A DNA stretch of 64,000 nt. Source: Streptococcus sp. 29887. Lineage in GTDB: Bacteria; Bacillota; Bacilli; Lactobacillales; Streptococcaceae. Below are positions 1 to 64,000 of this stretch, in pieces (positions within the stretch are counted from its first letter, which is position 1; each line of letters starts with the position of its first letter). The stretch is taken from the NCBI RefSeq assembly GCF_032595075.1, contig NZ_CP118735.1, positions 958,001 to 1,022,000 on the forward strand. Direction: 5' to 3'. Position numbers and translations under genes: made by a program. The notes below the pieces were generated by a model that saw only the letters and a program-made list of their open reading frames with translations, searched no databases and was not told where the DNA came from.

Positions 1-1
1 T

Positions 2-1369
2 CTTCATATCATCCAAGGTTCATACGCCTTTGCCTTGATTGATGCTACGGATGCAGATACAATCTACGTTGCCAAAAATAAATCGCCACTTTTGATTGGT
101 TTGGGTGATGGTTACAACATGGTCTGCTCAGATGCCATGGCGATGATTCGTGAAACAAGTGAATATATGGAAATCCATGACAAAGAATTGGTTATCGTGA
201 AGAAAGATAGCGTAGAAGTTATGGACTATAATGGTAATGCTATTGAGCGCGGTAGCTACACAGCTGAATTGGACTTGTCAGACATCGGCAAAGGAACTTA
301 TCCCTACTACATGCTCAAGGAAATTGATGAGCAGCCAACTGTTATGCGTAAATTGATTAGCGCATACACAAATGAAGAAGGTAAAGTGACAGTTGATGCG
401 GATATTATCAAGGCGGTACAAGAAGCTGACCGTATCTATATCTTGGCTGCTGGAACATCTTACCACGCAGGATTTGCCGCAAAAGACTTCTTGGAGAAGT
501 TGACTGATACACCAGTGGAATTGGGTATTTCTTCTGAGTGGGGTTACAACATGCCACTCTTGAGCAAGAAACCTCTCTTTGTCATGATCAGCCAGTCTGG
601 TGAAACAGCTGATAGCCGTCAGGTATTGGTGAAAGCAAATGAAATGGGCATCCCAAGCTTGACTGTGACCAACGTTCCAGGTTCTACCCTATCACGTGAG
701 GCGACTTACACCATGTTGCTCCATGCAGGTCCAGAAATTGCGGTAGCTTCTACAAAAGCCTACACTGCACAGATTGCGACATTGGCAATCTTGGCTAAGG
801 CTGTCGGTGATGCCAATGGCAATGCCTACGCGAAAGAATTTGACTTGGTGCATGAATTGTCCATCGTAGCTCAATCTATCGAGGCCAGCTTGTCAGAAAA
901 AGATGTGATTGCTGAAAAAGTTGAAAAACTCTTATCAACTACTCGCAACGCATTCTATATCGGTCGTGGTAGTGACTACTACGTTTCTATGGAAGCCAGC
1001 TTGAAATTGAAAGAAATTTCATACATCCAATGTGAAGGCTTTGCGGCAGGTGAATTGAAACACGGTACCATTTCATTGATTGAAGACGGTGTTCCTGTCT
1101 TGGCCTTGATTTCAAATCATCCACACCTTGCAAGCCATACTCGAGGCAATATTCAGGAAGTAGTGGCGCGTGGTGCCAATGTCTTGACAATTGTAGATGA
1201 AGCAGTAGCTAAGGAAGAAGATGACATCACTGTTACAACAGTTCATCCATTCTTGTCAGCTATTGCAATGGTTGTTCCAACTCAGTTGATTGCCTACTAT
1301 GCAACTTTACAACGTGGTTTAGACGTTGATAAGCCACGTAACTTGGCAAAATCGGTTACTGTTGAGTAG
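2..1369 (+). CDS. glmS: glutamine-fructose-6-phosphate aminotransferase, 3' part (partial)
   Basis: This enzyme makes glucosamine-6-phosphate from fructose-6-phosphate and glutamine, the first step toward UDP-GlcNAc for the cell wall. The frame is open from the left edge, so about 455 C-terminal residues are present; the usual length is about 600. What is seen starts in the late glutaminase domain (GSYAFALID), followed by two SIS sugar-isomerase domains (ILAAGTSYHAG and SQSGETADS in the first, FYIGRGSDYY and EGFAAGELKHG in the second) and the family's C-terminal tail DKPRNLAKSVTVE. The N-terminal catalytic Cys lies outside the window. A terminator follows directly. The family call is secure. 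Confidence 0.96.
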   Translation, partial: LHIIQGSYAFALIDATDADTIYVAKNKSPLLIGLGDGYNMVCSDAMAMIRETSEYMEIHDKELVIVKKDSVEVMDYNGNAIERGSYTAELDLSDIGKGTYPYYMLKEIDEQPTVMRKLISAYTNEEGKVTVDADIIKAVQEADRIYILAAGTSYHAGFAAKDFLEKLTDTPVELGISSEWGYNMPLLSKKPLFVMISQSGETADSRQVLVKANEMGIPSLTVTNVPGSTLSREATYTMLLHAGPEIAVASTKAYTAQIATLAILAKAVGDANGNAYAKEFDLVHELSIVAQSIEASLSEKDVIAEKVEKLLSTTRNAFYIGRGSDYYVSMEASLKLKEISYIQCEGFAAGELKHGTISLIEDGVPVLALISNHPHLASHTRGNIQEVVARGANVLTIVDEAVAKEEDDITVTTVHPFLSAIAMVVPTQLIAYYATLQRGLDVDKPRNLAKSVTVE

Positions 1370-1373
1370 AAGG

Positions 1374-1398
1374 AAGGTCGAATTTATCGACCTTTTTT
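1374..1398 (+). terminator. intrinsic terminator of glmS
   Basis: GGTCGA (1376-1381) pairs with TCGACC (1387-1392), followed by six T. It sits 5 bp after the glmS stop. Confidence 0.85.
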
Positions 1399-1449
1399 GC
1401 AATTTTATACAATTTTTAGGGAAATTATTCGAAAATTGAAAACTATTCT

Positions 1450-1478
1450 TTGAAATACAAGATATTTTCTGCTATACT
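1450..1478 (+). promoter_or_regulatory. promoter of the amino-acid ABC operon
   Basis: TTGAAA (1450-1455), a 17-bp spacer and TATACT (1473-1478). It lies 30 bp before the permease start, which is preceded by an AGGAGAA ribosome-binding site. Confidence 0.75.
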
Positions 1479-1508
1479 AGAACCTAATCATTCTTTTAGG
1501 AGAATTCT

Positions 1509-2150
1509 ATGGATTATGTTTTAGAAGTTCTGCCCAGTCTATTAAATGGAGCGGTGGTTTCCCTGCAAGTATTTTTTCTAGTTTTGATACTATCCTTGCC
1601 TCTGGGAGCTGTTCTTGCCTTTTTAATACAAATAAAATTTAAACCCTTGCAATGGCTATTGCATTTCTACGTTTTAATTATGCGTGGAACTCCCTTGCTC
1701 TTGCAACTGATTTTTGTCTATTATGTTTTACCTAGTGTTGGTATCACTTTTGACCGTATGCCTGCTGTTATCTTGGCTTTTACGCTTAATTATGCAGCCT
1801 ATTTTTCAGAAATTTTCCGTGGTGGTATAGAGGCGATTCCTAAAGGTCAGTATGAAGCTGCTAAGGTCTTGAAATTTACTCCTGTTCAGACCATTCGTTA
1901 TATCGTCTTGCCACAGGTGGTGAAAATTGTCTTGCCAAGTGTATTCAATGAAGTAATGACCTTGGTCAAGGATACATCCTTGGTATATGCCTTAGGGGTT
2001 AGCGACCTCTTGCTTGCTAGCCGAACTGCAGCCAACCGTGACGCAAGTTTGGCACCAATGTTTATTGCAGGAGCAATCTATCTGTTGATGATTGGAGCTG
2101 TTACACTTATTTCTAAACAAGTAGAAAAGAAATTTGACTATTATAGATAG
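1509..2150 (+). CDS. polar amino-acid ABC transporter permease
   Basis: A 213-residue integral membrane subunit of a HisM/GlnP-type importer. Hydrophobic segments alternate with the permease EAA-type cytoplasmic loop (EAAKVLKFTP, near residue 117), which docks on the ATPase. VMTLVKDTSL is the usual late motif of polar amino-acid permeases. It is first in a three-gene operon (permease, ATPase, lipoprotein) with its own promoter; the ATPase starts 9 bp after its stop. The substrate cannot be read from sequence; related streptococcal systems carry cystine, glutamine or other polar amino acids. Confidence 0.92.
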   Translation: MDYVLEVLPSLLNGAVVSLQVFFLVLILSLPLGAVLAFLIQIKFKPLQWLLHFYVLIMRGTPLLLQLIFVYYVLPSVGITFDRMPAVILAFTLNYAAYFSEIFRGGIEAIPKGQYEAAKVLKFTPVQTIRYIVLPQVVKIVLPSVFNEVMTLVKDTSLVYALGVSDLLLASRTAANRDASLAPMFIAGAIYLLMIGAVTLISKQVEKKFDYYR

Positions 2151-2159
2151 GAGGAAGTC

Positions 2160-2792
2160 ATGTTAGAACTACGCAATCTATCCAAACGATTTGATAATAA
2201 ACAGATTTTCTCCAACTATGATTTGGTCATTCCAGAGGGGAAAATAATTGCCATCGTCGGTCAATCAGGTGGCGGTAAGACTACTCTTTTACGGATGTTG
2301 GCAGGATTGGAAACCATTGATTCAGGAACCTTGATTTATAATGGTCAAGAACTGCCACTTGAGGAATTGGGGAAACGACATCTGCTGGGCTTTGTCTTCC
2401 AAGACTTCCAGCTTTTCCCACACCTATCCGTTTTGGAAAACTTGGTTCTCTCTCCTATGAAAACGCAGAATATGTCGCGTTCAGAGGCGGAAGACAAGGC
2501 CCTTAAACTCTTGGATACTCTTGGCCTGGCTAACCACGCTACTGCCTATCCGTTTTCACTATCGGGTGGACAAAAGCAACGTGTGGCTTTGGCGCGTGCT
2601 ATGATGATTGATCCTGAGATTATCGGCTATGATGAACCAACCTCGGCCTTAGACCCTGAATTGAGAAAAGAAGTTGAAAAACTCATTCTTGAAAATAGGG
2701 CTACTGGAATCACGCAAATTGTGGTCACCCACGATATGCAATTTGCCGAAAATATAGCAGATGAAATCATCAAGATTGAACCGAAACATTAA
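2160..2792 (+). CDS. polar amino-acid ABC transporter ATP-binding protein
   Basis: A 210-residue ATPase that powers the adjacent permease. Walker A is GQSGGGKTT (residues 34-42), the signature is LSGGQKQR, Walker B leads into [10 protein letters not shown], and the switch histidine is in VVTHDMQ. It is compact, as usual for GlnQ-type subunits of about 240 residues. GGAGGAAGTC precedes the ATG. The stop is 13 bp before the preferred start of the binding-protein gene, so the three genes are likely cotranscribed. Confidence 0.94.
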   Translation: MLELRNLSKRFDNKQIFSNYDLVIPEGKIIAIVGQSGGGKTTLLRMLAGLETIDSGTLIYNGQELPLEELGKRHLLGFVFQDFQLFPHLSVLENLVLSPMKTQNMSRSEAEDKALKLLDTLGLANHATAYPFSLSGGQKQRVALARAMMIDPEIIGYDEPTSALDPELRKEVEKLILENRATGITQIVVTHDMQFAENIADEIIKIEPKH

Positions 2793-2805
2793 GAAAAGGA
2801 ATAAA

Positions 2806-3648
2806 ATGATGATGAATATGAAAAAAATGATGCTTGGAGCTGCGGCTCTTGTAACCAGTTTTGCTCTTGTTGCTTGTGGCTCTAGCCAGTCAACAACTAA
2901 GTCTGACAATTGGTCAACTTATGAATCTGAGAAGTCTATTACTATTGGTTTTGATAAGACCTTTGTCCCAATGGGCTTTGAAGAGGCTGATGGTACATAT
3001 ACTGGTTTTGATATTGATTTGGCAACAGCAGTTTTTGACAAATATGGTATTGAAGTCAAATGGCAACCTATTGATTGGGATTTGAAAGAAACTGAATTGA
3101 ACAATGGCAATATTGATTTGATTTGGAATGGCTATTCTGTAACTGATGAGCGCAAGGAGAAAGTTCTCTTTACTGATTCGTATATGGATAACCAGCAAGT
3201 TCTTGTGACAAAAAAATCATCCAATATCAGTCAAGTTTCTGACATGGCGGATAAGATTTTGGGTGCGCAAGCAGGTTCTTCTGGCTACTCAGTCTTTGAA
3301 TCTCAACCAGCAATCTTGAAAGACATCGTTCAGAATAATGATGCAAGTCAGTATGCGACATTTAACGAAGCCTTGATTGACTTGAAAAATGATCGTATCG
3401 ATGGTCTTTTGATTGACCGTGTTTATGCAAACTATTACTTGCAACAAGAGGGAATTATTGCAGACTACAACATTATTGATGCTGGTTTTGAAAATGAAAC
3501 CTTCGGAGTAGGTGCTCGTAAGTCAGATACGACACTAGTTGAGAACATCAACAAAGCCTTTACTGAACTGTATAAAGAAGGAAAATTCCAAGAAATTTCA
3601 CAAAAATGGTTCGGTGAAGATATTGCCACAGACGCAGTGAAAAACTAA
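2806..3648 (+). CDS. amino-acid ABC transporter substrate-binding lipoprotein
   Basis: A 280-residue solute-binding protein of the bacterial SBP_3 family. The signal peptide ends in the lipobox LVAC, so Cys24 should be lipidated and anchor the protein outside the membrane. The mature part has typical SBP_3 blocks such as TGFDIDLATAV and WNGYSVTDERKEK. I chose the ATG at 2806 because AAAAGGA lies just upstream; an in-frame ATG at 2761 would overlap the ATPase gene and lacks a ribosome-binding site. It resembles streptococcal AatB-type proteins, but the ligand is unknown. Confidence 0.92.
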   Translation: MMMNMKKMMLGAAALVTSFALVACGSSQSTTKSDNWSTYESEKSITIGFDKTFVPMGFEEADGTYTGFDIDLATAVFDKYGIEVKWQPIDWDLKETELNNGNIDLIWNGYSVTDERKEKVLFTDSYMDNQQVLVTKKSSNISQVSDMADKILGAQAGSSGYSVFESQPAILKDIVQNNDASQYATFNEALIDLKNDRIDGLLIDRVYANYYLQQEGIIADYNIIDAGFENETFGVGARKSDTTLVENINKAFTELYKEGKFQEISQKWFGEDIATDAVKN

Positions 3649-3750
3649 TACTCTTCGAAAATCAACATTATCCCTTGTCAAGAGCCTAGATGAACTTCAG
3701 TTCTATCGTCGGCTTCGTTTCCTAGGCTACTTTTGATTTTCATTGAGTAT
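3648..3750. repeat. BOX-like intergenic repeat
   Basis: A 103-bp element whose ends are imperfect inverted repeats: it starts ATACTCTTCGAAAATCAA and ends TTGATTTTCATTGAGTAT. These ends match the boxA start and boxC end of the pneumococcal BOX element as I remember it. The middle (near 3693-3722) contains CTTCAGTTCTATCGTCGGCTT, also BOX-like. Its first base overlaps the stop codon of the upstream lipoprotein gene. BOX elements are non-autonomous repeats that form stable hairpins. Only one copy is seen in this window. Confidence 0.6.
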
Positions 3751-3765
3751 AAATAATAATAAACG

Positions 3766-3796
3766 AAAAGCCTTGTCGAAATGACTAGGCTTTTTT
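3766..3796. terminator. bidirectional terminator between the ABC operon and the CDF gene
   Basis: AAAAGCCT (3766-3773) pairs with AGGCTTTT (3787-3794), with A- and T-runs on both sides. It overlaps the last codons of the convergent CDF exporter gene. Confidence 0.75.
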
Positions 3797-4975
3797 GGAT
3801 ATTTGATGAAATACCACTGTCCAATTTTCATGCCGTCGCCAGAGGGATGTGTGGACGTAGTCGCCAATTTCGAAGGTGACTAGTTTGGATTTCTGACTGA
3901 CAGAGGTCATTTGGTAGTTGGAGAGGTAGGTGGATTGGACTGGATGGGCTTGGAGCATCTCAGCCTTGTTGAGGTAACGACCTTTGGCATCAATCAAGAG
4001 ATAGTTCTCATCAATTAAATCTTCATAACCAGGTTCATGAGCTTGAATTTCTGATTCCAAGCGGTAAAGTTTATCAAAGACATGTTCAAAGATTTCGTCA
4101 TGTGGAATTTCGGAGGGTTCGACATGGATATCAACATCAAAAACACCGTGTTTTAAGGTGAGAAGTTGCTCCACCTGTTCGGTAATTTCATGGCTTTCAT
4201 AGACGGACAAATCTGGATTCATTTCTAAAACAATATCCAGATAGATGTTGGCGCCATAAGTTCGGCCACGCTGGGATTTGACGGCAACAATTTTGGGGAG
4301 TTTAAGAATATCTTCTTCATATTTATGTAGGAGTTCCTCATCAAAACCGTCAGAAAGAGTAAAGAAACTCTCCATGAAAATCTCATAGGCCGTTTTCAAG
4401 ATGAAGAAGGTGATAATAACGGCAGCAATTTTATCGACAATGGGGAAATTGAAGGCTGCTGCAATAATAGCAATAGATGTTCCAATAGAAGTCACGGCGT
4501 CGGAGAGGTTATCTTTTGCAGTTGCTTCTAAGGCTTTGGAATGAACCTTCTTAGCGAGTGATTTATTGTAAAGATAAACACCGACCATTACAAGTGCTGA
4601 GAAAATACCAACTATTGCTCCGGTCATATCAATCTCTACAGTTTGGTTGCTCATGATTTTGATAAGGGTGGAGTAAAGAACTTGGAAACCAACCACAAAC
4701 ATGATGAAAGATGTAATGAGGCTAGCTAAATCTTCCATTTTCCAGTGACCAAACTTATGATCTGTATCCGCTGGTTTCTGAGCCATTCGCAGACCGACTA
4801 GGACGGCGATATTGCCAATAATATCCGAAATATTATTAAAGGCATCGGCAGTCAGTGCATCAGAATGAAAAATATGACCAGCAGCCAACTTGATACCTGA
4901 GAGGGCAATATAGGCTGTGATGGAAATGATGGCACCACGTTCGGCAAGTTTTAAGTTCTGAATTTGTTGTTTCAT
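3785..4975 (-). CDS. mntE: cation diffusion facilitator, MntE-like manganese exporter
   Basis: A 396-residue CDF antiporter expected to export a divalent metal across the membrane. It has about six membrane segments with the metal-site motifs HSDALTADAFNNISD and DNLSDAVTS, followed by a cytoplasmic cation-efflux dimerisation domain (RGRTYGANIYLDI). A long C-terminal extension of about 110 residues ends IWRRHE/LWRRHE-like, as in pneumococcal MntE as I remember it. That extension and overall similarity support manganese; zinc or iron is possible. AGGAGGAGCT precedes the ATG. Confidence 0.82.
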   Translation of the reverse strand: MKQQIQNLKLAERGAIISITAYIALSGIKLAAGHIFHSDALTADAFNNISDIIGNIAVLVGLRMAQKPADTDHKFGHWKMEDLASLITSFIMFVVGFQVLYSTLIKIMSNQTVEIDMTGAIVGIFSALVMVGVYLYNKSLAKKVHSKALEATAKDNLSDAVTSIGTSIAIIAAAFNFPIVDKIAAVIITFFILKTAYEIFMESFFTLSDGFDEELLHKYEEDILKLPKIVAVKSQRGRTYGANIYLDIVLEMNPDLSVYESHEITEQVEQLLTLKHGVFDVDIHVEPSEIPHDEIFEHVFDKLYRLESEIQAHEPGYEDLIDENYLLIDAKGRYLNKAEMLQAHPVQSTYLSNYQMTSVSQKSKLVTFEIGDYVHTSLWRRHENWTVVFHQISKKA

Positions 4976-4999
4976 AGCTCCTCCTAAACATATTCATTT

Positions 5000-5028
5000 A
5001 TTCTAACAAAAAGTCTACCTGCTTTCAA
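5000..5028 (-). promoter_or_regulatory. promoter of the CDF gene inside the thrE-like terminator
   Basis: On the minus strand TTGAAA (5028-5023), a 17-bp spacer and TAGAAT (5005-5000). The -35 box is in the loop and the spacer in the stem of the upstream terminator. Confidence 0.55.
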
Positions 5029-5048
5029 GAAACTCAGATAGACTTTTT
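5008..5048 (-). terminator. terminator of the threonine/serine exporter pair
   Basis: On the minus strand AAAAAGTCTA and TAGACTTTTT form a stem (5048-5039 with 5017-5008) ending in a T-run. It overlaps the stop codon at 5034. Confidence 0.65.
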
Positions 5049-5483
5049 AGTTTGAAGATAGCGATAAATTTGCATCAGGATGGTTCCACTGGTCATGCCA
5101 ATTGGTATAACCAGTGCGAGCATAAGCACGGTAGTCGTATTTACCAAGGCTTCTTTATAGTTTTCTGATACAAATTGCGTAGTTGCCAAATAGGCTCGAT
5201 AGCCAGGAACTAAGGGGGCAAGAATGGCTAAAGAGAAAATAACGGATGGTGTTTTATACAGAATACTCAATATTTGACTAATACAGGATCCTACAATAGC
5301 AGCTATAAGTGTTGCAATGATAACATTGGTCGGACCAAGAAGGAGTAGGTAGAGCAACCAGACACACATACCCAATATCCCACCTGGAATAAGCAACTGT
5401 TTCTGAACATTGAGAACAATAAGAAAGGCGGCGATAGCAATGTAAGAAGCTATAGCCTGTAAGATAAAATAAAGTACATTCAT
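5034..5483 (-). CDS. threonine/serine exporter family protein, C-terminal half (ThrE_2)
   Basis: A 149-residue hydrophobic protein with about four or five membrane segments, matching the small subunit of split ThrE exporters (DUF3815 type). In Corynebacterium a single ThrE protein combines both halves; here they are separate neighbouring genes. I chose the ATG at 5483, with GGGG upstream, over a TTG at 5498. The ATG overlaps the stop codon of the partner gene by a few bases, pointing to translational coupling. Substrate is inferred from the family only. Confidence 0.85.
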   Translation of the reverse strand: MNVLYFILQAIASYIAIAAFLIVLNVQKQLLIPGGILGMCVWLLYLLLLGPTNVIIATLIAAIVGSCISQILSILYKTPSVIFSLAILAPLVPGYRAYLATTQFVSENYKEALVNTTTVLMLALVIPIGMTSGTILMQIYRYLQTKKSI

Positions 5484-5487
5484 TGAT

Positions 5488-6246
5488 CTACCCCACAATT
5501 AAGAGTGCAACGGTTGTCCCTGCTCCTAGGGAGAGGATGACAAGCAAGGTTTGGAAGATTTTTGTCATTCCAGTATTGAGATGGTTGGTCATCAAGTCCC
5601 GTACAGCATTTGTAAAGGCAATCCCAGGGACAAACGGCATAACTGCACCAGCATTTATCATATTGGGATTGATAGGTAGGTCAGAATACTTTGCAAGCAG
5701 TAAAGAGAATAGGGAAAAAGCCAAAGCTCCAGCAAATTTCGATACAAACTCAATCCGAATAAGACGATCTACCAAGAGGGAGAAGGGAAAAGCCAGTAAG
5801 GTCGCAAAGACTGTCGTTATTGCATCCAATAAATTGCCACCAAACATGATGGTAAAAAAGGGGGCAGCTAGGGCGGCTGCTAAAATCGTTTGGAGTTGTG
5901 TATAGGGCAGGGGCAGGTTTCGGATAGTTTTCAATTCATTTTGTGCAGTTTCTAGGCTCATTTGTCCTGCGGTTAAGGTACGAGAAATCTGATTGACCAG
6001 ACAAACTTTTTGCATATCGTGTACTGGATTGACAATCCGTTTCATTCGAGAAATATTGGTATGATCTATTGAAAAGAAGATGGCGGCTGGGATGGCTAAG
6101 ACATTTGCATTTTCTATTCCTTGTGAACGGGCAATCCGAACCATGGTATCTTCTACTCGGTGGATTTCAGCACCACTTTGTAAGAGAATGGCACCCGCTA
6201 ACATGAGCACATCAATCGCTAAGTTGAGTTCTTTTGTATCGTTCAT
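5488..6246 (-). CDS. threonine/serine exporter family protein, N-terminal half (ThrE, DUF1212)
   Basis: A 252-residue protein with a soluble N-terminal part carrying the DUF1212 pattern (LLQSGAEIHRVEDTM, SIDHTNISRMKRI) and about five C-terminal membrane helices (including NPNMINAGAVMPFVPGIAF). It is the large half of a split ThrE-type exporter. AGGCTACC precedes the ATG. The upstream interval holds divergent promoters for this gene and for the MarR gene. Confidence 0.87.
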   Translation of the reverse strand: MNDTKELNLAIDVLMLAGAILLQSGAEIHRVEDTMVRIARSQGIENANVLAIPAAIFFSIDHTNISRMKRIVNPVHDMQKVCLVNQISRTLTAGQMSLETAQNELKTIRNLPLPYTQLQTILAAALAAPFFTIMFGGNLLDAITTVFATLLAFPFSLLVDRLIRIEFVSKFAGALAFSLFSLLLAKYSDLPINPNMINAGAVMPFVPGIAFTNAVRDLMTNHLNTGMTKIFQTLLVILSLGAGTTVALLIVG

Positions 6247-6274
6247 GGTAGCCTCCGTTTCCTAATATAAAACT

Positions 6275-6283
6275 ATTATACCA
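6275..6283 (-). promoter_or_regulatory. extended -10 promoter of the thrE-like pair
   Basis: On the minus strand TGGTATAAT (TATAAT at 6280-6275). No good -35 box is seen, as is common with an extended -10. Confidence 0.55.
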
Positions 6284-6330
6284 AAACTTGCTTTTTACAT
6301 GATAGAGTTTTCTAAAGTTAAGCAAAATTC

Positions 6331-6358
6331 TTGAAAAATATTCGTATTCTGATATAAT
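6331..6358 (+). promoter_or_regulatory. promoter of marR-DUF1304
   Basis: TTGAAA (6331-6336), a 16-bp spacer and TATAAT (6353-6358). The MarR-type palindrome begins at the last base of the -10 box. Confidence 0.7.
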
Positions 6359-6384
6359 TGATTTATCAACAGTTGATAAATCAA
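6358..6384. promoter_or_regulatory. 27-bp perfect palindrome, likely MarR operator
   Basis: TTGATTTATCAAC (6358-6370), one A, then GTTGATAAATCAA (6372-6384): a perfect 13-bp inverted repeat overlapping the start site of the marR gene. The position suits autorepression by the protein encoded 17 bp downstream. Confidence 0.75.
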
Positions 6385-6400
6385 CAAAAAAGGTGGAAAT

Positions 6401-6853
6401 ATGAAACATCTTTCTCAATTACTTTATCAGCTAAAACTTGCAGACGAGGCAGTCACTAGTTTGTTTGAAAAGGGGTTAGGGATTAGTCTGACCCGTTATC
6501 AGCTTTTGACCAACTTGCTTGACCAAGCTCCCTGTTCACAACAAGATTTACAGGAAAAACTTCAAATTGACCGTGCAGCCATAACCCGACATTTAAAAAT
6601 TTTAGAGGACAAGGGCTATATTCAAAGGGAGCGCAATCCTGAAAATCAAAGAGAAATGCTGGTTCAACCCACCCAGTATGCAGTAAATGAATTACAGGTT
6701 CATCCAACTGCCCAACACCTAGCCGTGAAAGCTGCAATGGAAAGCATTTTGTCTGATGAGGAAGAAGAGCGATTGAGCTATCTTTTGAAGAAATTAGTTT
6801 CTGGTCTTCAAGACCTGCCTCTTGAAACTGTCATTGAAGAAAAAGGAGAATAA
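6401..6853 (+). CDS. MarR-family transcriptional regulator
   Basis: A 150-residue winged-helix regulator. The DNA-binding region is QQDLQEKLQIDRAAITRHLK followed by the wing LEDKGYIQRERNPEN (residues about 46-80), with helices on both sides for dimerisation. AAGGTGG precedes the ATG. The 27-bp palindrome just upstream is probably its operator. It is followed 4 bp later by a DUF1304 membrane protein and probably controls that gene. The inducer is unknown. Confidence 0.92.
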   Translation: MKHLSQLLYQLKLADEAVTSLFEKGLGISLTRYQLLTNLLDQAPCSQQDLQEKLQIDRAAITRHLKILEDKGYIQRERNPENQREMLVQPTQYAVNELQVHPTAQHLAVKAAMESILSDEEEERLSYLLKKLVSGLQDLPLETVIEEKGE

Positions 6854-6857
6854 ACTT

Positions 6858-7217
6858 ATGTCAATTTTTACAACTATTTTAGCTAGCATTGTAGCCCTTG
6901 AGCATCTGTACATCATGTACCTTGAAACTTTCGCGACCCAGTCTGAAAAGACAAGCCAGACATTTGGTATGGATCAAGAAGAATTATCACGTCAATCCGT
7001 TTCGGCTTTGTTTAAAAATCAGGGTATCTATAATGGTCTAGTAGCTGTATTTCTTTTTTATGGAATTTTCACAGGCAATCTTGAAATTACCACAATTTTT
7101 GTCTTGTTTGTGATTGCGGCGGCTGTCTATGGGGCAATATCTTCCAATCCTAAAATCCTATTAAAACAAGGTGGACCAGCAATCTTGGCCTTAATTTCTA
7201 TTTTGTTGTTTAAATAA
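6858..7217 (+). CDS. DUF1304 membrane protein
   Basis: A 119-residue protein with about four membrane helices. It begins SIFTTILASIVALEHLYIMY and carries the DUF1304 block GIYNGLVAVFLFYG and later AAAVYGAISSNPKILL. The function of the family is unknown. I chose the ATG at 6858 because AAAGGAGAA lies just upstream; an earlier in-frame ATG at 6822 lies inside the marR gene. The MarR-DUF1304 pairing suggests a small regulated membrane unit. Confidence 0.88.
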   Translation: MSIFTTILASIVALEHLYIMYLETFATQSEKTSQTFGMDQEELSRQSVSALFKNQGIYNGLVAVFLFYGIFTGNLEITTIFVLFVIAAAVYGAISSNPKILLKQGGPAILALISILLFK

Positions 7218-7221
7218 ACGA

Positions 7222-7247
7222 AAAAGCCTTCCGTCAGGAGGGCTTTT
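7222..7247. terminator. bidirectional terminator
   Basis: AAAAGCCTTCC (7222-7232) pairs with GGAGGGCTTTT (7237-7247). It serves the convergent DUF1304 and DUF4097 genes. Confidence 0.85.
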
Positions 7248-7252
7248 AGCGA

Positions 7253-8107
7253 TTACCGGATGCTCAATTCACCATCTAGTGTAGAGATGTGGAGGTAATT
7301 AGTGGCTTGGGGATTGGAATAGGTTGGAAGGTCAATTCCCAGATTATTTTGACTGGCATCTATATAGATGTCAGTTTTTGTTTTGGGATGAAGAGAAATG
7401 TCAATCGAACCATTGTAATTACTGATGTTATGTCTTCCTACTAGTTTTAGATTTTCTGCTTTAAAATCCCCATCCTCAACAGTTAGAATACTCCCGGTAG
7501 TATCTGTGATATCCGCTGGACTTGTTAATGTGGACTGATTGATTGCTACTTCTCCATTGATGTGTAATAGACTACTAAGGCTGATGTGACTGTTTTCAAT
7601 CAAGATGTCCCCATCTTCTGCAGTGAGTTCAAAATTTTGAATAGTTACTTTATCCAGATAAAGATCTCCTTGAAGGGTGCCTGAGAGTGTTTCGATTGTG
7701 CTGTTTTTGGGGATCTGTAAAACTGGTTGGTAGTAGGCAATATTCTGGTCATTGACAAGATGTAAGATGGGCTCGAGTAAACCATCATAAGAAACGATGC
7801 CTTGAAAAGCACTAGAAATACTTAACTTTCCATCTTGAACTTGGTGACTGAGGAGGTCGATGTCTTTATGCTGATTTCGGTAGTAATGGAGGTGGAATTG
7901 GTTGTCGGGCGAGGGCATGATGGACAGTTTTTCATTAACTTCTATTGCCCTAATGTCCCTAAAACTGGTAGTTTGGGGCTGAAAATAGTTTTCTGCAACA
8001 AGTTTCATATTTGTCCAACCACCAGCTAGGTAGCTAATGAGGCTTAGAATAGCTCCAAGACTGAGCAGGCTCAGACTGATTTTCGTAAATGGTTTAAGCT
8101 CTTTCAT
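7253..8107 (-). CDS. membrane-anchored DUF4097 beta-strand repeat protein
   Basis: A 284-residue protein with one N-terminal membrane segment (about residues 8-28) and then a long run of short beta strands typical of DUF4097 adhesin-like solenoids (GDILIENSHISLSSL, GSIDISLHPKTKTDI). The ATG at 8107 has AAAGGAGAG upstream; a longer reading to 8173 would overlap the DUF1700 gene further without a ribosome-binding site. It is last of four genes headed by a PadR regulator. Families with this layout are often linked to envelope stress, but no function is shown here. Confidence 0.82.
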   Translation of the reverse strand: MKELKPFTKISLSLLSLGAILSLISYLAGGWTNMKLVAENYFQPQTTSFRDIRAIEVNEKLSIMPSPDNQFHLHYYRNQHKDIDLLSHQVQDGKLSISSAFQGIVSYDGLLEPILHLVNDQNIAYYQPVLQIPKNSTIETLSGTLQGDLYLDKVTIQNFELTAEDGDILIENSHISLSSLLHINGEVAINQSTLTSPADITDTTGSILTVEDGDFKAENLKLVGRHNISNYNGSIDISLHPKTKTDIYIDASQNNLGIDLPTYSNPQATNYLHISTLDGELSIR

Positions 8108-8672
8108 GATACTCTCCTTTGCGAATCGTTCTTTGTATCCAGTGTAAAACAAGCAAGAAGGTTTTGCTTCCAAGGTCTAGAGTGAATTTACTACCCAAGA
8201 GGGTGAGTGCCAAGCAGACAAGGGCTAGCCCTGTGAAGAGTAGAGAGGTAGACCATGATAGTGTGAAGAGGTCAAAGGCGAGGAGTAGCTGGGTGATTGC
8301 CAGACTGAGGAGGACAATCCAGAGTGAGATAAGCAGTAGGAAGACACTGAAGATGAGCACGAGAAGGATGATGAAGAGGGCGACCAAGCTGATGGCTAGG
8401 GGTATGCCGATTGGGGCGGCAAGGATAGAGAGGATGGTCAGCCAAACCATATTGCTGGTATTGGGCTTATCCTCAATCTTCTCTTTATCATAGAGATTGG
8501 CTAGAATTTCACGGGCTGCATCTTTTGGACTGCCCAATTCTTTTATGGCTTGCTCGTCGTTTTCTTTCTCGTCGAAAAACTCATTGAAATAGTCCAAGGT
8601 ATCTTGAAAATCTTCTTTTGGTAGGTGCTTGAGATGTTTTTCAAGCTTCTGTAAATATTCCTTGCGATTCAT
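8094..8672 (-). CDS. DUF1700 membrane protein
   Basis: A 192-residue protein. The N-terminal DUF1700 module (NRKEYLQKLEKHLKHLP, DYFNEFFDEKENDEQAI, GSPKDAAREILANL; residues 1-65) is followed by about four membrane helices. AAAGGAGG precedes the ATG, and the stop overlaps the next gene's start by 14 bp. The N-terminal module is clearly paralogous to that of the next gene upstream in the operon. Confidence 0.87.
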   Translation of the reverse strand: MNRKEYLQKLEKHLKHLPKEDFQDTLDYFNEFFDEKENDEQAIKELGSPKDAAREILANLYDKEKIEDKPNTSNMVWLTILSILAAPIGIPLAISLVALFIILLVLIFSVFLLLISLWIVLLSLAITQLLLAFDLFTLSWSTSLLFTGLALVCLALTLLGSKFTLDLGSKTFLLVLHWIQRTIRKGEYHERA

Positions 8673-8683
8673 GGAAACCTCCT

Positions 8684-9796
8684 TTATCCAACAGTAAGCC
8701 GGCAGTCTTGACAATGAATAACCAGCTGAGCAGGGCTATTTTCTTGCCTATAGCTGAGATGAGTGATGTCATCCTCTTTCATTATTGTAAACGCCTTATC
8801 CCTTGGAAGTTTAAGGCTAGAATCCTCCTCAGTAATGTCTATGCTGATGTCTGTAGTAGGTTTAAATGTTAGAATAGTATCTTCGGCTTTACAGTTTAGG
8901 CTGTTTTCTAGTGCAAACTCGTTCAACTTCCAGACGCAATCTTCTAATTCTATGCTGGCATGTGACAGGTAAAGACTTGTCAGATTGATGATAGAATCAC
9001 TAGCTTTCAGTGTCAAATCCCTTGATTGCCCACCTGAAATAGATAAGGTAGTATCTTCTAGCTGTAGAGAAGCTAGAGGACTTTGTAGATCCGACATTGT
9101 CAGACTAGTGTCAGTTGCCTTAAGAGCCAACTGTTCGCTTACTTGCACATCCACCATGGTTAGACTGCTATCTCTTGTGTTCAGATTAAGATTGGTAAGG
9201 GGCAGGAGTTTTTTAGGGATTTTGAGAATAGCAGAGCTGGCTTGATTGTTTGAGAAGTAGAGGTGATTAGGGGAAGGCTTGCTTGTTAGGTACAAACTAT
9301 CCTGAACCAGTTGATAGTCAAAAGCCTGGTAGCTCCCATCTTCAGAAACAGGATTGTGCAATAAGACAGTTTCTCCGTCATAAGTTTGAACACTAAGAGC
9401 CTGATCTTCGAGAGAAATCTGTAGATTTGAAAACTCAGGTAATTCTTCAATCTTCGCCTCCAATTCCATCCTTTCTCTAGATTGAAAAGCTGAATGTTTG
9501 AAATTGTTGAAAAAACCATCCCAGTCAAATTGAAAATCAAAATCAAAGTTGAAATCAAATTGTTTAGATGAATGTGAAGCTCCTCGGTCTTCCTTAGCAA
9601 TTAGGGCATCTTCGGGTAGGTTGGCGATGATTTCATTTGCTGCTTCTTGGGGGTTACCTAGTTCAGCAATGGCTGTCTGGTCATCACCTTTTTCATCAAA
9701 ATATTCATTAAAATAGTCTAGAGCTTCTTGTCTAGCACTTGGATGGAGTTGTGTCAGTGCTTGTTCTAGTTGGTTCAAATACTCTGCGCGTGTCAT
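8684..9796 (-). CDS. DUF1700-DUF4097 fusion protein
   Basis: A 370-residue protein. Residues 1-65 repeat the DUF1700 module (TRAEYLNQLEQALTQL, DYFNEYFDEKGDDQTAI, GNPQEAANEIIANL); an acidic, aromatic linker (DFNFDFDFQFDWDGFF) follows, then a DUF4097 beta-solenoid. No membrane segment is evident, so it may be cytoplasmic or bind its membrane partners. Its start ATG overlaps the stop of the PadR gene (ATGA), indicating coupling. I chose 9796 over 9850 for that reason. Function unknown. Confidence 0.83.
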   Translation of the reverse strand: MTRAEYLNQLEQALTQLHPSARQEALDYFNEYFDEKGDDQTAIAELGNPQEAANEIIANLPEDALIAKEDRGASHSSKQFDFNFDFDFQFDWDGFFNNFKHSAFQSRERMELEAKIEELPEFSNLQISLEDQALSVQTYDGETVLLHNPVSEDGSYQAFDYQLVQDSLYLTSKPSPNHLYFSNNQASSAILKIPKKLLPLTNLNLNTRDSSLTMVDVQVSEQLALKATDTSLTMSDLQSPLASLQLEDTTLSISGGQSRDLTLKASDSIINLTSLYLSHASIELEDCVWKLNEFALENSLNCKAEDTILTFKPTTDISIDITEEDSSLKLPRDKAFTIMKEDDITHLSYRQENSPAQLVIHCQDCRLTVG

Positions 9797-10110
9797 TTTC
9801 GTAGGCTCCCTTCTATAATTCCGTCGATATGGTCTTTGTAGGCATTCCATTCATCCTGTAGGTAGGGGATGTGTTCTCGTCCAGCAGGAGTGATGGTGTA
9901 GTATTTTCTCTTTCTCCCTTGAAATTCTTGGGTATAGGTGGTGACGTAGCCCGCCTTTTCCAGTTTCTTCAAGATAGGGTAGAGCGTGGATTCCTTTATA
10001 TCAGCAACTATCTTGATGGTTTGGCTGATTTCATAGCCATAAGAATCTTGTTTCTCCACGATGGCCAAGATTAGAAATTCAATCAAGATAGAGGATACGG
10101 GGTAGTACAT
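9793..10110 (-). CDS. PadR-family transcriptional regulator
   Basis: A 105-residue winged-helix protein with the PadR pattern: FLILAIVEKQDSYGYEISQ, then STLYPILKKLEKAGYV and GRKRKYYTITPAGREH. It heads the DUF1700/DUF4097 operon and overlaps the next gene by 4 bp, so it most likely autoregulates the operon. GAGGTGATTTC precedes the ATG. The AT-rich upstream interval (10111-10215) contains its promoter and several TATAT-rich palindromic stretches that could be operators. Confidence 0.92.
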   Translation of the reverse strand: MYYPVSSILIEFLILAIVEKQDSYGYEISQTIKIVADIKESTLYPILKKLEKAGYVTTYTQEFQGRKRKYYTITPAGREHIPYLQDEWNAYKDHIDGIIEGSLRK

Positions 10111-10151
10111 GAAATCACCTCTTTATCTTTATGTAATTATTTTATATATAA

Positions 10152-10180
10152 ATTATATACCTATCATTTACTAAAATCAA
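10152..10180 (-). promoter_or_regulatory. promoter of the padR operon
   Basis: On the minus strand TTGATT (10180-10175), a 17-bp spacer and TATAAT (10157-10152). Flanking TATATAA/TTATATA sequences are candidate PadR sites. Confidence 0.65.
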
Positions 10181-10217
10181 GTAATTATATAAATTTTTTA
10201 TATATTTTTTAAAAAAG

Positions 10218-10253
10218 TAAAAGCAACCCTTCCAAATAGGAAAAGTTGCTTCA
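10218..10253 (-). terminator. hairpin after the DUF5684 gene
   Basis: AAGCAAC and GTTGCTT arms with a TTCC/GGAA inner pairing (about 10219-10252) and an A-rich tail on the plus strand, i.e. T-rich for the minus-strand transcript. Confidence 0.6.
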
Positions 10254-10260
10254 TTTGATA

Positions 10261-10659
10261 TTAGTCGATAAAGAAAGTTTGTGGTCCTTGGTAGCGGCTA
10301 CCGTCATTGAAGGCAATGTAGACATTGAAAAGTGGTGTAAACAAGACATAGAAGATGGCTTGAATATCAGACAAACCAAATGCTTTACCATAGCAGTAAG
10401 TCAAATAAATGCCATAAAGTGGTCCAGCAAGTGGGATGAGTAGGAAGAGGATAAACCAACCCTTGTCTTCGCCGAATGTGATACATTGTTGGACGTATAG
10501 GTTGTAGAAAGGAATGAGAGATTTCCAACCAGCATAGCCAGCTTTTTTAAAGAGGATGAAGTTGGAAATAGTTACGAGGACATACCAAATGAGTGAAAAA
10601 ATCATACCGGCTCCCCAAAGCCCAACTAAAATACCTTGTGCAAATGTTTCTTCTGTCAT
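10261..10659 (-). CDS. DUF5684 membrane protein
   Basis: A 132-residue protein with three or four membrane helices and the DUF5684 pattern FKKAGYAGWKSLIPFYNLYV and CYGKAFGL. Its role is unknown; such proteins are sometimes found near signal peptidases, but not here. GGAG precedes the ATG. It is a single gene with its own promoter, whose spacer is a perfect 18-bp palindrome. Confidence 0.8.
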   Translation of the reverse strand: MTEETFAQGILVGLWGAGMIFSLIWYVLVTISNFILFKKAGYAGWKSLIPFYNLYVQQCITFGEDKGWFILFLLIPLAGPLYGIYLTYCYGKAFGLSDIQAIFYVLFTPLFNVYIAFNDGSRYQGPQTFFID

Positions 10660-10689
10660 AATAAAACTCCATTTCTTTTTGATGGTTCT

Positions 10690-10718
10690 ATTATAACAGT
10701 ATTATTTAAATAATACAA
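10690..10718 (-). promoter_or_regulatory. promoter of the DUF5684 gene with internal palindrome
   Basis: On the minus strand TTGTAT (10718-10713), a 17-bp spacer and TATAAT (10695-10690). The palindrome GTATTATTTAAATAATAC (10699-10716) fills the spacer and overlaps the -35, so a repressor site is likely. Confidence 0.65.
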
Positions 10719-10740
10719 TAGTTATATCGAACAATTTTCA

Positions 10741-10773
10741 AAAAAAGTAGATTTTTTCAGAAAACCTACTTTT
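10741..10773 (-). terminator. terminator of pepT
   Basis: AAAGTAG pairs with CTACTTT around a TTTT/AAAA inner stem, with a T-run on the minus strand. Confidence 0.75.
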
Positions 10774-10778
10774 CTTTC

Positions 10779-11999
10779 TTATTTGTAAGCTACAATACCT
10801 AAAATCACATCAACAGCTTTTTCCATGGTTTGCAGGCTGACGAACTCGAAGCGGCCGTGCATGTTTTCACCACCAGCGAAGATGTTTGGCGTTGGAATGC
10901 CCATGAAGGAAATCTTAGAGCCGTCTGTTCCTCCACGAACTGGCTCAATCAGTGGCTTGATATCCAGATTTTCCATGACCTCTTTTGCGATGTTGATTGG
11001 GGTCATGTCTTTTTCGATGATTTTCTTCATGTTGTAGTATTGGTCATGCAGGTTGACGATAACGCGTGGGGTGTCAAACTTGGCATTCATCTTTTCAGCA
11101 ATGTCCAGCATGAGCTGTTTGCGGGCAAGGAAATCTTCTTCTTCGAAGTCGCGGATGATGTAGGTGGTAGAAGCAGTATCGACACTCCCTTCCATATTCA
11201 TCAAGTGGAAGAAACCTTCGTAACCTTCAGTTTTTTCAGGACGGTCTGCTTCTGGAAGGGCATTGTGGAAATCAATAGCCATCTGGAAGGCGTTGATCAT
11301 CTGGTATTTGGCAGATCCTGGGTGGACGTTGCGACCTAGGAAGTCAATCTTGGCAGCAGCTGCTGAGAAGGTTTCGTACTGGAGTTCGCCAAGAGGTCCA
11401 CCGTCCATGGTGTAGGCAAAGTCCACATCAAAGTCTTCTACATCAAACTTGTCAGCACCGACACCGATTTCCTCGTCAGGACCAAAACCGACACGGATTT
11501 CGCAATGTTTGATGTCGGGATTTTGGACTAGGTACTCGATAGCAGTCATGATTTCTGCAATTCCGGACTTGTCATCAGAACCTAGCAAGGTCGTACCATC
11601 TGTCGTAATCAGGGTTTGACCGTGGTAGTTAGCCAGTTGTGGGAAGTCTTTTGGATGCAATTCATAGCCAGAAGTTCCCAAGGCAATTGGATTGCCGTCG
11701 TAGTTTTCGATGATTTGCGGATTGACACCTTCTGCGTTGAAATCAGCCGTATCCATATGGGCGATAAAACCAATCTTGCGTGTCAAACTGGGGTCGTTGG
11801 CAGGGAGTGTTCCCACTGCAAAGCCGTTCGGCAGGTAGTGGACATTCTGTAAGCCAATCCGTTTCATTTCAGGTAGAAGGATGTTTTGTGCGAACTCAAC
11901 TTGGTTTTGAGTAGAAGGTGTGGTGGTTGAGTGCTCGTCTGAACGGGTGTTTTCTTTTACATAGACTAAAAAGCGGTCTAAGAGTGTTGGGTATTTCAT
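10779..11999 (-). CDS. pepT: peptidase T (tripeptide aminopeptidase)
   Basis: A 406-residue zinc metallopeptidase of family M20 that removes the N-terminal residue from tripeptides in the cytoplasm. The metal-site regions [22 protein letters not shown] and [12 protein letters not shown] (catalytic Glu) are present, as is the late His in [14 protein letters not shown]. Length matches the family. GGAGATATT precedes the ATG. The HAD phosphatase gene ends 10 bp upstream of it, and could be cotranscribed in the opposite order (HAD first, then pepT). Confidence 0.95.
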
Positions 12000-12008
12000 A
12001 ATATCTCC

Positions 12009-12824
12009 TTATTTGTTCAAAATATGTTTTTCAATGGCTTTGGCAACGCCGTTGTTTTCATTGGTGTCTGTGATGTCTTGAGCGATAGCCTTGACCTGCT
12101 CGTTCGCGTTGCCCATGGCAATACCAAGTCCAACAAATTCAATCATTTCAAGGTCGTTGTTGGCATCTCCCATTGCCATGATTTCCTCAGGTAAAATCCC
12201 CAGGCGGTCTGCCAATTTTTTAAGACCAGAAGCCTTGCTGGCACCGTTTGGCAGAATTTCCAAGAGATAGTCTTGTGAACGAACGGTGGAGTATTTCTGA
12301 CTGAGTACAGAGTTATGTTGGTTTTCAAAGATATCGATATGCTCTTTTTCACCGACAAACATGGCTTCAAAGAAGCGGTGTTTACCAGACGTTGCCTCGT
12401 CCAAGTCAATTGGCTGTGGTGTCATACCGACTAAACTAGCATCCAAGTTCACTCGGTCATTGGCTTTTTCCGCAAGAACGAAATAATCTTCCTCATCGAA
12501 GAGGGAAATCTGTACATGGTCATTCTCAATAAAAGTAGCAAGATAGTCAATATCAGCAATAGACAGTTCTTCCCAGTCAATCAGTGCCCAATCCTTTGTC
12601 GAATGCGTTGAACAACCATTATTGACAATAATAAATTCTTCCTCGGTGTCAAAGCCGAGCTGCTCTACAAAGGGCTTAACGCCAACCAAAGGCCGTCCTG
12701 TACAGAGCACAACTGTTACACCAGCCTCTACAGCCTTATGAATAGCATCGATTTGCGGCTGCATCAGTTCTTTTTCCTCATTTAAGAGCGTTCCGTCCAT
12801 ATCAAGGGCGAGTAATTTAATCAT
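12009..12824 (-). CDS. Cof-type HAD-IIB sugar-phosphatase family hydrolase
   Basis: A 271-residue cytoplasmic phosphatase. Motif I is LALDMDGTLLNEE with the nucleophile Asp, motif II VVLCTGRP, motif III a Lys near GASKASGLK, and motif IV AMGDANNDLEMI. A C2-type cap lies between motifs II and III. AAGGAGGA precedes the ATG at 12824; a longer reading to 12863 has none. Substrate is unknown; family members act on sugar phosphates, FMN or similar. Confidence 0.9.
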   Translation of the reverse strand: MIKLLALDMDGTLLNEEKELMQPQIDAIHKAVEAGVTVVLCTGRPLVGVKPFVEQLGFDTEEEFIIVNNGCSTHSTKDWALIDWEELSIADIDYLATFIENDHVQISLFDEEDYFVLAEKANDRVNLDASLVGMTPQPIDLDEATSGKHRFFEAMFVGEKEHIDIFENQHNSVLSQKYSTVRSQDYLLEILPNGASKASGLKKLADRLGILPEEIMAMGDANNDLEMIEFVGLGIAMGNANEQVKAIAQDITDTNENNGVAKAIEKHILNK

Positions 12825-12879
12825 ATATTCCTCCTTGTTTCCAATACATCTAGTATAGCACAAATCGGGAGAGGACGGA

Positions 12880-12908
12880 TTGAAATACTAAAAGAAATGC
12901 TATATAAT
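12880..12908 (+). promoter_or_regulatory. promoter of the small ORF and GNAT gene
   Basis: TTGAAA (12880-12885), a 17-bp spacer and TATAAT (12903-12908). Confidence 0.7.
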
Positions 12909-12936
12909 AGAACAAAATAGAAAGGGGGCGATTGAG

Positions 12937-13002
12937 ATGAAAGTATTAAAAAATAGAATTGCTGTAGAAAAAATGAATCAAGGGGAGGTTATCAGAAACT
13001 AA
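12937..13002 (+). CDS. possible 21-residue peptide
   Basis: A short reading frame MKVLKNRIAVEKMNQGEVIRN with a good ribosome-binding site (AAGGGGGCG, 12923-12931) and a promoter at the right distance. It ends 19 bp before the GNAT start. It could be a small basic protein, a leader peptide or a remnant of a longer gene. There is no recognisable family. Confidence 0.3.
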   Translation: MKVLKNRIAVEKMNQGEVIRN

Positions 13003-13021
13003 TCTCCCAAAAGGAGTAAAA

Positions 13022-13477
13022 ATGAAGATTGTAACTGTATCAACTGTCGCTGACAAGGCAAGGATTATCGAGGAGGTGTTAGCGGACTTGCCAGAATGGT
13101 TTGGTTTGCCTGAGAGTACCAGAGCTTACATTCAAGATGGTTCTGCCTTGCCGCTGTGGGCTGCCTATGATGCTGATGAAGCTGTTGGTTTTGTGACCCT
13201 GACTAATTCTTCGGAGGCTTGCGGAGATGTTCATTGTATGGGCATCAAGAAAGCCTATCATCGCCAGGGAATTGGACGTTTGCTCATGCAAGCCTTGGAG
13301 GAAGAGGCTCGGAAGGACTATGCCTACTTGCAAGTCAAGACAGTGGATGAAGGGCATTATAAGGAATACGACCAGACCATTGCTTTTTATAAATCCTGCG
13401 GTTTTGTCAAGTTAGAGGTATTTCCGACCCTCTGGGATGAATGGAATCCTTGCTTGGTCATGGTTAAAAAGTTATAA
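13022..13477 (+). CDS. GNAT-family N-acetyltransferase
   Basis: A 151-residue acetyltransferase. The acetyl-CoA binding motif is MGIKKAYHRQGIGRLLMQAL (residues about 76-95), followed by late GNAT strands ending YKSCGFVKLEVF. AAAAGGAG precedes the ATG. Substrate unknown; small size and lack of a second domain fit a free-standing amino-group acetyltransferase. A terminator follows. Confidence 0.9.
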   Translation: MKIVTVSTVADKARIIEEVLADLPEWFGLPESTRAYIQDGSALPLWAAYDADEAVGFVTLTNSSEACGDVHCMGIKKAYHRQGIGRLLMQALEEEARKDYAYLQVKTVDEGHYKEYDQTIAFYKSCGFVKLEVFPTLWDEWNPCLVMVKKL

Positions 13478-13486
13478 ACACATAGA

Positions 13487-13514
13487 GAACATCGGATATA
13501 GACCGGTGTTTTTT
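13487..13514 (+). terminator. terminator of the GNAT gene
   Basis: AACATCGG pairs with CCGGTGTT (one wobble), followed by a T-run. The -10 box of the next gene (TATAAT, 13517-13522, with upstream TGG) starts right after. Confidence 0.7.
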
Positions 13515-13546
13515 GGTATAATAGAAGGATAGAATAGGAGTTTCGT

Positions 13547-14014
13547 ATGAAGATTGCTGTTAAAAAAGAGGCAGAGAAATATCTGCTCAACATTTGCTAC
13601 ACTGTTCCAGCTAATTTGGCGGAGGCATGGGATTTGTTGGCGACGGATAGTGGCTTTGCTCGCTGGTTTCCTCAGTTGAGGGTCGAAGGTGACAAGTTGG
13701 TATTTGAAATGGAAAACTTCCGTGAAGCGATGGATTTATTGGCCTATCAACCACAGGAAAAAATTGCTTACACTTGGGATACTGCCACGGTTTCTTTCAG
13801 TTTGAGCCAGCAGGAGCAAGGAACCTTGATTGTCTTTGAGGAAGAAATCCCAGTCGATTTTGGTAACGAGTATGCGGATGCTCAAAAAGATATGACAGGT
13901 TGGTTGGTGCAGAATGAATGTATCAAAAACCTCTTAGAAGGTCAGGACCTGCCTGCAGGTCAACCATTACAGGAAAAATGGTTGGCTTTCTTAGAAAAGG
14001 AATTGAAGTTGTAG
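13547..14014 (+). CDS. SRPBCC-domain (START/Bet v1-like) protein
   Basis: A 155-residue single-domain protein of the AHSA1-like SRPBCC fold. The opening strand and helix (TVPANLAEAWDLLATDSGFARWFPQL), the strand YQPQEKIAYTWD and the late helix are typical. Such proteins have a hydrophobic ligand pocket; no ligand can be inferred. AATAGGAG precedes the ATG. The next gene starts 17 bp downstream and may be in the same transcript. Confidence 0.82.
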   Translation: MKIAVKKEAEKYLLNICYTVPANLAEAWDLLATDSGFARWFPQLRVEGDKLVFEMENFREAMDLLAYQPQEKIAYTWDTATVSFSLSQQEQGTLIVFEEEIPVDFGNEYADAQKDMTGWLVQNECIKNLLEGQDLPAGQPLQEKWLAFLEKELKL

Positions 14015-14031
14015 AAAATGAGGTGCATCAA

Positions 14032-14295
14032 ATGAAGAGATGGTGGGCTCAAATACGAGAAGAATATTATGAAACACGTTACAATTCAGGTGAGGATTGG
14101 TTGGAGTGGTTCATAAAGAGAAAAATGACTTGGGGCTGGCGGTGGATACTAGCTTTGACTATCTACGTTTTTTATCGCTTATTTTTTATCGATCCACGGA
14201 ATATCCCTCGCTTCTTTTACTTTTTGTGGATACTTGGCTTTGTATATGCCACATATGAACTGATTTCCTATCTTGTTCGCAGAAAGAGGAAATAG
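14032..14295 (+). CDS. small two-helix membrane protein, function unknown
   Basis: An 87-residue protein: a charged, tryptophan-rich N-terminus (KRWWAQIREEYYETRYN, DWLEWFIKRKM) then two membrane segments (about residues 40-56 and 61-80) and a basic tail VRRKRK. I chose the ATG at 14032, with GAGGTG upstream; longer readings overlap the SRPBCC gene. No family is recognised. It may belong to the neighbouring SRPBCC transcript. Confidence 0.6.
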   Translation: MKRWWAQIREEYYETRYNSGEDWLEWFIKRKMTWGWRWILALTIYVFYRLFFIDPRNIPRFFYFLWILGFVYATYELISYLVRRKRK

Positions 14296-14340
14296 TTTCA
14301 ACTGTTGTTGCTTGATTGATGAAAGATGAAAGGAAAAATT

Positions 14341-15684
14341 ATGCACAATATTACTTGCCCTCATTGCGCTACCGTTTTTACGGTCAATGAAACAGAATAC
14401 AGTCAACTTTTGGCCCAGGTGCGTGGTGCGGAGTTTGAAAAGGAAATCCACGACCGTTTGGAGCGGGAACGGGAATTATTGTCCCAGAGAGCTGAAAATG
14501 ACTTACAGGCCAAACTGGGCGACAAGGACAAGGAAATTCTTGATCTGACTGCACGCTTGGACAAGCTAGCTAGTCAGACAGAATTTGAAATCAGCTCTGC
14601 TATTTCCAAAAAAGACCAAGAAATTATCGAGTTGACAGCAAAACTAGATACGCTGGTTAGTCAGTCGGAACTTGAAATTAGCTCTGCTATGTCCAAAAAA
14701 GACCAAGAAATCCAAGAGCTCAAGGCTCAGTTGGGGCAAATCGAGCTAGCCAAGGAGTTGGAGTTGCAGCAGGCGGTGGCTCAGGTGGAGAAGGAGCGTG
14801 ACGCGGCTCAGAATGCTTTGGCTATGCAGGAGCAGAAGCAGGAATTGGCGCTGGCGACCACCCGTCAGGAGTACGAGGTGCGGCTCAAGGCAGCGGATGA
14901 GCAGGTGGAATTTTACAAGAATTTCAAGGCCCAGCAATCGACCAAGGCGATCGGCGAGAGTTTGGAGCTCTATGCCGAGGCGGAATTCAATAAAGTGCGG
15001 CAGTTGGCTTTTCCTAATGCCTACTTTGAGAAGGATAATCAGGTGTCGGCGCGTGGTTCCAAGGGCGATTACATTTATCGGGAGCTGGACGAGAATGGGG
15101 TGGAAATCATCTCCATTATGTTTGAGATGAAGAACGAGGCGGACGATACGGTCAAGAAACACAAGAACGAGGACTTTTTCAAGGAACTGGATAAGGACCG
15201 TCGGGAGAAGGACTGCGAGTATGCGGTCTTGGTGACCATGTTGGAGGCGGACAACGACTACTACAACACGGGTATCGTAGATGTCAGCCACAAGTACGAG
15301 AAGATGTACGTGGTGCGTCCCCAGTTCTTTATTCAGTTGATAGGGCTTTTGCGAAATGCTGCGCTCAACAGTTTGAAGTACAAGCAGGAGTTGGCCTTGG
15401 TCAGAGAACAGCATATCGATATTACCCATTTTGAAGAAGATTTGGCGACCTTCAAAACAGCCTTTGCCAAGAATTACCAGTCAGCCAGCACCAATTTCCA
15501 AAAGGCTATTGATGAGATTGACAAGGCAATCAAGCGAATGGAGGCGGTCAAGGCAGCCCTGACTACCAGCGAAAACCAGCTACGACTGGCTAATAACAAG
15601 CTGGAAGATGTTTCTGTCAAAAAACTAACCCGCAATAACCCTACGATGAAGGCGAAGTTTGAGGCGTTGAAGGGAGAAAATTAA
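14341..15684 (+). CDS. DUF2130 coiled-coil protein
   Basis: A 447-residue protein. The N-terminus has a CPHC zinc-like pair (NITCPHCATVF), a long coiled coil follows to about residue 200, then a globular DUF2130 domain (YAEAEFNKVRQLAFPNAYFE, RGSKGDYIYREL, MFEMKNEADDT, DYYNTGIVDV). The globular part looks like a PD-(D/E)XK-type nuclease fold, which is inference. A 33-residue coiled-coil unit is tandemly duplicated (about 14540-14723). The 14750-15350 stretch is visibly richer in G and C than its neighbours. AAAGGAAAA precedes the ATG. Confidence 0.82.
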   Translation: MHNITCPHCATVFTVNETEYSQLLAQVRGAEFEKEIHDRLERERELLSQRAENDLQAKLGDKDKEILDLTARLDKLASQTEFEISSAISKKDQEIIELTAKLDTLVSQSELEISSAMSKKDQEIQELKAQLGQIELAKELELQQAVAQVEKERDAAQNALAMQEQKQELALATTRQEYEVRLKAADEQVEFYKNFKAQQSTKAIGESLELYAEAEFNKVRQLAFPNAYFEKDNQVSARGSKGDYIYRELDENGVEIISIMFEMKNEADDTVKKHKNEDFFKELDKDRREKDCEYAVLVTMLEADNDYYNTGIVDVSHKYEKMYVVRPQFFIQLIGLLRNAALNSLKYKQELALVREQHIDITHFEEDLATFKTAFAKNYQSASTNFQKAIDEIDKAIKRMEAVKAALTTSENQLRLANNKLEDVSVKKLTRNNPTMKAKFEALKGEN

Positions 15685-15917
15685 TGAACACAATCGATCT
15701 AAATCTGCCTGTTGCAGAGATTATCCACCAGCACCCAGAAGTCAAGGATATACTGGTTGAGCTTGGTTTCAAGCCCTTGGCTAATCCAGCTATGCTCAAC
15801 ACTGTTGGTAAGGTGACCAGTCTTAAGACAGGCTCCAAGATGACCAAGATTCCGTTAGACCGCATTCAACAGGTCTTGGAATGCAACGGCTATGAGGTAA
15901 TAGGAGGAGAAGCATGA
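15684..15917 (+). CDS. DUF1858 domain protein
   Basis: A 77-residue protein matching DUF1858: DLNLPVAEIIHQHPEVKDIL, then LGFKPLANPAMLNTVGKVT and a C-terminal RIQQVLECNGY. It starts on the stop codon of the DUF2130 gene (TAATG) and overlaps the DUF438 gene by 4 bp, so the three are translationally coupled. The same domain occurs next to or fused with hemerythrin-type iron-centre repair proteins. Its direct role is unknown. Confidence 0.88.
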   Translation: MNTIDLNLPVAEIIHQHPEVKDILVELGFKPLANPAMLNTVGKVTSLKTGSKMTKIPLDRIQQVLECNGYEVIGGEA

Positions 15918-17239
15918 CAGACCAACGGATTGACATTTTGAAGAATATTCTCTTGGACCTGCACAATGGTGCCAGCCCAGAGTCTGTTCAGGACCAGTTT
16001 AATCAGCATTTCACGGGAGTTTCTGCCTTGGAAATTTCCATGATGGAGCATGAACTTATATCTAGCGATACGGGCATCACTTTTGAAGACGTCATGAACC
16101 TTTGCAATATCCACGCCAACCTCTTCAAAGGAGCCATTGCAGATGTGGAAGTGGCGGATATGGATCAGGAAGGGCACCCTGTCTATGTCTTCAAGCAGGA
16201 AAACCTGGCACTGCGGGCAGCTCTCTTACGCATCCGCCGTATCATCGACCAGTATGAGCAGACAGAAGATGCGGAGCTGAAAGACCAGCTCCTGCAAGGC
16301 TTGACACGCCAGTTTGACCTCTTGGGACAGTTTGAAAACCACTATACCCGAAAGGAAAAGGTCTTCTTTCCGATCATGGAGCGGTACGGACACGATGCAC
16401 CGCCCAAGGTCATGTGGGGTGTGGACGATGAGATTCGCGATCTCTTCGAAACGGCTCGCAAAACCCTTGCAACAGGTGACATAGCAGCAACAAAAGCCCA
16501 TTTTGAAACCTTTGCCAAGGAATTTGAAGAGATGATGTTCAAGGAAGAGGCCATCCTTCTCATGATTTTGCTGGAGATTTTCACCCAGGACGACTGGCTC
16601 CAAGTGGCAGCGGACAGCGACGCCTACGGCTACGCCATTGTCAAGCCGACAGCCAAGTGGGTACCTCATCGGGAGGTTTTTGGGGAAATAGCAGAGCAGG
16701 AAGTAAATGCTGTTTCTCCGCAGCCAGCAGGACCAAATCAGCAGATTATCGACACGCCAGAAGGCCAGTTTACCATTACCTTCACACCCAAGGAAAAGTC
16801 AGAAACTGTTCAGGACAGAACCAGTCCGCAGACCTTCGGCAACGGTTATTTATCTGTTGAGCAAGCTAATCTTATCCTCAATCATTTACCACTGGAATTA
16901 ACCTTTGTCAACAAGGATGACATTTTCCAATATTACAATGACAGCCACCCTGTCGAAGACATGATTTTCAAACGAACGCCAAGCCAGATTGGACGCCATG
17001 TGGAGCTCTGCCATCCTCCCAAAATAGTGGATAAGGTCAAGAAGATTTTTGCCTTGCTCCGCACAGGACAAAAAGACCAGGTCACCATGTGGTTCAAGTC
17101 CGAGAGCATGGGCAAGTTTGTCTATGTGGTCTATAAGGCGGTGCGTGATGACCAAGGAGAGTTTCAAGGCGTTTTGGAGTATGTTCAGGATATTCAACCA
17201 TTTTTTGAGATTGATAGCGATTTTCATCGGGATATCTAA
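15914..17239 (+). CDS. DUF438 protein with hemerythrin and PAS domains
   Basis: A 441-residue protein: a DUF438 N-terminal domain, a hemerythrin HHE-type four-helix bundle (residues about 95-215, with [20 protein letters not shown] and [15 protein letters not shown]), and a C-terminal PAS-type domain ([36 protein letters not shown]). This arrangement suggests a cytoplasmic di-iron or haem/redox sensor, possibly responding to oxygen or nitric oxide; that is inference from domain families. It overlaps the DUF1858 gene. It is followed by a terminator and the truB promoter. Confidence 0.87.
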
Positions 17240-17246
17240 ATCGTAT

Positions 17247-17272
17247 CGGACCGCCCACAAGAGCGGTCCTTT
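17247..17272 (+). terminator. terminator of the DUF2130-DUF438 block
   Basis: GGACCGC (17248-17254) pairs with GCGGTCC (17263-17269), followed by TTT. It abuts the truB promoter. Confidence 0.7.
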
Positions 17273-17273
17273 A

Positions 17274-17282
17274 TGTTATAAT
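17274..17282 (+). promoter_or_regulatory. extended -10 promoter of truB, leaderless start
   Basis: TGTTATAAT with TATAAT at 17277-17282. Only 6 bp (GAGAAC) separate it from the truB ATG at 17289, so the predicted transcript starts at or next to the start codon. There is no ribosome-binding site. Confidence 0.6.
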
Positions 17283-17288
17283 GAGAAC

Positions 17289-18182
17289 ATGATTTCAGGA
17301 ATTATTAATGTAAAAAAAGAGGCGGGGATGACCTCGCACGATGTTGTATTTAAGCTCCGCAAGATTTTGCAGGAGAAGAAGATTGGCCACGGTGGGACCT
17401 TGGATCCAGATGTGACAGGCGTTCTGCCTATCGCAGTCGGCAAGGCTACGCGCATGATTGAGTATATGCAGGAAGAGGGCAAGATTTACGAGGGGGAGAT
17501 TACTCTTGGCTACTCGACCACGACAGAAGATGCTTCGGGCGATATCGTCGAGCGGACACCTGTTCGGGAAATAGCAGAGCAGGCAGTTGATGAAGCCATG
17601 GCTAGCTTTGTAGGGACCATCACCCAAATTCCACCCATGTACTCAGCCGTTAAGGTCAAGGGCCGCAAACTCTACGAATACGCACGGGCGGGTGAAGAAG
17701 TCGAACGTCCTCAACGCCAAATCGACATTTACAGTTTTGAACGAACCAGCCCGATTGAGTTAGCAGATGACTGTGCACGATTCACCTTCCGAGTTCGCTG
17801 TGGCAAGGGAACCTATGTCCGTACCCTGTCTGTTGACTTGGGAGCTAAACTAGGCTACGCTAGCCATATGTCCAAGCTGGAGCGGACAAGATCGGCTGGT
17901 ATGCATTTATCAGATGCCCTGACAATTGACGAAATCGCTGACAAGGTGGCTCAAGCTGACTATTCCTTCCTTCGTCCCATTGAACAAGGAATTGGTGACT
18001 TGCCGATTGTTGATTTGACGATTGAACAAGTTATTGATGCCAGATTTGGTCGTTTTATAAGCTTAGATAGTCAGGCGAATTTGTTGGCAGGTTTTCATAA
18101 GGAGAAACTGGTGGCTATCCTAGAAAAACGTGACCAAGTCTATAAGCCTCGGAAGGTTTTTCTTGAAGAAGTTTTAGCCTAG
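17289..18182 (+). CDS. truB: tRNA pseudouridine(55) synthase
   Basis: A 297-residue enzyme that converts U55 to pseudouridine in the T-loop of tRNAs. The start [20 protein letters not shown] and [20 protein letters not shown] (with the catalytic Asp) are canonical, as is [19 protein letters not shown] chose the ATG at 17289 because it begins the conserved N-terminus; a longer frame to 17049 runs through the upstream gene. No Shine-Dalgarno is present and the -10 box is 6 bp upstream, suggesting leaderless translation. ribF follows after 19 bp. Confidence 0.95.
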
Positions 18183-18185
18183 TTG

Positions 18186-18194
18186 TGATAAAAT
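18186..18194 (+). promoter_or_regulatory. putative extended -10 promoter of ribF, leaderless start
   Basis: TGATAAAAT with TAAAAT at 18189-18194, 7 bp before the ribF ATG. No ribosome-binding site is seen. Weaker than the truB case because ribF may also be read from truB. Confidence 0.45.
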
Positions 18195-18201
18195 AAACAC
18201 T

Positions 18202-19125
18202 ATGAAGATTAGAACGATTAAAAATTATCAAGAACTCTATCAGGAAGAGCCGACTGTTTTGGTTCTAGGTTATTTTGATGGCATTCATATGGGGCACAAG
18301 GCACTCCTGGACCGAGCTAGGAAGGTGGCGGATGAAAAGGGTTTGTCGGTGACCGTACTGACCTTTCCAGAGTCCCCTCGCCTAGCCTTTGCTCGTTTCG
18401 CTCCAGAGCTCTTGCTTCATTTGACCAGTCAAGAGGAACGCTATCGCCTCCTAGAAACATACGGTGTGGATCAGCTGGTTTTGACCAAATTTACCAGTGA
18501 ATTTGCCAGTAACACCCCCCAGCAGTTTTTGGACCGCTACATAAGAGGTCTTAATGCCCAGGTCTTGGTGGCTGGTTTTGATTATCATTTCGGCAATTGC
18601 AGAGCAGATGTCCAGGATTTGACCAGTCTATTTGATGGGCAGGTTGAAATCGTAGAAGAAGTCTGTCTAGATGGAGAAAAGGTATCGTCTACCCGTATCA
18701 GACAAGCCATTCAAGTAGGAAATGTTGCATTAGCCAATCGTCTGTTAGGCTATACTTTTATGACGGAAGGAATTGTGGTGCATGGGGATGCCAGAGGCCG
18801 CACAATCGGCTATCCTACAGCAAATCTGGCTCCATTTGACCGAGTACATTTGCCATCAGAAGGGGTCTATGTAGCCGATGTTGAAGTGGATGGCAGACGC
18901 TATCGTGCCATGACAAGCGTTGGAAAAAATGTCACTTTTGACGGAACAGACATGCGGATTGAGGCCCATATTTTTGGATTTGACCGCTTTATTTACGGTG
19001 AAAAAATCACTATTTTCTGGCTCGAAAAAATTCGCGACATGGTCAAATTTGATGGCATTGATAGCCTAATGGAACAGATGAAGTTGGATGAAGTATTCGC
19101 TCTGCAATGGGGGGAAAATGATTAA
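18202..19125 (+). CDS. ribF: bifunctional riboflavin kinase / FAD synthetase
   Basis: A 307-residue cytoplasmic enzyme that phosphorylates riboflavin to FMN and adenylates FMN to FAD. The N-terminal nucleotidyltransferase domain has LGYFDGIHMGHKALL and SSTRIRQAI; the C-terminal kinase domain has GRTIGYPTANLAP and EGVYVADVEVDG, with the catalytic Glu region MRIEAHIFGFD. The ATG has no Shine-Dalgarno sequence. The next gene, a K+ channel, overlaps its stop codon by 8 bp. Confidence 0.95.
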   Translation: MKIRTIKNYQELYQEEPTVLVLGYFDGIHMGHKALLDRARKVADEKGLSVTVLTFPESPRLAFARFAPELLLHLTSQEERYRLLETYGVDQLVLTKFTSEFASNTPQQFLDRYIRGLNAQVLVAGFDYHFGNCRADVQDLTSLFDGQVEIVEEVCLDGEKVSSTRIRQAIQVGNVALANRLLGYTFMTEGIVVHGDARGRTIGYPTANLAPFDRVHLPSEGVYVADVEVDGRRYRAMTSVGKNVTFDGTDMRIEAHIFGFDRFIYGEKITIFWLEKIRDMVKFDGIDSLMEQMKLDEVFALQWGEND

Positions 19126-19855
19126 AAGAATAATTCAAGATCCCCGATATGAAAAAGGGATGACCTATCTAGCTATCGTTTATGTTTTTTTGATTATTCT
19201 TGAGCTGATAGATGCCAGTATTGCAAGTTCGGCTGGCTATAACGCCTTAGACTGGCTACTTTGGTTTATCTTCGTCTGTGACTACTTTGTCAACCTCTAT
19301 TATGCAGATGATAGTATAGACTACATTCAAACCCATATTTTAGAATTGATTGCGATTATTCCTTTCGATTCCGTCTTTAGTTTTCTTCGTTTGGGGCGTT
19401 TGGCTCGGCTATTTAGGTTGGTCAAGGTGGCTCGCATTTTTGCCCTTTCCAATCGTTTTTGGAATACGGTTAATAGGCTCTTACATACTAACAGTTTGTC
19501 CAAGGTCTTGATGTTAAACCTTTCAGCCGTTTTGACTGCTAGCGTCCTGTTATCAGCCATTGAAGGCAAATCCTTTTTTGACGCAGTTTGGTGGTCTATT
19601 GTTACCATGACAACCGTGGGTTATGGGGATATTGTTCCCCAAGATACCATTTCAAAAGTAATTGCCATCCTTTTGATGTTGGTCGGAATTAGTACCTTTG
19701 GTATGGTGACTTCGACCATTACCCGCTTTTTCTCTGAAACAGAAAAAGAAACCAAGTTGGATTTATTGCTTTCAAAAATGGATGAACAAACAGAGATAAT
19801 CAAGCGATTAGAAGCTAAAATAGAAGCTTTAGAAAAATTAAGAGAATTAGACTAA
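19118..19855 (+). CDS. voltage-gated-type potassium channel
   Basis: A 245-residue six-helix ion channel. S4 carries regularly spaced arginines (RLGRLARLFRLVKVARI) and the selectivity filter is TMTTVGYGDI in the pore loop, marking potassium. After S6 (VGISTFGMVTSTITRFF) there is a C-terminal coiled coil (LLSKMDEQTEIIKRLEAKIE) likely for tetramer assembly. I chose the ATG at 19118, with GGGG upstream, overlapping ribF. No regulatory cytoplasmic domain (RCK) is present. Confidence 0.92.
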   Translation: MIKRIIQDPRYEKGMTYLAIVYVFLIILELIDASIASSAGYNALDWLLWFIFVCDYFVNLYYADDSIDYIQTHILELIAIIPFDSVFSFLRLGRLARLFRLVKVARIFALSNRFWNTVNRLLHTNSLSKVLMLNLSAVLTASVLLSAIEGKSFFDAVWWSIVTMTTVGYGDIVPQDTISKVIAILLMLVGISTFGMVTSTITRFFSETEKETKLDLLLSKMDEQTEIIKRLEAKIEALEKLRELD

Positions 19856-19863
19856 AATTCCTA

Positions 19864-19892
19864 TTGAAAACTGAGCTAAAATGCATTATAAT
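19864..19892 (+). promoter_or_regulatory. promoter of the Spx-family gene
   Basis: TTGAAA (19864-19869), a 17-bp spacer and TATAAT (19887-19892): a near-consensus promoter 37 bp before the ATG. Confidence 0.8.
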
Positions 19893-19928
19893 AGACTTGT
19901 AGGATAATGTAGAAGGGGGGATTAGTGG

Positions 19929-20330
19929 ATGATTACGTTATTTTTATCACCGAGTTGTACCAGTTGCCGTAAGGCGCGTGCTTGGTTGACCAGTCACGAA
20001 GTCCCTTTTGTTGAACACAATATCATGACCAGCCCTTTGACGGCGGATGAACTGAAAAAAATATTGGCTTTGACTGAAAATGGAACAGATGATTTGATTT
20101 CTACTCGTTCCAAGGTTTTTCAAAAGCTGAATATTGATGTAGATGAGTTGTCCATTAAACAGTTGATTGAGCTGATTGAACTTTACCCAAGTCTTTTGCG
20201 CCGTCCCATTATTTTGGACGAGAAACGGATGCAAATCGGTTTCAATGAAGATGAAATTCGTGCATTCTTACCACGCAAATACCGCAAGCAAGAACTAAAA
20301 AATGCTACATTGAGGGCAGAAATCGGATAA
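19929..20330 (+). CDS. spxA: Spx/ArsC-family transcriptional regulator
   Basis: A 133-residue thioredoxin-fold protein. The redox pair is CTSC near the N-terminus ([17 protein letters not shown]), and [17 protein letters not shown] contains the Arg-Pro motif of Spx/ArsC. Length and C-terminus fit the streptococcal SpxA paralogues, which bind the RNA polymerase alpha subunit under thiol or oxidative stress rather than reduce arsenate. Which of the two usual paralogues (SpxA1 or SpxA2) this is I cannot decide. GGGGGG precedes the start. Confidence 0.9.
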
Positions 20331-20350
20331 GAAAGATAGATTTAGAAGAT

Positions 20351-20629
20351 ATGAACAAAAATTATTCATATCCACTTGATTTTTCGTGGAGCACAGAGGA
20401 GATTTCCTCCGTGCTTTCTTTTTTAAATCAGGTGGAGGCAGCCTATGAAAAAGGTGCGGATGCAAGTGCTATCCTTACCAGCTATAAAGAATTTAAGGAT
20501 GTTGTAAAGAGTAAGGGGCAGGAGCGCCAGATTGATCGAGAATTTGAAGAAGTATCTGGCTATTCCACTTATCAAGTTATCAAGGCTGCTAAGGAGAAAG
20601 GGAAAGGGGTTGTCCGTCTTGGAAACTAA
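20351..20629 (+). CDS. UPF0223 family protein
   Basis: A 92-residue soluble helical protein: [20 protein letters not shown] at the start, [12 protein letters not shown] and [20 protein letters not shown] in the middle. Its function is unknown. In firmicutes UPF0223 genes commonly sit between an spx-like and an inositol-phosphatase-like gene, as here. Its stop overlaps the next gene's start region by 11 bp. Confidence 0.88.
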
Positions 20630-21377
20630 GTATCGCTTAGCCCAATCGCTTGTTTTGGCTGCAGGGGATTTCTTACGTCAGCATTTAGATGATCAATTGG
20701 AAATTGAAGAAAAGGCTAGTGCCAGAGATTTGGTGACCCACTTGGACAAGGAAGTTCAAGATTACCTTACTAAGAAACTTAAAACAAATTATCCCAAAGA
20801 CTTCATTTTTGGTGAAGAAGGTGGCGACGTCAGTTCTATTTCACAGGGAAATGTATGGGTCATCGATCCGATTGATGGAACTAGCAATTTTATTGCACAG
20901 AAAAATGATTTTGCCATTATGGTCGCCTATTTTGAAAACGGAGTTGGACAGTTTGGTCTGATTTATGATGTGATACAGGACAAGTTGTTTCACGGAGGTG
21001 GAAACTTTCTAGTATGTTGCAATGAGGAGCCGTTAAAGCAACAGACATTTGCTCCCCTCCAGCAAAGTCTGATGGGCTTGAATGCTCAACTCTACGCAGC
21101 TAATCAACATGGCTTGGCTGACCTAGCAAATCAGACTTTAGGCACACGGTCAGTTGGCAGTGCAGGTATTGGATTTTCCCATGTTTTAGAAGGAAGGTTA
21201 TTTGCCTACGCTTCCTATTTGTATCCATGGGATTATGCTGCAGCAAGTATTCTTGGACAAGGTTTGGGATTTAGTTTACTGAGCTTGGAAGCAGAAGTGC
21301 CTTCATTTGATAAGAGAGAACATGTTGTCCTCGTTGCCAATCAGCACTTAGAAGAAGTGAAGAGGTATTTATTCTAA
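20619..21377 (+). CDS. inositol monophosphatase family protein
   Basis: A 252-residue sugar/inositol-phosphatase fold protein. Metal-binding motifs are seen: [21 protein letters not shown] (D-x-x-D-G-T) and the late WDYAAASIL. The start is a TTG at 20619 (9 bp after AGGGG); there is no upstream ATG except one at 20532 inside the previous gene. A TTG at 20610 is an alternative. The substrate may be inositol phosphate, PAP or FBP; the sequence does not decide. Confidence 0.85.
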
Positions 21378-22678
21378 TGCAATTACCACAGGATTTTATT
21401 GATAAATATAGTGATTTGCTTGGTCCAGAAGCCCAAGCATTTTTTGAGAGTTTTGATGAGCCAGCTATTTCAGGTTTTCGGACAAATCCCTTGAAGGAAC
21501 ATCAAGTCACTTTTGACCAACCAATTCCAGATATGCCTTGGTCTTACTATGGTAAAGTTTCAGGGAAATCGCCTGAACACGTGACTGGTTTGGTCTATTC
21601 ACAAGAACCAGCTGCCCAAGTAGTAGGACAGGTTGCTAGTCCTGAAAAGGGAATGAAGGTCTTGGATCTGGCTGCTGCACCGGGTGGAAAATCAACCCAC
21701 CTGCTTTCTTATCTGGACAATACCGGACTGCTAGTGAGTAATGAAATTTCAAGCAAACGGGCAAAAATTCTAGCTGAAAACATTGAACGCTTTGGAGCAA
21801 GAAATGTAGTCGTGACCAATGAGTCTGCCGACCGCTTGACCAAGGTCTTTCCAGCCTATTTTGACATGATTGTTTTAGATGCTCCTTGTTCCGGGGAAGG
21901 GATGTTCAGAAAGGATCCAGCGGCCATTCAATATTGGTCAAAAGACTATCCAGCCCAGTGTGCTAGCCTACAGCGAGAAATTTTAGAATCCGCTTTAGAA
22001 ATGCTGGCTCCAGAAGGTCAGTTAATATACTCGACCTGTACTTGGTCACCAGAGGAAAATGAAGAAATTGTCGCTTGGCTATTGGAGAATTATGAGCTAG
22101 AGTTGCTTGATATTCCCAAAATCAATGGCATGACAGAAGGTATTGGCTACCCTCAAACGGCTCGCATGTACCCCCATCATTTTGCAGGAGAGGGGCAGTT
22201 TGTAGCCAAGTTTAGATATAGAGGTGAAGCCAAGCAGAAAAAAATGAAGCCAGGAAAATCAAACTTAAATAGAGAACAACAAGCTCTCTGGAAAGAATTT
22301 GAGCAGAAACATTTAACTGTTCAATTGTCCGGTTTGTTACAGGTTTTTGGAGATAATCTTTATCTCTTGCCTGATGGATTGCCAGATTTGTCTAAAGTTA
22401 AGATTGCACGGAATGGACTTCATTTGGGCACTTTCAAGAAGAAACGCTTTGAACCCAGTTTCGCCTTGGGTCTGGCGCTGCATAGTTCAGAAGTCAAGCA
22501 TAGAGTTGACATCAGCTTAGATGATTTTCCAGCCTATGTTTCTGGACAAACTGTTGCAGTTTCTAAAGATCTACCTAATGGTTGGTATCAGGTTGCAGTT
22601 CAAGGAAACGGTCTAGGATTTGCGAAAATTGTTTCAGGAACCCTTAAAAATGCCTTTCCTAAGGGCTTGAGATTTTAG
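21377..22678 (+). CDS. RsmF/RsmB-type 16S rRNA 5-methylcytosine methyltransferase
   Basis: A 433-residue SAM-dependent rRNA methyltransferase. The SAM loop is VLDLAAAPGGKSTH; the two catalytic cysteines are in LDAPCSGEGMFRKD and YSTCTWSPEENE. A C-terminal PUA-like/RsmF extension follows. It starts on the stop codon of the previous gene (TAATG). The target is probably 16S rRNA by family; the exact position is not readable. Confidence 0.92.
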   Translation: MQLPQDFIDKYSDLLGPEAQAFFESFDEPAISGFRTNPLKEHQVTFDQPIPDMPWSYYGKVSGKSPEHVTGLVYSQEPAAQVVGQVASPEKGMKVLDLAAAPGGKSTHLLSYLDNTGLLVSNEISSKRAKILAENIERFGARNVVVTNESADRLTKVFPAYFDMIVLDAPCSGEGMFRKDPAAIQYWSKDYPAQCASLQREILESALEMLAPEGQLIYSTCTWSPEENEEIVAWLLENYELELLDIPKINGMTEGIGYPQTARMYPHHFAGEGQFVAKFRYRGEAKQKKMKPGKSNLNREQQALWKEFEQKHLTVQLSGLLQVFGDNLYLLPDGLPDLSKVKIARNGLHLGTFKKKRFEPSFALGLALHSSEVKHRVDISLDDFPAYVSGQTVAVSKDLPNGWYQVAVQGNGLGFAKIVSGTLKNAFPKGLRF

Positions 22679-22699
22679 TTGAAAATAAGCAGATTTTTT

Positions 22700-22728
22700 T
22701 TGCAACTTGTCTTTTTATATGATATAGT
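22700..22728 (+). promoter_or_regulatory. promoter of the pst operon
   Basis: TTGCAA (22700-22705), a 17-bp spacer, TATAGT (22723-22728) with an upstream TGA (extended -10). The 5' leader is about 80 nt. Confidence 0.65.
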
Positions 22729-22754
22729 GGATGAGTGGAAATAACTTGTAAATT

Positions 22755-22771
22755 CCTTGTAAAATACAAGG
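22755..22771 (+). promoter_or_regulatory. palindromic hairpin in the pstS leader
   Basis: CCTTGTA (22755-22761), AAA, TACAAGG (22765-22771). It is in the predicted 5' leader, 45 bp before the pstS ATG; it could be an RNA hairpin or a protein-binding site. A start-stop ATGTAA (22798-22803) follows an AAAAGGAG at 22778. Confidence 0.45.
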
Positions 22772-22816
22772 AAATCAAAAGGAGATTCCACTGAAAAATG
22801 TAAAGGAAATAACGAA

Positions 22817-23686
22817 ATGAAAAAAAAGCAGAAGCTTGGAATTGCAGCTTTGTTTCTTTTGAGTAGTGTAGCTCTTGCTGGTTGTTCCTCATGGATTGAC
22901 CGTGGAGAGTCTATTACTGCAGTCGGTTCTACAGCCCTTCAACCTCTAGTTGAAGCCGCAGCAGATGAATTCGGTAGTGTCAATATCGGAAAATCTGTTA
23001 ACGTTCAAGGTGGTGGATCAGGTACTGGCTTGTCACAGGTTCAGTCTGGGGCGGTTCAGATTGGAAATTCAGACGTATTTGCGGAAGAGAAGGACGGTAT
23101 CGATGCTAGCAAATTGGTCGACCATCAGGTTGCCGTAGCAGGTCTAGCTGTTATTGTCAATGAAAAGGTAACAGTTGACGATATTACCACAGAAGATCTC
23201 CGTAAGATTTTCACTGGTGAGATTACCAACTGGAAGGAGCTTGGTGGCAAGGATTTGGAAATTTCCATCATCAACCGTGCAGCAAGTTCTGGTTCTCGTG
23301 CAACCTTTGATACAGTCATCATGGATGGACAAGCAGCTGCTCAAAGTCAAGAACAGGACTCAAACGGGATGGTTAAGTCTATTGTAGCTCAAACACCGGG
23401 TGCGATTTCTTACTTGTCGTTTGCTTATGTAGATGATTCAGTTAAGACAATTAAGTTGAACGGCTTTGCTCCAACAACTGAAAACGTAGCAACCAACGCT
23501 TGGCCAATCTGGTCTTACGAGCATATGTATACTAAGGGGGAGCCAACTGAATTGACAGAGGAATTTTTGGACTACATGATGTCAGATGAAGTTCAAGATG
23601 GTATCGTTGAAAGCATGGGCTATATCTCTATCAATGATATGAAGGTTGAAAAGAGTGCTGATGGCACGGTGACAGAGAAGGAGTAA
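22817..23686 (+). CDS. pstS: phosphate ABC transporter substrate-binding lipoprotein
   Basis: A 289-residue high-affinity phosphate-binding lipoprotein. The signal peptide ends in a LAGC lipobox (Cys22 or nearby). The mature protein has [32 protein letters not shown] and [13 protein letters not shown], the conserved phosphate-contact blocks. AAGGAAATAAC precedes the ATG. It leads the pstSCAB-phoU operon; low phosphate is the expected inducer, though no two-component regulator gene is next to it here. Confidence 0.94.
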
Positions 23687-23688
23687 GC

Positions 23689-24606
23689 ATGAAAAACGAA
23701 CAACTAGCTAAAGAATTATCTTCTCCGTCTAAGAACTCTCGCTTGGAGAAGTTTGGTAAGGTTATTACCTTCCTTTGCCTATCGCTGATTGTCTTTATCG
23801 TTGCCATGATTTTGATTTTCGTTGCGCAACGTGGTTTATCGACTTTCTTTGTGGATGGTGTAAGCATCACTGATTTCTTGTTTGGGAGCAAGTGGGAACC
23901 AAGCTCGAAAATATTTGGTGCTCTTCCGATGATTTCAGGTTCTTTCATCGTTACGATTTTGTCAGCTATCGTAGCAACACCAATTGCTATCGGTGCAGCA
24001 GTTTTCATGACAGAAATTTCACCTAAGCGTGGTGCTAAGATCTTGCAACCTGTTATCGAGCTTCTAGTCGGAATTCCGTCAGTAGTATATGGTTTCATTG
24101 GTTTGCAAGTGGTTGTGCCTTTTGTACGCTCAATCTTCGGTGGTACTGGTTTTGGTATCTTGTCAGGGGTATTTGTCCTCTTTGTCATGATTTTACCAAC
24201 AGTAACCTTTATGACGGTCGATAGTTTGCGTGCGGTGCCTCGTCACTACCGTGAAGCAAGTTTGGCAATGGGTGCAACTCGTTGGCAGACAATTTGGCGC
24301 GTTATCTTGAATGCCGCTAAACCAGGTATTTTCACGGCCGTAATCTTCGGAATGGCGCGTGCCTTCGGTGAAGCCTTGGCGATTCAGATGGTAGTTGGTA
24401 ACTCAGCGGTTATCCCAACTTCTCTCACAACGCCTGCAGCGACCTTGACTTCTGTATTGACTATGGGTATTGGTAATACGGTTATGGGAACAGTTCAAAA
24501 CAATGTTCTTTGGTCCTTGGCCCTTGTCTTGCTCTTGATGAGCCTTATCTTTAACATGATTATGAAATTTATTACGAGAGAGGGTAAGAAAAACTATGCA
24601 CGCTAA
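23689..24606 (+). CDS. pstC: phosphate ABC transporter permease PstC
   Basis: A 305-residue permease, one of two membrane subunits of the phosphate importer. Six membrane helices and the coupling-loop block YREASLAMGATRWQTIWRVI are present, with ELLVGIPSVVYGFIGL upstream as in PstC. It starts 2 bp after pstS and overlaps pstA by 11 bp. Confidence 0.93.
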   Translation: MKNEQLAKELSSPSKNSRLEKFGKVITFLCLSLIVFIVAMILIFVAQRGLSTFFVDGVSITDFLFGSKWEPSSKIFGALPMISGSFIVTILSAIVATPIAIGAAVFMTEISPKRGAKILQPVIELLVGIPSVVYGFIGLQVVVPFVRSIFGGTGFGILSGVFVLFVMILPTVTFMTVDSLRAVPRHYREASLAMGATRWQTIWRVILNAAKPGIFTAVIFGMARAFGEALAIQMVVGNSAVIPTSLTTPAATLTSVLTMGIGNTVMGTVQNNVLWSLALVLLLMSLIFNMIMKFITREGKKNYAR

Positions 24607-25483
24607 AAAATTCGATAAATTGGCGACTGGTATTCTTTACTCCATCGCTACGGTGATTGTTGTTATTTTGACATCACTTATTCTCTATATCTTGCTCCGT
24701 GGTTTGCCACATGTTGACTGGCATTTCTTGACCAGCAAATCATCTTCATATAAAGCTGGTGGTGGTATCGGAATTCAGCTCTACAACTCATTCTTCCTAT
24801 TGGTTGTGACGCTCTTGATTTCTGTTCCCTTGTCAACAGGTGCAGGCATTTACTTGGCAGAATATGCAAAGAAAGGTCCTTTGACAAACTTCATCCGTAC
24901 CTGTATTGAGATTTTGTCATCTCTCCCATCAGTGGTTGTAGGTTTGTTTGGTTACTTGATTTTCGTAGTGCAGTTTGAGTATGGTTTCTCCATCTTGTCA
25001 GGAGCTTTGGCTCTTACAGTATTTAACCTGCCACAGATGACCCGTAACGTTGAGGATAGTCTTCGTCACGTTCACCATACGCAACGTGAAGCTGGTTTGG
25101 CCCTTGGTTTATCACGTTGGGAAACAGTACTTCACGTTGTTATTCCAGAAGCACTGCCTGGTATTGTTACTGGTATCGTCTTGGCATCTGGTCGTATCTT
25201 TGGTGAAGCAGCTGCCCTCATCTATACAGCAGGTCAATCAGCACCAGCCCTTGACTGGTCAAACTGGAATCCATTGAGTGTTACGAGTCCGATTTCTATC
25301 TTCCGTCAATCTGAAACCCTTGCAGTTCACATTTGGAAGGTAAACAGCGAAGGGACTATCCCAGATGCAACTCAAGTGTCAGCTGGTTCAGCAGCCATCC
25401 TCTTGGTATTCATCTTGATTTTCAACCTTTCAGCTCGTTATATCGGTAAGAAACTTCATGCGAAAATGACTTCAGCAGCTTAG
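24596..25483 (+). CDS. pstA: phosphate ABC transporter permease PstA
   Basis: A 295-residue permease that pairs with PstC. It has about six membrane helices, the EILSSLPSVVVGLFGYLIF segment and the coupling loop REAGLALGLSRWETVLHVVI. The ATG overlaps the end of pstC; the first pstB gene follows after 24 bp with an AAGGAG site. Confidence 0.93.
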   Translation: MHAKKFDKLATGILYSIATVIVVILTSLILYILLRGLPHVDWHFLTSKSSSYKAGGGIGIQLYNSFFLLVVTLLISVPLSTGAGIYLAEYAKKGPLTNFIRTCIEILSSLPSVVVGLFGYLIFVVQFEYGFSILSGALALTVFNLPQMTRNVEDSLRHVHHTQREAGLALGLSRWETVLHVVIPEALPGIVTGIVLASGRIFGEAAALIYTAGQSAPALDWSNWNPLSVTSPISIFRQSETLAVHIWKVNSEGTIPDATQVSAGSAAILLVFILIFNLSARYIGKKLHAKMTSAA

Positions 25484-25507
25484 AAGTCTGACTTATAAGG
25501 AGAAAAA

Positions 25508-26311
25508 ATGGCAGATTATAACTGGAATGAACGCCATATCATTACTTTCCCAGATGAAAATATTGCCCTTTCGACAAAAGATGTTCATGTTTACTATGGT
25601 AAAAATGAAGCCATCAAGGGCATTGATATGCAGTTCGAAAAAAATAAAATTACAGCCTTGATTGGTCCATCAGGTTGTGGTAAATCAACCTATCTTCGCA
25701 GTCTAAACCGTATGAATGATACGATTGACATTGCTAAGGTAACAGGCCAAATCCTTTATGAAGGTATTGATATCAACAGACCAGACATGAACGTTTACGA
25801 AATTCGTAAGCATATCGGCATGGTATTTCAACGTCCAAACCCATTTGCAAAATCAATTTATCGCAACATCACCTTTGCCCATGAGCGTGCGGGTGTGAAA
25901 GATAAAAAAGTTTTGGATGAGATCGTTGAAACTTCTCTTAAACAAGCAGCCCTCTGGGATCAGGTAAAAGACGACTTGCATAAGTCAGCCTTTACCTTGT
26001 CGGGTGGACAACAGCAACGTTTGTGTATCGCACGTGCGATTTCTGTGAAACCACAAATCTTGCTTATGGATGAACCTGCTTCAGCCTTGGACCCAATAGC
26101 AACCATGCAATTAGAAGAAACCATGTTTGAGTTGAAGAAAGACTACACCATAATCATCGTAACGCACAACATGCAACAGGCAGCCCGTGCAAGTGATTAC
26201 ACAGCTTTCTTCTATCTTGGCGACTTGATTGAGTACGACAAGACAGCGAATATCTTCCAAAATGCAAAACTCAAGTCAACTAACGACTACGTTTCAGGAC
26301 ACTTTGGATAG
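25508..26311 (+). CDS. pstB: phosphate ABC transporter ATP-binding protein PstB (copy 1)
   Basis: A 267-residue ATPase of the phosphate importer. Walker [10 protein letters not shown], signature [14 protein letters not shown], Walker [13 protein letters not shown] and the switch histidine in [13 protein letters not shown] are all intact. It is the first of two adjacent pstB genes, which likely form a heterodimer under PstCA. It is the copy with a canonical catalytic set. Confidence 0.94.
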
Positions 26312-26322
26312 AAAGGGAAACA

Positions 26323-27081
26323 ATGACATCACCTATTTTACAAGTAAAAGATTTGTCTGTTTACTATAATAAGAAAAAGGCCTTGAATAACGTTTCAATT
26401 GATTTCTATCCAAATGAAATTACAGCCTTGATTGGTCCGTCAGGTTCTGGTAAGTCAACGCTTTTGCGTGCCATTAACCGCATGGGCGACTTGAATCCAG
26501 AAGTGACCTTGACTGGTGCTATTGATTACAATGGGAAAAATATTTACAGTCCTCGTACAGATACAGTAGACCTTCGCAAGGAAATCGGCATGGTTTTCCA
26601 ACAACCGAACCCATTCCCTATGTCCATCTATGAGAATGTTGTTTATGGTCTTCGTATCAACGGTATTAAGGATAAGCAAATTCTGGATGAAGCAGTAGAA
26701 CGTTCTTTGATTGGTGCATCTATTTGGAACGAGGTCAAGGATCGCTTGCATGATTCAGCCGTTGGTTTGTCAGGTGGTCAGCAACAGCGTGTCTGTGTAG
26801 CTCGTGTATTGGCAACCAGTCCAAAGATTATCTTGCTGGATGAGCCAACATCAGCCTTGGACCCAATTTCAGCTGGTAAGATTGAAGATACGCTTTATGG
26901 TTTGAAGGACAAATATACCATGGTCTTGGTAACGCGTTCGATGCAACAAGCGTCACGTATTTCAGATAGAACTGGTTTCTTCTTGGACGGAGATTTGATC
27001 GAGTATGACTTGACCAAAGAAATGTTCCTCAGTCCGAAACGTAAAGAAACAGAGGACTACATCACAGGTAAATTCGGCTAG
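26323..27081 (+). CDS. pstB: phosphate ABC transporter ATP-binding protein PstB (copy 2)
   Basis: A 252-residue second PstB. Walker [10 protein letters not shown], signature [14 protein letters not shown] and Walker [12 protein letters not shown] are intact, but the switch position reads [13 protein letters not shown], with Arg where copy 1 has His. The pair therefore looks asymmetric. It lies 11 bp after copy 1 and 27 bp before phoU. Confidence 0.93.
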
Positions 27082-27108
27082 GCCGTAAGAAATAGAAAAG
27101 AGGTTCGT

Positions 27109-27765
27109 ATGTTAAGAGCTCAGTTTGAAGAAGAATTAGGCAAACTCCATAATCAATTTTATGCCATGGGTAACGAAGTATTGGCACAAATTAACAATGC
27201 CGTTCGTGCTTTCACCACTCATGATCGTGAGTTAGCAAAAGAAGTGATTGAAGCGGATAAGAAAATCAATGCTTTTGAAGTGAAACTAGAGAAAAAATCA
27301 CTTGAAATCATTGCCCTTCAACAACCTGTTTCAACAGACCTTCGTCGTGTTATCACTGTTTTGAAGGCTACTAGTGACTTGGAGCGTATGGGTGACCATG
27401 CTGTTTCAGTTGCCAAGGCTGCGATTCGTATGAAGGGGGAAGTTCGCATTCCTGTTGTTGAAGAAGAAATCAAGAAAATGGGTCGCGAGGTTCGTCAACT
27501 AGTAGAGCAAACCTTGGAACTTTACCTTGGTGATGCGGACATGGAGCGTGCTTATGAAGTAGCGGCACGTGACGAAATGGTCAATGGTTTTTACTCATCT
27601 ATCCAAGAATTGACAACTGAGGAAATCAAGAAAAATCCAGATTCTTTGGTTGCTGGTCGTGACTATTTCCAAGTGTTGACTTACTTGGAACGTGTTGGTG
27701 ACTATGCTAAAAATATCTGTGAGTGGGTTGTTTACCTACGAACAGGCGACATCACTGAATTGTAA
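27109..27765 (+). CDS. phoU: phosphate transport regulator PhoU
   Basis: A 218-residue helical protein with two PhoU repeats: ATSDLERMGDHAVSVAKAA (about residues 85-103) and TYLERVGDYAKNICEWVVY near the end, carrying the family's metal-binding E/D-R-x-G-D motifs. PhoU restrains the Pst transporter and signals phosphate status. Last gene of the operon; its terminator has been split by an insertion sequence. Confidence 0.94.
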   Translation: MLRAQFEEELGKLHNQFYAMGNEVLAQINNAVRAFTTHDRELAKEVIEADKKINAFEVKLEKKSLEIIALQQPVSTDLRRVITVLKATSDLERMGDHAVSVAKAAIRMKGEVRIPVVEEEIKKMGREVRQLVEQTLELYLGDADMERAYEVAARDEMVNGFYSSIQELTTEEIKKNPDSLVAGRDYFQVLTYLERVGDYAKNICEWVVYLRTGDITEL

Positions 27766-27768
27766 GAT

Positions 27769-27788
27769 AGAAGTCCGAGAGGACTTCT
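27769..27788. repeat. left copy of the 20-bp palindromic target duplication
   Basis: AGAAGTCCGAGAGGACTTCT, identical to 29339-29358. It is the stem-loop of the original phoU terminator; here it is followed by CAG instead of the T-run. Confidence 0.8.
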
Positions 27789-29338
27789 CAGAATGAAGAC
27801 AAAGTCGTTAGAATTATATTTCTAACGGCTTTTTCATATGTAAAGTAGTATAATAGAGATAGGAATACTAGCTAATAAGCAGAGGGAGAATCGCTATGTT
27901 ACACAAAGAAAATCCAGACTACAATCGCGGTCAATTTGGTTTCTACAGTTTAGATGACCTTGTTCCTCAAGATCATCTCCTTCGTCAAATAGAGGAAGCT
28001 ATTGACTTCTCCTTTATCTATGACTTAGTCGCAGATAGCTATAGCGATGATACAGGGCGTCCTAGTCTTGACCCTATTCTGCTCATTAAAATTCCAATCC
28101 TTCAGTGTCTCTTCGGCATTCGTTCCATGCGTCAAACCATTAAGGAAATCGAAGTCAATACTGCCTACCGTTGGTTTCTTGGTCTTCGACTGGATGATAA
28201 GGTGCCTCATTTCACTACCTACGGAAAGAACTATGTCCGTCGTTTTCAAGATAGACAAGTTATTGAAGGCATTTTCACCCATATCTTAGGTCTCTGCGTC
28301 AATGCAGGCTTCATAGATCCAACAGAAATTTTCATTGACGGTACCCATATCAAGGCTGCGGCGAATAATCGTAAATTCATCAATCGTGAAATTGAAAAGC
28401 AAGCCAAGTTTATGAGTGACCAGCTAGAGATTGAAATTAACAGGGATAGAGAAAAGCATGCAAAAAAGCCGCTAGGGCCCGCAAAAGAGGAGGGACCCAT
28501 CGCTAAGAAAATTTCTACAACTGACCCTGAAAGTGGCTGGTTTCATAAAGGGGACCATAAGGAAGTATTTGCTTATACAGCTCAGGTTGCTTGTGACAAG
28601 CATGGTTGGGCTCTGGCTTATAGCGTGGAGGCTGGCAATGTCCATGACAGCCAGGCCTTTCCTGTACTCTTCGCTAAACTCCAACCCTTTCAGCCTAGCT
28701 TTCTCGTTGCCGATTCTGGCTATAAGACCCCAAGTATCGCTCGCTTCCTCCTAGAACAAGAGATTACTCCAGTCTTTCCGTATACACGACCGAAAGGAAA
28801 GAAAGGGAAACTACGCTCGAAGGATTTTGTCTATGATGAATACTATGACTGTTATATCTGTCCTGAGAATCAGGTCTTAACCTATCGCACTACAACCAGA
28901 GAAGGTTATCGGGAATATAAGAGTGACTCAGCTATCTGTGCTACTTGTCCACTTCTATCAATTTGTACAGAAAGCAAGAACAAGCAGAAAGTGGTAACTC
29001 GACACATTTGGAAAGAGGCTTTAGAAAGCTGTGAAGAGATTCGGCACAGGAAAGGTATGAAGGAGCTCTACCAGAAGCGGAAAGAAACCATTGAACGCCT
29101 CTTTGGGACAGCCAAAGAGTACCACAATCTTCGTTACACAAGAGAGAAAGGCAAGTCCAAAATGGAGGATAAGGTTGGACTGACTTTGGCGTGTTTAAAT
29201 CTCAAGAAATTGGTAAAAATGAGGGCAGGGAAGCCTTTTTATTTTGTCCAAATAGCCACTATTCTGGCAAAAAGACGGACTATCAGACCAATAAACAGAA
29301 AAAGACAAACATCAAGCGAGATGTTTGTCTTCATTCTG
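27789..29338. mobile_element. IS1182-family insertion sequence
   Basis: A 1550-bp element bounded by 15-bp perfect inverted repeats, CAGAATGAAGACAAA at the left and its complement at the right (29324-29338). It is flanked by a perfect 20-bp palindromic direct repeat. It carries one transposase gene on the plus strand, a terminator-like hairpin just inside the left end and a CAAACATC/GATGTTTG hairpin just inside the right end. Boundaries are read from the repeats and may shift by a few bases because the target is palindromic. Confidence 0.8.
27804..27834 (+). terminator. terminator at the left end of the IS1182 element
   Basis: GTCGTTAGAA (27804-27813) pairs with TTCTAACGGC (27820-27829, one wobble), followed by five T. 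It would stop transcription entering from phoU before the transposase. Confidence 0.75.
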
Positions 29339-29395
29339 AGAAGTCCGAGAGGACTTCTTTTAGTTTGCTTTAAGGAAAATGCAATGATTCTTTAG
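27896..29395 (+). CDS. IS1182-family transposase
   Basis: A 499-residue DDE transposase. The N-terminus DYNRGQFGFYSLDDLVPQDHLLR is the usual IS1182 opening. Catalytic acidic residues lie in FIDGTHIKAAAN, VADSGYKTPSI and ETIERLFGTAKEYHNLRYT. A cysteine-rich C-x2-C/C-x5-C stretch (CATCPLLSICTESK) is also typical. AGAGGGAGAA precedes the ATG. The frame has no stop inside the element: about 19 C-terminal codons come from the flanking DNA beyond 29338, so the tail is not native. Confidence 0.9.
   Translation: MLHKENPDYNRGQFGFYSLDDLVPQDHLLRQIEEAIDFSFIYDLVADSYSDDTGRPSLDPILLIKIPILQCLFGIRSMRQTIKEIEVNTAYRWFLGLRLDDKVPHFTTYGKNYVRRFQDRQVIEGIFTHILGLCVNAGFIDPTEIFIDGTHIKAAANNRKFINREIEKQAKFMSDQLEIEINRDREKHAKKPLGPAKEEGPIAKKISTTDPESGWFHKGDHKEVFAYTAQVACDKHGWALAYSVEAGNVHDSQAFPVLFAKLQPFQPSFLVADSGYKTPSIARFLLEQEITPVFPYTRPKGKKGKLRSKDFVYDEYYDCYICPENQVLTYRTTTREGYREYKSDSAICATCPLLSICTESKNKQKVVTRHIWKEALESCEEIRHRKGMKELYQKRKETIERLFGTAKEYHNLRYTREKGKSKMEDKVGLTLACLNLKKLVKMRAGKPFYFVQIATILAKRRTIRPINRKRQTSSEMFVFILRSPRGLLLVCFKENAMIL
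29339..29358. repeat. right copy of the palindromic target duplication (original phoU terminator)
   Basis: AGAAGTCC-gaga-GGACTTCT followed by TTTTAG: this copy keeps the T-run of the terminator. It is identical to 27769-27788. Confidence 0.8.
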
Positions 29396-29422
29396 ATTGG
29401 TTTAAGTTTTTCATTCTATACT
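29390..29422 (+). promoter_or_regulatory. possible CiaR-type promoter
   Basis: CTTTAG (29390-29395), 5 bp, TTTAAG (29401-29406), 10 bp, TATACT (29417-29422). The spacing fits the known CiaR arrangement (TTTAAG-N5-TTTAAG, with the -10 box about 10 bp on) but the first half-site matches only 4 of 6. ciaRH is 0.8 kb downstream. Confidence 0.35.
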
Positions 29423-29484
29423 GTTCTTGTCATCAGGTGAGTAAAGACTCGTTATGATAAAATTTTATTGAAAAGAGGAATTTT

Positions 29485-30066
29485 ATGTCAATAATCAATC
29501 AATTAAAGTCACAGTCTAAAACAGTTTTGGCAGCGGTTGCTATAACTGCGGCCACTGTAGGTTTTGCTGGTGGTATGAGCATTTCAAAATCTTCAACAGC
29601 TGTATCGACACAAAGCCAAGCTGCATTAGCTCAGAATGGAGCAACGAACGGACAAGCTAATTCAATCGCAGGTAATCAAATGCCGCCCGCCTCTAATGGT
29701 GGTATGCAAGGCATGCCCCCTGGTCAAAATGGAAACACTCAAGGCCTACCTCCAGGACAGAATGGGAATAGTCAAGGTATGACTCCACCAGATGCAGCAG
29801 GCGAAACAACCCAAGGAATGCCATCGGGTCGAAACGGTAAGATGCGTGGTATGCCACCTGGCCAAAATGGCAATACCCAAGGCCTGCCTCCAGGACAGAA
29901 TGGAAATAGTCAAGGCATGCCCCCTGGTCAAGGGACAACCCCTCCGGATGCTACAAGTGGTACAACACAATCAAATACTTCCTCAGATGAGGTAAATGCT
30001 TTAAAAGAGAAGAATCAAGAAATAAAATCCCAAATTTCAGGTAGTTCTAGCACTTCAAACCAATAG
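29485..30066 (+). CDS. secreted Gln/Gly/Pro/Asn-rich repeat protein, function unknown
   Basis: A 193-residue protein. An N-terminal hydrophobic segment (VLAAVAITAATVGFAGG, about residues 14-30) is a signal peptide or anchor. The middle is made of 11-residue units of the type QGMPPGQNGNT, with QGLPPGQNGNS alternating, and a larger block that occurs twice, separated by TPPDA spacers. The C-terminus is a short charged coiled coil (VNALKEKNQEIKSQI). No LPxTG motif. GAGGAAT precedes the ATG. I do not recognise a family. It sits directly in front of ciaRH. Confidence 0.75.
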   Translation: MSIINQLKSQSKTVLAAVAITAATVGFAGGMSISKSSTAVSTQSQAALAQNGATNGQANSIAGNQMPPASNGGMQGMPPGQNGNTQGLPPGQNGNSQGMTPPDAAGETTQGMPSGRNGKMRGMPPGQNGNTQGLPPGQNGNSQGMPPGQGTTPPDATSGTTQSNTSSDEVNALKEKNQEIKSQISGSSSTSNQ

Positions 30067-30083
30067 GAAAAATAAGAAAAAAA

Positions 30084-30092
30084 TGGTATAAT
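30084..30092 (+). promoter_or_regulatory. extended -10 promoter of ciaRH
   Basis: TGGTATAAT, TATAAT at 30087-30092, 115 bp before the ciaR ATG. The leader can form TGACC/GGTCA (30093-30097 with 30108-30112) and GTTCAAG/CTTGAAC (30150-30156 with 30171-30177) hairpins. Confidence 0.55.
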
Positions 30093-30207
30093 TGACCCAG
30101 CTTTGTTGGTCATACAGAGTGAACTCGATAAAAGTGACAGAAAATCAAAGTTCAAGTTCTTCCATAGTTCCTTGAACGATTTTACGTAGTAGAAAAAGGT
30201 GAAAAGT

Positions 30208-30879
30208 ATGATAAAGATTTTGTTAGTAGAAGACGATTTAAGCCTATCCAATTCAGTTTTTGACTTCCTAGATGATTTTGCAGATGTTATGCAAGTTTTC
30301 GATGGAGAAGAAGGAATTTATGAGGCTGAGTCAGGTGTGTATGACCTTATTCTCTTGGACTTGATGTTGCCTGAGAAGGATGGCTTCCAAGTCTTGAAAG
30401 AATTGCGTGAAAAAGGAGTGACAACCCCTGTCCTGATTACAACAGCCAAGGAAAGTCTTGAAGATAAAGGTCATGGATTTGAATTGGGTGCGGACGATTA
30501 TTTGACCAAGCCTTTCTATTTGGAAGAGTTGAAAATGCGTATTCAAGCCCTCCTTAAACGTTCAGGTAAATTCAACGACAATCAATTGACCTACGGTGAT
30601 GTGACAGTTGATCTTGCGACTAATTCCACAAAGGTAGATGGTAAAGAGGTTGAACTATTGGGCAAAGAGTTTGAACTATTGGTCTATTTCCTACAAAATC
30701 AAAATGTTATCCTACCTAAGACACAGATTTTCGATCGCTTGTGGGGATTTGACAGCGATACGACCATTTCAGTAGTGGAAGTTTATGTGTCAAAAGTTCG
30801 TAAAAAATTGAAAGGAACGGCCTTCGGGGAAAATCTGCAAACCCTTCGCAGTGTCGGCTACATTCTAAAGAATGTTTAA
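30208..30879 (+). CDS. ciaR: response regulator CiaR
   Basis: A 223-residue OmpR-family DNA-binding regulator. The receiver domain has the acidic pocket LLVEDD, phospho-acceptor Asp in [13 protein letters not shown] and Lys in [12 protein letters not shown]; the winged helix ends [16 protein letters not shown]. The sequence closely matches pneumococcal CiaR as I remember it. CiaRH controls competence, envelope-stress tolerance and small csRNAs in streptococci. I chose the ATG at 30208 with AAGGTG upstream; a GTG at 30199 is possible. It overlaps ciaH by 8 bp. Confidence 0.93.
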
Positions 30880-32254
30880 GAGATATAAAAAGATTGTCAA
30901 TACGGAAAGTTTTTCCTTCTTCATTCGCTATTTTGCTGTATTTACCCTGATATTTGGCTTGATGACAGCTATCATCTTTCAGCTCATGCGTTCCACTATG
31001 TATCAGACGACGGATGATACATTGAGTTGGATTAAGGATGAACCCTCTATGATGATAGGTTTTGCAATTGCGCGGACCTATGAGCCTGATTCTGAATTTA
31101 TTATCCATGATGAAAGTGAGCAACCTTCTGCAACAACTTCCTCCTCAACTACTGCTTCATCGGAGGCTCCACCACCAAAGGATAAGAAAGGTGATCAGCC
31201 AATGAGGTTAGGCACCAATACCCATGTTTTGCTCTATAGCAAGAGTGGTGCGCTTTTGAACCCGGATAATTTTACAGGTTTATCCGATTTGAAAGTCGAT
31301 AAAAAAAAGTTGGGGGAAATCAAGGAGTTGACGGTTGAAACTCCATTTGGTTCTGAGGAACATTACCGCTATATCACGGTTGAATTATCCGCAGAGGATT
31401 TGGGCTATTATTCTAACTATGATATTACCTGCGCAACGATTTTGGTCAATGTCAGCCAGATAAAGTCTTCTATTGGAACTTATGAATCGACTGTAGCTGT
31501 AGTTATGATTTCAGCTTGGTTGATTTCGATTGTCGCTAGTATTTACTTGGCTAATCTCAGCATGAAACCAATTTTAATTAGCTATCAAAAGCAAAAGGAT
31601 TTTGTTGAGAATGCTAGCCACGAATTGCGTACACCACTAGCAGTATTGCAAAATCGTTTGGAAAGTCTATTCCGTCATCCAGAAGCAACGATTTTGGACA
31701 GTAGTGAGAGTATTGGTTCTAGTCTGGAAGAAGTACGAAATATGCGCCTACTGACGACCAATCTGCTCAATCTTGCTCGGCGTGATGATGGATTTAAGTT
31801 AGATATGGTAGAGGTGAGCCCTGCCTACTTGGATGAAGTGTTTGAAAACTACCGTATCATTGCTGAGGAAAATGGCAAGAAATTTAAGTGTAACAATCTC
31901 ATTCAAAAGTCCTTCCGAACGGACAGGGTTCTGTTGAAGCAATTATTAACGATATTATTTGATAATGCAATGAAATACACGGATGAGAATGGTGATATTC
32001 ACATTACGGCTACTATGAAGGAGCGCCATGTTTCCATCGCTGTAGCTGATAATGGTCTAGGTATCTCAGATGCAGATAAGAAGAAAATATTTGACCGCTT
32101 TTATAGGGTTGATAAGGCACGGACACGCCAAAAAGGTGGTTTTGGTCTGGGACTTTCTTTGGCTCAACAGATTATCAAATCCCTCAATGGTCAAATTCTT
32201 GTCAAAGATAATCAACCCAAAGGGAGTATTTTTGAAGTCCATCTTCCCAAATAA
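30872..32254 (+). CDS. ciaH: sensor histidine kinase CiaH
   Basis: A 460-residue membrane sensor kinase. Two membrane helices (about residues 17-39 and 207-229) enclose an extracellular sensor domain of about 165 residues with a Ser/Thr/Pro-rich stretch ([19 protein letters not shown]). The H-box is [19 protein letters not shown], then an N-box (FDNAMKYT), DNGLGIS and [13 protein letters not shown]-lid motifs. The [19 protein letters not shown] end matches CiaH. The sensor domain looks divergent from that of pneumococcus, and the signal is unknown. Confidence 0.92.
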
Positions 32255-32294
32255 TACTAGCAAGATTAGCTCTTGAACAAATGAGATAAACTAG

Positions 32295-32340
32295 GAGGAG
32301 TAGGGGAACCTTTAAACAGGTTTCCCTACTCCTCTTTTTT
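32295..32340 (+). terminator. strong terminator of ciaRH
   Basis: A 17-bp stem (GAGGAGTAGG... with ...CCTACTCCTC, 32295-32311 and 32318-32334, one wobble) followed by six T. Confidence 0.9.
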
Positions 32341-32348
32341 GTCAAGTA

Positions 32349-32402
32349 TGATATACTAATCTGTAAGTGCTCTGAACTCTGTTCTTTCCCTAGTTCAAGA
32401 GC
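32349..32402 (+). promoter_or_regulatory. promoter and leader hairpin of the transglutaminase-like gene
   Basis: TGATATACT gives an extended -10 (TATACT, 32352-32357). The leader folds GCTCTGAACT (32369-32378) with AGTTCAAGAGC (32392-32402, one bulge). GCTCTTGAAC at 32269-32278, before the terminator, is a perfect complement of 32393-32402. Confidence 0.5.
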
Positions 32403-32424
32403 AAATTCTTGTTAGGAGTGAACC

Positions 32425-33654
32425 ATGAAAGAGTATTTCTATACCCGAAAATCAACCCTTATTTGCCTCCTCAGTCTTTCGGTGATTACTTTGACTGCTT
32501 GTTCAACTGACCAAGTTGCAGACAAACTAAAAGACCTGCAATTTGAATTTGTTCAGGAGAAGAAAGAACGTGAGGCAGAATTGTCTGCGCTAAGGGAAGA
32601 AGTTGCGGGGAATTTTTATTTTCAAGAGTTGGATACAGACAGGGAACGGCGTGTCTATCTCCAATTTGTTAATGGCTTGAGAAAAAGAGAAAGCAGGATT
32701 GAGATTGATTCGGTCAATCAGGAAACCTATACTCGTGTCTATTTTTCTGTTGCCAATGATTTCCCGGAATACTATTGGTTAACGGATGCCATGGTTGACG
32801 GCATTGTTTTTTCAGACTTATCAAATCCTATCTATCCTGATGATGTTGAGCAAGTCAGTTGGCAACTTGAAAATCTTGCCCAAGCTATTATTGAACAGGC
32901 TCCTAAGGGTTCAGATTATGAGATGGTCAAGTTTTTCTACGAAACCATTATCAAACAAACTGATTATGATTTAGAGGCCCTGTCCAATGACAGTCTTTCT
33001 TGGAAAGAACAGGGCATTACCAGTGTTCTTATTGAACAGAAATCTGTTTGTGCAGGCTATAGCCGAACCTTTCAGTATTTATGTAAATTAGCTGGTATAG
33101 ATTGTATCTATGTGAGTGGAATGGCCAATAGTGAGCAGGGAAACCAAATCGGTCATGCATGGAACCTGGTTCAGATTGACGGTCAGTACTACGGTATTGA
33201 CACGACCTGGGGTGATCCTGTCTTTGAAGAAGCCATGGGTGGTCAAGCAAAATCAGATATTTCTTATGACTATCTCTGTGTTACGGATGAATTTTTAAAT
33301 AGAAGTAGAAAGGCTGATAGTGATTTACTGGTTTACTGGGGCAAGGAATACCCTTTTCAGTCAAGGCCCTTGGCCTATCCATCTGCTCAAGACAATTCCC
33401 TTAATTATTATATGCAAATGGGAGCCTATTTCCCAAGCTTTGATGAGCTAGCTATCTTAGAAAGTGTTCGTCAGCAGAAAGAGCAGGGGGCAGAGAGGAT
33501 TTTTCTGCAATTTGCAAACCAGCAAGCCTTGCAAGAAATGGTGAATTTAGCAGGCAGTGACAACAATAATCTCTTTTATGCCTTGGGAGATGTATATACC
33601 TATCAGTATTTTTATAATGACCAGACCTATACATTTGAAGTGACAGGTTGGTGA
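32425..33654 (+). CDS. transglutaminase-like domain lipoprotein
   Basis: A 409-residue exported lipoprotein: signal peptide with the lipobox LTAC (Cys26), a coiled-coil segment, then a transglutaminase-like domain. The catalytic triad is visible as Cys in SVCAGYSRTFQYLCKLAG, His in IGHAWNLVQIDGQYYG and Asp in GIDTTWGDP. Enzymes of this fold can act as cysteine proteases or cross-linkers, so the reaction is uncertain. TTAGGAGTG precedes the ATG. It is a candidate cell-surface protein, followed by a terminator that an ISL3-family element has entered. Confidence 0.85.
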   Translation: MKEYFYTRKSTLICLLSLSVITLTACSTDQVADKLKDLQFEFVQEKKEREAELSALREEVAGNFYFQELDTDRERRVYLQFVNGLRKRESRIEIDSVNQETYTRVYFSVANDFPEYYWLTDAMVDGIVFSDLSNPIYPDDVEQVSWQLENLAQAIIEQAPKGSDYEMVKFFYETIIKQTDYDLEALSNDSLSWKEQGITSVLIEQKSVCAGYSRTFQYLCKLAGIDCIYVSGMANSEQGNQIGHAWNLVQIDGQYYGIDTTWGDPVFEEAMGGQAKSDISYDYLCVTDEFLNRSRKADSDLLVYWGKEYPFQSRPLAYPSAQDNSLNYYMQMGAYFPSFDELAILESVRQQKEQGAERIFLQFANQQALQEMVNLAGSDNNNLFYALGDVYTYQYFYNDQTYTFEVTGW

Positions 33655-33666
33655 GTATGAGAGAAT

Positions 33667-33700
33667 AAAAAAAAAGGAAACCCGAAGGTTTCTTTTTTTA
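33667..33700. terminator. bidirectional terminator interrupted by the ISL3 element
   Basis: GAAACC (33677-33682), cgaa, GGTTTC (33687-33692), with an A-run on the left and seven T on the right. The ISL3 element enters immediately after the T-run and its final A. Confidence 0.8.
33693..33700. repeat. left copy of the ISL3 target duplication
   Basis: TTTTTTTA, identical to 35115-35122. Confidence 0.8.
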
Positions 33701-35114
33701 GGCTCTATAATATCTGTAGTGGGTAAATCCTCTATGGATATTATGGAGTCTTTTTGATTGTAGAAAAAAAGTCCCATATGGCCTATAATGAAAAGCAACC
33801 AAACTCACATTAGAAAGACTCATATGGAACAACTAAATCTTATCACAAATCTTCTCAGAATTAAAGACAAAAATATCACTATCTCTAATGAATATGATAT
33901 GGGAACTCACTTAGAACTTCATGGTCATTTGGATTATACAGCCCCTAAATGTCCCTCCTGCAAGGGACAAATGGCAAAATACGACTTCCAAAAACCCTCC
34001 AAAATTCCCTACCTAGAAACTGCTGGTTATCCCTTGCTTATCCGACTTAGAAAGCGTCGCTTCAAGTGTAAAGATTGCAGAAAAATAGCGGTCGCTGAAA
34101 CTCCTCTTGTCAAGAAGAACCACCAAATCTCCGTCGCTGTTAACCAGAAGATTGCTCAATTACTCATCGAAAATCAAGCAATGACACATATTGCACACAG
34201 GCTATCTATCTCAACCTCATCAGTTATGAGAAAGCTTAATGAGTTCAAGTTTGAAACAGATTGGAATACCTTACCTGAGGTGATGAGCTGGGATGAGTAT
34301 GCCTTCAAAAAGGGGAAAATGAGCTTTATCGCTCAAGATTTCAACTCCCTAAATGTCATAACTATTCTAGACGGAAGAACACAAGCAACCATCCGAAACC
34401 ACTTTCTACGCTATCCTAGAAAGGTTAGAAATCAAGTCAAAGTCATTACCATGGATATGTTTAGTCCTTACTACAAATTGGCTAGACAGCTATTTCCAAA
34501 CACCAAGATTGTTCTGGACCGCTTTCACATTGTGCAGCACCTTAGCCGTGCTATGAACCGCGTTCGTATTCTAATTATGAATCAATTCGACAGAAAATCG
34601 CAGGAATACCGGTCCTTGAAACGCTACTGGAAATTGATACAACAAGATAGCCGTAAACTCAGCGATAAACGATTTTATCGCCCTATGTTTCGCATGCACT
34701 TGACTAACAAGGAAATCCTAGAAAAACTACTGTCTTTTTCAGAGGAACTACGACAGCACTATGAACTCTATCAGCTTCTCTTGTTCCATTTCCAAGAGAA
34801 AAACTCAGATCATTTCTTTGACCTTATCGAACAGGAAATAGCCAATGTTAATCCTATTTTCCAGACGGTATTTAAGACATTTCTAAAGGATAAAGAAAAG
34901 GTTTTAAACGCCATGGAATTGCCTTATTCGAACGCCAAACTGGAAGCTACCAACAATCTCATCAAAGTCATTAAAAGAAATGCCTTTGGTTTCAGGAACT
35001 TTGAAAATTTTAAAAAACGTATTTTGATTGCTTTGAACATAAAGAAAGAGAGAACGAACTTCGTCCTCTCTAGGTGTTAGCTTTTCATCTACCCACTACA
35101 GTTGACAAAGAGCC
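33701..35114. mobile_element. ISL3-family insertion sequence
   Basis: A 1414-bp element. The left end GGCTCTATAATATCTGTAGT and the complement of the right end, GGCTCTTTGTCAACTGTAGT, share GGCTCT and CTGTAGTGGGTA. It is flanked by the 8-bp direct repeat TTTTTTTA, the usual duplication length of ISL3. It holds one full-length transposase gene, apparently intact. Confidence 0.88.
33824..35080 (+). CDS. ISL3-family transposase
   Basis: A 418-residue transposase. The N-terminal zinc-binding region has CPSCKGQMAKYDF and FKCKDCRKIAV; the DDE-type catalytic core follows (SWDEYAFKKGKM, ITMDMFSPYYKLARQLFP, LDRFHIVQHLSRAMNRVR, SNAKLEATNNLIKVIKRNAFG with the Glu). I prefer the ATG at 33824: an earlier in-frame ATG at 33788 lies inside a TATAAT that is the likely -10 box. 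The gene appears complete. Confidence 0.9.
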   Translation: MEQLNLITNLLRIKDKNITISNEYDMGTHLELHGHLDYTAPKCPSCKGQMAKYDFQKPSKIPYLETAGYPLLIRLRKRRFKCKDCRKIAVAETPLVKKNHQISVAVNQKIAQLLIENQAMTHIAHRLSISTSSVMRKLNEFKFETDWNTLPEVMSWDEYAFKKGKMSFIAQDFNSLNVITILDGRTQATIRNHFLRYPRKVRNQVKVITMDMFSPYYKLARQLFPNTKIVLDRFHIVQHLSRAMNRVRILIMNQFDRKSQEYRSLKRYWKLIQQDSRKLSDKRFYRPMFRMHLTNKEILEKLLSFSEELRQHYELYQLLLFHFQEKNSDHFFDLIEQEIANVNPIFQTVFKTFLKDKEKVLNAMELPYSNAKLEATNNLIKVIKRNAFGFRNFENFKKRILIALNIKKERTNFVLSRC

Positions 35115-35122
35115 TTTTTTTA
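35115..35122. repeat. right copy of the ISL3 target duplication
   Basis: TTTTTTTA, directly after the right end of the element and next to the rpsT stop codon. Confidence 0.8.
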
Positions 35123-35356
35123 TTAAGCAAGTTTTGATGCAAGACGTGCTTTGTCGCGGCTTGCTTTGTTTTTGTGAATCAAACCTTTAGTTTCTGCTTT
35201 ATCGATTGCTGAGCTAGCAGCGCGGAAAAGCTCTTCAGATGGGTTAGCTTCAAATGCTTTGATTGCAGTACGCATAGCTGATTTTTGTGCTGAGTTTTTT
35301 TCGTTTTGTTTAACGTTCAATTCAGCGCGTTTGATAGCTGACTTAATGTTTGCCAA
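35123..35356 (-). CDS. rpsT: 30S ribosomal protein S20
   Basis: A 77-residue basic ribosomal protein: [20 protein letters not shown], then [13 protein letters not shown] and [16 protein letters not shown]. The start is a TTG at 35356 with GGAGGTG upstream; no ATG is properly placed. E. coli rpsT also uses UUG, as I recall, as part of its autoregulation. The adjacent IS has separated the gene from its terminator hairpin. Confidence 0.95.
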
Positions 35357-35429
35357 TGGTTTCACCTCCACCCTTTCTTGTACTAACTATACCATTATAT
35401 CTGAAAAGATAGGTTTTGACAAGTGAAAT

Positions 35430-36350
35430 TTATTTTTTTAGATAAATTTTATCAATCTCATGGTTATCAGCCTTATGGAGAATAATGTCTGCACGGTTTC
35501 GGGTAGGTTCGATGAACTTTTCCAAATTAGCTAGGTTTATATTTTTCCAAGTATTTTGGGCAATGGCAATGATTTCTGGATAGGTCATCTGAGTAAAACG
35601 ATGGTAGTAGTTGTTTGGGTCATTCTTTGCCAGAGTTAATAATTTTTGGAAACGTTCTAGGTACCAGGTTTCAATATGTTCCACATCGGCATCAACGTAT
35701 ATAGACAAGTCGAAATAATCACTGACATAAAGTCGTTGGTTTTGTGGATTTTGAAACACATTGATCCCCTCGACAATGAGAAAGTCAGGGGCCTTAATTT
35801 CCTGAAGCTGATCCGGTACGATGTCATAAATCTCATGAGAATAGACAGGGATTTGACAATCGTAACCATTTTTTATTTTATCCACGAAATCAATCAATTT
35901 TTCCATATCATAGGACTCTGGAAATCCTTTTTTGTTCAATATCTGGCGCTCTTCCAGAATGGCATTTGGATAGAGGAAGCCATCTGTTGTGACCAATTCA
36001 ACCTTGGCGTGTTTAAAGGTTCGGGCGATTAGGATTTGAAGCAGGCGGCTGGTGGTGGATTTTCCTACGGCCACACTACCAGAAACACCGATAATAAAAG
36101 GCTGAGGCTTGATGGATTTTTGCAGGAAGAGGCTCTTGGTGAAATTGAGGTCCTTTCGAGCCTTCCGATAAATATGAATAAGGTTGATGAGAGGCAGATA
36201 GATGTCCGATACTTCATGCAGTTGGATACGGTCATTGAAACTCTTGATTGAATTGAGCTCTTTTTGGCTCAGGGGAATAGTGGTCTTCCGATGGAGCTGT
36301 TGCCAGGTTTTTCGGTCGATTTCTTCAAAATTTAAAAATTCATTCTTCAT
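35430..36350 (-). CDS. coaA: pantothenate kinase (type I)
   Basis: A 306-residue kinase that phosphorylates pantothenate, the first step of coenzyme A synthesis. The P-loop is [39 protein letters not shown] [16 protein letters not shown] and [11 protein letters not shown] follow the CoaA pattern. Length is typical. It is a lone gene, transcribed toward rpsT and away from the divergent rsmC-like gene. Confidence 0.94.
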
Positions 36351-36427
36351 AGTTTATTCTTTCTAATAGAAGTAAGCGTTTTACATAATACTTACATTTT
36401 ATCATATTTTCCAATCTTGCAAAACTC

Positions 36428-36456
36428 TTGAAAACGTTTTTAAGAAATGGTATAAT
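36428..36456 (+). promoter_or_regulatory. promoter of the nucleoside operon with cre-like site
   Basis: TTGAAA (36428-36433), a 17-bp spacer, TATAAT (36451-36456) with upstream TGG. The segment TGAAAACGTTTTTA (36429-36442) matches the CcpA consensus TGWAANCGNTNWCA except at one position. Only 6 bp separate the -10 from the ATG. Confidence 0.65.
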
Positions 36457-36462
36457 CGGAGT

Positions 36463-37053
36463 ATGTCTAATATGTATTATGAAAAGAATCCAAGTGCAGC
36501 ACATGATATTCATGAACTCCGTGTCAGCTTGCTGGATACTCCTATGACTTTCTTAACAGATGCTGGTGTATTTAGTAAGAAAATGGTTGATTATGGAAGT
36601 CAGGTGCTTTTGAATTCCCTGGAACTAGCGAAGGGAAAAACTCTCTTGGATGTAGGATGTGGCTACGGACCTCTGGGATTGACCTTAGCAAAAGTCTATG
36701 ACCTAAATGTTACCATGATTGATGTCAATAGCAGAGCTTTAGAGCTAGCCGAGAAAAATGCTGAGAAAAATGGTGTTTCTGCGACGATTTTCCAATCCGA
36801 TGTCTATGAATCAGTTGAGGGTAGTTTTGATTATGTGATTTCTAACCCTCCCATTCGAGCTGGCAAATCAGTTGTGCATGAAGTGATTACAGGTGCCAAG
36901 GAACATTTGGTTGACGGTGGTAGCCTAACCATTGTCATTCAGAAGAAACAAGGGGCACCGAGCGCTAAAAAACGGATGGAAGAAGTATTTGGAAATTGCC
37001 AGATTATAAAAAAAGATAAGGGATACTATATCCTTGAAAGTGTGAAAGAATGA
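36463..37053 (+). CDS. RsmC-like class I SAM-dependent methyltransferase
   Basis: A 196-residue methyltransferase of the RsmC/RlmG type. The SAM loop is LLDVGCGYGPLGLTLAK, an acidic second motif MIDVNSRALELAEKNA follows, and the catalytic motif is VISNPPIRAGK. Guanine-N2 methylation of 16S rRNA is inferred from the family. The ATG is 6 bp after the -10 box with no ribosome-binding site; an in-frame ATG at 36472 is an alternative. It overlaps pdp by 4 bp and so is in the nucleoside operon. Confidence 0.88.
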   Translation: MSNMYYEKNPSAAHDIHELRVSLLDTPMTFLTDAGVFSKKMVDYGSQVLLNSLELAKGKTLLDVGCGYGPLGLTLAKVYDLNVTMIDVNSRALELAEKNAEKNGVSATIFQSDVYESVEGSFDYVISNPPIRAGKSVVHEVITGAKEHLVDGGSLTIVIQKKQGAPSAKKRMEEVFGNCQIIKKDKGYYILESVKE

Positions 37054-38327
37054 GAGCAGTTGATTTAATTCAGAAAAAACGGGATAGCTTGGAGTTAACC
37101 ACTGAGGAAATCCAGTGGTTGATTAATGGCTATGTGGATGGAAGTGTACCGGATTACCAAATGTCAGCTTTGGCGATGGCCATCTATTTTAAGGGAATGT
37201 CCACACGAGAGATTTCAGATTTGACAATGGCTATGGTGCATTCGGGTGAGGAAATTGACCTTTCAGCGATTGCAGGTGTTAAGGTTGATAAGCACTCAAC
37301 TGGTGGTGTAGGTGATAAGGTTACCTTGATTTTGGCACCGCTTGTGGCAAGTTTTGGTGTTCCCGTTGCAAAGATGAGCGGTCGAGGTCTGGGCCACACA
37401 GGTGGCACACTTGATAAGTTGGAATCTATTAAGGGCTACCAAATCGAAATAAGTCAAGAAGACTTTATCAAGCAAGTTCAGGAAACGGGTGTGGCTGTTA
37501 TCGGTCAATCGGACAATCTGGTTAAGGCTGATAAATTACTTTATGCCCTGCGTGATGTGACGGCAACTGTGGATATCATTCCTCTGATTGCAAGCTCAGT
37601 CATGTCTAAAAAGATTGCGGCAGGTGCCGATGCCATTCTTCTTGATGTAACTGTTGGCGAAGGTGCCTTCATGAAGAACATCGAAGATGCGCGTGTTCTG
37701 GCACGAACTATGGTTGACCTTGGAAAAGCTGTTGGTCGCAAGACAGTGGCTGTCTTGACAGATATGTCCCAGCCAGTAGGTACCTCTATTGGTAACCGCT
37801 TGGAAATTTTGGAAGCCTTGGAAATTCTTCAGGGAAATGGCAGAGCAGATGTGACAGAATTTATCTGTGAATTGGCTCAAATCATGCTCAGTTTGGCAAA
37901 CGTTGAAAAAACGGTTGAAGAAGTTCGTCAGCATATTGATAATGGTGCAGCCCTCAAGAAATTTGAAGAGATGGTTGTAGCTCAGGGCGGAGATTTGGAA
38001 GACTTGTACCGTCCGGTTCAAGTTTCTAATCAGGTTGACGTACTCTCTGATGAAGATGGTTACATCGTTGGACTTCCTGCTTTGGAATTCGGACTATTTG
38101 CTATGAGAATTGGTGCTGGTCGGGCTGTTAAGACAGACGATTTGGACTATGAAACAGGAATTGTCTTCCATAAGAAAGTCGGAGAAGCGATTGCCAAGGG
38201 TGAAAAAATCGCAACAATTTACGCAAATGAAAATATTTCGGAAAATTTGCTTACAAATTTCAAGAAAAATGTTAAAATAGATAAAGTAAGTGTAAAAACG
38301 AAAGAAATCATCGAGATTATTTCTTAA
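37050..38327 (+). CDS. pdp: pyrimidine-nucleoside phosphorylase
   Basis: A 425-residue enzyme that cleaves uridine, deoxyuridine or thymidine to base and (deoxy)ribose-1-phosphate. Conserved motifs: [16 protein letters not shown] (phosphate binding), [19 protein letters not shown] and a C-terminal SxxD region ([14 protein letters not shown]). The ATG overlaps the rsmC-like stop. deoC and cdd downstream continue the pathway. Confidence 0.95.
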
Positions 38328-38341
38328 TGTACGGAGAAAGT

Positions 38342-39004
38342 ATGAAACTTAATAAATATATCGATCATACCATTTTAAAGCCAGAAACCACTAAAGAACA
38401 GGTTGCTCAGATTTTGGCAGAAGCCAAAGAATATGACTTTGCTAGTGTCTGTGTCAATCCTACTTGGGTAGCCTACGCAGCCCAAGAATTGAAGGATAGT
38501 GACGTAAAAGTTTGTACCGTCATCGGTTTCCCTTTGGGTGCAAACACACCAGCTCTTAAAGCCTTTGAGACCCAAAATGCTATTGAAAACGGTGCTGATG
38601 AAATTGATATGGTCATCAATATCGGCGCTTTGAAGTCTAAAAATGATGAATTGGTCTTAGAAGATATCAAGGCAGTGGTAGAAGCGAGTGGGGAAAAACT
38701 TGTCAAAGTCATTATCGAAACCTGCCTATTGACAGAAGAGGAAAAAGTAAAAGCCTGTCAATTGTCAAAAGAAGCGGGTGCAGATTTTGTCAAGACTTCA
38801 ACAGGCTTCTCAACCGGTGGAGCAACTGTTGAAGATGTTGCACTAATGAGAAAAACGGTTGGACCAGATATGGGTGTTAAAGCATCCGGTGGAGCTCGTT
38901 CTTATGAAGATGCAATTGCCTTCATTGAAGCAGGTGCAACTCGTATCGGAGCTTCTTCAGGTGTAGCCATTATGAAGGGAGAAAAGGCGGATGGCGACTA
39001 CTAA
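38342..39004 (+). CDS. deoC: deoxyribose-phosphate aldolase
   Basis: A 220-residue class I aldolase that splits deoxyribose-5-phosphate into acetaldehyde and glyceraldehyde-3-phosphate. The Schiff-base lysine region is [28 protein letters not shown] and [12 protein letters not shown] also match. ACGGAGAAAG precedes the ATG at 38342. The 3' end overlaps cdd by 14 bp. Confidence 0.95.
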
Positions 39005-39380
39005 TCTGATTGATTTGGTTGTAGAAAATAGCTGTCATGCTTATGTTCCTTATTCTCACTTTCCGGTAAGTGCAGTCTTGGTTGCTAAAGATGGTCAAAT
39101 ATTTACAGGGGTGAATATAGAAAATGCTAGCTTTGGCTTAACAAACTGTGCGGAAAGAACAGCAATCTTTAAGGCTGTTTCTGAGGGAGTCCTTGATTTT
39201 TCTGAAATCGTCATTTATGGTGAAACAGAAAAGCCAATCTCTCCTTGTGGGGCTTGTCGTCAAGTGATGGCAGAATTTTTTGAACAGGATCTAAAAGTGA
39301 CCTTGGTCGCTAAAGATAAATCGACAGTCGAGATGACAGTCGGGGAATTACTTCCATATTCTTTTACAGACTTGACCTAA
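38991..39380 (+). CDS. cdd: cytidine deaminase
   Basis: A 129-residue zinc deaminase converting cytidine and deoxycytidine to uridine and deoxyuridine. The zinc site is NCAERTAIF plus PCGACRQVM, with the active-site Glu in [19 protein letters not shown] and [13 protein letters not shown] are typical of the tetrameric form. It overlaps deoC and precedes bmpA by 81 bp. Confidence 0.95.
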
Positions 39381-39461
39381 GTTTGTAAGCCAGTCGTTAG
39401 ACTGAAACCATTTATCATTGCAACGAAATGTTGCCATAGAATTTTTTAGGAGGGTTCAGAA

Positions 39462-40529
39462 ATGAACAAGAAACTTGTTGGTTTGGGTGTTGTATCACTT
39501 GCAGCACTTACTCTTGCTGCCTGCGGTAGCCGTACATCAAATAGCTCATCAAGTAGCGAAACTGCTGAGTCATCAGTAAAAGCTGCGATCGTTACTGATA
39601 TCGGTGGTGTTGATGACCGTTCATTCAACCAATCAGCTTGGGAAGGTTTGACTGCATGGGGTAAAGAAGCTGGTCTTGAAAAAGGTAATGGCTATGACTA
39701 CTTCCAATCAGCTAGCGAATCTGACTATGTAACAAACCTAGATTCAGCTGTTTCAGGTGGTTACAACCTTGTATTTGGTATCGGTTTTGCCTTGGAATCT
39801 GCAATTGCAGAAGTAGCGCCAAATAACACAGATACAAAATATGTTATCGTTGACTCTGTTGTTCCAGACCTTGACAACGTTGTTAGCGTTGGTTTTGCTG
39901 ACCACCAAGCATCATACTTGGCAGGTGTTGCAGCTGCTAAATCAACAAAATCTAACCACGTTGGTTTCATCGGTGGTATGGAAGGTGTCGTAATCGACCG
40001 CTTTGAAGCTGGTTTCGTAGCAGGTGCTAAATCTGTTAACCCATCTATCAAAGTAACAGTTGACTACGCTGGCTCATTTGGTGATGCTGCTAAGGGTCAA
40101 ACACTTGCTGCTGCTCAATACGCTGCAGGTGCTGATGTAATCTTCCACGCATCAGGTGGTACAGGTAACGGTGTATTTGCTGCTGCAAAAGCTGAAAACG
40201 AAACTCGTAACGAAGCTGATAAAGTTTGGGTAATCGGTGTTGACCGTGACCAATCTGCAGAAGGTGAGTACACATCTAAAGATGGTAAAGCTTCTAACTT
40301 CGTATTGGCTTCTACAATCAAAGAGGTTGGTACTGCTGTTAAAGATATCGCAACAAAAGCTGTTGCAGGAGAATTCCCTGGTGGTACTGTAGTTCAATTC
40401 TCATTGAAAGATAAAGGTGTAGAATTGGCTGAAACCAACCTTTCAGAAGATGCTTCAAAAGCTATCGCTGAAGCGAAACAAGCGATCATCGATGGTAAGG
40501 TTGAAGTTCCAGAAACTCCAGAAAACTAA
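39462..40529 (+). CDS. bmpA: nucleoside-binding lipoprotein (BMP family)
   Basis: A 355-residue extracellular nucleoside receptor. Signal peptide with the lipobox TLAAC (Cys20). BMP/PnrA motifs: VTDIGGVDDRSFNQSAWEGL, then VGFADHQASYLAGVAAA and GFIGGMEGVVIDRFEAGF. TAGGAGGG precedes the ATG. It is followed by a set of hairpins and by the three nup genes; together they match the BmpA-NupABC importer of lactic acid bacteria, and they sit next to the matching catabolic genes. Confidence 0.93.
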   Translation: MNKKLVGLGVVSLAALTLAACGSRTSNSSSSSETAESSVKAAIVTDIGGVDDRSFNQSAWEGLTAWGKEAGLEKGNGYDYFQSASESDYVTNLDSAVSGGYNLVFGIGFALESAIAEVAPNNTDTKYVIVDSVVPDLDNVVSVGFADHQASYLAGVAAAKSTKSNHVGFIGGMEGVVIDRFEAGFVAGAKSVNPSIKVTVDYAGSFGDAAKGQTLAAAQYAAGADVIFHASGGTGNGVFAAAKAENETRNEADKVWVIGVDRDQSAEGEYTSKDGKASNFVLASTIKEVGTAVKDIATKAVAGEFPGGTVVQFSLKDKGVELAETNLSEDASKAIAEAKQAIIDGKVEVPETPEN

Positions 40530-40547
40530 TCTTTTGAATTAGAATTT

Positions 40548-40633
40548 TCCGAAGCGGCGGCTGAAATCGGTCGCCCTTTTCGGAGCTGAGAATTTTTCTC
40601 AGTAAAGCCTATCAGAAGCTGGTAGGTTTTACT
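40548..40633 (+). promoter_or_regulatory. three hairpins between bmpA and nupA
   Basis: TCCGAAgcGGCG with CGCCctTTTCGGA (40548-40584), CTGAGAA with TTCTCAG (40586-40602), AGTAAA...CCT with AGG...TTTACT (40601-40633). None is followed by a long T-run, so partial termination or RNA stabilisation to keep bmpA above nupA is more likely than full stop. Confidence 0.55.
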
Positions 40634-40665
40634 GACAAAAATGATAGTCAGAAAGGAAGAAGATT

Positions 40666-42201
40666 ATGACTAGGGATAATGTCATTGAAATGCGCAATAT
40701 TACCAAGATTTTTGGTGAATTTGTAGCAAATGACCACATCAACTTACATGTCAGACGAGGAGAAATCCATGCCCTTCTTGGTGAAAATGGCGCTGGTAAA
40801 TCAACTCTTATGAATATGTTGGCAGGTCTTTTGGAACCTACCAGCGGAGAAATTGCAATTAACGGTGAGGTTGTATCCATTGACTCACCTTCTAAAGCTG
40901 CCCATTTAGGTATTGGTATGGTGCATCAGCACTTTATGCTGGTTGATGCTTTCACAGTTGCTGAAAATATCATTCTTGGTTCTGAAACAACAAAGGCAGG
41001 AGTGATTGACCTCAAAAAAGCCATTGCTGAAATCAAGGAATTGTCAGAGCGTTACGGCCTAGAAGTTGATCCGACAGCTAAAGTAGCAGATATTTCTGTC
41101 GGAGCTCAACAGCGTGTAGAGATTTTGAAGACTCTCTATCGTGGTGCAGACCTCTTGATTTTTGACGAGCCAACGGCTGTTTTGACTCCTGCGGAAATAG
41201 CAGAGCTTCTCAAAATCATGAAGAAATTGATTGAAGAAGGCAAGTCTATCATTCTGATCACTCACAAACTGGATGAAATTCGTGCTGTTGCGGATCGTGT
41301 TACTGTTATTCGTCGTGGTAAATCCATTGAAACTGTTGATGTCGCGGGTGCAACCAATGAAGACTTGGCTGAGTGGATGGTTGGACGTTCTGTATCTTTC
41401 AAAACAGAAAAAATCCCTTCAAATCCTAAGGAAGTTATTCTGTCTATCAAGGATTTGGTAGTAAACGAAAACCGTGGCATTCCGGCAGTTAAAGGCCTTA
41501 ATCTTGAAGTTCGAGCTGGTGAAGTCGTTGGTATTGCCGGTATTGATGGAAATGGTCAGAGCGAGCTTATCCAAGCCATTACAGGTTTGCGTAAGGTTAA
41601 ATCAGGTTCCATTACCATCAAGGGTGAGGAAGTTGTTGGTAAAACACCTCGTAAAATCACTGAGATGCAGGTCAGCCACGTTCCTGAAGACCGTCACCGT
41701 GATGGTTTGGTTTTGCAAATGTCTGTTGCAGAAAATATTGCTTTGCAGACATACTATAAGGAGCCAAACTCTAAGAATGGTATTCTGAATTACAATATTA
41801 TCAATGAAAAGGCACGTCAGCTAATGGAAGAGTTCGATGTGCGTGGTGCCAGTGAGTTAGTTCCTTCTAAGGCCTTGTCAGGTGGTAACCAGCAGAAAGC
41901 CATTATCGCCCGTGAAATTGACCGTAACCCAGATCTTCTCATCGTTAGCCAACCAACTCGTGGTTTAGACGTCGGCGCTATCGAGTACATTCGTAAACGT
42001 TTGATTGCAGAGCGTGACAAGGGCAAGGCAGTTCTTGTTGTCAGCTTTGAATTGGATGAAATTTTGGATGTTTCAGACCGCATTGCTGTTATCCATGACG
42101 GTACTATCCATGGTATTGTCGATCCTGCGACTACAAATAAGCAGGAGTTGGGTGTCTTGATGGCAGGTGGAAAATTAGAGAAGGGAGAAAGTCATGCCTA
42201 A
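40666..42201 (+). CDS. nupA: nucleoside ABC transporter ATP-binding protein (double ABC domain)
   Basis: A 511-residue ATPase with two ABC domains, like sugar and nucleoside importers. Domain 1 has Walker A LGENGAGKST, signature-like SVGAQQRVEI and Walker B LIFDEPTAVLTP. Domain 2 starts near residue 260 with GIDGNGQSELI (divergent P-loop), signature LSGGNQQK and LLIVSQPTRGLD, where the Walker B neighbour is Gln instead of Glu. Such asymmetry is usual in this family. Its stop overlaps nupB by 8 bp. Confidence 0.92.
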   Translation: MTRDNVIEMRNITKIFGEFVANDHINLHVRRGEIHALLGENGAGKSTLMNMLAGLLEPTSGEIAINGEVVSIDSPSKAAHLGIGMVHQHFMLVDAFTVAENIILGSETTKAGVIDLKKAIAEIKELSERYGLEVDPTAKVADISVGAQQRVEILKTLYRGADLLIFDEPTAVLTPAEIAELLKIMKKLIEEGKSIILITHKLDEIRAVADRVTVIRRGKSIETVDVAGATNEDLAEWMVGRSVSFKTEKIPSNPKEVILSIKDLVVNENRGIPAVKGLNLEVRAGEVVGIAGIDGNGQSELIQAITGLRKVKSGSITIKGEEVVGKTPRKITEMQVSHVPEDRHRDGLVLQMSVAENIALQTYYKEPNSKNGILNYNIINEKARQLMEEFDVRGASELVPSKALSGGNQQKAIIAREIDRNPDLLIVSQPTRGLDVGAIEYIRKRLIAERDKGKAVLVVSFELDEILDVSDRIAVIHDGTIHGIVDPATTNKQELGVLMAGGKLEKGESHA

Positions 42202-43255
42202 GAAATATCACAATGTGGCCCTTCCATTTTTGGCAGTATTTTCTGGTCTGTTGTTAGGTGCCATTATCATGCTTGTCTTCGGTTATGACCCAATTTGGGG
42301 CTACGAAGAACTATTCTATTCAGCTTTTGGTAATGTAAAATCAATTGGTGAAATTTTCCGTGCTATGGCACCACTGATTTTTACCGCTTTAGGTTTCGCA
42401 GTGGCTAGCCGTGCTGGTTTCTTCAACGTCGGTTTGCCTGGTCAAGCCTATGTGGGCTGGGTATTCGCAGGCTGGTTTGCCTTGTCAAATCCAGATTTGC
42501 CTCGTCCAGTTCTTATTTTAGCGACAGTAGTTATTGCCATGATTGCTGGTGGTATAGCTGGTTCTATTCCAGGTATCTTGCGTGCCTATCTTGGTACCAG
42601 TGAAGTTATCGTCACAATCATGATGAACTACATCTTGCTTTACTCATGTAACTATATCATTCGGGAAATATTTGCTGATGATTTGATGAAGAATACGGAT
42701 TCGACGATCAACGTTTCAGCCAATGCTTCTTACCAGACAGAATGGCTCCGCGCTTTGACAGACAATTCACGGATGAACTTGGGTATCTTCTTTGCAATTA
42801 TAGCTGTCTTGGTCATCTGGTTCTTGTTAACTAAAACAACACTTGGTTTTGAAATCCGTTCGGTTGGTTTGAATCCAACGGCATCTGACTACGCAGGTAT
42901 GTCAGCTAAACGTACCATCATTCTTTCAATGGTTATCTCAGGTGCCCTTGCGGGTCTTGCTGGTGCTATCCAGGGTCTTGGGACCTTCCAAAATGTCTAC
43001 ATTCAAAGTGGTAACTTGGATATTGGTTTCAACGGTATGTCTGTTGCCCTCTTGGCTTCAAACTCACCACTCGGTATCCCATTGGCAGCCTTCTTATTTG
43101 GTGTTCTCTCTGTTGGGGCACCAGGTATGGTTCGTGCCCAAATTCCACCTGAATTGATTAACGTTGTTACAGCATCCATCATCTTCTTTATCGGTGTGAA
43201 ATTTATCTTTGAGCAATTGCTTAAAGCAAAAAATAAAGCGAAAGGAGCGAAATAA
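42194..43255 (+). CDS. nupB: nucleoside ABC transporter permease
   Basis: A 353-residue integral membrane permease of the BPD_transp_2 family, with about nine or ten hydrophobic segments. Typical motifs: SRAGFFNVGLPGQAYVGWV and LGTSEVIVTIMMNYILLY, and the late GFNGMSVALLASNSPLG. AGGGAG precedes the ATG. It pairs with the next permease to form the channel for nucleosides. Confidence 0.9.
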   Translation: MPKKYHNVALPFLAVFSGLLLGAIIMLVFGYDPIWGYEELFYSAFGNVKSIGEIFRAMAPLIFTALGFAVASRAGFFNVGLPGQAYVGWVFAGWFALSNPDLPRPVLILATVVIAMIAGGIAGSIPGILRAYLGTSEVIVTIMMNYILLYSCNYIIREIFADDLMKNTDSTINVSANASYQTEWLRALTDNSRMNLGIFFAIIAVLVIWFLLTKTTLGFEIRSVGLNPTASDYAGMSAKRTIILSMVISGALAGLAGAIQGLGTFQNVYIQSGNLDIGFNGMSVALLASNSPLGIPLAAFLFGVLSVGAPGMVRAQIPPELINVVTASIIFFIGVKFIFEQLLKAKNKAKGAK

Positions 43256-43256
43256 G

Positions 43257-44210
43257 ATGAATATTTCCATTCTTGCCTTACTCATTTCGCAGATGTTAAT
43301 TTACTCAGCACCTCTGATTTTTACAAGTCTTGGTGGTGTCTTCTCTGAACGTGGCGGTATCGTAAACGTTGGTTTGGAGGGAATTATGGTTATCGGTGCC
43401 TTTGCTGGTGTTGTCTTCAACATTGAATTTGCTGAAACCTTTGGTAAAGCAACTCCTTTGTTAGCAATCCTAGTTGGTGGTTTAGCAGGAGTTCTATTTG
43501 CAGCCATTCACGCTATGGCAACGATAAATTTCCGTGCAGACCATGTCGTATCTGGTACAGTGTTGAACCTTCTAGCTCCAGCCTTGGGTGTCTTCCTTGT
43601 CAAAGTTATCTATAACAAGGGACAAACTGACAGCATCACTCAGTCATTCGGTAAGTTTTCATTCCCAGTATTGGCTGATATTCCGATTATTGGAGATATA
43701 TTCTTTAAGAATACGAGTTTGATGGGTTATGTGGCTATTGCAACTGCATTCCTGGCATGGTTCATTCTCTATAAGACTAAATTTGGACTTCGTCTGCGCT
43801 CAGTTGGTGAGCACCCACAAGCAGCTGATACACTTGGTATCAATGTTTATGCTATGCGTTATGCAGGTGTATTGATTGCTGGTTTCCTTGGTGGTGTTGG
43901 TGGTGCAGTAAGTGCCCAATCCGTAAACATCAACTTCTCTGCAACAACCATCGTAGGTTCAGGTTTCATCGCCTTGGCCGCAGTAATCTTTGGTAAGTGG
44001 AACCCAATTGGTGCCATGTTAGCCAGTCTTTTCTTTGGTCTATCACAAAGTTTAGCGGTAGTAGGTAGCCAACTTCCCGGTTTGAAAGATATTCCAACCG
44101 TATATCTCCAAATCGCACCTTACCTTATCACAGTCGTTGCCCTCTCTGCCTTCTTCGGAAAAGCAGTCGCACCAAAAGCCGACGGCGTTAACTATATTAA
44201 ATCGAAGTAA
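43257..44210 (+). CDS. nupC: nucleoside ABC transporter permease
   Basis: A 317-residue permease of the BPD_transp_2 family. TSLGGVFSERGGIVNVGLEG and FRADHVVSGTVLNLLAPALG are the counterparts of the motifs in nupB. AAAGGAGCG precedes the ATG, which is 1 bp after the nupB stop. It ends the operon and is followed by a strong terminator. Confidence 0.9.
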   Translation: MNISILALLISQMLIYSAPLIFTSLGGVFSERGGIVNVGLEGIMVIGAFAGVVFNIEFAETFGKATPLLAILVGGLAGVLFAAIHAMATINFRADHVVSGTVLNLLAPALGVFLVKVIYNKGQTDSITQSFGKFSFPVLADIPIIGDIFFKNTSLMGYVAIATAFLAWFILYKTKFGLRLRSVGEHPQAADTLGINVYAMRYAGVLIAGFLGGVGGAVSAQSVNINFSATTIVGSGFIALAAVIFGKWNPIGAMLASLFFGLSQSLAVVGSQLPGLKDIPTVYLQIAPYLITVVALSAFFGKAVAPKADGVNYIKSK

Positions 44211-44237
44211 AAAAACAACCCCGACGGGTTGTTTTTT
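44209..44237 (+). terminator. terminator of the nucleoside operon
   Basis: ACAACCC (44215-44221), cgac, GGGTTGT (44226-44232) between an A-run and a T-run. Confidence 0.9.
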
Positions 44238-44240
44238 CAC

Positions 44241-44323
44241 GAGCATGAAAACACGATGGTGAGTAAAGGTCCAGTAGACCTTTTTATCATGAGCTTGAAA
44301 ATACGGAAGCGAATTAAGGTCCA
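44241..44323. repeat. two imperfect direct repeats with 50-bp period
   Basis: The 33-bp unit starting GAGCATGAAA at 44241 recurs as GAGCTTGAAA at 44291, with about 25 of 33 positions identical and both ending AAGGTCCA. The first copy continues into a second terminator-like hairpin (AAAGGTC/GACCTTT, 44265-44283). Confidence 0.55.
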
Positions 44324-44573
44324 ATGGAGTGAAAGAAGCTGGGGATAGGATCTTTCAGCCTGAGCCTAGAATTGTAAAAGCAATCTACAGTTTCGTGAAC
44401 TGTTTCAACCCGATTCCAAAAATAAGAGAGCGATGAATAATCTTGAAAATCAGAAGGCAAACTAGTCTAGCAGCATAGGTGACACTTTTTGCTCGAAATT
44501 AAAATCCATCTTCTGCCTACTATAGATTTTTATGTTATACTTGGTTACCCGAGAATATGTGAGGAGGAAAGTT
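44324..44573. other. non-coding interval with small hairpins
   Basis: No convincing gene. Visible stems: GAAAGA/TCTTTC (about 44331-44356) and ACAGTT/AACTGT (about 44389-44405). The 3' part has a TATACT-like -10 (about 44534) and GAGGAGG (44561-44567) for the next gene. It may hold a remnant of an older element. Confidence 0.4.
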
Positions 44574-45106
44574 ATGGCTAGACGCCTAGTTTTGAATATT
44601 GCAATGAGTTTGGACGGTTATATCGCTCGAACAGATGGGAGTTATGATTGGATAGAAGGGCATGGTACGGATCAATTTGACACGACCTGGCAATTCGATA
44701 ATCCTGCATTTTCAGTAGCTGTGATACGGTCATCATGGGGCGTAAATCATTGGAAGATTGCCCTCTGGAGATGATTGAAGGCTATCAGGACAAGCAGTTT
44801 ATTATTGCCAGTTGTGCTGAACAGGCTGATTATGAGAATGTTCGCTTTGTGCAAGATATTATTCCAGAAATTGAGTGCTTGCGTTCTTCTGAGGGTAGTG
44901 ATATCTGGCTTATTGGTGGAGCAGGGTTTGTACAAACTTGCTTGGAAGCAAAATTGATTGATCATTTCATTATTGGGATTATTCCAATAATCTTAGGTGA
45001 GGGTATTTCACTTTTTGATGGCCTGACTAAAGAGCAGAAATTGATTTTAGTAGAGTCAACGGTTACAGATGGCATTGCCATGTTACGGTATGATATACGA
45101 AAATAG
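44574..45106 (+). pseudogene. RibD C-terminal / dihydrofolate-reductase-like protein, frameshifted
   Basis: Two overlapping frames make one gene. The first (44574 on) gives RRLVLNIAMSLDGYIARTDG and stops matching after NPAF; the second frame reads FSSCDTVIMGRKSLEDCPLE from about 44712 and continues to the stop at 45106 with IWLIGGAGFVQTCLEA and IIPIILGEGISLFDG. These are the standard parts of the family, whose length would be about 175-180. The break is near 44708-44720 and probably reflects a small deletion. GAGGAGGAAAG precedes the ATG. Confidence 0.8.
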
Positions 45107-45136
45107 AAAAAAGGTGGACCAATGGTTCACCTTTTT
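45106..45136. terminator. bidirectional terminator before ldh
   Basis: GGTGGACC (45113-45120), aat, GGTTCACC (45124-45131), with A- and T-runs outside. Confidence 0.85.
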
Positions 45137-45143
45137 AGTATAC

Positions 45144-46163
<1,020 letters not shown>

Positions 46164-46181
46164 TCATCCCAACCATCTACC

Positions 46182-46210
46182 ATTCTAGCACTTTTTATAC
46201 ATTTTGTCAC
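46182..46210 (-). promoter_or_regulatory. promoter of ldh
   Basis: On the minus strand GTGACA (46210-46205), a 17-bp spacer and TAGAAT (46187-46182) with an upstream TGC (extended -10). Confidence 0.65.
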
Positions 46211-46239
46211 TTGTGAAAAGGTGTTTGAAAATGTTTACA
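46211..46239. promoter_or_regulatory. Rex-like half-site and cre-like site between ldh and gyrA
   Basis: TTGTGAAAAGGTGTTTGAAA (46211-46230) starts with the TTGTGAA half of the Rex consensus, with a poor second half. TGAAAATGTTTACA (46226-46239) matches the CcpA cre consensus except for one base. Both lie just upstream of the ldh -35 box. Confidence 0.45.
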
Positions 46240-46273
46240 TGCTAGTTTCCAACAAAGAATTTTAACCTTAAAT

Positions 46274-46282
46274 ATGGTATAA
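46274..46282 (+). promoter_or_regulatory. extended -10 promoter of gyrA
   Basis: TGGTATAAT, TATAAT at about 46277-46282, 33 bp before the ATG. Confidence 0.6.
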
Positions 46283-46315
46283 TAGAGGCACAATGACTGT
46301 TGAAAGAGGCATATA

Positions 46316-48766
46316 ATGCAAGATAAAAACTTAGTAACGGTAAATCTGACCAATGAGATGAAATCATCCTTCATCGACTATGCGATGAGTGTAATCGTTT
46401 CGCGTGCTTTGCCAGATGTGCGAGATGGTCTCAAGCCTGTTCATCGCCGTATTTTGTACGGAATGAATGAGTTAGGGATTACACCAGATAAACCCCATAA
46501 GAAATCTGCCCGTATTACAGGGGATGTTATGGGTAAATACCATCCGCACGGAGATAGTGCCATATATGAAGCCATGGTACGTATGGCGCAGTGGTGGAGC
46601 TATCGCCATATGCTAGTTGATGGCCACGGAAACTTCGGTTCTATGGACGGTGATGGTGCGGCCGCCCAACGTTATACGGAAGCTCGTATGAGCAAGATTG
46701 CTCTGGAAATGCTCCGTGATATTAACAAGAACACGGTAAACTTTGCGGACAACTATGATGCCAGTGAGCGTGAGCCAGAAGTCCTACCGGCTCGCTTCCC
46801 TAACCTTTTGGTCAATGGTACGACTGGTATTGCCGTTGGTATGGCAACCAATATTCCGCCACATAACTTGGGAGAAACCATCGAAGCTGTGAAGCTGGTG
46901 ATGGACAATCCAGAAGTAACAACTCGTGAAATCATGGAAGTCCTTCCTGGGCCAGACTTTCCGACTGGTGCCTTGGTCATGGGCAAATCTGGTATTCACC
47001 GTGCCTATGAAACAGGGAAAGGCTCTATTACCCTTCGTTCTCGTACGGAGATTGAAGAGTATGGAAACGGCCGTGAGCGTATTGTCGTTACTGAGTTTCC
47101 ATACATGGTCAACAAGTCCAAGGTTCAAGAGCATATTGTCAAATTGGTGCAAGAGAAGCGTATCGACGGGATTACGGCTGTTCGGGATGAATCCAACCGC
47201 GAGGGTGTGCGTTTTGTCATCGAAGTTCGCCGCGATGCTTCTGCCAATGTTATTTTGAATAATCTCTTCAAGCAAACTCAGTTGCAGACTAATTTCAGTT
47301 TCAATATGTTGGCCATCCAAAACGGGGTGCCGAAAATTCTTTCTGTCCGTCAGATTTTAGAATCTTATATTGAACACCAGAAGGAAGTAGTCACTCGTCG
47401 TACGCAATTTGATAAAGAAAAAGCAGAAGCGCGGGCTCATATCTTGGAAGGCTTGCTGATTGCCCTTGACCACATTGATGAGGTCATTCGCATTATCCGT
47501 AATTCAGAAACGGACGCTATTGCCCAAGCTGAGTTGATGGAGAAATTTGAGCTTTCTGAACGTCAGAGTCAGGCTATTCTTGATATGCGCCTCCGTCGTT
47601 TGACAGGCTTGGAACGTGACAAGATTCAGTCTGAATATGATGAGCTGATTGCCTTGATTGCTGATTTGGCTGATATTTTGGCCAAACCAGAGCGTGTTGT
47701 GACCATTATCAAGGAAGAATTAGATGAAGTCAAACGCAAATACGCTGACCCACGCCGTACAGAATTGATGGTCGGAGAAGTTCTTTCTCTTGAAGATGAG
47801 GACTTGATTGAGGAAACAGATGTCTTGATTACCCTGTCAAATCAAGGGTACATTAAACGTCTGGCTCAGGATGAATTCCAGGCTCAGAAACGTGGTGGAC
47901 GTGGTGTTCAAGGAACAGGTGTCAAGGACGATGATTTTGTGCGTGAGTTAGTTTCGACTAGCACCCATGATCGCCTCTTGTTCTTTACCAATAAAGGTCG
48001 TGTTTATCGTTTGAAGGGGTATGAAATCCCTGAGTATGGACGTACGGCTAAAGGTTTGCCAGTTGTCAACTTGCTCAAGCTAGAAGAAAATGAGTCTATT
48101 CAGACCATCATCAACGTGACCAAGGACCAGGAAGCAGACAGCTATCTCTTCTTCGCAACCCGTCAAGGTGTTGTCAAACGGACCAGTGTTTCAGAATTCG
48201 CTAATATTCGACAAAGTGGTCTTAAGGCCTTGAATCTGAAAGAAGAAGATGAATTGATTAACGTCTTCTTGACAAATGGTCAGGCGGATATTATCATGGG
48301 AACCAAATTTGGTTACTCTGTTCGCTTTACAGAAACAGATGTTCGGAATATGGGGCGTACTGCAACGGGTGTTCGTGGTATCAATTTACGTGAGGGAGAT
48401 CAGTTGGTTGGCGCGACCATGATTTCAGATGATCAAGAAGTTCTTGTTTTGACGGAGAAAGGCTTTGGTAAGCGGACACCAGCCAGCGAATATCCTACCA
48501 AAGGCCGTGGTGGTAAGGGGATTAAGACCCTCAAAGTTGCTGAGAAAAATGGTTCTCTGGCAGGTTTGACAACGGTATCTGGTGATGAGGACATTATGGT
48601 CATTACCGATACAGGTGTAATTATTCGTACAAGTGTTGCCAATATTTCCCAAACTGGTCGTTCAACCATGGGTGTCAAGGTAATGCGTCTAAACGATGAG
48701 GCAAAAATTATGACATTTGCACTGGTAGATGCTGCAGATGCTAAGAATGAAGAAGAGCAGGAGTAG
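46316..48766 (+). CDS. gyrA: DNA gyrase subunit A
   Basis: An 816-residue type IIA topoisomerase subunit that, with GyrB, introduces negative supercoils. The catalytic Tyr is in [12 protein letters not shown]. The quinolone-resistance region reads [17 protein letters not shown], with Ser and Glu at the positions usually altered in resistant strains, so it looks wild type there. A six-bladed C-terminal domain with GQPG-like repeats follows. AGAGG precedes the ATG. srtA starts 4 bp after its stop. Confidence 0.97.
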
Positions 48767-48770
48767 TTGT

Positions 48771-49520
48771 ATGTCAAAACGTACTAAAAATAAAAAAGGA
48801 AAAAGTGGGATTTGGCGTAATCTTCTAGCTTTGCTGCTGGTCTTGATTTCCCTGGCTCTCATCTTCAACACTTCAATCCGTAATTTCATTATTGGATGGA
48901 ACACCAATAAATATCAGATTTCAAAAGTGACTGCTGAGGACATTGAAAAAAACAAAGAGGCAGAAACGACTTTTGATTTTGAACAGGTTCAGGCAATTTC
49001 GACCGAAGCTATATTGGCTGCCCAGTGGGAAGCCCAACGGTTGCCTGTAATTGGAGGTATTTCTATTCCAGAACTTGGAATCAATTTGCCGATTTTCAAG
49101 GGTGTGGGGAACACATCTTTAATGTACGGTGCTGGAACCATGAAGGAAACCCAGGAAATGGGGAAAGGAAATTACGCTTTGGCTAGTCACCATATTTTTG
49201 GTGTAGCCGGTGCTGCAGATGTTCTCTTCTCTCCATTGGACCGTGCTCAGAATGGCATGAAAATCTATATTACTGACAAGACCAATGTTTATACTTATGT
49301 GATTGACAGTGTACAGACAGTTACACCTGAGAGTGTCTATGTTATTGATGATGTAGAGGGTCGAACAGAAGTAACCTTGGTAACTTGTACAGACTATGAT
49401 GCAACTGCACGGATTATCGTAAAAGGTGTGCTAGAATCAACAACGCCTTATACTGAAACCTCACAAGATATACTTGATTCATTTAACAAATCATATAACC
49501 AATATGATTATGGTCAATAA
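48771..49520 (+). CDS. srtA: class A sortase
   Basis: A 249-residue membrane transpeptidase that anchors LPxTG proteins to peptidoglycan. A basic N-terminus and one membrane helix (about residues 16-39) give the type II topology. The catalytic Cys is Cys206 in VTLVTCTDYDATARI, with the Arg a few residues later; His140/141 are in LASHHIFG. The gyrA-srtA neighbourhood is conserved in streptococci. Strong terminator follows. Confidence 0.95.
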   Translation: MSKRTKNKKGKSGIWRNLLALLLVLISLALIFNTSIRNFIIGWNTNKYQISKVTAEDIEKNKEAETTFDFEQVQAISTEAILAAQWEAQRLPVIGGISIPELGINLPIFKGVGNTSLMYGAGTMKETQEMGKGNYALASHHIFGVAGAADVLFSPLDRAQNGMKIYITDKTNVYTYVIDSVQTVTPESVYVIDDVEGRTEVTLVTCTDYDATARIIVKGVLESTTPYTETSQDILDSFNKSYNQYDYGQ

Positions 49521-49525
49521 GGTTT

Positions 49526-49552
49526 AGGACTGAGAATTTCTCAGTCTTTTTT
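49526..49552 (+). terminator. terminator of srtA
   Basis: GACTGAG (49528-49534) with CTCAGTC (49540-49546), followed by six T. Confidence 0.85.
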
Positions 49553-49596
49553 CATTTTCTTGCTTGTTTACGAATAAAATAAGTGAGGAGGAATTT

Positions 49597-50277
49597 ATGT
49601 ACCAAATTGATTTTAAGGAAGAGGCGCTTTTGCCACGTGAAAGATTACTGGAAGTTGGGGCGGAAAGATTGAGTAATCAGGAATTATTGGCTATTTTCAT
49701 CCGAACTGGAACCAAAAATGAGCCTGTTTCTATCCTGTCCAATAATCTGCTCAATCGCTTGGAAAGTTTGGCTGCCCTAAGGGAGCTGTCTATTGAAGAA
49801 TTGCAGAAATTAACGGGCATCGGTCGTGTCAAAGCGATTGAAATCAAGGCCATGATTGAGTTAGGAAAACGGATTAACCAGTCGGAGCTTTTATTGAATG
49901 AACGAATTTTAGGCAGTGAGAAATTGGGCCGAAAGATGATCCAAGAACTTGGAGATAAAAAGCAAGAACATCTAGTTGCCCTCTATCTCAATACGCAAAA
50001 TCAGATTATCTACCAAAAGACCATTTTTATAGGAAGTGTCAATCGGAGTATTGCTGAGCCAAGAGAGATCTTGCATTATGCGGTAAAATGCATGGCAACA
50101 TCCATTATCATTGTTCATAATCATCCATCGGGATCCGTTGAGCCAAGTAGGAACGATTTGTTGTTTACAGAGAATTTAAAAAAGTCCTGCGAAACACTAG
50201 GACTGGTCTTGTTGGATCATTTGATTGTAGGTAATAAGGACTATTATTCTTTTAGGGAAGAAAGTGAGCTATTTTAG
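49597..50277 (+). CDS. radC: RadC-family DNA repair protein
   Basis: A 226-residue protein: a helix-hairpin-helix ([21 protein letters not shown], shown in part as [15 protein letters not shown]) then a JAB/MPN metal domain with [14 protein letters not shown] and [20 protein letters not shown]. The metal ligands are clear, but the biochemical role of RadC in repair is disputed. GAGGAGGAA precedes the ATG at 49597. It is convergent with rex. Confidence 0.93.
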
Positions 50278-50281
50278 AGGA

Positions 50282-50314
50282 TAAAAAGAGAGGAGCCGGG
50301 AATTCGGTTCCTCT
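50282..50314 (-). terminator. terminator of rex (and radC)
   Basis: AGAGGAGCCG (50289-50298) pairs with CGGTTCCTCT (50305-50314, one wobble). The T-run is only on the minus strand, so it serves rex best. Confidence 0.75.
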
Positions 50315-50319
50315 GTTCA

Positions 50320-50961
50320 TTATTCACCCTTGCGCATGAAATAGAGAAGGGTTTGCAACTCGCTGGTCAGGTCAACATACTGAACGACTACATCTTTGGG
50401 AACCGATAAATTGACCGGAGAGAAACTGAGAATGCCTTTGACACCAGCTTCGACTAATATATCGGTTACCTCTTGAGCCTTGATACTTGGGACAGTCAGA
50501 ATAGCTGTTTGGGCATCTGCTTCCAAAATACGTTCCTTGATTTCGGAAATAGCATGGATGGGAATATTTTCATCAACCGTCCCAACCGCTGGATTGTCAT
50601 TCGCTTCAAAGGCCATGACAATTTTCATTTTATTGCGCTCATGGAAGCGGTAGTGGAGTAGGGCACGGCCCATATTTCCGACACCAACAAGCATAACATT
50701 TGTAATCGAATTGTCATTGAGAATTTCCGCAAAGAAATCCATCAATTCTTTTACATTGTAGCCAAAGCCACGGCGACCTAGTTCACCGAAGTAGGAGAAG
50801 TCACGGCGCACGGTTGCGGAGTCGATACCGATGGCTTCTGCAATTTCCTTGGAGCTAGCTTTTTCAATATTGCCGGCATAAAAGCGTTTAAAGATACGAT
50901 AGTAGAGCGAAAGGCGCTTGGCAGTTGCGCGCGGGATATCTGCTTTTTTTTCGTTTTTCAC
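50320..50961 (-). CDS. rex: redox-sensing transcriptional repressor Rex
   Basis: A 213-residue repressor that reads the NADH/NAD+ ratio. The winged helix ([50 protein letters not shown]) is followed by a Rossmann domain with [13 protein letters not shown]. It controls fermentation genes, including ldh and adh in related streptococci. The start is a GTG at 50961 (GGAGGTCATT upstream); ATG at 50991 is too far upstream of the conserved part. Confidence 0.94.
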
Positions 50962-51116
50962 AATGACCTCCTTAAATATGGTTGACGACAATACTATACT
51001 AGCTGACTGGTCTAATGCTTATTTTACTTGAGTATAGGCCTACCAATTTTTCATTCATTTTCAATTCTTTCTTCTATTCTAGTCCAAGATTGTGAAAAAA
51101 TCAACAGATTGGATTG

Positions 51117-51148
51117 AAAAAGACTAAGCATGAAATGTTGCCTAGTCT
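51117..51148 (-). terminator. terminator of the iscS-like operon
   Basis: AGACTA...GCA pairs with TGC...TAGTCT, T-run on the minus strand; it overlaps the DUF4649 stop codon. Confidence 0.75.
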
Positions 51149-51345
51149 AGTGTTTGAAAGTAGCGGTAGAGGTCACCAATGGTTCCTTTATAATCTAGCT
51201 CGTGACCATCTCGTGTTAGTTTGGTTACAGGATAGTAATCAGGAAGAGTGAGGCAACCTGAGAAGGCCAGTTTGGCTGCATCCAGATTGTCAAATTCCTG
51301 TTTTCTGTCTATTTTGTAAGCATCTTGATAGTGAATAATAATCAT
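51142..51345 (-). CDS. DUF4649 family protein
   Basis: A 67-residue soluble protein beginning IIIHYQDAYKIDRKQEFDNL and ending DYKGTIGDLYRYFQ. The family is small, streptococcal, and of unknown function. It is last in a prs-desulfurase-DUF1831-DUF4649 order on the minus strand, 2 bp after the DUF1831 gene's stop. Confidence 0.85.
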   Translation of the reverse strand: MIIIHYQDAYKIDRKQEFDNLDAAKLAFSGCLTLPDYYPVTKLTRDGHELDYKGTIGDLYRYFQTLD

Positions 51346-51347
51346 GC

Positions 51348-51692
51348 TTAACCTTCCTTGGTAAATAGGTCACGGTCCACTAAGCTATCCATCAAGAAGT
51401 AGAATTTTTCCTGGATGACCTTGTTTCCATTTTCTTTAAAGATATTGACCAGGTGCAAGCCAGATTTGTCTGTGATGTTGATTTTAAAACCGTTCAACTC
51501 TTTATTGACAATAATCTTTAAAAGAAAACCCTGATTTGAGTTAGGAACTTCTTCCAAGAGGCGCGTGAGTTGGTAGTGCCCTGCTTTTGTTTGTTCAAAA
51601 GTGGTATCTCTCAGGGTGTATTTTTTGATGTTAGGGCTAATGTGATAGGTAAATGCGCAATCTTTTAGGCTAACTGATTGTTGAAAGGCCAT
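51348..51692 (-). CDS. DUF1831 family protein
   Basis: A 114-residue soluble protein (QQSVSLKDCAFTYHISPNIK, FLLKIIVNKELNGFKINIT) of the cytosolic DUF1831 family, whose role is unknown. GGAGG precedes the ATG and is part of the end of the cysteine desulfurase gene; the two genes are separated by 1 bp. The constant pairing with a desulfurase gene suggests a link to sulfur trafficking, which is inference. Confidence 0.87.
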   Translation of the reverse strand: MAFQQSVSLKDCAFTYHISPNIKKYTLRDTTFEQTKAGHYQLTRLLEEVPNSNQGFLLKIIVNKELNGFKINITDKSGLHLVNIFKENGNKVIQEKFYFLMDSLVDRDLFTKEG

Positions 51693-51693
51693 T

Positions 51694-52809
51694 TTATCCT
51701 CCAATGATTTTTTGTAATTCTGTAAGAAGAATATCTATCTCTTCTAGGGTATTTGTTTCAGATAGGCTGATACGGATGGACTCTTTCAACCGATGAGAAT
51801 CTTTTCCGTACATGGCTTCAAGTACATGACTGTTCTGAACAACGCCAGCAGTACAAGCTGACCCACTTGAAACTGCAATGCCTGCCAAGTCTAGTCGCAT
51901 GAGGACTTGCTCATTGAGCTTATTAGGGAAACCGATGTTGATAACATGAGGGAGATGGGGACCAGCTTGGTTGATGTAAAATGAATAGCCATCTAATCCA
52001 GCTAGGAGGTGATTTTTCAAGCCTTGGATGTGATGAACATTACTGTCAAGTTGATAGACCTGTTCTTGAAGAGCAAGTGCCATGGCAGCAATGGCTGGAA
52101 GGTTCTCTGTGCCTGCTCGGTGTTGGTTTTCTTGCTTCCCTCCATGAATAAGGGAATCAAAACCCTGCAAGCGACTGTATAGAAAACCGACTCCTTTTGG
52201 TCCGTGGAATTTATGAGCAGATGCAGCTAGAAAATCTATCCCATAGTCAGCGGGCTTCACATCCATTTTTCCGATTGCCTGCACAGCATCTACATGGAAG
52301 ACTGCCTGATGGTCGGCCAATAGTTGACCGATTTCTTTAATGGGAAGCAGTTGGCCAGTTTCATTGTTGGCAAACATGGTACTGACCAAGATGGTATCTG
52401 GGCGTAGGGCTTCTTGGATTTGCTGGGCAGTGATGACCTGATTGATCGGCTGAATATAGGTTACTTCAAACCCAAAACGCTCCTCAAGGTACTGCATGGT
52501 ATGAAGAACTGCATGGTGCTCGATAGCAGTAGTAATCAGGTGCTTGCCTTTGGCTTGATTGGCAAGAGCATAGCCCTGAATAGCCAAATTATCAGCCTCA
52601 GACCCTCCAGCTGTAAAAATGATGTGATCTGCTGGGACATCGAGAACTTGGGCTATGTCCTGTCTGGCTTGGCGTAAAATTTGGTTGGCTTTTCTTCCAG
52701 CCTGATGGATACTGGAGGGATTGCCATAGGTTTCTTGTGCTACTTCCAACATCCGTTGGAGAGCAGTGGGAGATAGGGCAGTGGTAGCTGCATTATCTAA
52801 ATAAATCAA
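51694..52809 (-). CDS. cysteine desulfurase (NifS/IscS-like)
   Basis: A 371-residue PLP enzyme that takes sulfur from cysteine. IYLDNAATTALSPTALQRM opens the family; the PLP lysine is in LAASAHKFHGPKGVGFLY and the catalytic cysteine loop is VSSGSACTAG. The start is a TTG at 52809 with GGAGTACC upstream. It may serve tRNA thiolation (with MnmA or ThiI) or iron-sulfur assembly; a SufS-type operon is not present here. Confidence 0.93.
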   Translation of the reverse strand: MIYLDNAATTALSPTALQRMLEVAQETYGNPSSIHQAGRKANQILRQARQDIAQVLDVPADHIIFTAGGSEADNLAIQGYALANQAKGKHLITTAIEHHAVLHTMQYLEERFGFEVTYIQPINQVITAQQIQEALRPDTILVSTMFANNETGQLLPIKEIGQLLADHQAVFHVDAVQAIGKMDVKPADYGIDFLAASAHKFHGPKGVGFLYSRLQGFDSLIHGGKQENQHRAGTENLPAIAAMALALQEQVYQLDSNVHHIQGLKNHLLAGLDGYSFYINQAGPHLPHVINIGFPNKLNEQVLMRLDLAGIAVSSGSACTAGVVQNSHVLEAMYGKDSHRLKESIRISLSETNTLEEIDILLTELQKIIGG

Positions 52810-52820
52810 ATAAGGTACTC

Positions 52821-53798
52821 CTAGTTCTCTTTTTCTGGATTTGTAAACTTAAAGAGTGGGCTAAGTGGTTGGTGTTCTTGAATACGATGGATAGCATCAG
52901 CAATCAAGTCACTAGCAGTGATAAAGGCGATATTTTTAGGCTCTTGTTCCTTACTTGCGACTGAATCGGTTACAAGGATTTCCTTGATTGGAGAAGCGTC
53001 CAGAAGTTCTGCCGCACTACCCGCGAACAGACCATGGCTGGCAACAGCGTAAATTTCAGTAGCTCCGCCCTCTTGAACGATTTTTGAGGCTTGTGAGAAG
53101 GTTCGACCAGTATTTAGGATATCATCAACCAAGATAGCTTTTTTACCAGCAACATCTCCGATGATGTAACCTTCTGAACGCTCAGAATCATCTTGAGCAT
53201 AGTCAATAATAGCAATAGGAGCATTCAAGAATTCCGCGATATTACGCGCACGTTTGATACCCGAATTTTTTGGACTAACGATGACGACGTCTTCACCACA
53301 GAGCCCTTTTTCCATGTAATAAGAAGCGAATAATGGTTCTGTAAGAAGGTTATCAACTGGAATATCAAAGAAACCTTGGATTTGAGAAGCGTGTAAATCG
53401 AGTGTTAGGACACGGTCAACACCTGCTTTGACCAACATATTGGCAACAAGTTTAGCAGTGATTGGTTCGCGTGGAGATGCGGTACGGTCCTGACGAGCAT
53501 AGCCAAAATAAGGCATAACTGCAGTAATAGTGTTTGCACTTGCACGTTTGCAGGCATCAATCATAATCAGCAATTCCCACAAGTGGTTGTTGACTGGGTA
53601 GCTAGTAGATTGGATGATATAAACATCTACACCGCGGACAGATTCTTCAATGTTGATTTGGATTTCACCGTCTGAGAATTGGCGTGATGATAATTTTCCT
53701 AGTGGAAGACCAGCTGATGCGGCAATTTTTTCAGCGATGGCACGATTGCTATTGAGTGAGAAGATTTTAATGTTATTTTCACCGAGTGGTTGACCCAT
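52821..53798 (-). CDS. prs: ribose-phosphate pyrophosphokinase
   Basis: A 325-residue enzyme forming PRPP from ribose-5-phosphate and ATP, the precursor of nucleotides, His and Trp. Motifs: [34 protein letters not shown] and the PRPP loop [24 protein letters not shown] precedes the ATG at 53798. In streptococci prs is often paired with a second copy; only one is in this window. Confidence 0.95.
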
Positions 53799-53910
53799 TT
53801 TCAAGTAACTCCTTTTACACACTAAGCTTTTATGAGAAACATAAAAGAAAATTTTACAATAGATGGTTCTATTCTATCAAAAAAAAGAAATTTTTTCAGT
53901 ATTCAAGTAA

Positions 53911-53937
53911 AAAAATCAGCCTTATTGGACTGATTTT
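53911..53937 (-). terminator. terminator of the CYTH gene
   Basis: AAAATCAG and CTGATTTT pair with a T-run on the minus strand; it overlaps the CYTH stop. Confidence 0.75.
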
Positions 53938-54497
53938 CGATGGCTAGCAGTTCGTGCAACCTTACTGCTGGCATATTTAAATTGGATGGAGTTCTTCTTG
54001 AGAAAGTCTTCAAAGAGAATTTTGCCTTGGTGGGCATCAGTCACTTCAACTTCCAGTTCGTAATCCACTTGCCCGGCATATTCATTTTCATCTAGGGCCA
54101 TAAGTCCGATGGAGGTTTCTTTTTCATGACGTTTGGTAGTCAGGCTCCCCCAGACAGCCAGTTTGTCAATCGGAACATCTGTTGCTGAGATGATGTCGGC
54201 AATGTGGCCAGCAGGCAGTTGGAAGTTTTCTATTAGCTGAAGAGCAGTCTGGATGTCTAGAACTTGATTGTACTCTTGATTGCCAATTTCCTGGGGAATT
54301 TTTAGGGTCAGCTCTGCTATTTCCTTAAAAGTCCGTATACGGAGTGAAAAACGGTGGTTCTTCATATCTAAATCAGGAGTGTCAATATAGTGGTTGGTTT
54401 GAAGAACAGGGCTTACGTCTGAAAAATCAGAGAGAAGGCGTAGGTACTCGGATTTGGTTAATAAGGTTTTATACTCAATTTCAAGGTGGTTTTTCAT
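53922..54497 (-). CDS. CYTH-domain phosphohydrolase
   Basis: A 191-residue triphosphate-tunnel enzyme. The ExExK signature is at the N-terminus (HLEIEYKTLL), followed by alternating charged strands such as HRFSLRIRTFKEIAELTLK and EYAGQVDYELEVEV. Substrates of this family are inorganic triphosphate, thiamine triphosphate or similar; none is shown. It is divergent from relQ, a common arrangement in firmicutes. AAAGGG precedes the ATG. Confidence 0.9.
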   Translation of the reverse strand: MKNHLEIEYKTLLTKSEYLRLLSDFSDVSPVLQTNHYIDTPDLDMKNHRFSLRIRTFKEIAELTLKIPQEIGNQEYNQVLDIQTALQLIENFQLPAGHIADIISATDVPIDKLAVWGSLTTKRHEKETSIGLMALDENEYAGQVDYELEVEVTDAHQGKILFEDFLKKNSIQFKYASSKVARTASHRKSVQ

Positions 54498-54582
54498 GCA
54501 GTAAACCCTTTCATATGTTATAATAGAATAGTCTTTGTGTTATTCTAATACAATTTAAAAATTTTGACAAGAAAGGGGCAGT

Positions 54583-55254
54583 ATGGACTTTAACTGGGAA
54601 GAATTTTTAGACCCCTATATCCAGACAGTAGGTGAGTTGAAGATCAAACTGCGTGGTATTCGCAAGCAGTACCGGAAAGCCAATCGACACTCTCCTATAG
54701 AGTTCGTGACTGGACGGGTAAAGCCTATTGAATCCATCAAAGAGAAAATGGCCCTGCGACACATTAAGTTGGAAAATCTTGCTCAAGATATGCAGGATAT
54801 TGCTGGACTTCGGATTATGGTCCAATTTGTGGATGATATTGAGGAAGTTTTGGCGATTTTACGCAAGCGCAAGGATATGCAAATTGTTCACGAAAGGGAT
54901 TATATCAACTATATGAAGGCTTCGGGTTATCGTTCCTATCATGTGGTGATTGAGTACCCAGTGGACACTATAAATGGCAATGAAACGGTATTGGCAGAAA
55001 TCCAAATCCGTACCCTGTCCATGAATTTCTGGGCAACCATTGAGCATTCCCTCAACTATAAATATAAGGGGAATTTTCCTGAAGAAATCAAGAAGCGCTT
55101 GGAAGTGACAGCAAAGATTGCCTATGAATTAGATGAGGAGATGCGAAAAATCCGTAACGACATTCAGGAGGCCCAGGCCTTATTCGATCCTGCACATAGG
55201 AAGCTGAATGACGGTGTCGGAAATAGTGATGATACAGATGAAGAATACAGGTAG
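54583..55254 (+). CDS. relQ: small alarmone synthetase RelQ
   Basis: A 223-residue (p)ppGpp synthetase with no hydrolase domain. The synthetase core has [37 protein letters not shown] IAGLRIMVQ and [16 protein letters not shown], and the C-terminal ExxQIRT region ([19 protein letters not shown]). Length separates it from RelA/Spo. It opens the relQ-nadK-rluD-pta cluster; AAAGGGGC precedes the ATG. Confidence 0.93.
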
Positions 55255-56056
55255 AAAAAAAATCGCTCTGCTCGCTAGCCGAAATCCAAAGAGTGAGGCA
55301 GTTTCCAAAGAACTTTGGACAAAATTGAAAGAAGCAAATTTCATACTGACACCTAAAAATCCTGATATTGTGATTTCAATCGGTGGTGATGGTATGCTCC
55401 TGTCGGCCTTTCATAAGTATGAAAAGTTGATTGACCGTGTGCGTTTTGTCGGTATTCATACAGGCCATCTAGGATTTTATACGGATTATCGTGACTTTGA
55501 GGTGGAGAAACTGATTGAGAACCTCAAGCTTGATACAGGTGCCAAGGTATCCTATCCCATTTTAAATGTTAAAGTCAAGTTGGCAGATGGTCGCGTAGTG
55601 GAGGCGCGTGCTCTGAATGAGGCGACTATCAAGCGTTTATCCAAAACCATGGTGGCGGATGTCATTATCAACAATGTACCGTTTGAACGCTTTAGGGGAG
55701 ATGGCATCTCAGTATCTACTCCAACAGGTTCGACGGCCTACAATAAATCCTTAGGTGGTGCTGTTTTGCATCCGACCATTGAGGCCCTGCAGATTGCAGA
55801 AGTAGCCAGTCTAAATAACCGCGTTTATCGGACCTTGGGTTCTTCTATTGTGGTTCCCAAAAAAGACAAGATAGTCATTGAGCCCAAACATAGTGACCGC
55901 TATTCTATTGCCGTTGATAACAAGACCTATGTTTATGATAATATCGAAAAGATAGAGTACCAGATTGACCAGCATAAAATTCATTTTCTTGCTACACCAA
56001 GTCACACCAGTTTTTGGAATCGGGTCAAAGATGCTTTTATCGGAGAGGTGGAGTAA
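55238..56056 (+). CDS. nadK: NAD kinase
   Basis: A 272-residue kinase producing NADP+ from NAD+. The GGDG motif is in [17 protein letters not shown] and the other conserved blocks are [13 protein letters not shown] and [17 protein letters not shown] chose the ATG at 55238 inside the end of relQ because it matches the conserved N-terminus; ATG at 55229 is also possible. Overlaps relQ by 17 bp. Confidence 0.94.
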
Positions 56057-56949
56057 TGCGGTTTGAATTTATAGCTGACCAGCATACCAAGATTAAAACC
56101 TTTCTGAAGAAACACGGTGTTTCCAAGGGCTTGTTGGCAAAAATCAAGTATACAGGTGGCAATATTTGGGTCAATGATATGGAACGCAATGCAACTTACT
56201 TGCTTGATATTGGAGATAGGGTTACAATTGACATACCAGCTGAGGAGGATTTGACCGGAAGTTTGAAACCGATTTCTTTTCCGCTGGATATTATCTATGA
56301 AGATGACCACTTTCTTGCTATCAATAAGCCAGTTGGATATGCTTCGATACCTTCAGCACTCCATTCTTCTACCATTGCCAATTTTGTCAAGGGCTATCTG
56401 GTCGATCAGGCTTATGAAAACAAACAGGTTCATATTGTCACACGCCTGGATAGGGATACTTCGGGGGTCATGCTCTTTGCCAAGCATGGCTATGCCCATG
56501 CTCGACTGGACAAGCAGTTGCAGGCCAAGCTCATTCACAAACGCTATTATGCTCTGGTTAAGGGAGAGGGTGTTTTGGAAGCTGAGGGGGATATCATTGC
56601 TCCAATTGGTCGTCCAGAAGATAGTATTATCACACGCTGTGTGACCAAGACGGGTAAATATGCCCATACTTCCTATCGACTTGTTCAATCTTGGGGAGAT
56701 ATTCATTTGGTTGATATTCAACTCCATACTGGTCGAACCCACCAGATTCGTGTCCATTTTTCACATATTGGTTTTCCTTTATTGGGAGATGATATGTATG
56801 GTGGCAGTTTAGAATGTGGTATTCAACGTCAGGCCTTGCATTGTCACAACTTGGCCTTTGACAATCCTTTCTCAGCCCAAAGGATTGACTTGGAAGCAGG
56901 TCTTCCAGACGATTTTCAGGCTGTTATCAAAATGTTAACTAATAAATAA
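56056..56949 (+). CDS. RluD-like 23S rRNA pseudouridine synthase
   Basis: A 297-residue pseudouridine synthase. The N-terminal part resembles an S4-type RNA-binding fold (GVSKGLLAKIKYTGGNIWVN); the catalytic Asp is in IVTRLDRDTSGVMLFAKH, and VDIQLHTGRTHQIRVHFSHI ends the core. Whether it is RluD, RluC or another RluA-family enzyme is not certain. It starts on the nadK stop codon (TAATG). Confidence 0.92.
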   Translation: MRFEFIADQHTKIKTFLKKHGVSKGLLAKIKYTGGNIWVNDMERNATYLLDIGDRVTIDIPAEEDLTGSLKPISFPLDIIYEDDHFLAINKPVGYASIPSALHSSTIANFVKGYLVDQAYENKQVHIVTRLDRDTSGVMLFAKHGYAHARLDKQLQAKLIHKRYYALVKGEGVLEAEGDIIAPIGRPEDSIITRCVTKTGKYAHTSYRLVQSWGDIHLVDIQLHTGRTHQIRVHFSHIGFPLLGDDMYGGSLECGIQRQALHCHNLAFDNPFSAQRIDLEAGLPDDFQAVIKMLTNK

Positions 56950-56968
56950 AATTTTAAGGAGAATTTAG

Positions 56969-57955
56969 ATGGAAATTCGGAATTTATTTGGTGAAATGAA
57001 GCAAAAAATCGTAGGTAAAAAACTACGTATCGTTTTCCCAGAAGGTACAGATGAGCGTGTCGTGCGTGCAGCAGCTCGTTTGAAATTTGAAGGCTTGGTG
57101 GAGCCAATTATCCTAGGTGTACCTGAAGCTGTCCATACTTTGTTGACAGACTTTGGTTTCTCAAACCCTGGTATCACAGTTATTGACCCTAATAACTACG
57201 GAAACTTTGATGCCATGAAACATGAATTTGTTACTCTTCGTAAAGGCAAGGTTGATGAAGCACAAGCTGATGAAATTTTGCGTGATGTCAACTACTTTGG
57301 TGTTATGTTGGTGCAAATGGGATTAGCAGAAGGTATGGTGTCAGGTGCTATCCACTCAACAGCAGATACTGTACGTCCTGCCCTTCAAATTATTAAAACT
57401 AAGCCAGGTGTTAAGCGTACTTCGGGTGTCTTCTTGATGGTTAAAGACCAGCACAAGTTTGTCTTTGGTGACTGTGCAATCAACATTGAACCAGATGCAG
57501 AAACCTTGGCAGAGATTGCAATCCAATCAGCAGAAACTGCTAAAACATTTGGTATCGATCCGAAAGTAGCAATGATTTCATATTCTACAAAAGGTTCAGG
57601 TTCAGGTCCACGTGTTGATAAGGTTGTAGAAGCAACTCGCCTGGCTCAAGAACTTCGCCCAGACCTTTTGATTGACGGAGAACTGCAGATGGATGCTGCC
57701 TTGGTTCCTGATACAGCTCGTTTGAAAGCGCCTGGAAGTCCAGTAGCAGGTCAAGCCAATGTCTTTGTCTTCCCAGCTATTGAAGCAGGCAACATTACTT
57801 ACAAAGTAGTTGAGCGTCTTGGTGGTTACGAAGCGGTAGGTCCGGTCTTGCAAGGTTTGAATAAGCCTGTGAACGATCTTTCACGTGGATGCAGTTCAGA
57901 AGATGTTTACAAGCTTGGTATCATCACAGCTGCACAAGCAATTGCTGCTGAATAA
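56969..57955 (+). CDS. pta: phosphate acetyltransferase
   Basis: A 328-residue enzyme interconverting acetyl-CoA and acetyl phosphate; with acetate kinase it gives ATP in mixed-acid fermentation. The family blocks FPEGTDERVVRAAARLKFEG, VSGAIHSTADTVRPALQII and YSTKGSGSGPRVDKV are all present. Length is typical. AAGGAGAAT precedes the ATG. The ABC exporter genes start 4 bp after its stop but are functionally unrelated. Confidence 0.95.
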   Translation: MEIRNLFGEMKQKIVGKKLRIVFPEGTDERVVRAAARLKFEGLVEPIILGVPEAVHTLLTDFGFSNPGITVIDPNNYGNFDAMKHEFVTLRKGKVDEAQADEILRDVNYFGVMLVQMGLAEGMVSGAIHSTADTVRPALQIIKTKPGVKRTSGVFLMVKDQHKFVFGDCAINIEPDAETLAEIAIQSAETAKTFGIDPKVAMISYSTKGSGSGPRVDKVVEATRLAQELRPDLLIDGELQMDAALVPDTARLKAPGSPVAGQANVFVFPAIEAGNITYKVVERLGGYEAVGPVLQGLNKPVNDLSRGCSSEDVYKLGIITAAQAIAAE

Positions 57956-57959
57956 ACGG

Positions 57960-59696
57960 ATGAAAAGATTTTTTAGATATTTTAAACCCTATCAGAAGGA
58001 AGCGATTCTAGGTCCGGTTTTTAAACTATTAGAAGCTAGTTTTGAGCTCCTAGTCCCTTTAATTATCGCTTTCATTGTTGATACAATCATTCCAAATGGC
58101 AATCAGGGGGACCTGGTTGCCATGCTTTTATTATTGGTTGGTCTAGCTTGTGTCGGTATTTTCGTTTCACTCACTGCCCAGTATTTCTCAGCTAAGGCAG
58201 CGGTTGGAGTGACAAAAGCTTTGACCAATGACTTGTACCAGAAGGTTCTTTCGCTCCCAAAATCTAGTCGGGATATTCTGTCGTCTTCAAGTCTATTGAC
58301 CAGACTGACCAGTGATACCTTGCAAATTCAGACAGGAATCAATACATTTTTACGCTTATTTTTACGGGCGCCGATTGTTGTATTTGGTTCGCTGATGATG
58401 GCCTTCTACATTAGTCCAAGTTTGTCTGTCTATTTTCTAGGAATGATTATCCTCTTACTTATCATAGTGACAGGAATTTCCATTATTACTAGCCGCATGT
58501 ATCAATCCATCCGCAAGGATGTAGATAGTTTGGTAGGGCAGGTAGGAGAAACGGTTATGGGTTGGAGGGTTATTCGTGCATTCGGACAAAAAGCGCGTGA
58601 AATCAAGACTTTCCAGGGCATCAACCGGACATACAAGAAACACCAGTTGCAGGCTGGTTTTGGGTCTAGCCTCCTATCTCCCCTGACTTTTCTTGTTGTT
58701 AATACCACCTTGCTCATTCTCATCTGGCAGGGAAATGGTGCAGTTTCACAAAACTTACTTGAACAAGGGATGTTGGTTGCCCTCATCAACTATCTTTTGC
58801 AAATTCTGGTTGAGCTGGTTAAGATGATTATGGTTGTTTCTACCCTTAATCAGACCTATATTTCAGCCCAGCGTATCCAAGAGGTTTTTGAACAAGAATC
58901 TGAGGATGTGGAAGCTGATTTGCCTGTGATTAATAGTAGGGACCAGGAATTGGTTTTCTCAGTTCATGATCTTACATTTGCTTACCCAAAATCAGCTGAA
59001 GAATCCTTGGTTAACATAAACTTCCAACTGCGCAAGGGGCAGTTTATGGGGATTATCGGCGGTACAGGTTCAGGTAAATCTACCCTAGTAGATTTACTAC
59101 AGGCTCTCTATGCCATGCCGACCAAGCAACTTTCTCTTTATATTGATGGGAAAAGTCCTCGGAATTTGAAAACTTGGCGGCAACAAATAGCGATAGTTCC
59201 TCAAGAGGCACAACTCTTCGCCGGAACTGTTCGTTCCAATCTCTCATTGGGATTAGACACTGTGGCGGATAGCGACTTGTGGTCTGCATTGGAAATTGCA
59301 CAGGCTAAATCTTTCGTTGAGGAAAAAGGTGGTCTGGATAGTTCTGTAGAAGCCTTTGGGAAGAATTTTTCTGGCGGACAAAGACAACGCTTGACCATTG
59401 CGCGTGCTATTTTACAGAAGGCTCCAATATTGATTTTGGACGATGCAACATCCGCTCTGGATTATTTGACGGAAAGCCGCTTATTGGCAGCAATTCGTCA
59501 AGAATTTCCGGAACAGACCTTGATTATGGTGTCACAAAGAACCAATAGTTTGCGTAGGGCAGATCAGATTTTAGTTTTGGATCAAGGTCACCAAGTTGGA
59601 CTTGGTCGCCATGAAGATTTGCTGAGAAGCTCTGCTATTTACCAAGAAATCGACCAATCTCAACATAAGGAGGAGGACAGCCATGAAACAATCTAG
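57960..59696 (+). CDS. ABC exporter subunit with degenerate ATPase site
   Basis: A 578-residue half-transporter: six membrane helices then an ATPase domain. Walker A is GGTGSGKST and the signature FSGGQRQRLTIARA. After Walker B the catalytic residue is Asp, not Glu (LILDDATSALD), and the switch position is Gln in VSQRTNSLRRAD. These two changes mark the degenerate half of heterodimeric exporters such as BmrCD or TM287/288. It overlaps the next gene by 14 bp. No good ribosome-binding site is seen. Confidence 0.9.
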   Translation: MKRFFRYFKPYQKEAILGPVFKLLEASFELLVPLIIAFIVDTIIPNGNQGDLVAMLLLLVGLACVGIFVSLTAQYFSAKAAVGVTKALTNDLYQKVLSLPKSSRDILSSSSLLTRLTSDTLQIQTGINTFLRLFLRAPIVVFGSLMMAFYISPSLSVYFLGMIILLLIIVTGISIITSRMYQSIRKDVDSLVGQVGETVMGWRVIRAFGQKAREIKTFQGINRTYKKHQLQAGFGSSLLSPLTFLVVNTTLLILIWQGNGAVSQNLLEQGMLVALINYLLQILVELVKMIMVVSTLNQTYISAQRIQEVFEQESEDVEADLPVINSRDQELVFSVHDLTFAYPKSAEESLVNINFQLRKGQFMGIIGGTGSGKSTLVDLLQALYAMPTKQLSLYIDGKSPRNLKTWRQQIAIVPQEAQLFAGTVRSNLSLGLDTVADSDLWSALEIAQAKSFVEEKGGLDSSVEAFGKNFSGGQRQRLTIARAILQKAPILILDDATSALDYLTESRLLAAIRQEFPEQTLIMVSQRTNSLRRADQILVLDQGHQVGLGRHEDLLRSSAIYQEIDQSQHKEEDSHETI

Positions 59697-61413
59697 TTTT
59701 AAGCAACTGATTCGATTGGTTTTAAAGCAGCCTCTTAGAATGTCCTTGTTGCTGATCGGAACAGTAGCTCAGGTCTTGTTAACTGTCTATCTACCAATAT
59801 TGATTGGTCAAGCTGTTGATGCGGTGTTACTAGCAGATAGGCAGATTTTGCTTGTCTTACTGGGGGAAATGGGTCTTGTTATCGTGCTCAATACCTTGGT
59901 GCAATCCTATCTCCCCCTTGAAACCAATCGTTTGGTCTATGGTATGGTTGCAGATTTGCGTGAGCAGGTCTATATTAAGTTGCATCAGCTGCCCTTATCT
60001 TATTTAGACCGTCAGTCTGTTGGTGACTTGGTCGCTCGTTTTGCAAGTGATAGTGAGCAGTTGACCAATGGCTTGCTAATGATTTTTAACCAATTTTTCC
60101 TTGGTCTGTTAACCATATTCCTAACCATTTTTACAATGGCTAGGCTAGATATGACCATGATGCTGGTCGTCGTAGCCTTGACCCCGCTTTCGCTGATTAT
60201 AGCACGCTATATCGCCAAGAAGTCCTATGGTTATTATAGAAAGCAAACTCAGGCGCGAGGTCAACAGTCCCAGTTGCTTGAGGAATCCATCAGCCAGTTG
60301 ACCTTGGTTCAGTCTTTCAATGCCCAGGAGCAATTTACAGAACATTTTCAAGCAGTTAATGAACAATATGCGACCTATTCTCAAAAAGCGATTTTCGCCT
60401 CTTCAACGGTCAATCCAAGTACCCGCTTTGTCAATGCACTCATCTATGCCTTGCTAGCTGGTCTGGGTGCTATGAGGATTATGGCTGGTCATTTTACCGT
60501 TGGCTCGCTGACAACTTTTCTCAATTATGCTAGTCAGTACAGTAAGCCCTTTAATGAAATTTCTTCGGTCCTTTCGGAATTGCAGAGCGCTTTAGCTTGT
60601 GCAGACAGGCTGTTTGTTATCTTGGATCAAGCTAGTATTGACGATCAGGCAGAGCGGAAAATCGATTCAGAGGAGTTAAAGGGAGCTATTTCCTTTGAAA
60701 ATGTGTCTTTCGCTTATAGAGATGACCAATCTTTGATAGAAGCTTTAAATATTGAAGTTAAATCCGGCCAGAAAATTGCTATTGTTGGACCAACAGGAGC
60801 AGGTAAATCAACCATGATTAACCTACTTATGCGCTTCTATGATGTGACGGCTGGTCAGATTGTTTTGGACGGTGTTCCGATTAGCCAGTATAGCCGAGAG
60901 GACCTTCGCAGACAGATTGGCATGGTTTTACAGGAGACTTGGATAAAATCTGGGACCATTCATGACAATATTGCCTATGGCTATCCCAATGCCACAAGGG
61001 AATTGGTCATTGAAGCGGCTAAGGCAGCCAATGCAGACTTCTTTATTCGCCAGTTGCCAGAAGGGTACGATACGGTATTGACAGACGGAGGTGCATCCTT
61101 ATCACAAGGCCAACGTCAGCTCTTGTCCATTGCGCGTGTTTTTGTTAAAATCCCTAAAATATTGATATTGGATGAGGCAACCTCCTCCATCGATACACGG
61201 ACGGAACTCTTGGTACAAGAAGCCTTTGGCAAGTTGATGGAAGGGCGGACCAGCTTCATCATTGCCCACCGATTGTCAACCATTCAGTCAGCTGACTTGA
61301 TTTTAGTTATGGTGGATGGAAAAATTGTTGAGCAAGGCAATCATGATGATTTAATGGCTAAAAAAGGTATCTATTACCAAATGCAAACAAGCCAGCAATT
61401 GGAGGAGGATTAG
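59683..61413 (+). CDS. ABC exporter subunit with canonical ATPase site
   Basis: A 576-residue half-transporter partner. Six helices, Walker A GPTGAGKST, signature LSQGQRQLLSIARV, Walker B then Glu (LILDEATSSIDTR) and switch His in IIAHRLSTIQSAD. The signature has SQGQ in place of SGGQ. With the previous subunit it forms a heterodimeric exporter, plausibly for drugs or lipids; cargo is unknown. GGAGGACAGCC precedes the ATG. Confidence 0.92.
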   Translation: MKQSSFKQLIRLVLKQPLRMSLLLIGTVAQVLLTVYLPILIGQAVDAVLLADRQILLVLLGEMGLVIVLNTLVQSYLPLETNRLVYGMVADLREQVYIKLHQLPLSYLDRQSVGDLVARFASDSEQLTNGLLMIFNQFFLGLLTIFLTIFTMARLDMTMMLVVVALTPLSLIIARYIAKKSYGYYRKQTQARGQQSQLLEESISQLTLVQSFNAQEQFTEHFQAVNEQYATYSQKAIFASSTVNPSTRFVNALIYALLAGLGAMRIMAGHFTVGSLTTFLNYASQYSKPFNEISSVLSELQSALACADRLFVILDQASIDDQAERKIDSEELKGAISFENVSFAYRDDQSLIEALNIEVKSGQKIAIVGPTGAGKSTMINLLMRFYDVTAGQIVLDGVPISQYSREDLRRQIGMVLQETWIKSGTIHDNIAYGYPNATRELVIEAAKAANADFFIRQLPEGYDTVLTDGGASLSQGQRQLLSIARVFVKIPKILILDEATSSIDTRTELLVQEAFGKLMEGRTSFIIAHRLSTIQSADLILVMVDGKIVEQGNHDDLMAKKGIYYQMQTSQQLEED

Positions 61414-61803
61414 ATGTTAGATAAACTGAAATTAAACTCTATTACAGTATTGGACGACTATTCGGTCGAGATGCTTGATAATCAACGAGTTATGTTAACA
61501 ACTACAGTGTCAGAGAGTTCTTTAAATCCATATGGAATGGCACATGGAGGCTATCTCTTTACACTTGCTGATTCGGTTGCAGGATTAACGATTGTGGCCC
61601 AAGGTTCATATGCAGTAACTCTGCAATCCAATATCCACTATCTGAAAGCGGCTAAACCTGGTGATGACCTATCTGTCATTGGAGCTTGTAGCCATGATGG
61701 TAACAGAACAAAGGTCGTTGAGGTAAAGATAGAAAATCAAGATGGTAAATTAATCGCCTCAGCAAGTTTTACCATGTTTGTGACTGGAAAGATAGAAAAA
61801 TAA
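61414..61803 (+). CDS. PaaI-type hotdog-fold thioesterase
   Basis: A 129-residue hotdog-fold protein with the PaaI signature NPYGMAHGGYLFTLADSVAG, then GSYAVTLQSNIHYLKAAKPG. It starts on the base after the exporter stop, with GGAGGA upstream. Substrate is probably an acyl-CoA of unknown type. A hairpin terminator (GGAGTTAGC/GCTAGCTCC, 61810-61834) follows. Confidence 0.9.
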   Translation: MLDKLKLNSITVLDDYSVEMLDNQRVMLTTTVSESSLNPYGMAHGGYLFTLADSVAGLTIVAQGSYAVTLQSNIHYLKAAKPGDDLSVIGACSHDGNRTKVVEVKIENQDGKLIASASFTMFVTGKIEK

Positions 61804-61809
61804 ATAGTT

Positions 61810-61834
61810 GGAGTTAGCAAAAGCTAGCTCCTTT
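61810..61834 (+). terminator. terminator before mutY
   Basis: GGAGTTAGC (61810-61818) pairs with GCTAGCTCC (61823-61831, one wobble), followed by TTTTCTTT. Confidence 0.75.
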
Positions 61835-61843
61835 TCTTTGTGT

Positions 61844-61849
61844 TATACT
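61844..61849 (+). promoter_or_regulatory. -10 box of mutY, leaderless start
   Basis: TATACT 6 bp before the ATG at 61856; preceded by TGT (an extended-10-like pattern at 61841-61843). No ribosome-binding site before the ATG. Confidence 0.55.
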
Positions 61850-61855
61850 AGATTT

Positions 61856-63007
61856 ATGTTAGATTTGAAAGAATATGGAATTGATATGTGGCCTGAAGAA
61901 AAGGCTCAAGCTTTTCGTAAGGCACTTTTGGATTGGTATGATGCCAATAAAAGAGATTTACCTTGGAGAAGAACCAGGGATCCGTATGCAATCTGGGTAT
62001 CCGAAATCATGCTCCAACAGACACGGGTGGATACTGTTATTCCTTACTACGAACGGTTTCTTCATCACTTGCCGACTATTGCTGATTTGGCTAAGGCTCC
62101 AGAGGAGGTCATTCTCAAACTATGGGAAGGTTTGGGGTATTATTCCCGTGTTCGCAATATGCAACAGGCAGCTCAACAAATGGTGGACGACTTTGCAGGG
62201 CAATTTCCGACCACGCATGCGGAAATTTCTAGTTTGAAAGGCATAGGTCCCTATACTGCTGGAGCCATTTCAAGTATTGCCTTTAACTTGCCAGAGCCAG
62301 CAGTGGATGGCAATGTTATGCGTGTTCTCAGTCGTCTATTTGAAGTGGATTACGACATTGGCTTGCCAGCTAATCGCAAGATTTTTCAAGCTGTGATGGA
62401 AATTTTGATAGACCCCGACAGACCCGGAGATTTCAACCAGGCTTTGATGGATTTGGGTTCTGATATAGAATCACCAGTCAACCCACGCCCCCAGGACAGT
62501 CCAGTCAAAGACTTTAGCGCGGCCTATTTAAACGGCACCATGGACAAGTACCCTATCAAAGCACCAAAGAAAAAGCCAGTTCCAGTTGCATATCAAGGTT
62601 TTATTATCCGCAATAAAGACAATCAATTTTTATTGGAAAAAAATAATGAAGCCGGGCTCTTATCGGGGTTTTGGTCCTTTCCGCTTTTGGAAAAAGGGGC
62701 AGTCGTTGACAAACAAGTTTCCCTCTTTGAAGTTGCAGAAGAAGTTGTACAACTAGATATTCGGCAGAGCTTTACAGAACATTATGGCATGGCTGTTGAT
62801 TGGCAGAAGCAAGAATTTGACACCGTTCAGCACATTTTCAGTCACCGCAAATGGCAGATAGAATTGGTCGAAGGAGTTGCAGAAACAACCAAACTTCTAG
62901 GAACCAAAGAATTAAAATGGGTTTCCGTAGAAGATTTTCCTATCTATCCCTTTGCCAAACCCCAGCAGAAGATGTGGGAAGCATATGTTAAAAAAATTGA
63001 GCAATAA
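61856..63007 (+). CDS. mutY: A/G-specific adenine glycosylase lacking the iron-sulfur cluster
   Basis: A 383-residue DNA glycosylase that removes adenine mispaired with 8-oxoguanine. The helix-hairpin-helix is SSLKGIGPYTAGAISSIAF, followed by AVDGNVMRVLSRLFEV with the catalytic Asp/Glu region and MLQQTRVDTVIPYYERF. A C-terminal MutT-like domain is present. The 4Fe-4S cysteines are absent: the region reads GSDIESPVNPRPQDSPVKDF, and I count no cysteine anywhere from the chosen start. ATG 61886 is an alternative start, but the earlier N-terminus looks conserved. Confidence 0.94.
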   Translation: MLDLKEYGIDMWPEEKAQAFRKALLDWYDANKRDLPWRRTRDPYAIWVSEIMLQQTRVDTVIPYYERFLHHLPTIADLAKAPEEVILKLWEGLGYYSRVRNMQQAAQQMVDDFAGQFPTTHAEISSLKGIGPYTAGAISSIAFNLPEPAVDGNVMRVLSRLFEVDYDIGLPANRKIFQAVMEILIDPDRPGDFNQALMDLGSDIESPVNPRPQDSPVKDFSAAYLNGTMDKYPIKAPKKKPVPVAYQGFIIRNKDNQFLLEKNNEAGLLSGFWSFPLLEKGAVVDKQVSLFEVAEEVVQLDIRQSFTEHYGMAVDWQKQEFDTVQHIFSHRKWQIELVEGVAETTKLLGTKELKWVSVEDFPIYPFAKPQQKMWEAYVKKIEQ

Positions 63008-63033
63008 AAAATAACATTCGAGCACATAATTGT

Positions 63034-63062
63034 TTGATAGCGTTTTCTAAAAGTGGTATACT
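63034..63062 (+). promoter_or_regulatory. strong promoter of the candidate RNA
   Basis: TTGATA (63034-63039), a 17-bp spacer and TATACT (63057-63062), with TGG before the -10 (extended). It points into a stretch without a gene. Confidence 0.75.
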
Positions 63063-63068
63063 ATTCTT

Positions 63069-63548
63069 AGAAGAAATCAGATAATGAAGTTGAGATGTTG
63101 AACGCCATCTATCCTGGTTGAAAGGAGTATTCCAGCGTTCATTTAATCAAGCTAACTACTAGCCATTTTCTCCAAAGGACGATGGCTAATAGGGGAAAAG
63201 TCCGTTATCCCTACTTTGATGCCCAAAGGCATCTGTTGGCAAAATGCTTAGCATTCACTCACACTTAGCCTTGCTACCCAGTTCAATCAAAAGTAGGCTA
63301 ATCCTTATTCGTGTCGTAAATACTGTATGGTCAAGGTAGATCCTTGGCTAGCAACCAAGAAAATCAGAAAACCTCTAGTGATTTTCATCATAATAAGCAA
63401 TCTCCACACTTAGACAACAAAATAAGAGGACAATCAAAGACATAAGGGTAGCAGAATAATTACTTAATCATTAACTATTTGTCGTGCAACTTTGGTAATG
63501 GACTTTTCCAATTTAAAAGACAAAAGGGAGGCTGAAAGGCCTCCTTTT
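63069..63548 (+). ncRNA. candidate structured RNA of about 480 nt
   Basis: No convincing reading frame, yet the interval has a near-consensus promoter and an intrinsic terminator. Local helices read by eye: GAACGC/GCGTTC (63100-63105 with 63135-63140), TAGCCAT/ATGGCTA (63160-63166 with 63182-63188), TAGGG/CCCTA (63190-63194 with 63209-63213), GATGCC/GGCATC (63218-63233), AATGC/GCATT (63243-63255), TTAGCC/GGCTAA (63265-63270 with 63296-63301), CTTGG/CCAAG (63343-63359) and AAAATCA/TGATTTT (63360-63385). It does not look like rnpB, tmRNA or 6S RNA to me. It could instead be two shorter RNAs or the remnant of an element. Confidence 0.45.
63522..63548. terminator. bidirectional terminator
   Basis: AAAAGGGAGGC, tgaaa, GGCCTCCTTTT. 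It ends the candidate RNA and also serves the convergent S24 gene. Confidence 0.8.
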
Positions 63549-63578
63549 CGCTATTGTTATGTTTGGCTTTCCTATATG

Positions 63579-64000
63579 TTAGGATTGACTATAGACAGCA
63601 ATTACTCTACCGATTGGACGGATGTCATCTTCCTGGTTTAAATAAATATCCTCATAGTCAGGGTTGAGGGATTGTAAGTAAGAGCCCTTGTATTTTTTAA
63701 CAAAATTTTCCCCATTAACTGAGAAAATCCCAATTGAGTTCAGAGGAATGTCTGGTGTCAGACGAATAAAGAGGTAGTCCCCATCCTGAATACTAGGTGC
63801 CATGGAATCTCCGACAACCTGAGCGATTGTATCATATTGATAATTTTCAGGGATATCTTCGCTATAAAAGGATACTAGGTTGTCAAAGTCTGTATCCTGC
63901 CAGTAGCCAGTACCAGCTGAAACCTTGCCAGGAACAGCCAATTCCGTTCGTTCACGGTAGTCATCTAGATGAAGTACAGTTGCTGATTTAGAATTAGAGG
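63579..64000 (-). CDS. HdiR/LexA-like S24-family repressor, C-terminal part (partial)
   Basis: The frame is open to the right edge with no start in the window, so about 140 C-terminal residues are present. It contains an Ala-Gly bond in VSAGTGYWQ, the usual autocleavage site, then the serine in VVGDSMAPSIQDGDYLFIRL and the lysine in NFVKKYKGSYLQS of S24 peptidases. The missing N-terminus should carry an XRE-type DNA-binding domain. Lactococcal HdiR of this layout is cleaved on DNA damage. Confidence 0.87.
   Translation of the reverse strand, partial: SNSKSATVLHLDDYRERTELAVPGKVSAGTGYWQDTDFDNLVSFYSEDIPENYQYDTIAQVVGDSMAPSIQDGDYLFIRLTPDIPLNSIGIFSVNGENFVKKYKGSYLQSLNPDYEDIYLNQEDDIRPIGRVIAVYSQS

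Follow-up and report, generated by a model that had tools for sequence, protein, structure and literature searches.

What occupies the gap between mutY and the convergent Peptidase_S24 gene in Streptococcus sp. 29887? In the window analysed here, a stretch of 64,000 nt from this 2.3-Mb genome (G000) whose positions serve as coordinates throughout, the 3' ends of mutY (Pfam domains HhH-GPD and NUDIX_4) and of the convergent gene, assigned by Pfam, lie at 63007 and 63579; between them, positions 63034-63548 contain both a promoter and an intrinsic terminator. The first-pass annotation had described about 480 bp without a gene at this place, and indeed the longest sense ORF contained in it has 33 codons; a 49-codon frame with a TTG start extends from 63492 across the terminator as far as 63641. 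The same annotation had proposed a TTGATA-17-TATACT promoter with an extended -10, which is present and conserved in homologues, and a terminator at the end of the region, which was located as an intrinsic stem-loop (Table 1). Its suggestion of a DNA-damage context, drawn from an S24 repressor and mutY, is unsupported, since an S24 match was found in the flank of just 19 of 29 homologues; in one genome (G164) the convergent neighbour is a phosphoglucomutase gene.

Promoter, terminator and cre-like element

Promoter-like sites in a stretch of 801 bases numbered three, compared with 2.5 expected in shuffled sequences, so that the scan alone is not significant. The promoter is credible because it is conserved in homologues, and the -10 was found in 25 of 25 homologue sequences; the start of the RNA was placed 7 bases past it. 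Terminator-like sites numbered two (one per strand, formed by the same palindrome) against 0.7 expected, and the T run of the terminator is short (TTTT, then CGC).

The -35 box is overlapped by a cre-like element, a candidate binding site for CcpA. The cre consensus is TGAAARCGYTTTCA, from which 23 of 25 homologues deviate by two mismatches, L022 by three and L070 by five; the element is kept over the -35 box in 24 of the 25 homologues measured and is lost in L070. Most relatives carry TGAAAGCGTTTTAT or a variant ending in -AC, L080 carries TGAAAACGCTTTAC, and the corresponding position reads TTGAAAACG (twice), TTGAAAGCG and TTGAAAATG in four members added later. The pattern TTGAWARCGYTTT, which was composed after the homologues had been inspected, matched the window five times with at most one mismatch (1.26 expected), exactly at 36428 and 63034, the former site (36428-36440) reading TTGAAAACGTTTT. 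At the S. suis gene apuA, CcpA binds a cre over the -35 box and is thought to repress (PMC3958366), and the 6S RNA promoters of lactic acid bacteria have cre sites that overlap their -35 (PMC8414754). We consider it rather likely that the RNA is controlled by carbon source through the cre-like element, and our best guess is that CcpA probably represses its promoter: as the element covers the -35 box, the promoter would probably be closed by CcpA on a preferred sugar, and the RNA should therefore increase as glucose drops.

Table 1. Features of the mutY-proximal RNA locus, in window coordinates.
Feature	Positions	Strand	Basis
Promoter: -35 TTGATA (63034-63039), 17-base spacer, -10 TATACT (63057-63062), TG upstream	63034..63062	+	consensus scan; aligned in homologues
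Cre-like element TGATAGCGTTTTCT, candidate CcpA site overlapping the -35 box	63035..63048	+	best match to TGAAARCGYTTTCA
Predicted RNA, ~480 nt	63069..63550	+	promoter, terminator, fold, relatives
Hairpin P1 (TGAACGC / GCGTTCA), loop motif GAAAGGAG at 63120-63127	63099..63141	+	homologue alignment
Hairpin P2 (CTACTAGCCAT / ATGGCTAATAG)	63156..63192	+	RNAalifold: both sides changed in several pairs
Long-range helix, 5' strand GGAAAAGTCCGTTATC	63194..63209	+	covariation
Hairpin TTAGCCT / AGGCTAA, loop carrying a pseudoknot 1 strand; without covariation support	63265..63301	+	alignment
Pseudoknot 1, 5' strand TGCTACCC	63272..63279	+	covariation
Hairpin GAAAATCA / TGATTTTC, loop CCTCT (63372-63376)	63359..63386	+	homologue comparison
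Nearly invariant strand AAGCAATCTCCACACTT, candidate contact site	63395..63411	+	homologue comparison
Pseudoknot 1, 3' strand GGGTAGCA	63446..63453	+	covariation
Long-range helix, 3' strand GGTAATGGACTTTTCC	63494..63509	+	covariation
Intrinsic terminator stem-loop	63523..63548	+	terminator scan

Fold and covariation

Several local helices are predicted in the RNA, and the fold of 63066-63550 has a minimum free energy of -131.7 kcal/mol compared with a mean of -103.7 for dinucleotide shuffles (z -4.82; equalled by 0 of 100 shuffles). Across ten homologues folded without the terminator, z of the sense strand ranged from -5.7 (L070) to a weak -1.2 (L022) and was also weak in L016 (-2.0); the antisense strand of the same ten also beats its shuffles (z -1.0 to -3.7), and its z lies below that of the sense strand in L016, L020 and L022. 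The loop of P1 is of the GAAAGGAG type in 23 of 25 homologues (a variant in L016, not found in L070) and stays so in L020 and L022 while the sequence of the stem is substituted. RNAalifold predicted 64 pairs on 17 homologues, 21 of them with double-sided change, from an alignment that omitted L007 and L011 as well as the diverged pair L020 and L022 and in which the 3' ends of L024-L026 are misaligned. Because this alignment spans the promoter, nine of the 64 pairs involve columns that precede the predicted start of the RNA, of which they cannot be part.

The covariation called for in the first-pass annotation is seen across 29 homologues in the long-range helix and in pseudoknot 1. When the best uninterrupted stem was sought, 25 of 25 sequences yielded the homologous long-range helix, with 10 pairs in L016 and 11-17 in the others; in a control of stem length on six sequences, 0 of 100 shuffles of each did as well. 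Anchors located the strands in the four members added later, so that the helix is recognisable in 29 of 29. Over the 29 genomes, which contain 15 distinct strand pairs, 92.9% of cells are paired, and this drops to 41-59% when the helix is rotated by 1-3 positions. Both sides have changed at 11 of the 16 positions. Shuffles, which ignore relatedness, average 4.8; a count of 11 is attained in 14 of 5000 when whole strands are shuffled and in 0 of 5000 when columns are. The first 13 positions are 98.9% paired and include eight that are double-changed, and 20, 3, 4 and 2 genomes show 0, 1, 2 and 3 mismatches respectively, so that 9 of 29 have 1-3 mismatches in the 16 pairs.

Pseudoknot 1 occurs as 11 distinct strand pairs with 97.7% of cells paired (no mismatch in 26 genomes, one in three), reading GCTACCC/GGGTAGC in most, GCTATCC/GGATAGC in L025 and ACTGCCC/GGGCGGT in L022. 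Four of its eight positions are double-changed against a mean of 1.1, a value reached by 19 whole-strand and 7 column shuffles of 5000. For both elements the strands of diverged members were placed by best-stem search or by anchors chosen by eye, so that pairing guided the placement; since relatedness was ignored as well, the counts lean towards structure and are not probabilities. A possible second pseudoknot, between CCTCT (63372-63376) and AGAGG (63425-63429), is without covariation, broken in L016 and shortened in L008 and L015. On the strength of these comparisons the RNA is very likely a conserved structured noncoding RNA.

Relatives, synteny and resemblance to known RNAs

Homologues were identified in at least 29 of 284 Streptococcus genomes. 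By blastn, 22 of 247 genomes of the genus matched, among them one chance promoter match (G010/L021) that was dropped. A sequence-only model (R1) of 63358-63455, built from 12 sequences, gave 22 strong matches in 284 genus genomes (E at most 7.5e-18), followed by a weak tail; at E 0.01 it reached 40 genomes, namely the 22 strong ones (including the 12 from which the model had been built), G281 and G136, and 16 others. The matches in G281 (L070) and G136 (L022, L073) lie after mutY, have the core and were accepted. Six of the remaining 16 tail genomes were inspected and all 16 stay outside the homologue count: L071 lies upstream of its mutY, and L072 and L074-L077 resemble one coding family by eye. 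A motif search downstream of mutY in 30 genomes without strong R1 match revealed a diverged homologue in G059 (L080), and blastn with L080 brought in G251, G164, G115 and G151; blastn with L022, L123 and L070 gave no further accepted homologue. As R1 missed the L080 lineage, all homologue counts are lower bounds.

In 276 genomes of the order, R1 (E 1e-4) picked out G000 and G150 and, in a different family, one ORF. A match within a relaxase-like ORF, judged by eye, is not a homologue (L170), nor were L128-L130 judged to be; L130 has a similar promoter (cre-like element, TATGAT) at ~1490-2060 ahead of a long ORF with a signal-peptide-like start. Partial matches without a mutY match (L134, L135, L137, L141 and L143) and matches with neither mutY nor the cre-promoter pattern (L152, L154 and L155) were likewise not counted. 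A 19-base motif of the RNA was present in 12 stretches of the GTDB collection, 11 of them Streptococcus suis contigs and one an unrelated MAG contig.

Most homologues are 460-551 nt long (25 measured), and the cores of L070 and L080 measure ~390 nt. In L010, L011 and L012 a GAAAATCAC...CCTATAG half-hairpin is tandemly duplicated in the RNA region, and L124 has an insertion (~1210-1500) with a repeated GAATTCG.GCTAAAAGCTCGG unit between promoter and core. The homologue in G281, which has lost the cre-like element, is followed by a transposase-like sequence (by eye) and is perhaps a decaying copy; another copy of Srn266 lies ~1.2 kb from it (L070 162-271).

A mutY match is found in the fetched flank of 28 of 29 homologues, the exception being G164, which has the RNA without such a match; together with the S24 counts this means that the locus is largely stable and that its association with S24 is not constant. 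By eye, the sequence 3' of the RNA in L022, L080 and L125 resembles the gene end seen in G164. In L026 and L018 (G197) mutY may be interrupted, as its best match covers residues 258-382 only. Phage and plasmid records gave no match to the RNA, and among eight motif matches in IMG/VR the sole true one (L042) comes from flanking host sequence that includes mutY and a portion of S24, the other seven having unrelated context; the presence on mobile elements that the first-pass annotation had thought worth checking was thus not borne out, and a phage or plasmid origin was rejected.

Rfam 15 has no family at gathering score over 63034-63548 (at lax thresholds the best is STnc50, 28.3 bits against a cut-off of 55), and in the whole window it recovers only Srn266 (RF02822; 33701-33811, minus strand, 108 bits). 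Five homologues likewise gave nothing at gathering score except an unrelated Srn266 elsewhere. The earlier proposal of a new large structured RNA is strengthened by this result, by the covariation and by homologues that do not look like a decayed gene. OLE, GOLLD and ROOL are RNAs of several hundred nucleotides with long-range pairing and pseudoknots; the RNA described here shares their size class, long-range pairing and pseudoknots, but it has no match at gathering score in the Rfam scan, no phage or plasmid match and a fixed chromosomal locus. 6S RNA (RF00013) is in lactic acid bacteria likewise a noncoding RNA with a cre-like site over the promoter -35 (PMC8414754), but is 160-200 nt long and rod-shaped, and it was rejected because the only RF00013 match of the genome is at another locus (C1:2223386-2223579). 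rss03 resembles our RNA as an intergenic S. suis RNA that is also found in close relatives and has a conserved promoter and terminator; it measures 303 nt in ST1/ST7, ranges over 149-423 nt within S. suis, and has a variable middle and a GUGGGGGG element (PMC12005413). It was rejected by size and motif, as 29 of 29 homologues lack that element and contain no GTGGGGGG. sRNA23, another intergenic S. suis sRNA, differs in size (302 nt) and was rejected by its locus between SSU05_0634 and SSU05_0635 (PMC8667912).

Alternative readings and mode of action

An ordinary mutY 3' UTR, spacer or decayed gene would fit an element that follows mutY in nearly all genomes, and in the motif search 29 of the 30 genomes without strong R1 match show no such element after mutY. 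This reading is hardly credible in view of a terminator and a promoter of its own that is conserved out to L020, L022 and L080, of a helix and a pseudoknot that covary, and of G164, which keeps the RNA without mutY in the fetched flank; as far as comparative analysis can tell, this is a real structured RNA family. Very improbable, too, is a messenger for a small protein or a dual-function RNA: homologues conserve a Shine-Dalgarno-like AAAGGAG and some contain longer ORFs (75-83 codons in L003, L004 and L005, 69 and 59 codons in L022), but no start codon follows GAAAGGAG at the usual distance in the homologue sequences inspected, indels among homologues do not come in multiples of three, and a comparison by eye of 25 homologues, each represented by its two longest ORFs, found no peptide common across lineages, upon which a small-protein gene was rejected. 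It is possible, if doubtful, that the RNA has been described in S. suis before, as an sRNA with a different name. Differential RNA-seq of S. suis P1/7 (Wu et al., 2014) gave 29 sRNAs, as cited in two later papers (PMC4438229, PMC4960207), and may already include it; against this, rss03 and sRNA23 differ as described above, and a search of the literature on mutY-adjacent or small and structured RNAs returned, among the matches listed, no title recognisable as such an RNA. The structured family is apparently uncatalogued, set apart from rss03 by size and motif and from sRNA23 by locus, and the covariation and the cre-like promoter are new points.

How the RNA might act is approached through the strand AAGCAATCTCCACACTT, which is near-invariant in the main lineage (with variants in L015, L016 and L022) and was not found in the L080 lineage. 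With at most three mismatches, the own genome holds five forward and seven reverse near-complements of it, compared with five and three for the reversed pattern; one is the RNA gene itself, five of the other 11 lie inside same-strand ORFs of more than 400 codons, and none was seen in this genome at the Shine-Dalgarno of a long ORF. Near-complements little above the control leave long antisense pairing unsupported, so that short CUCC pairing or protein binding are the routes that remain, and base-pairing is itself a doubtful mode of action. An apparent RNase P-like resemblance of GGAAAGUCC was rejected; a full complement of that strand lies downstream. A structural or catalytic RNA, working as a ribonucleoprotein or ribozyme and not by pairing with mRNA, would account for the size, the long-range helix and the pseudoknot, for the lack of a long antisense target above control, and for an L080 lineage that retains the core without the candidate pairing strand. 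We regard it as unlikely overall: neither a protein partner nor a chemistry is known, the distribution is narrow, and the L070 and L080 cores are far shorter. Less probable still is its bolder form, a new class of large pseudoknotted ribonucleoprotein or ribozyme RNA, restricted to the S. suis lineage with a few related bacteria and derepressed from CcpA when the preferred sugar ends; in the main lineage, the AAGCAAUCUCCACACUU strand and the GAAAGGAG loop would serve it for docking or as active elements.

Our cautious preference is for a structured noncoding RNA under CcpA control that acts in trans by whichever route. The family, its promoter and terminator, the long-range helix, pseudoknot 1 and the conservation of the cre-like element are shown at the level of sequence. 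The ~480-nt RNA, of an undescribed family seen only in Streptococcus, would be transcribed independently, its core closed by a long-range helix of 13-16 bp, and a hairpin loop would pair ~170 nt downstream as a pseudoknot. CcpA would shut the promoter on a preferred sugar and the level of the RNA would rise when glucose falls. The RNA would then most likely act in trans, in the main lineage perhaps with the near-invariant AAGCAAUCUCCACACUU strand as contact, for example through CUCC with a few Shine-Dalgarno regions or by protein binding.

Bacterial RNAs as large as this one in which a long-range helix and a pseudoknot covary are, to our knowledge, few. In S. suis, a zoonotic species, the expression of virulence genes is linked to carbon catabolite control (PMC3958366). 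The RNA has a fixed place on the chromosome of this species, and a 0.5-kb RNA would be expected to go up on glucose withdrawal and in a ccpA deletion.
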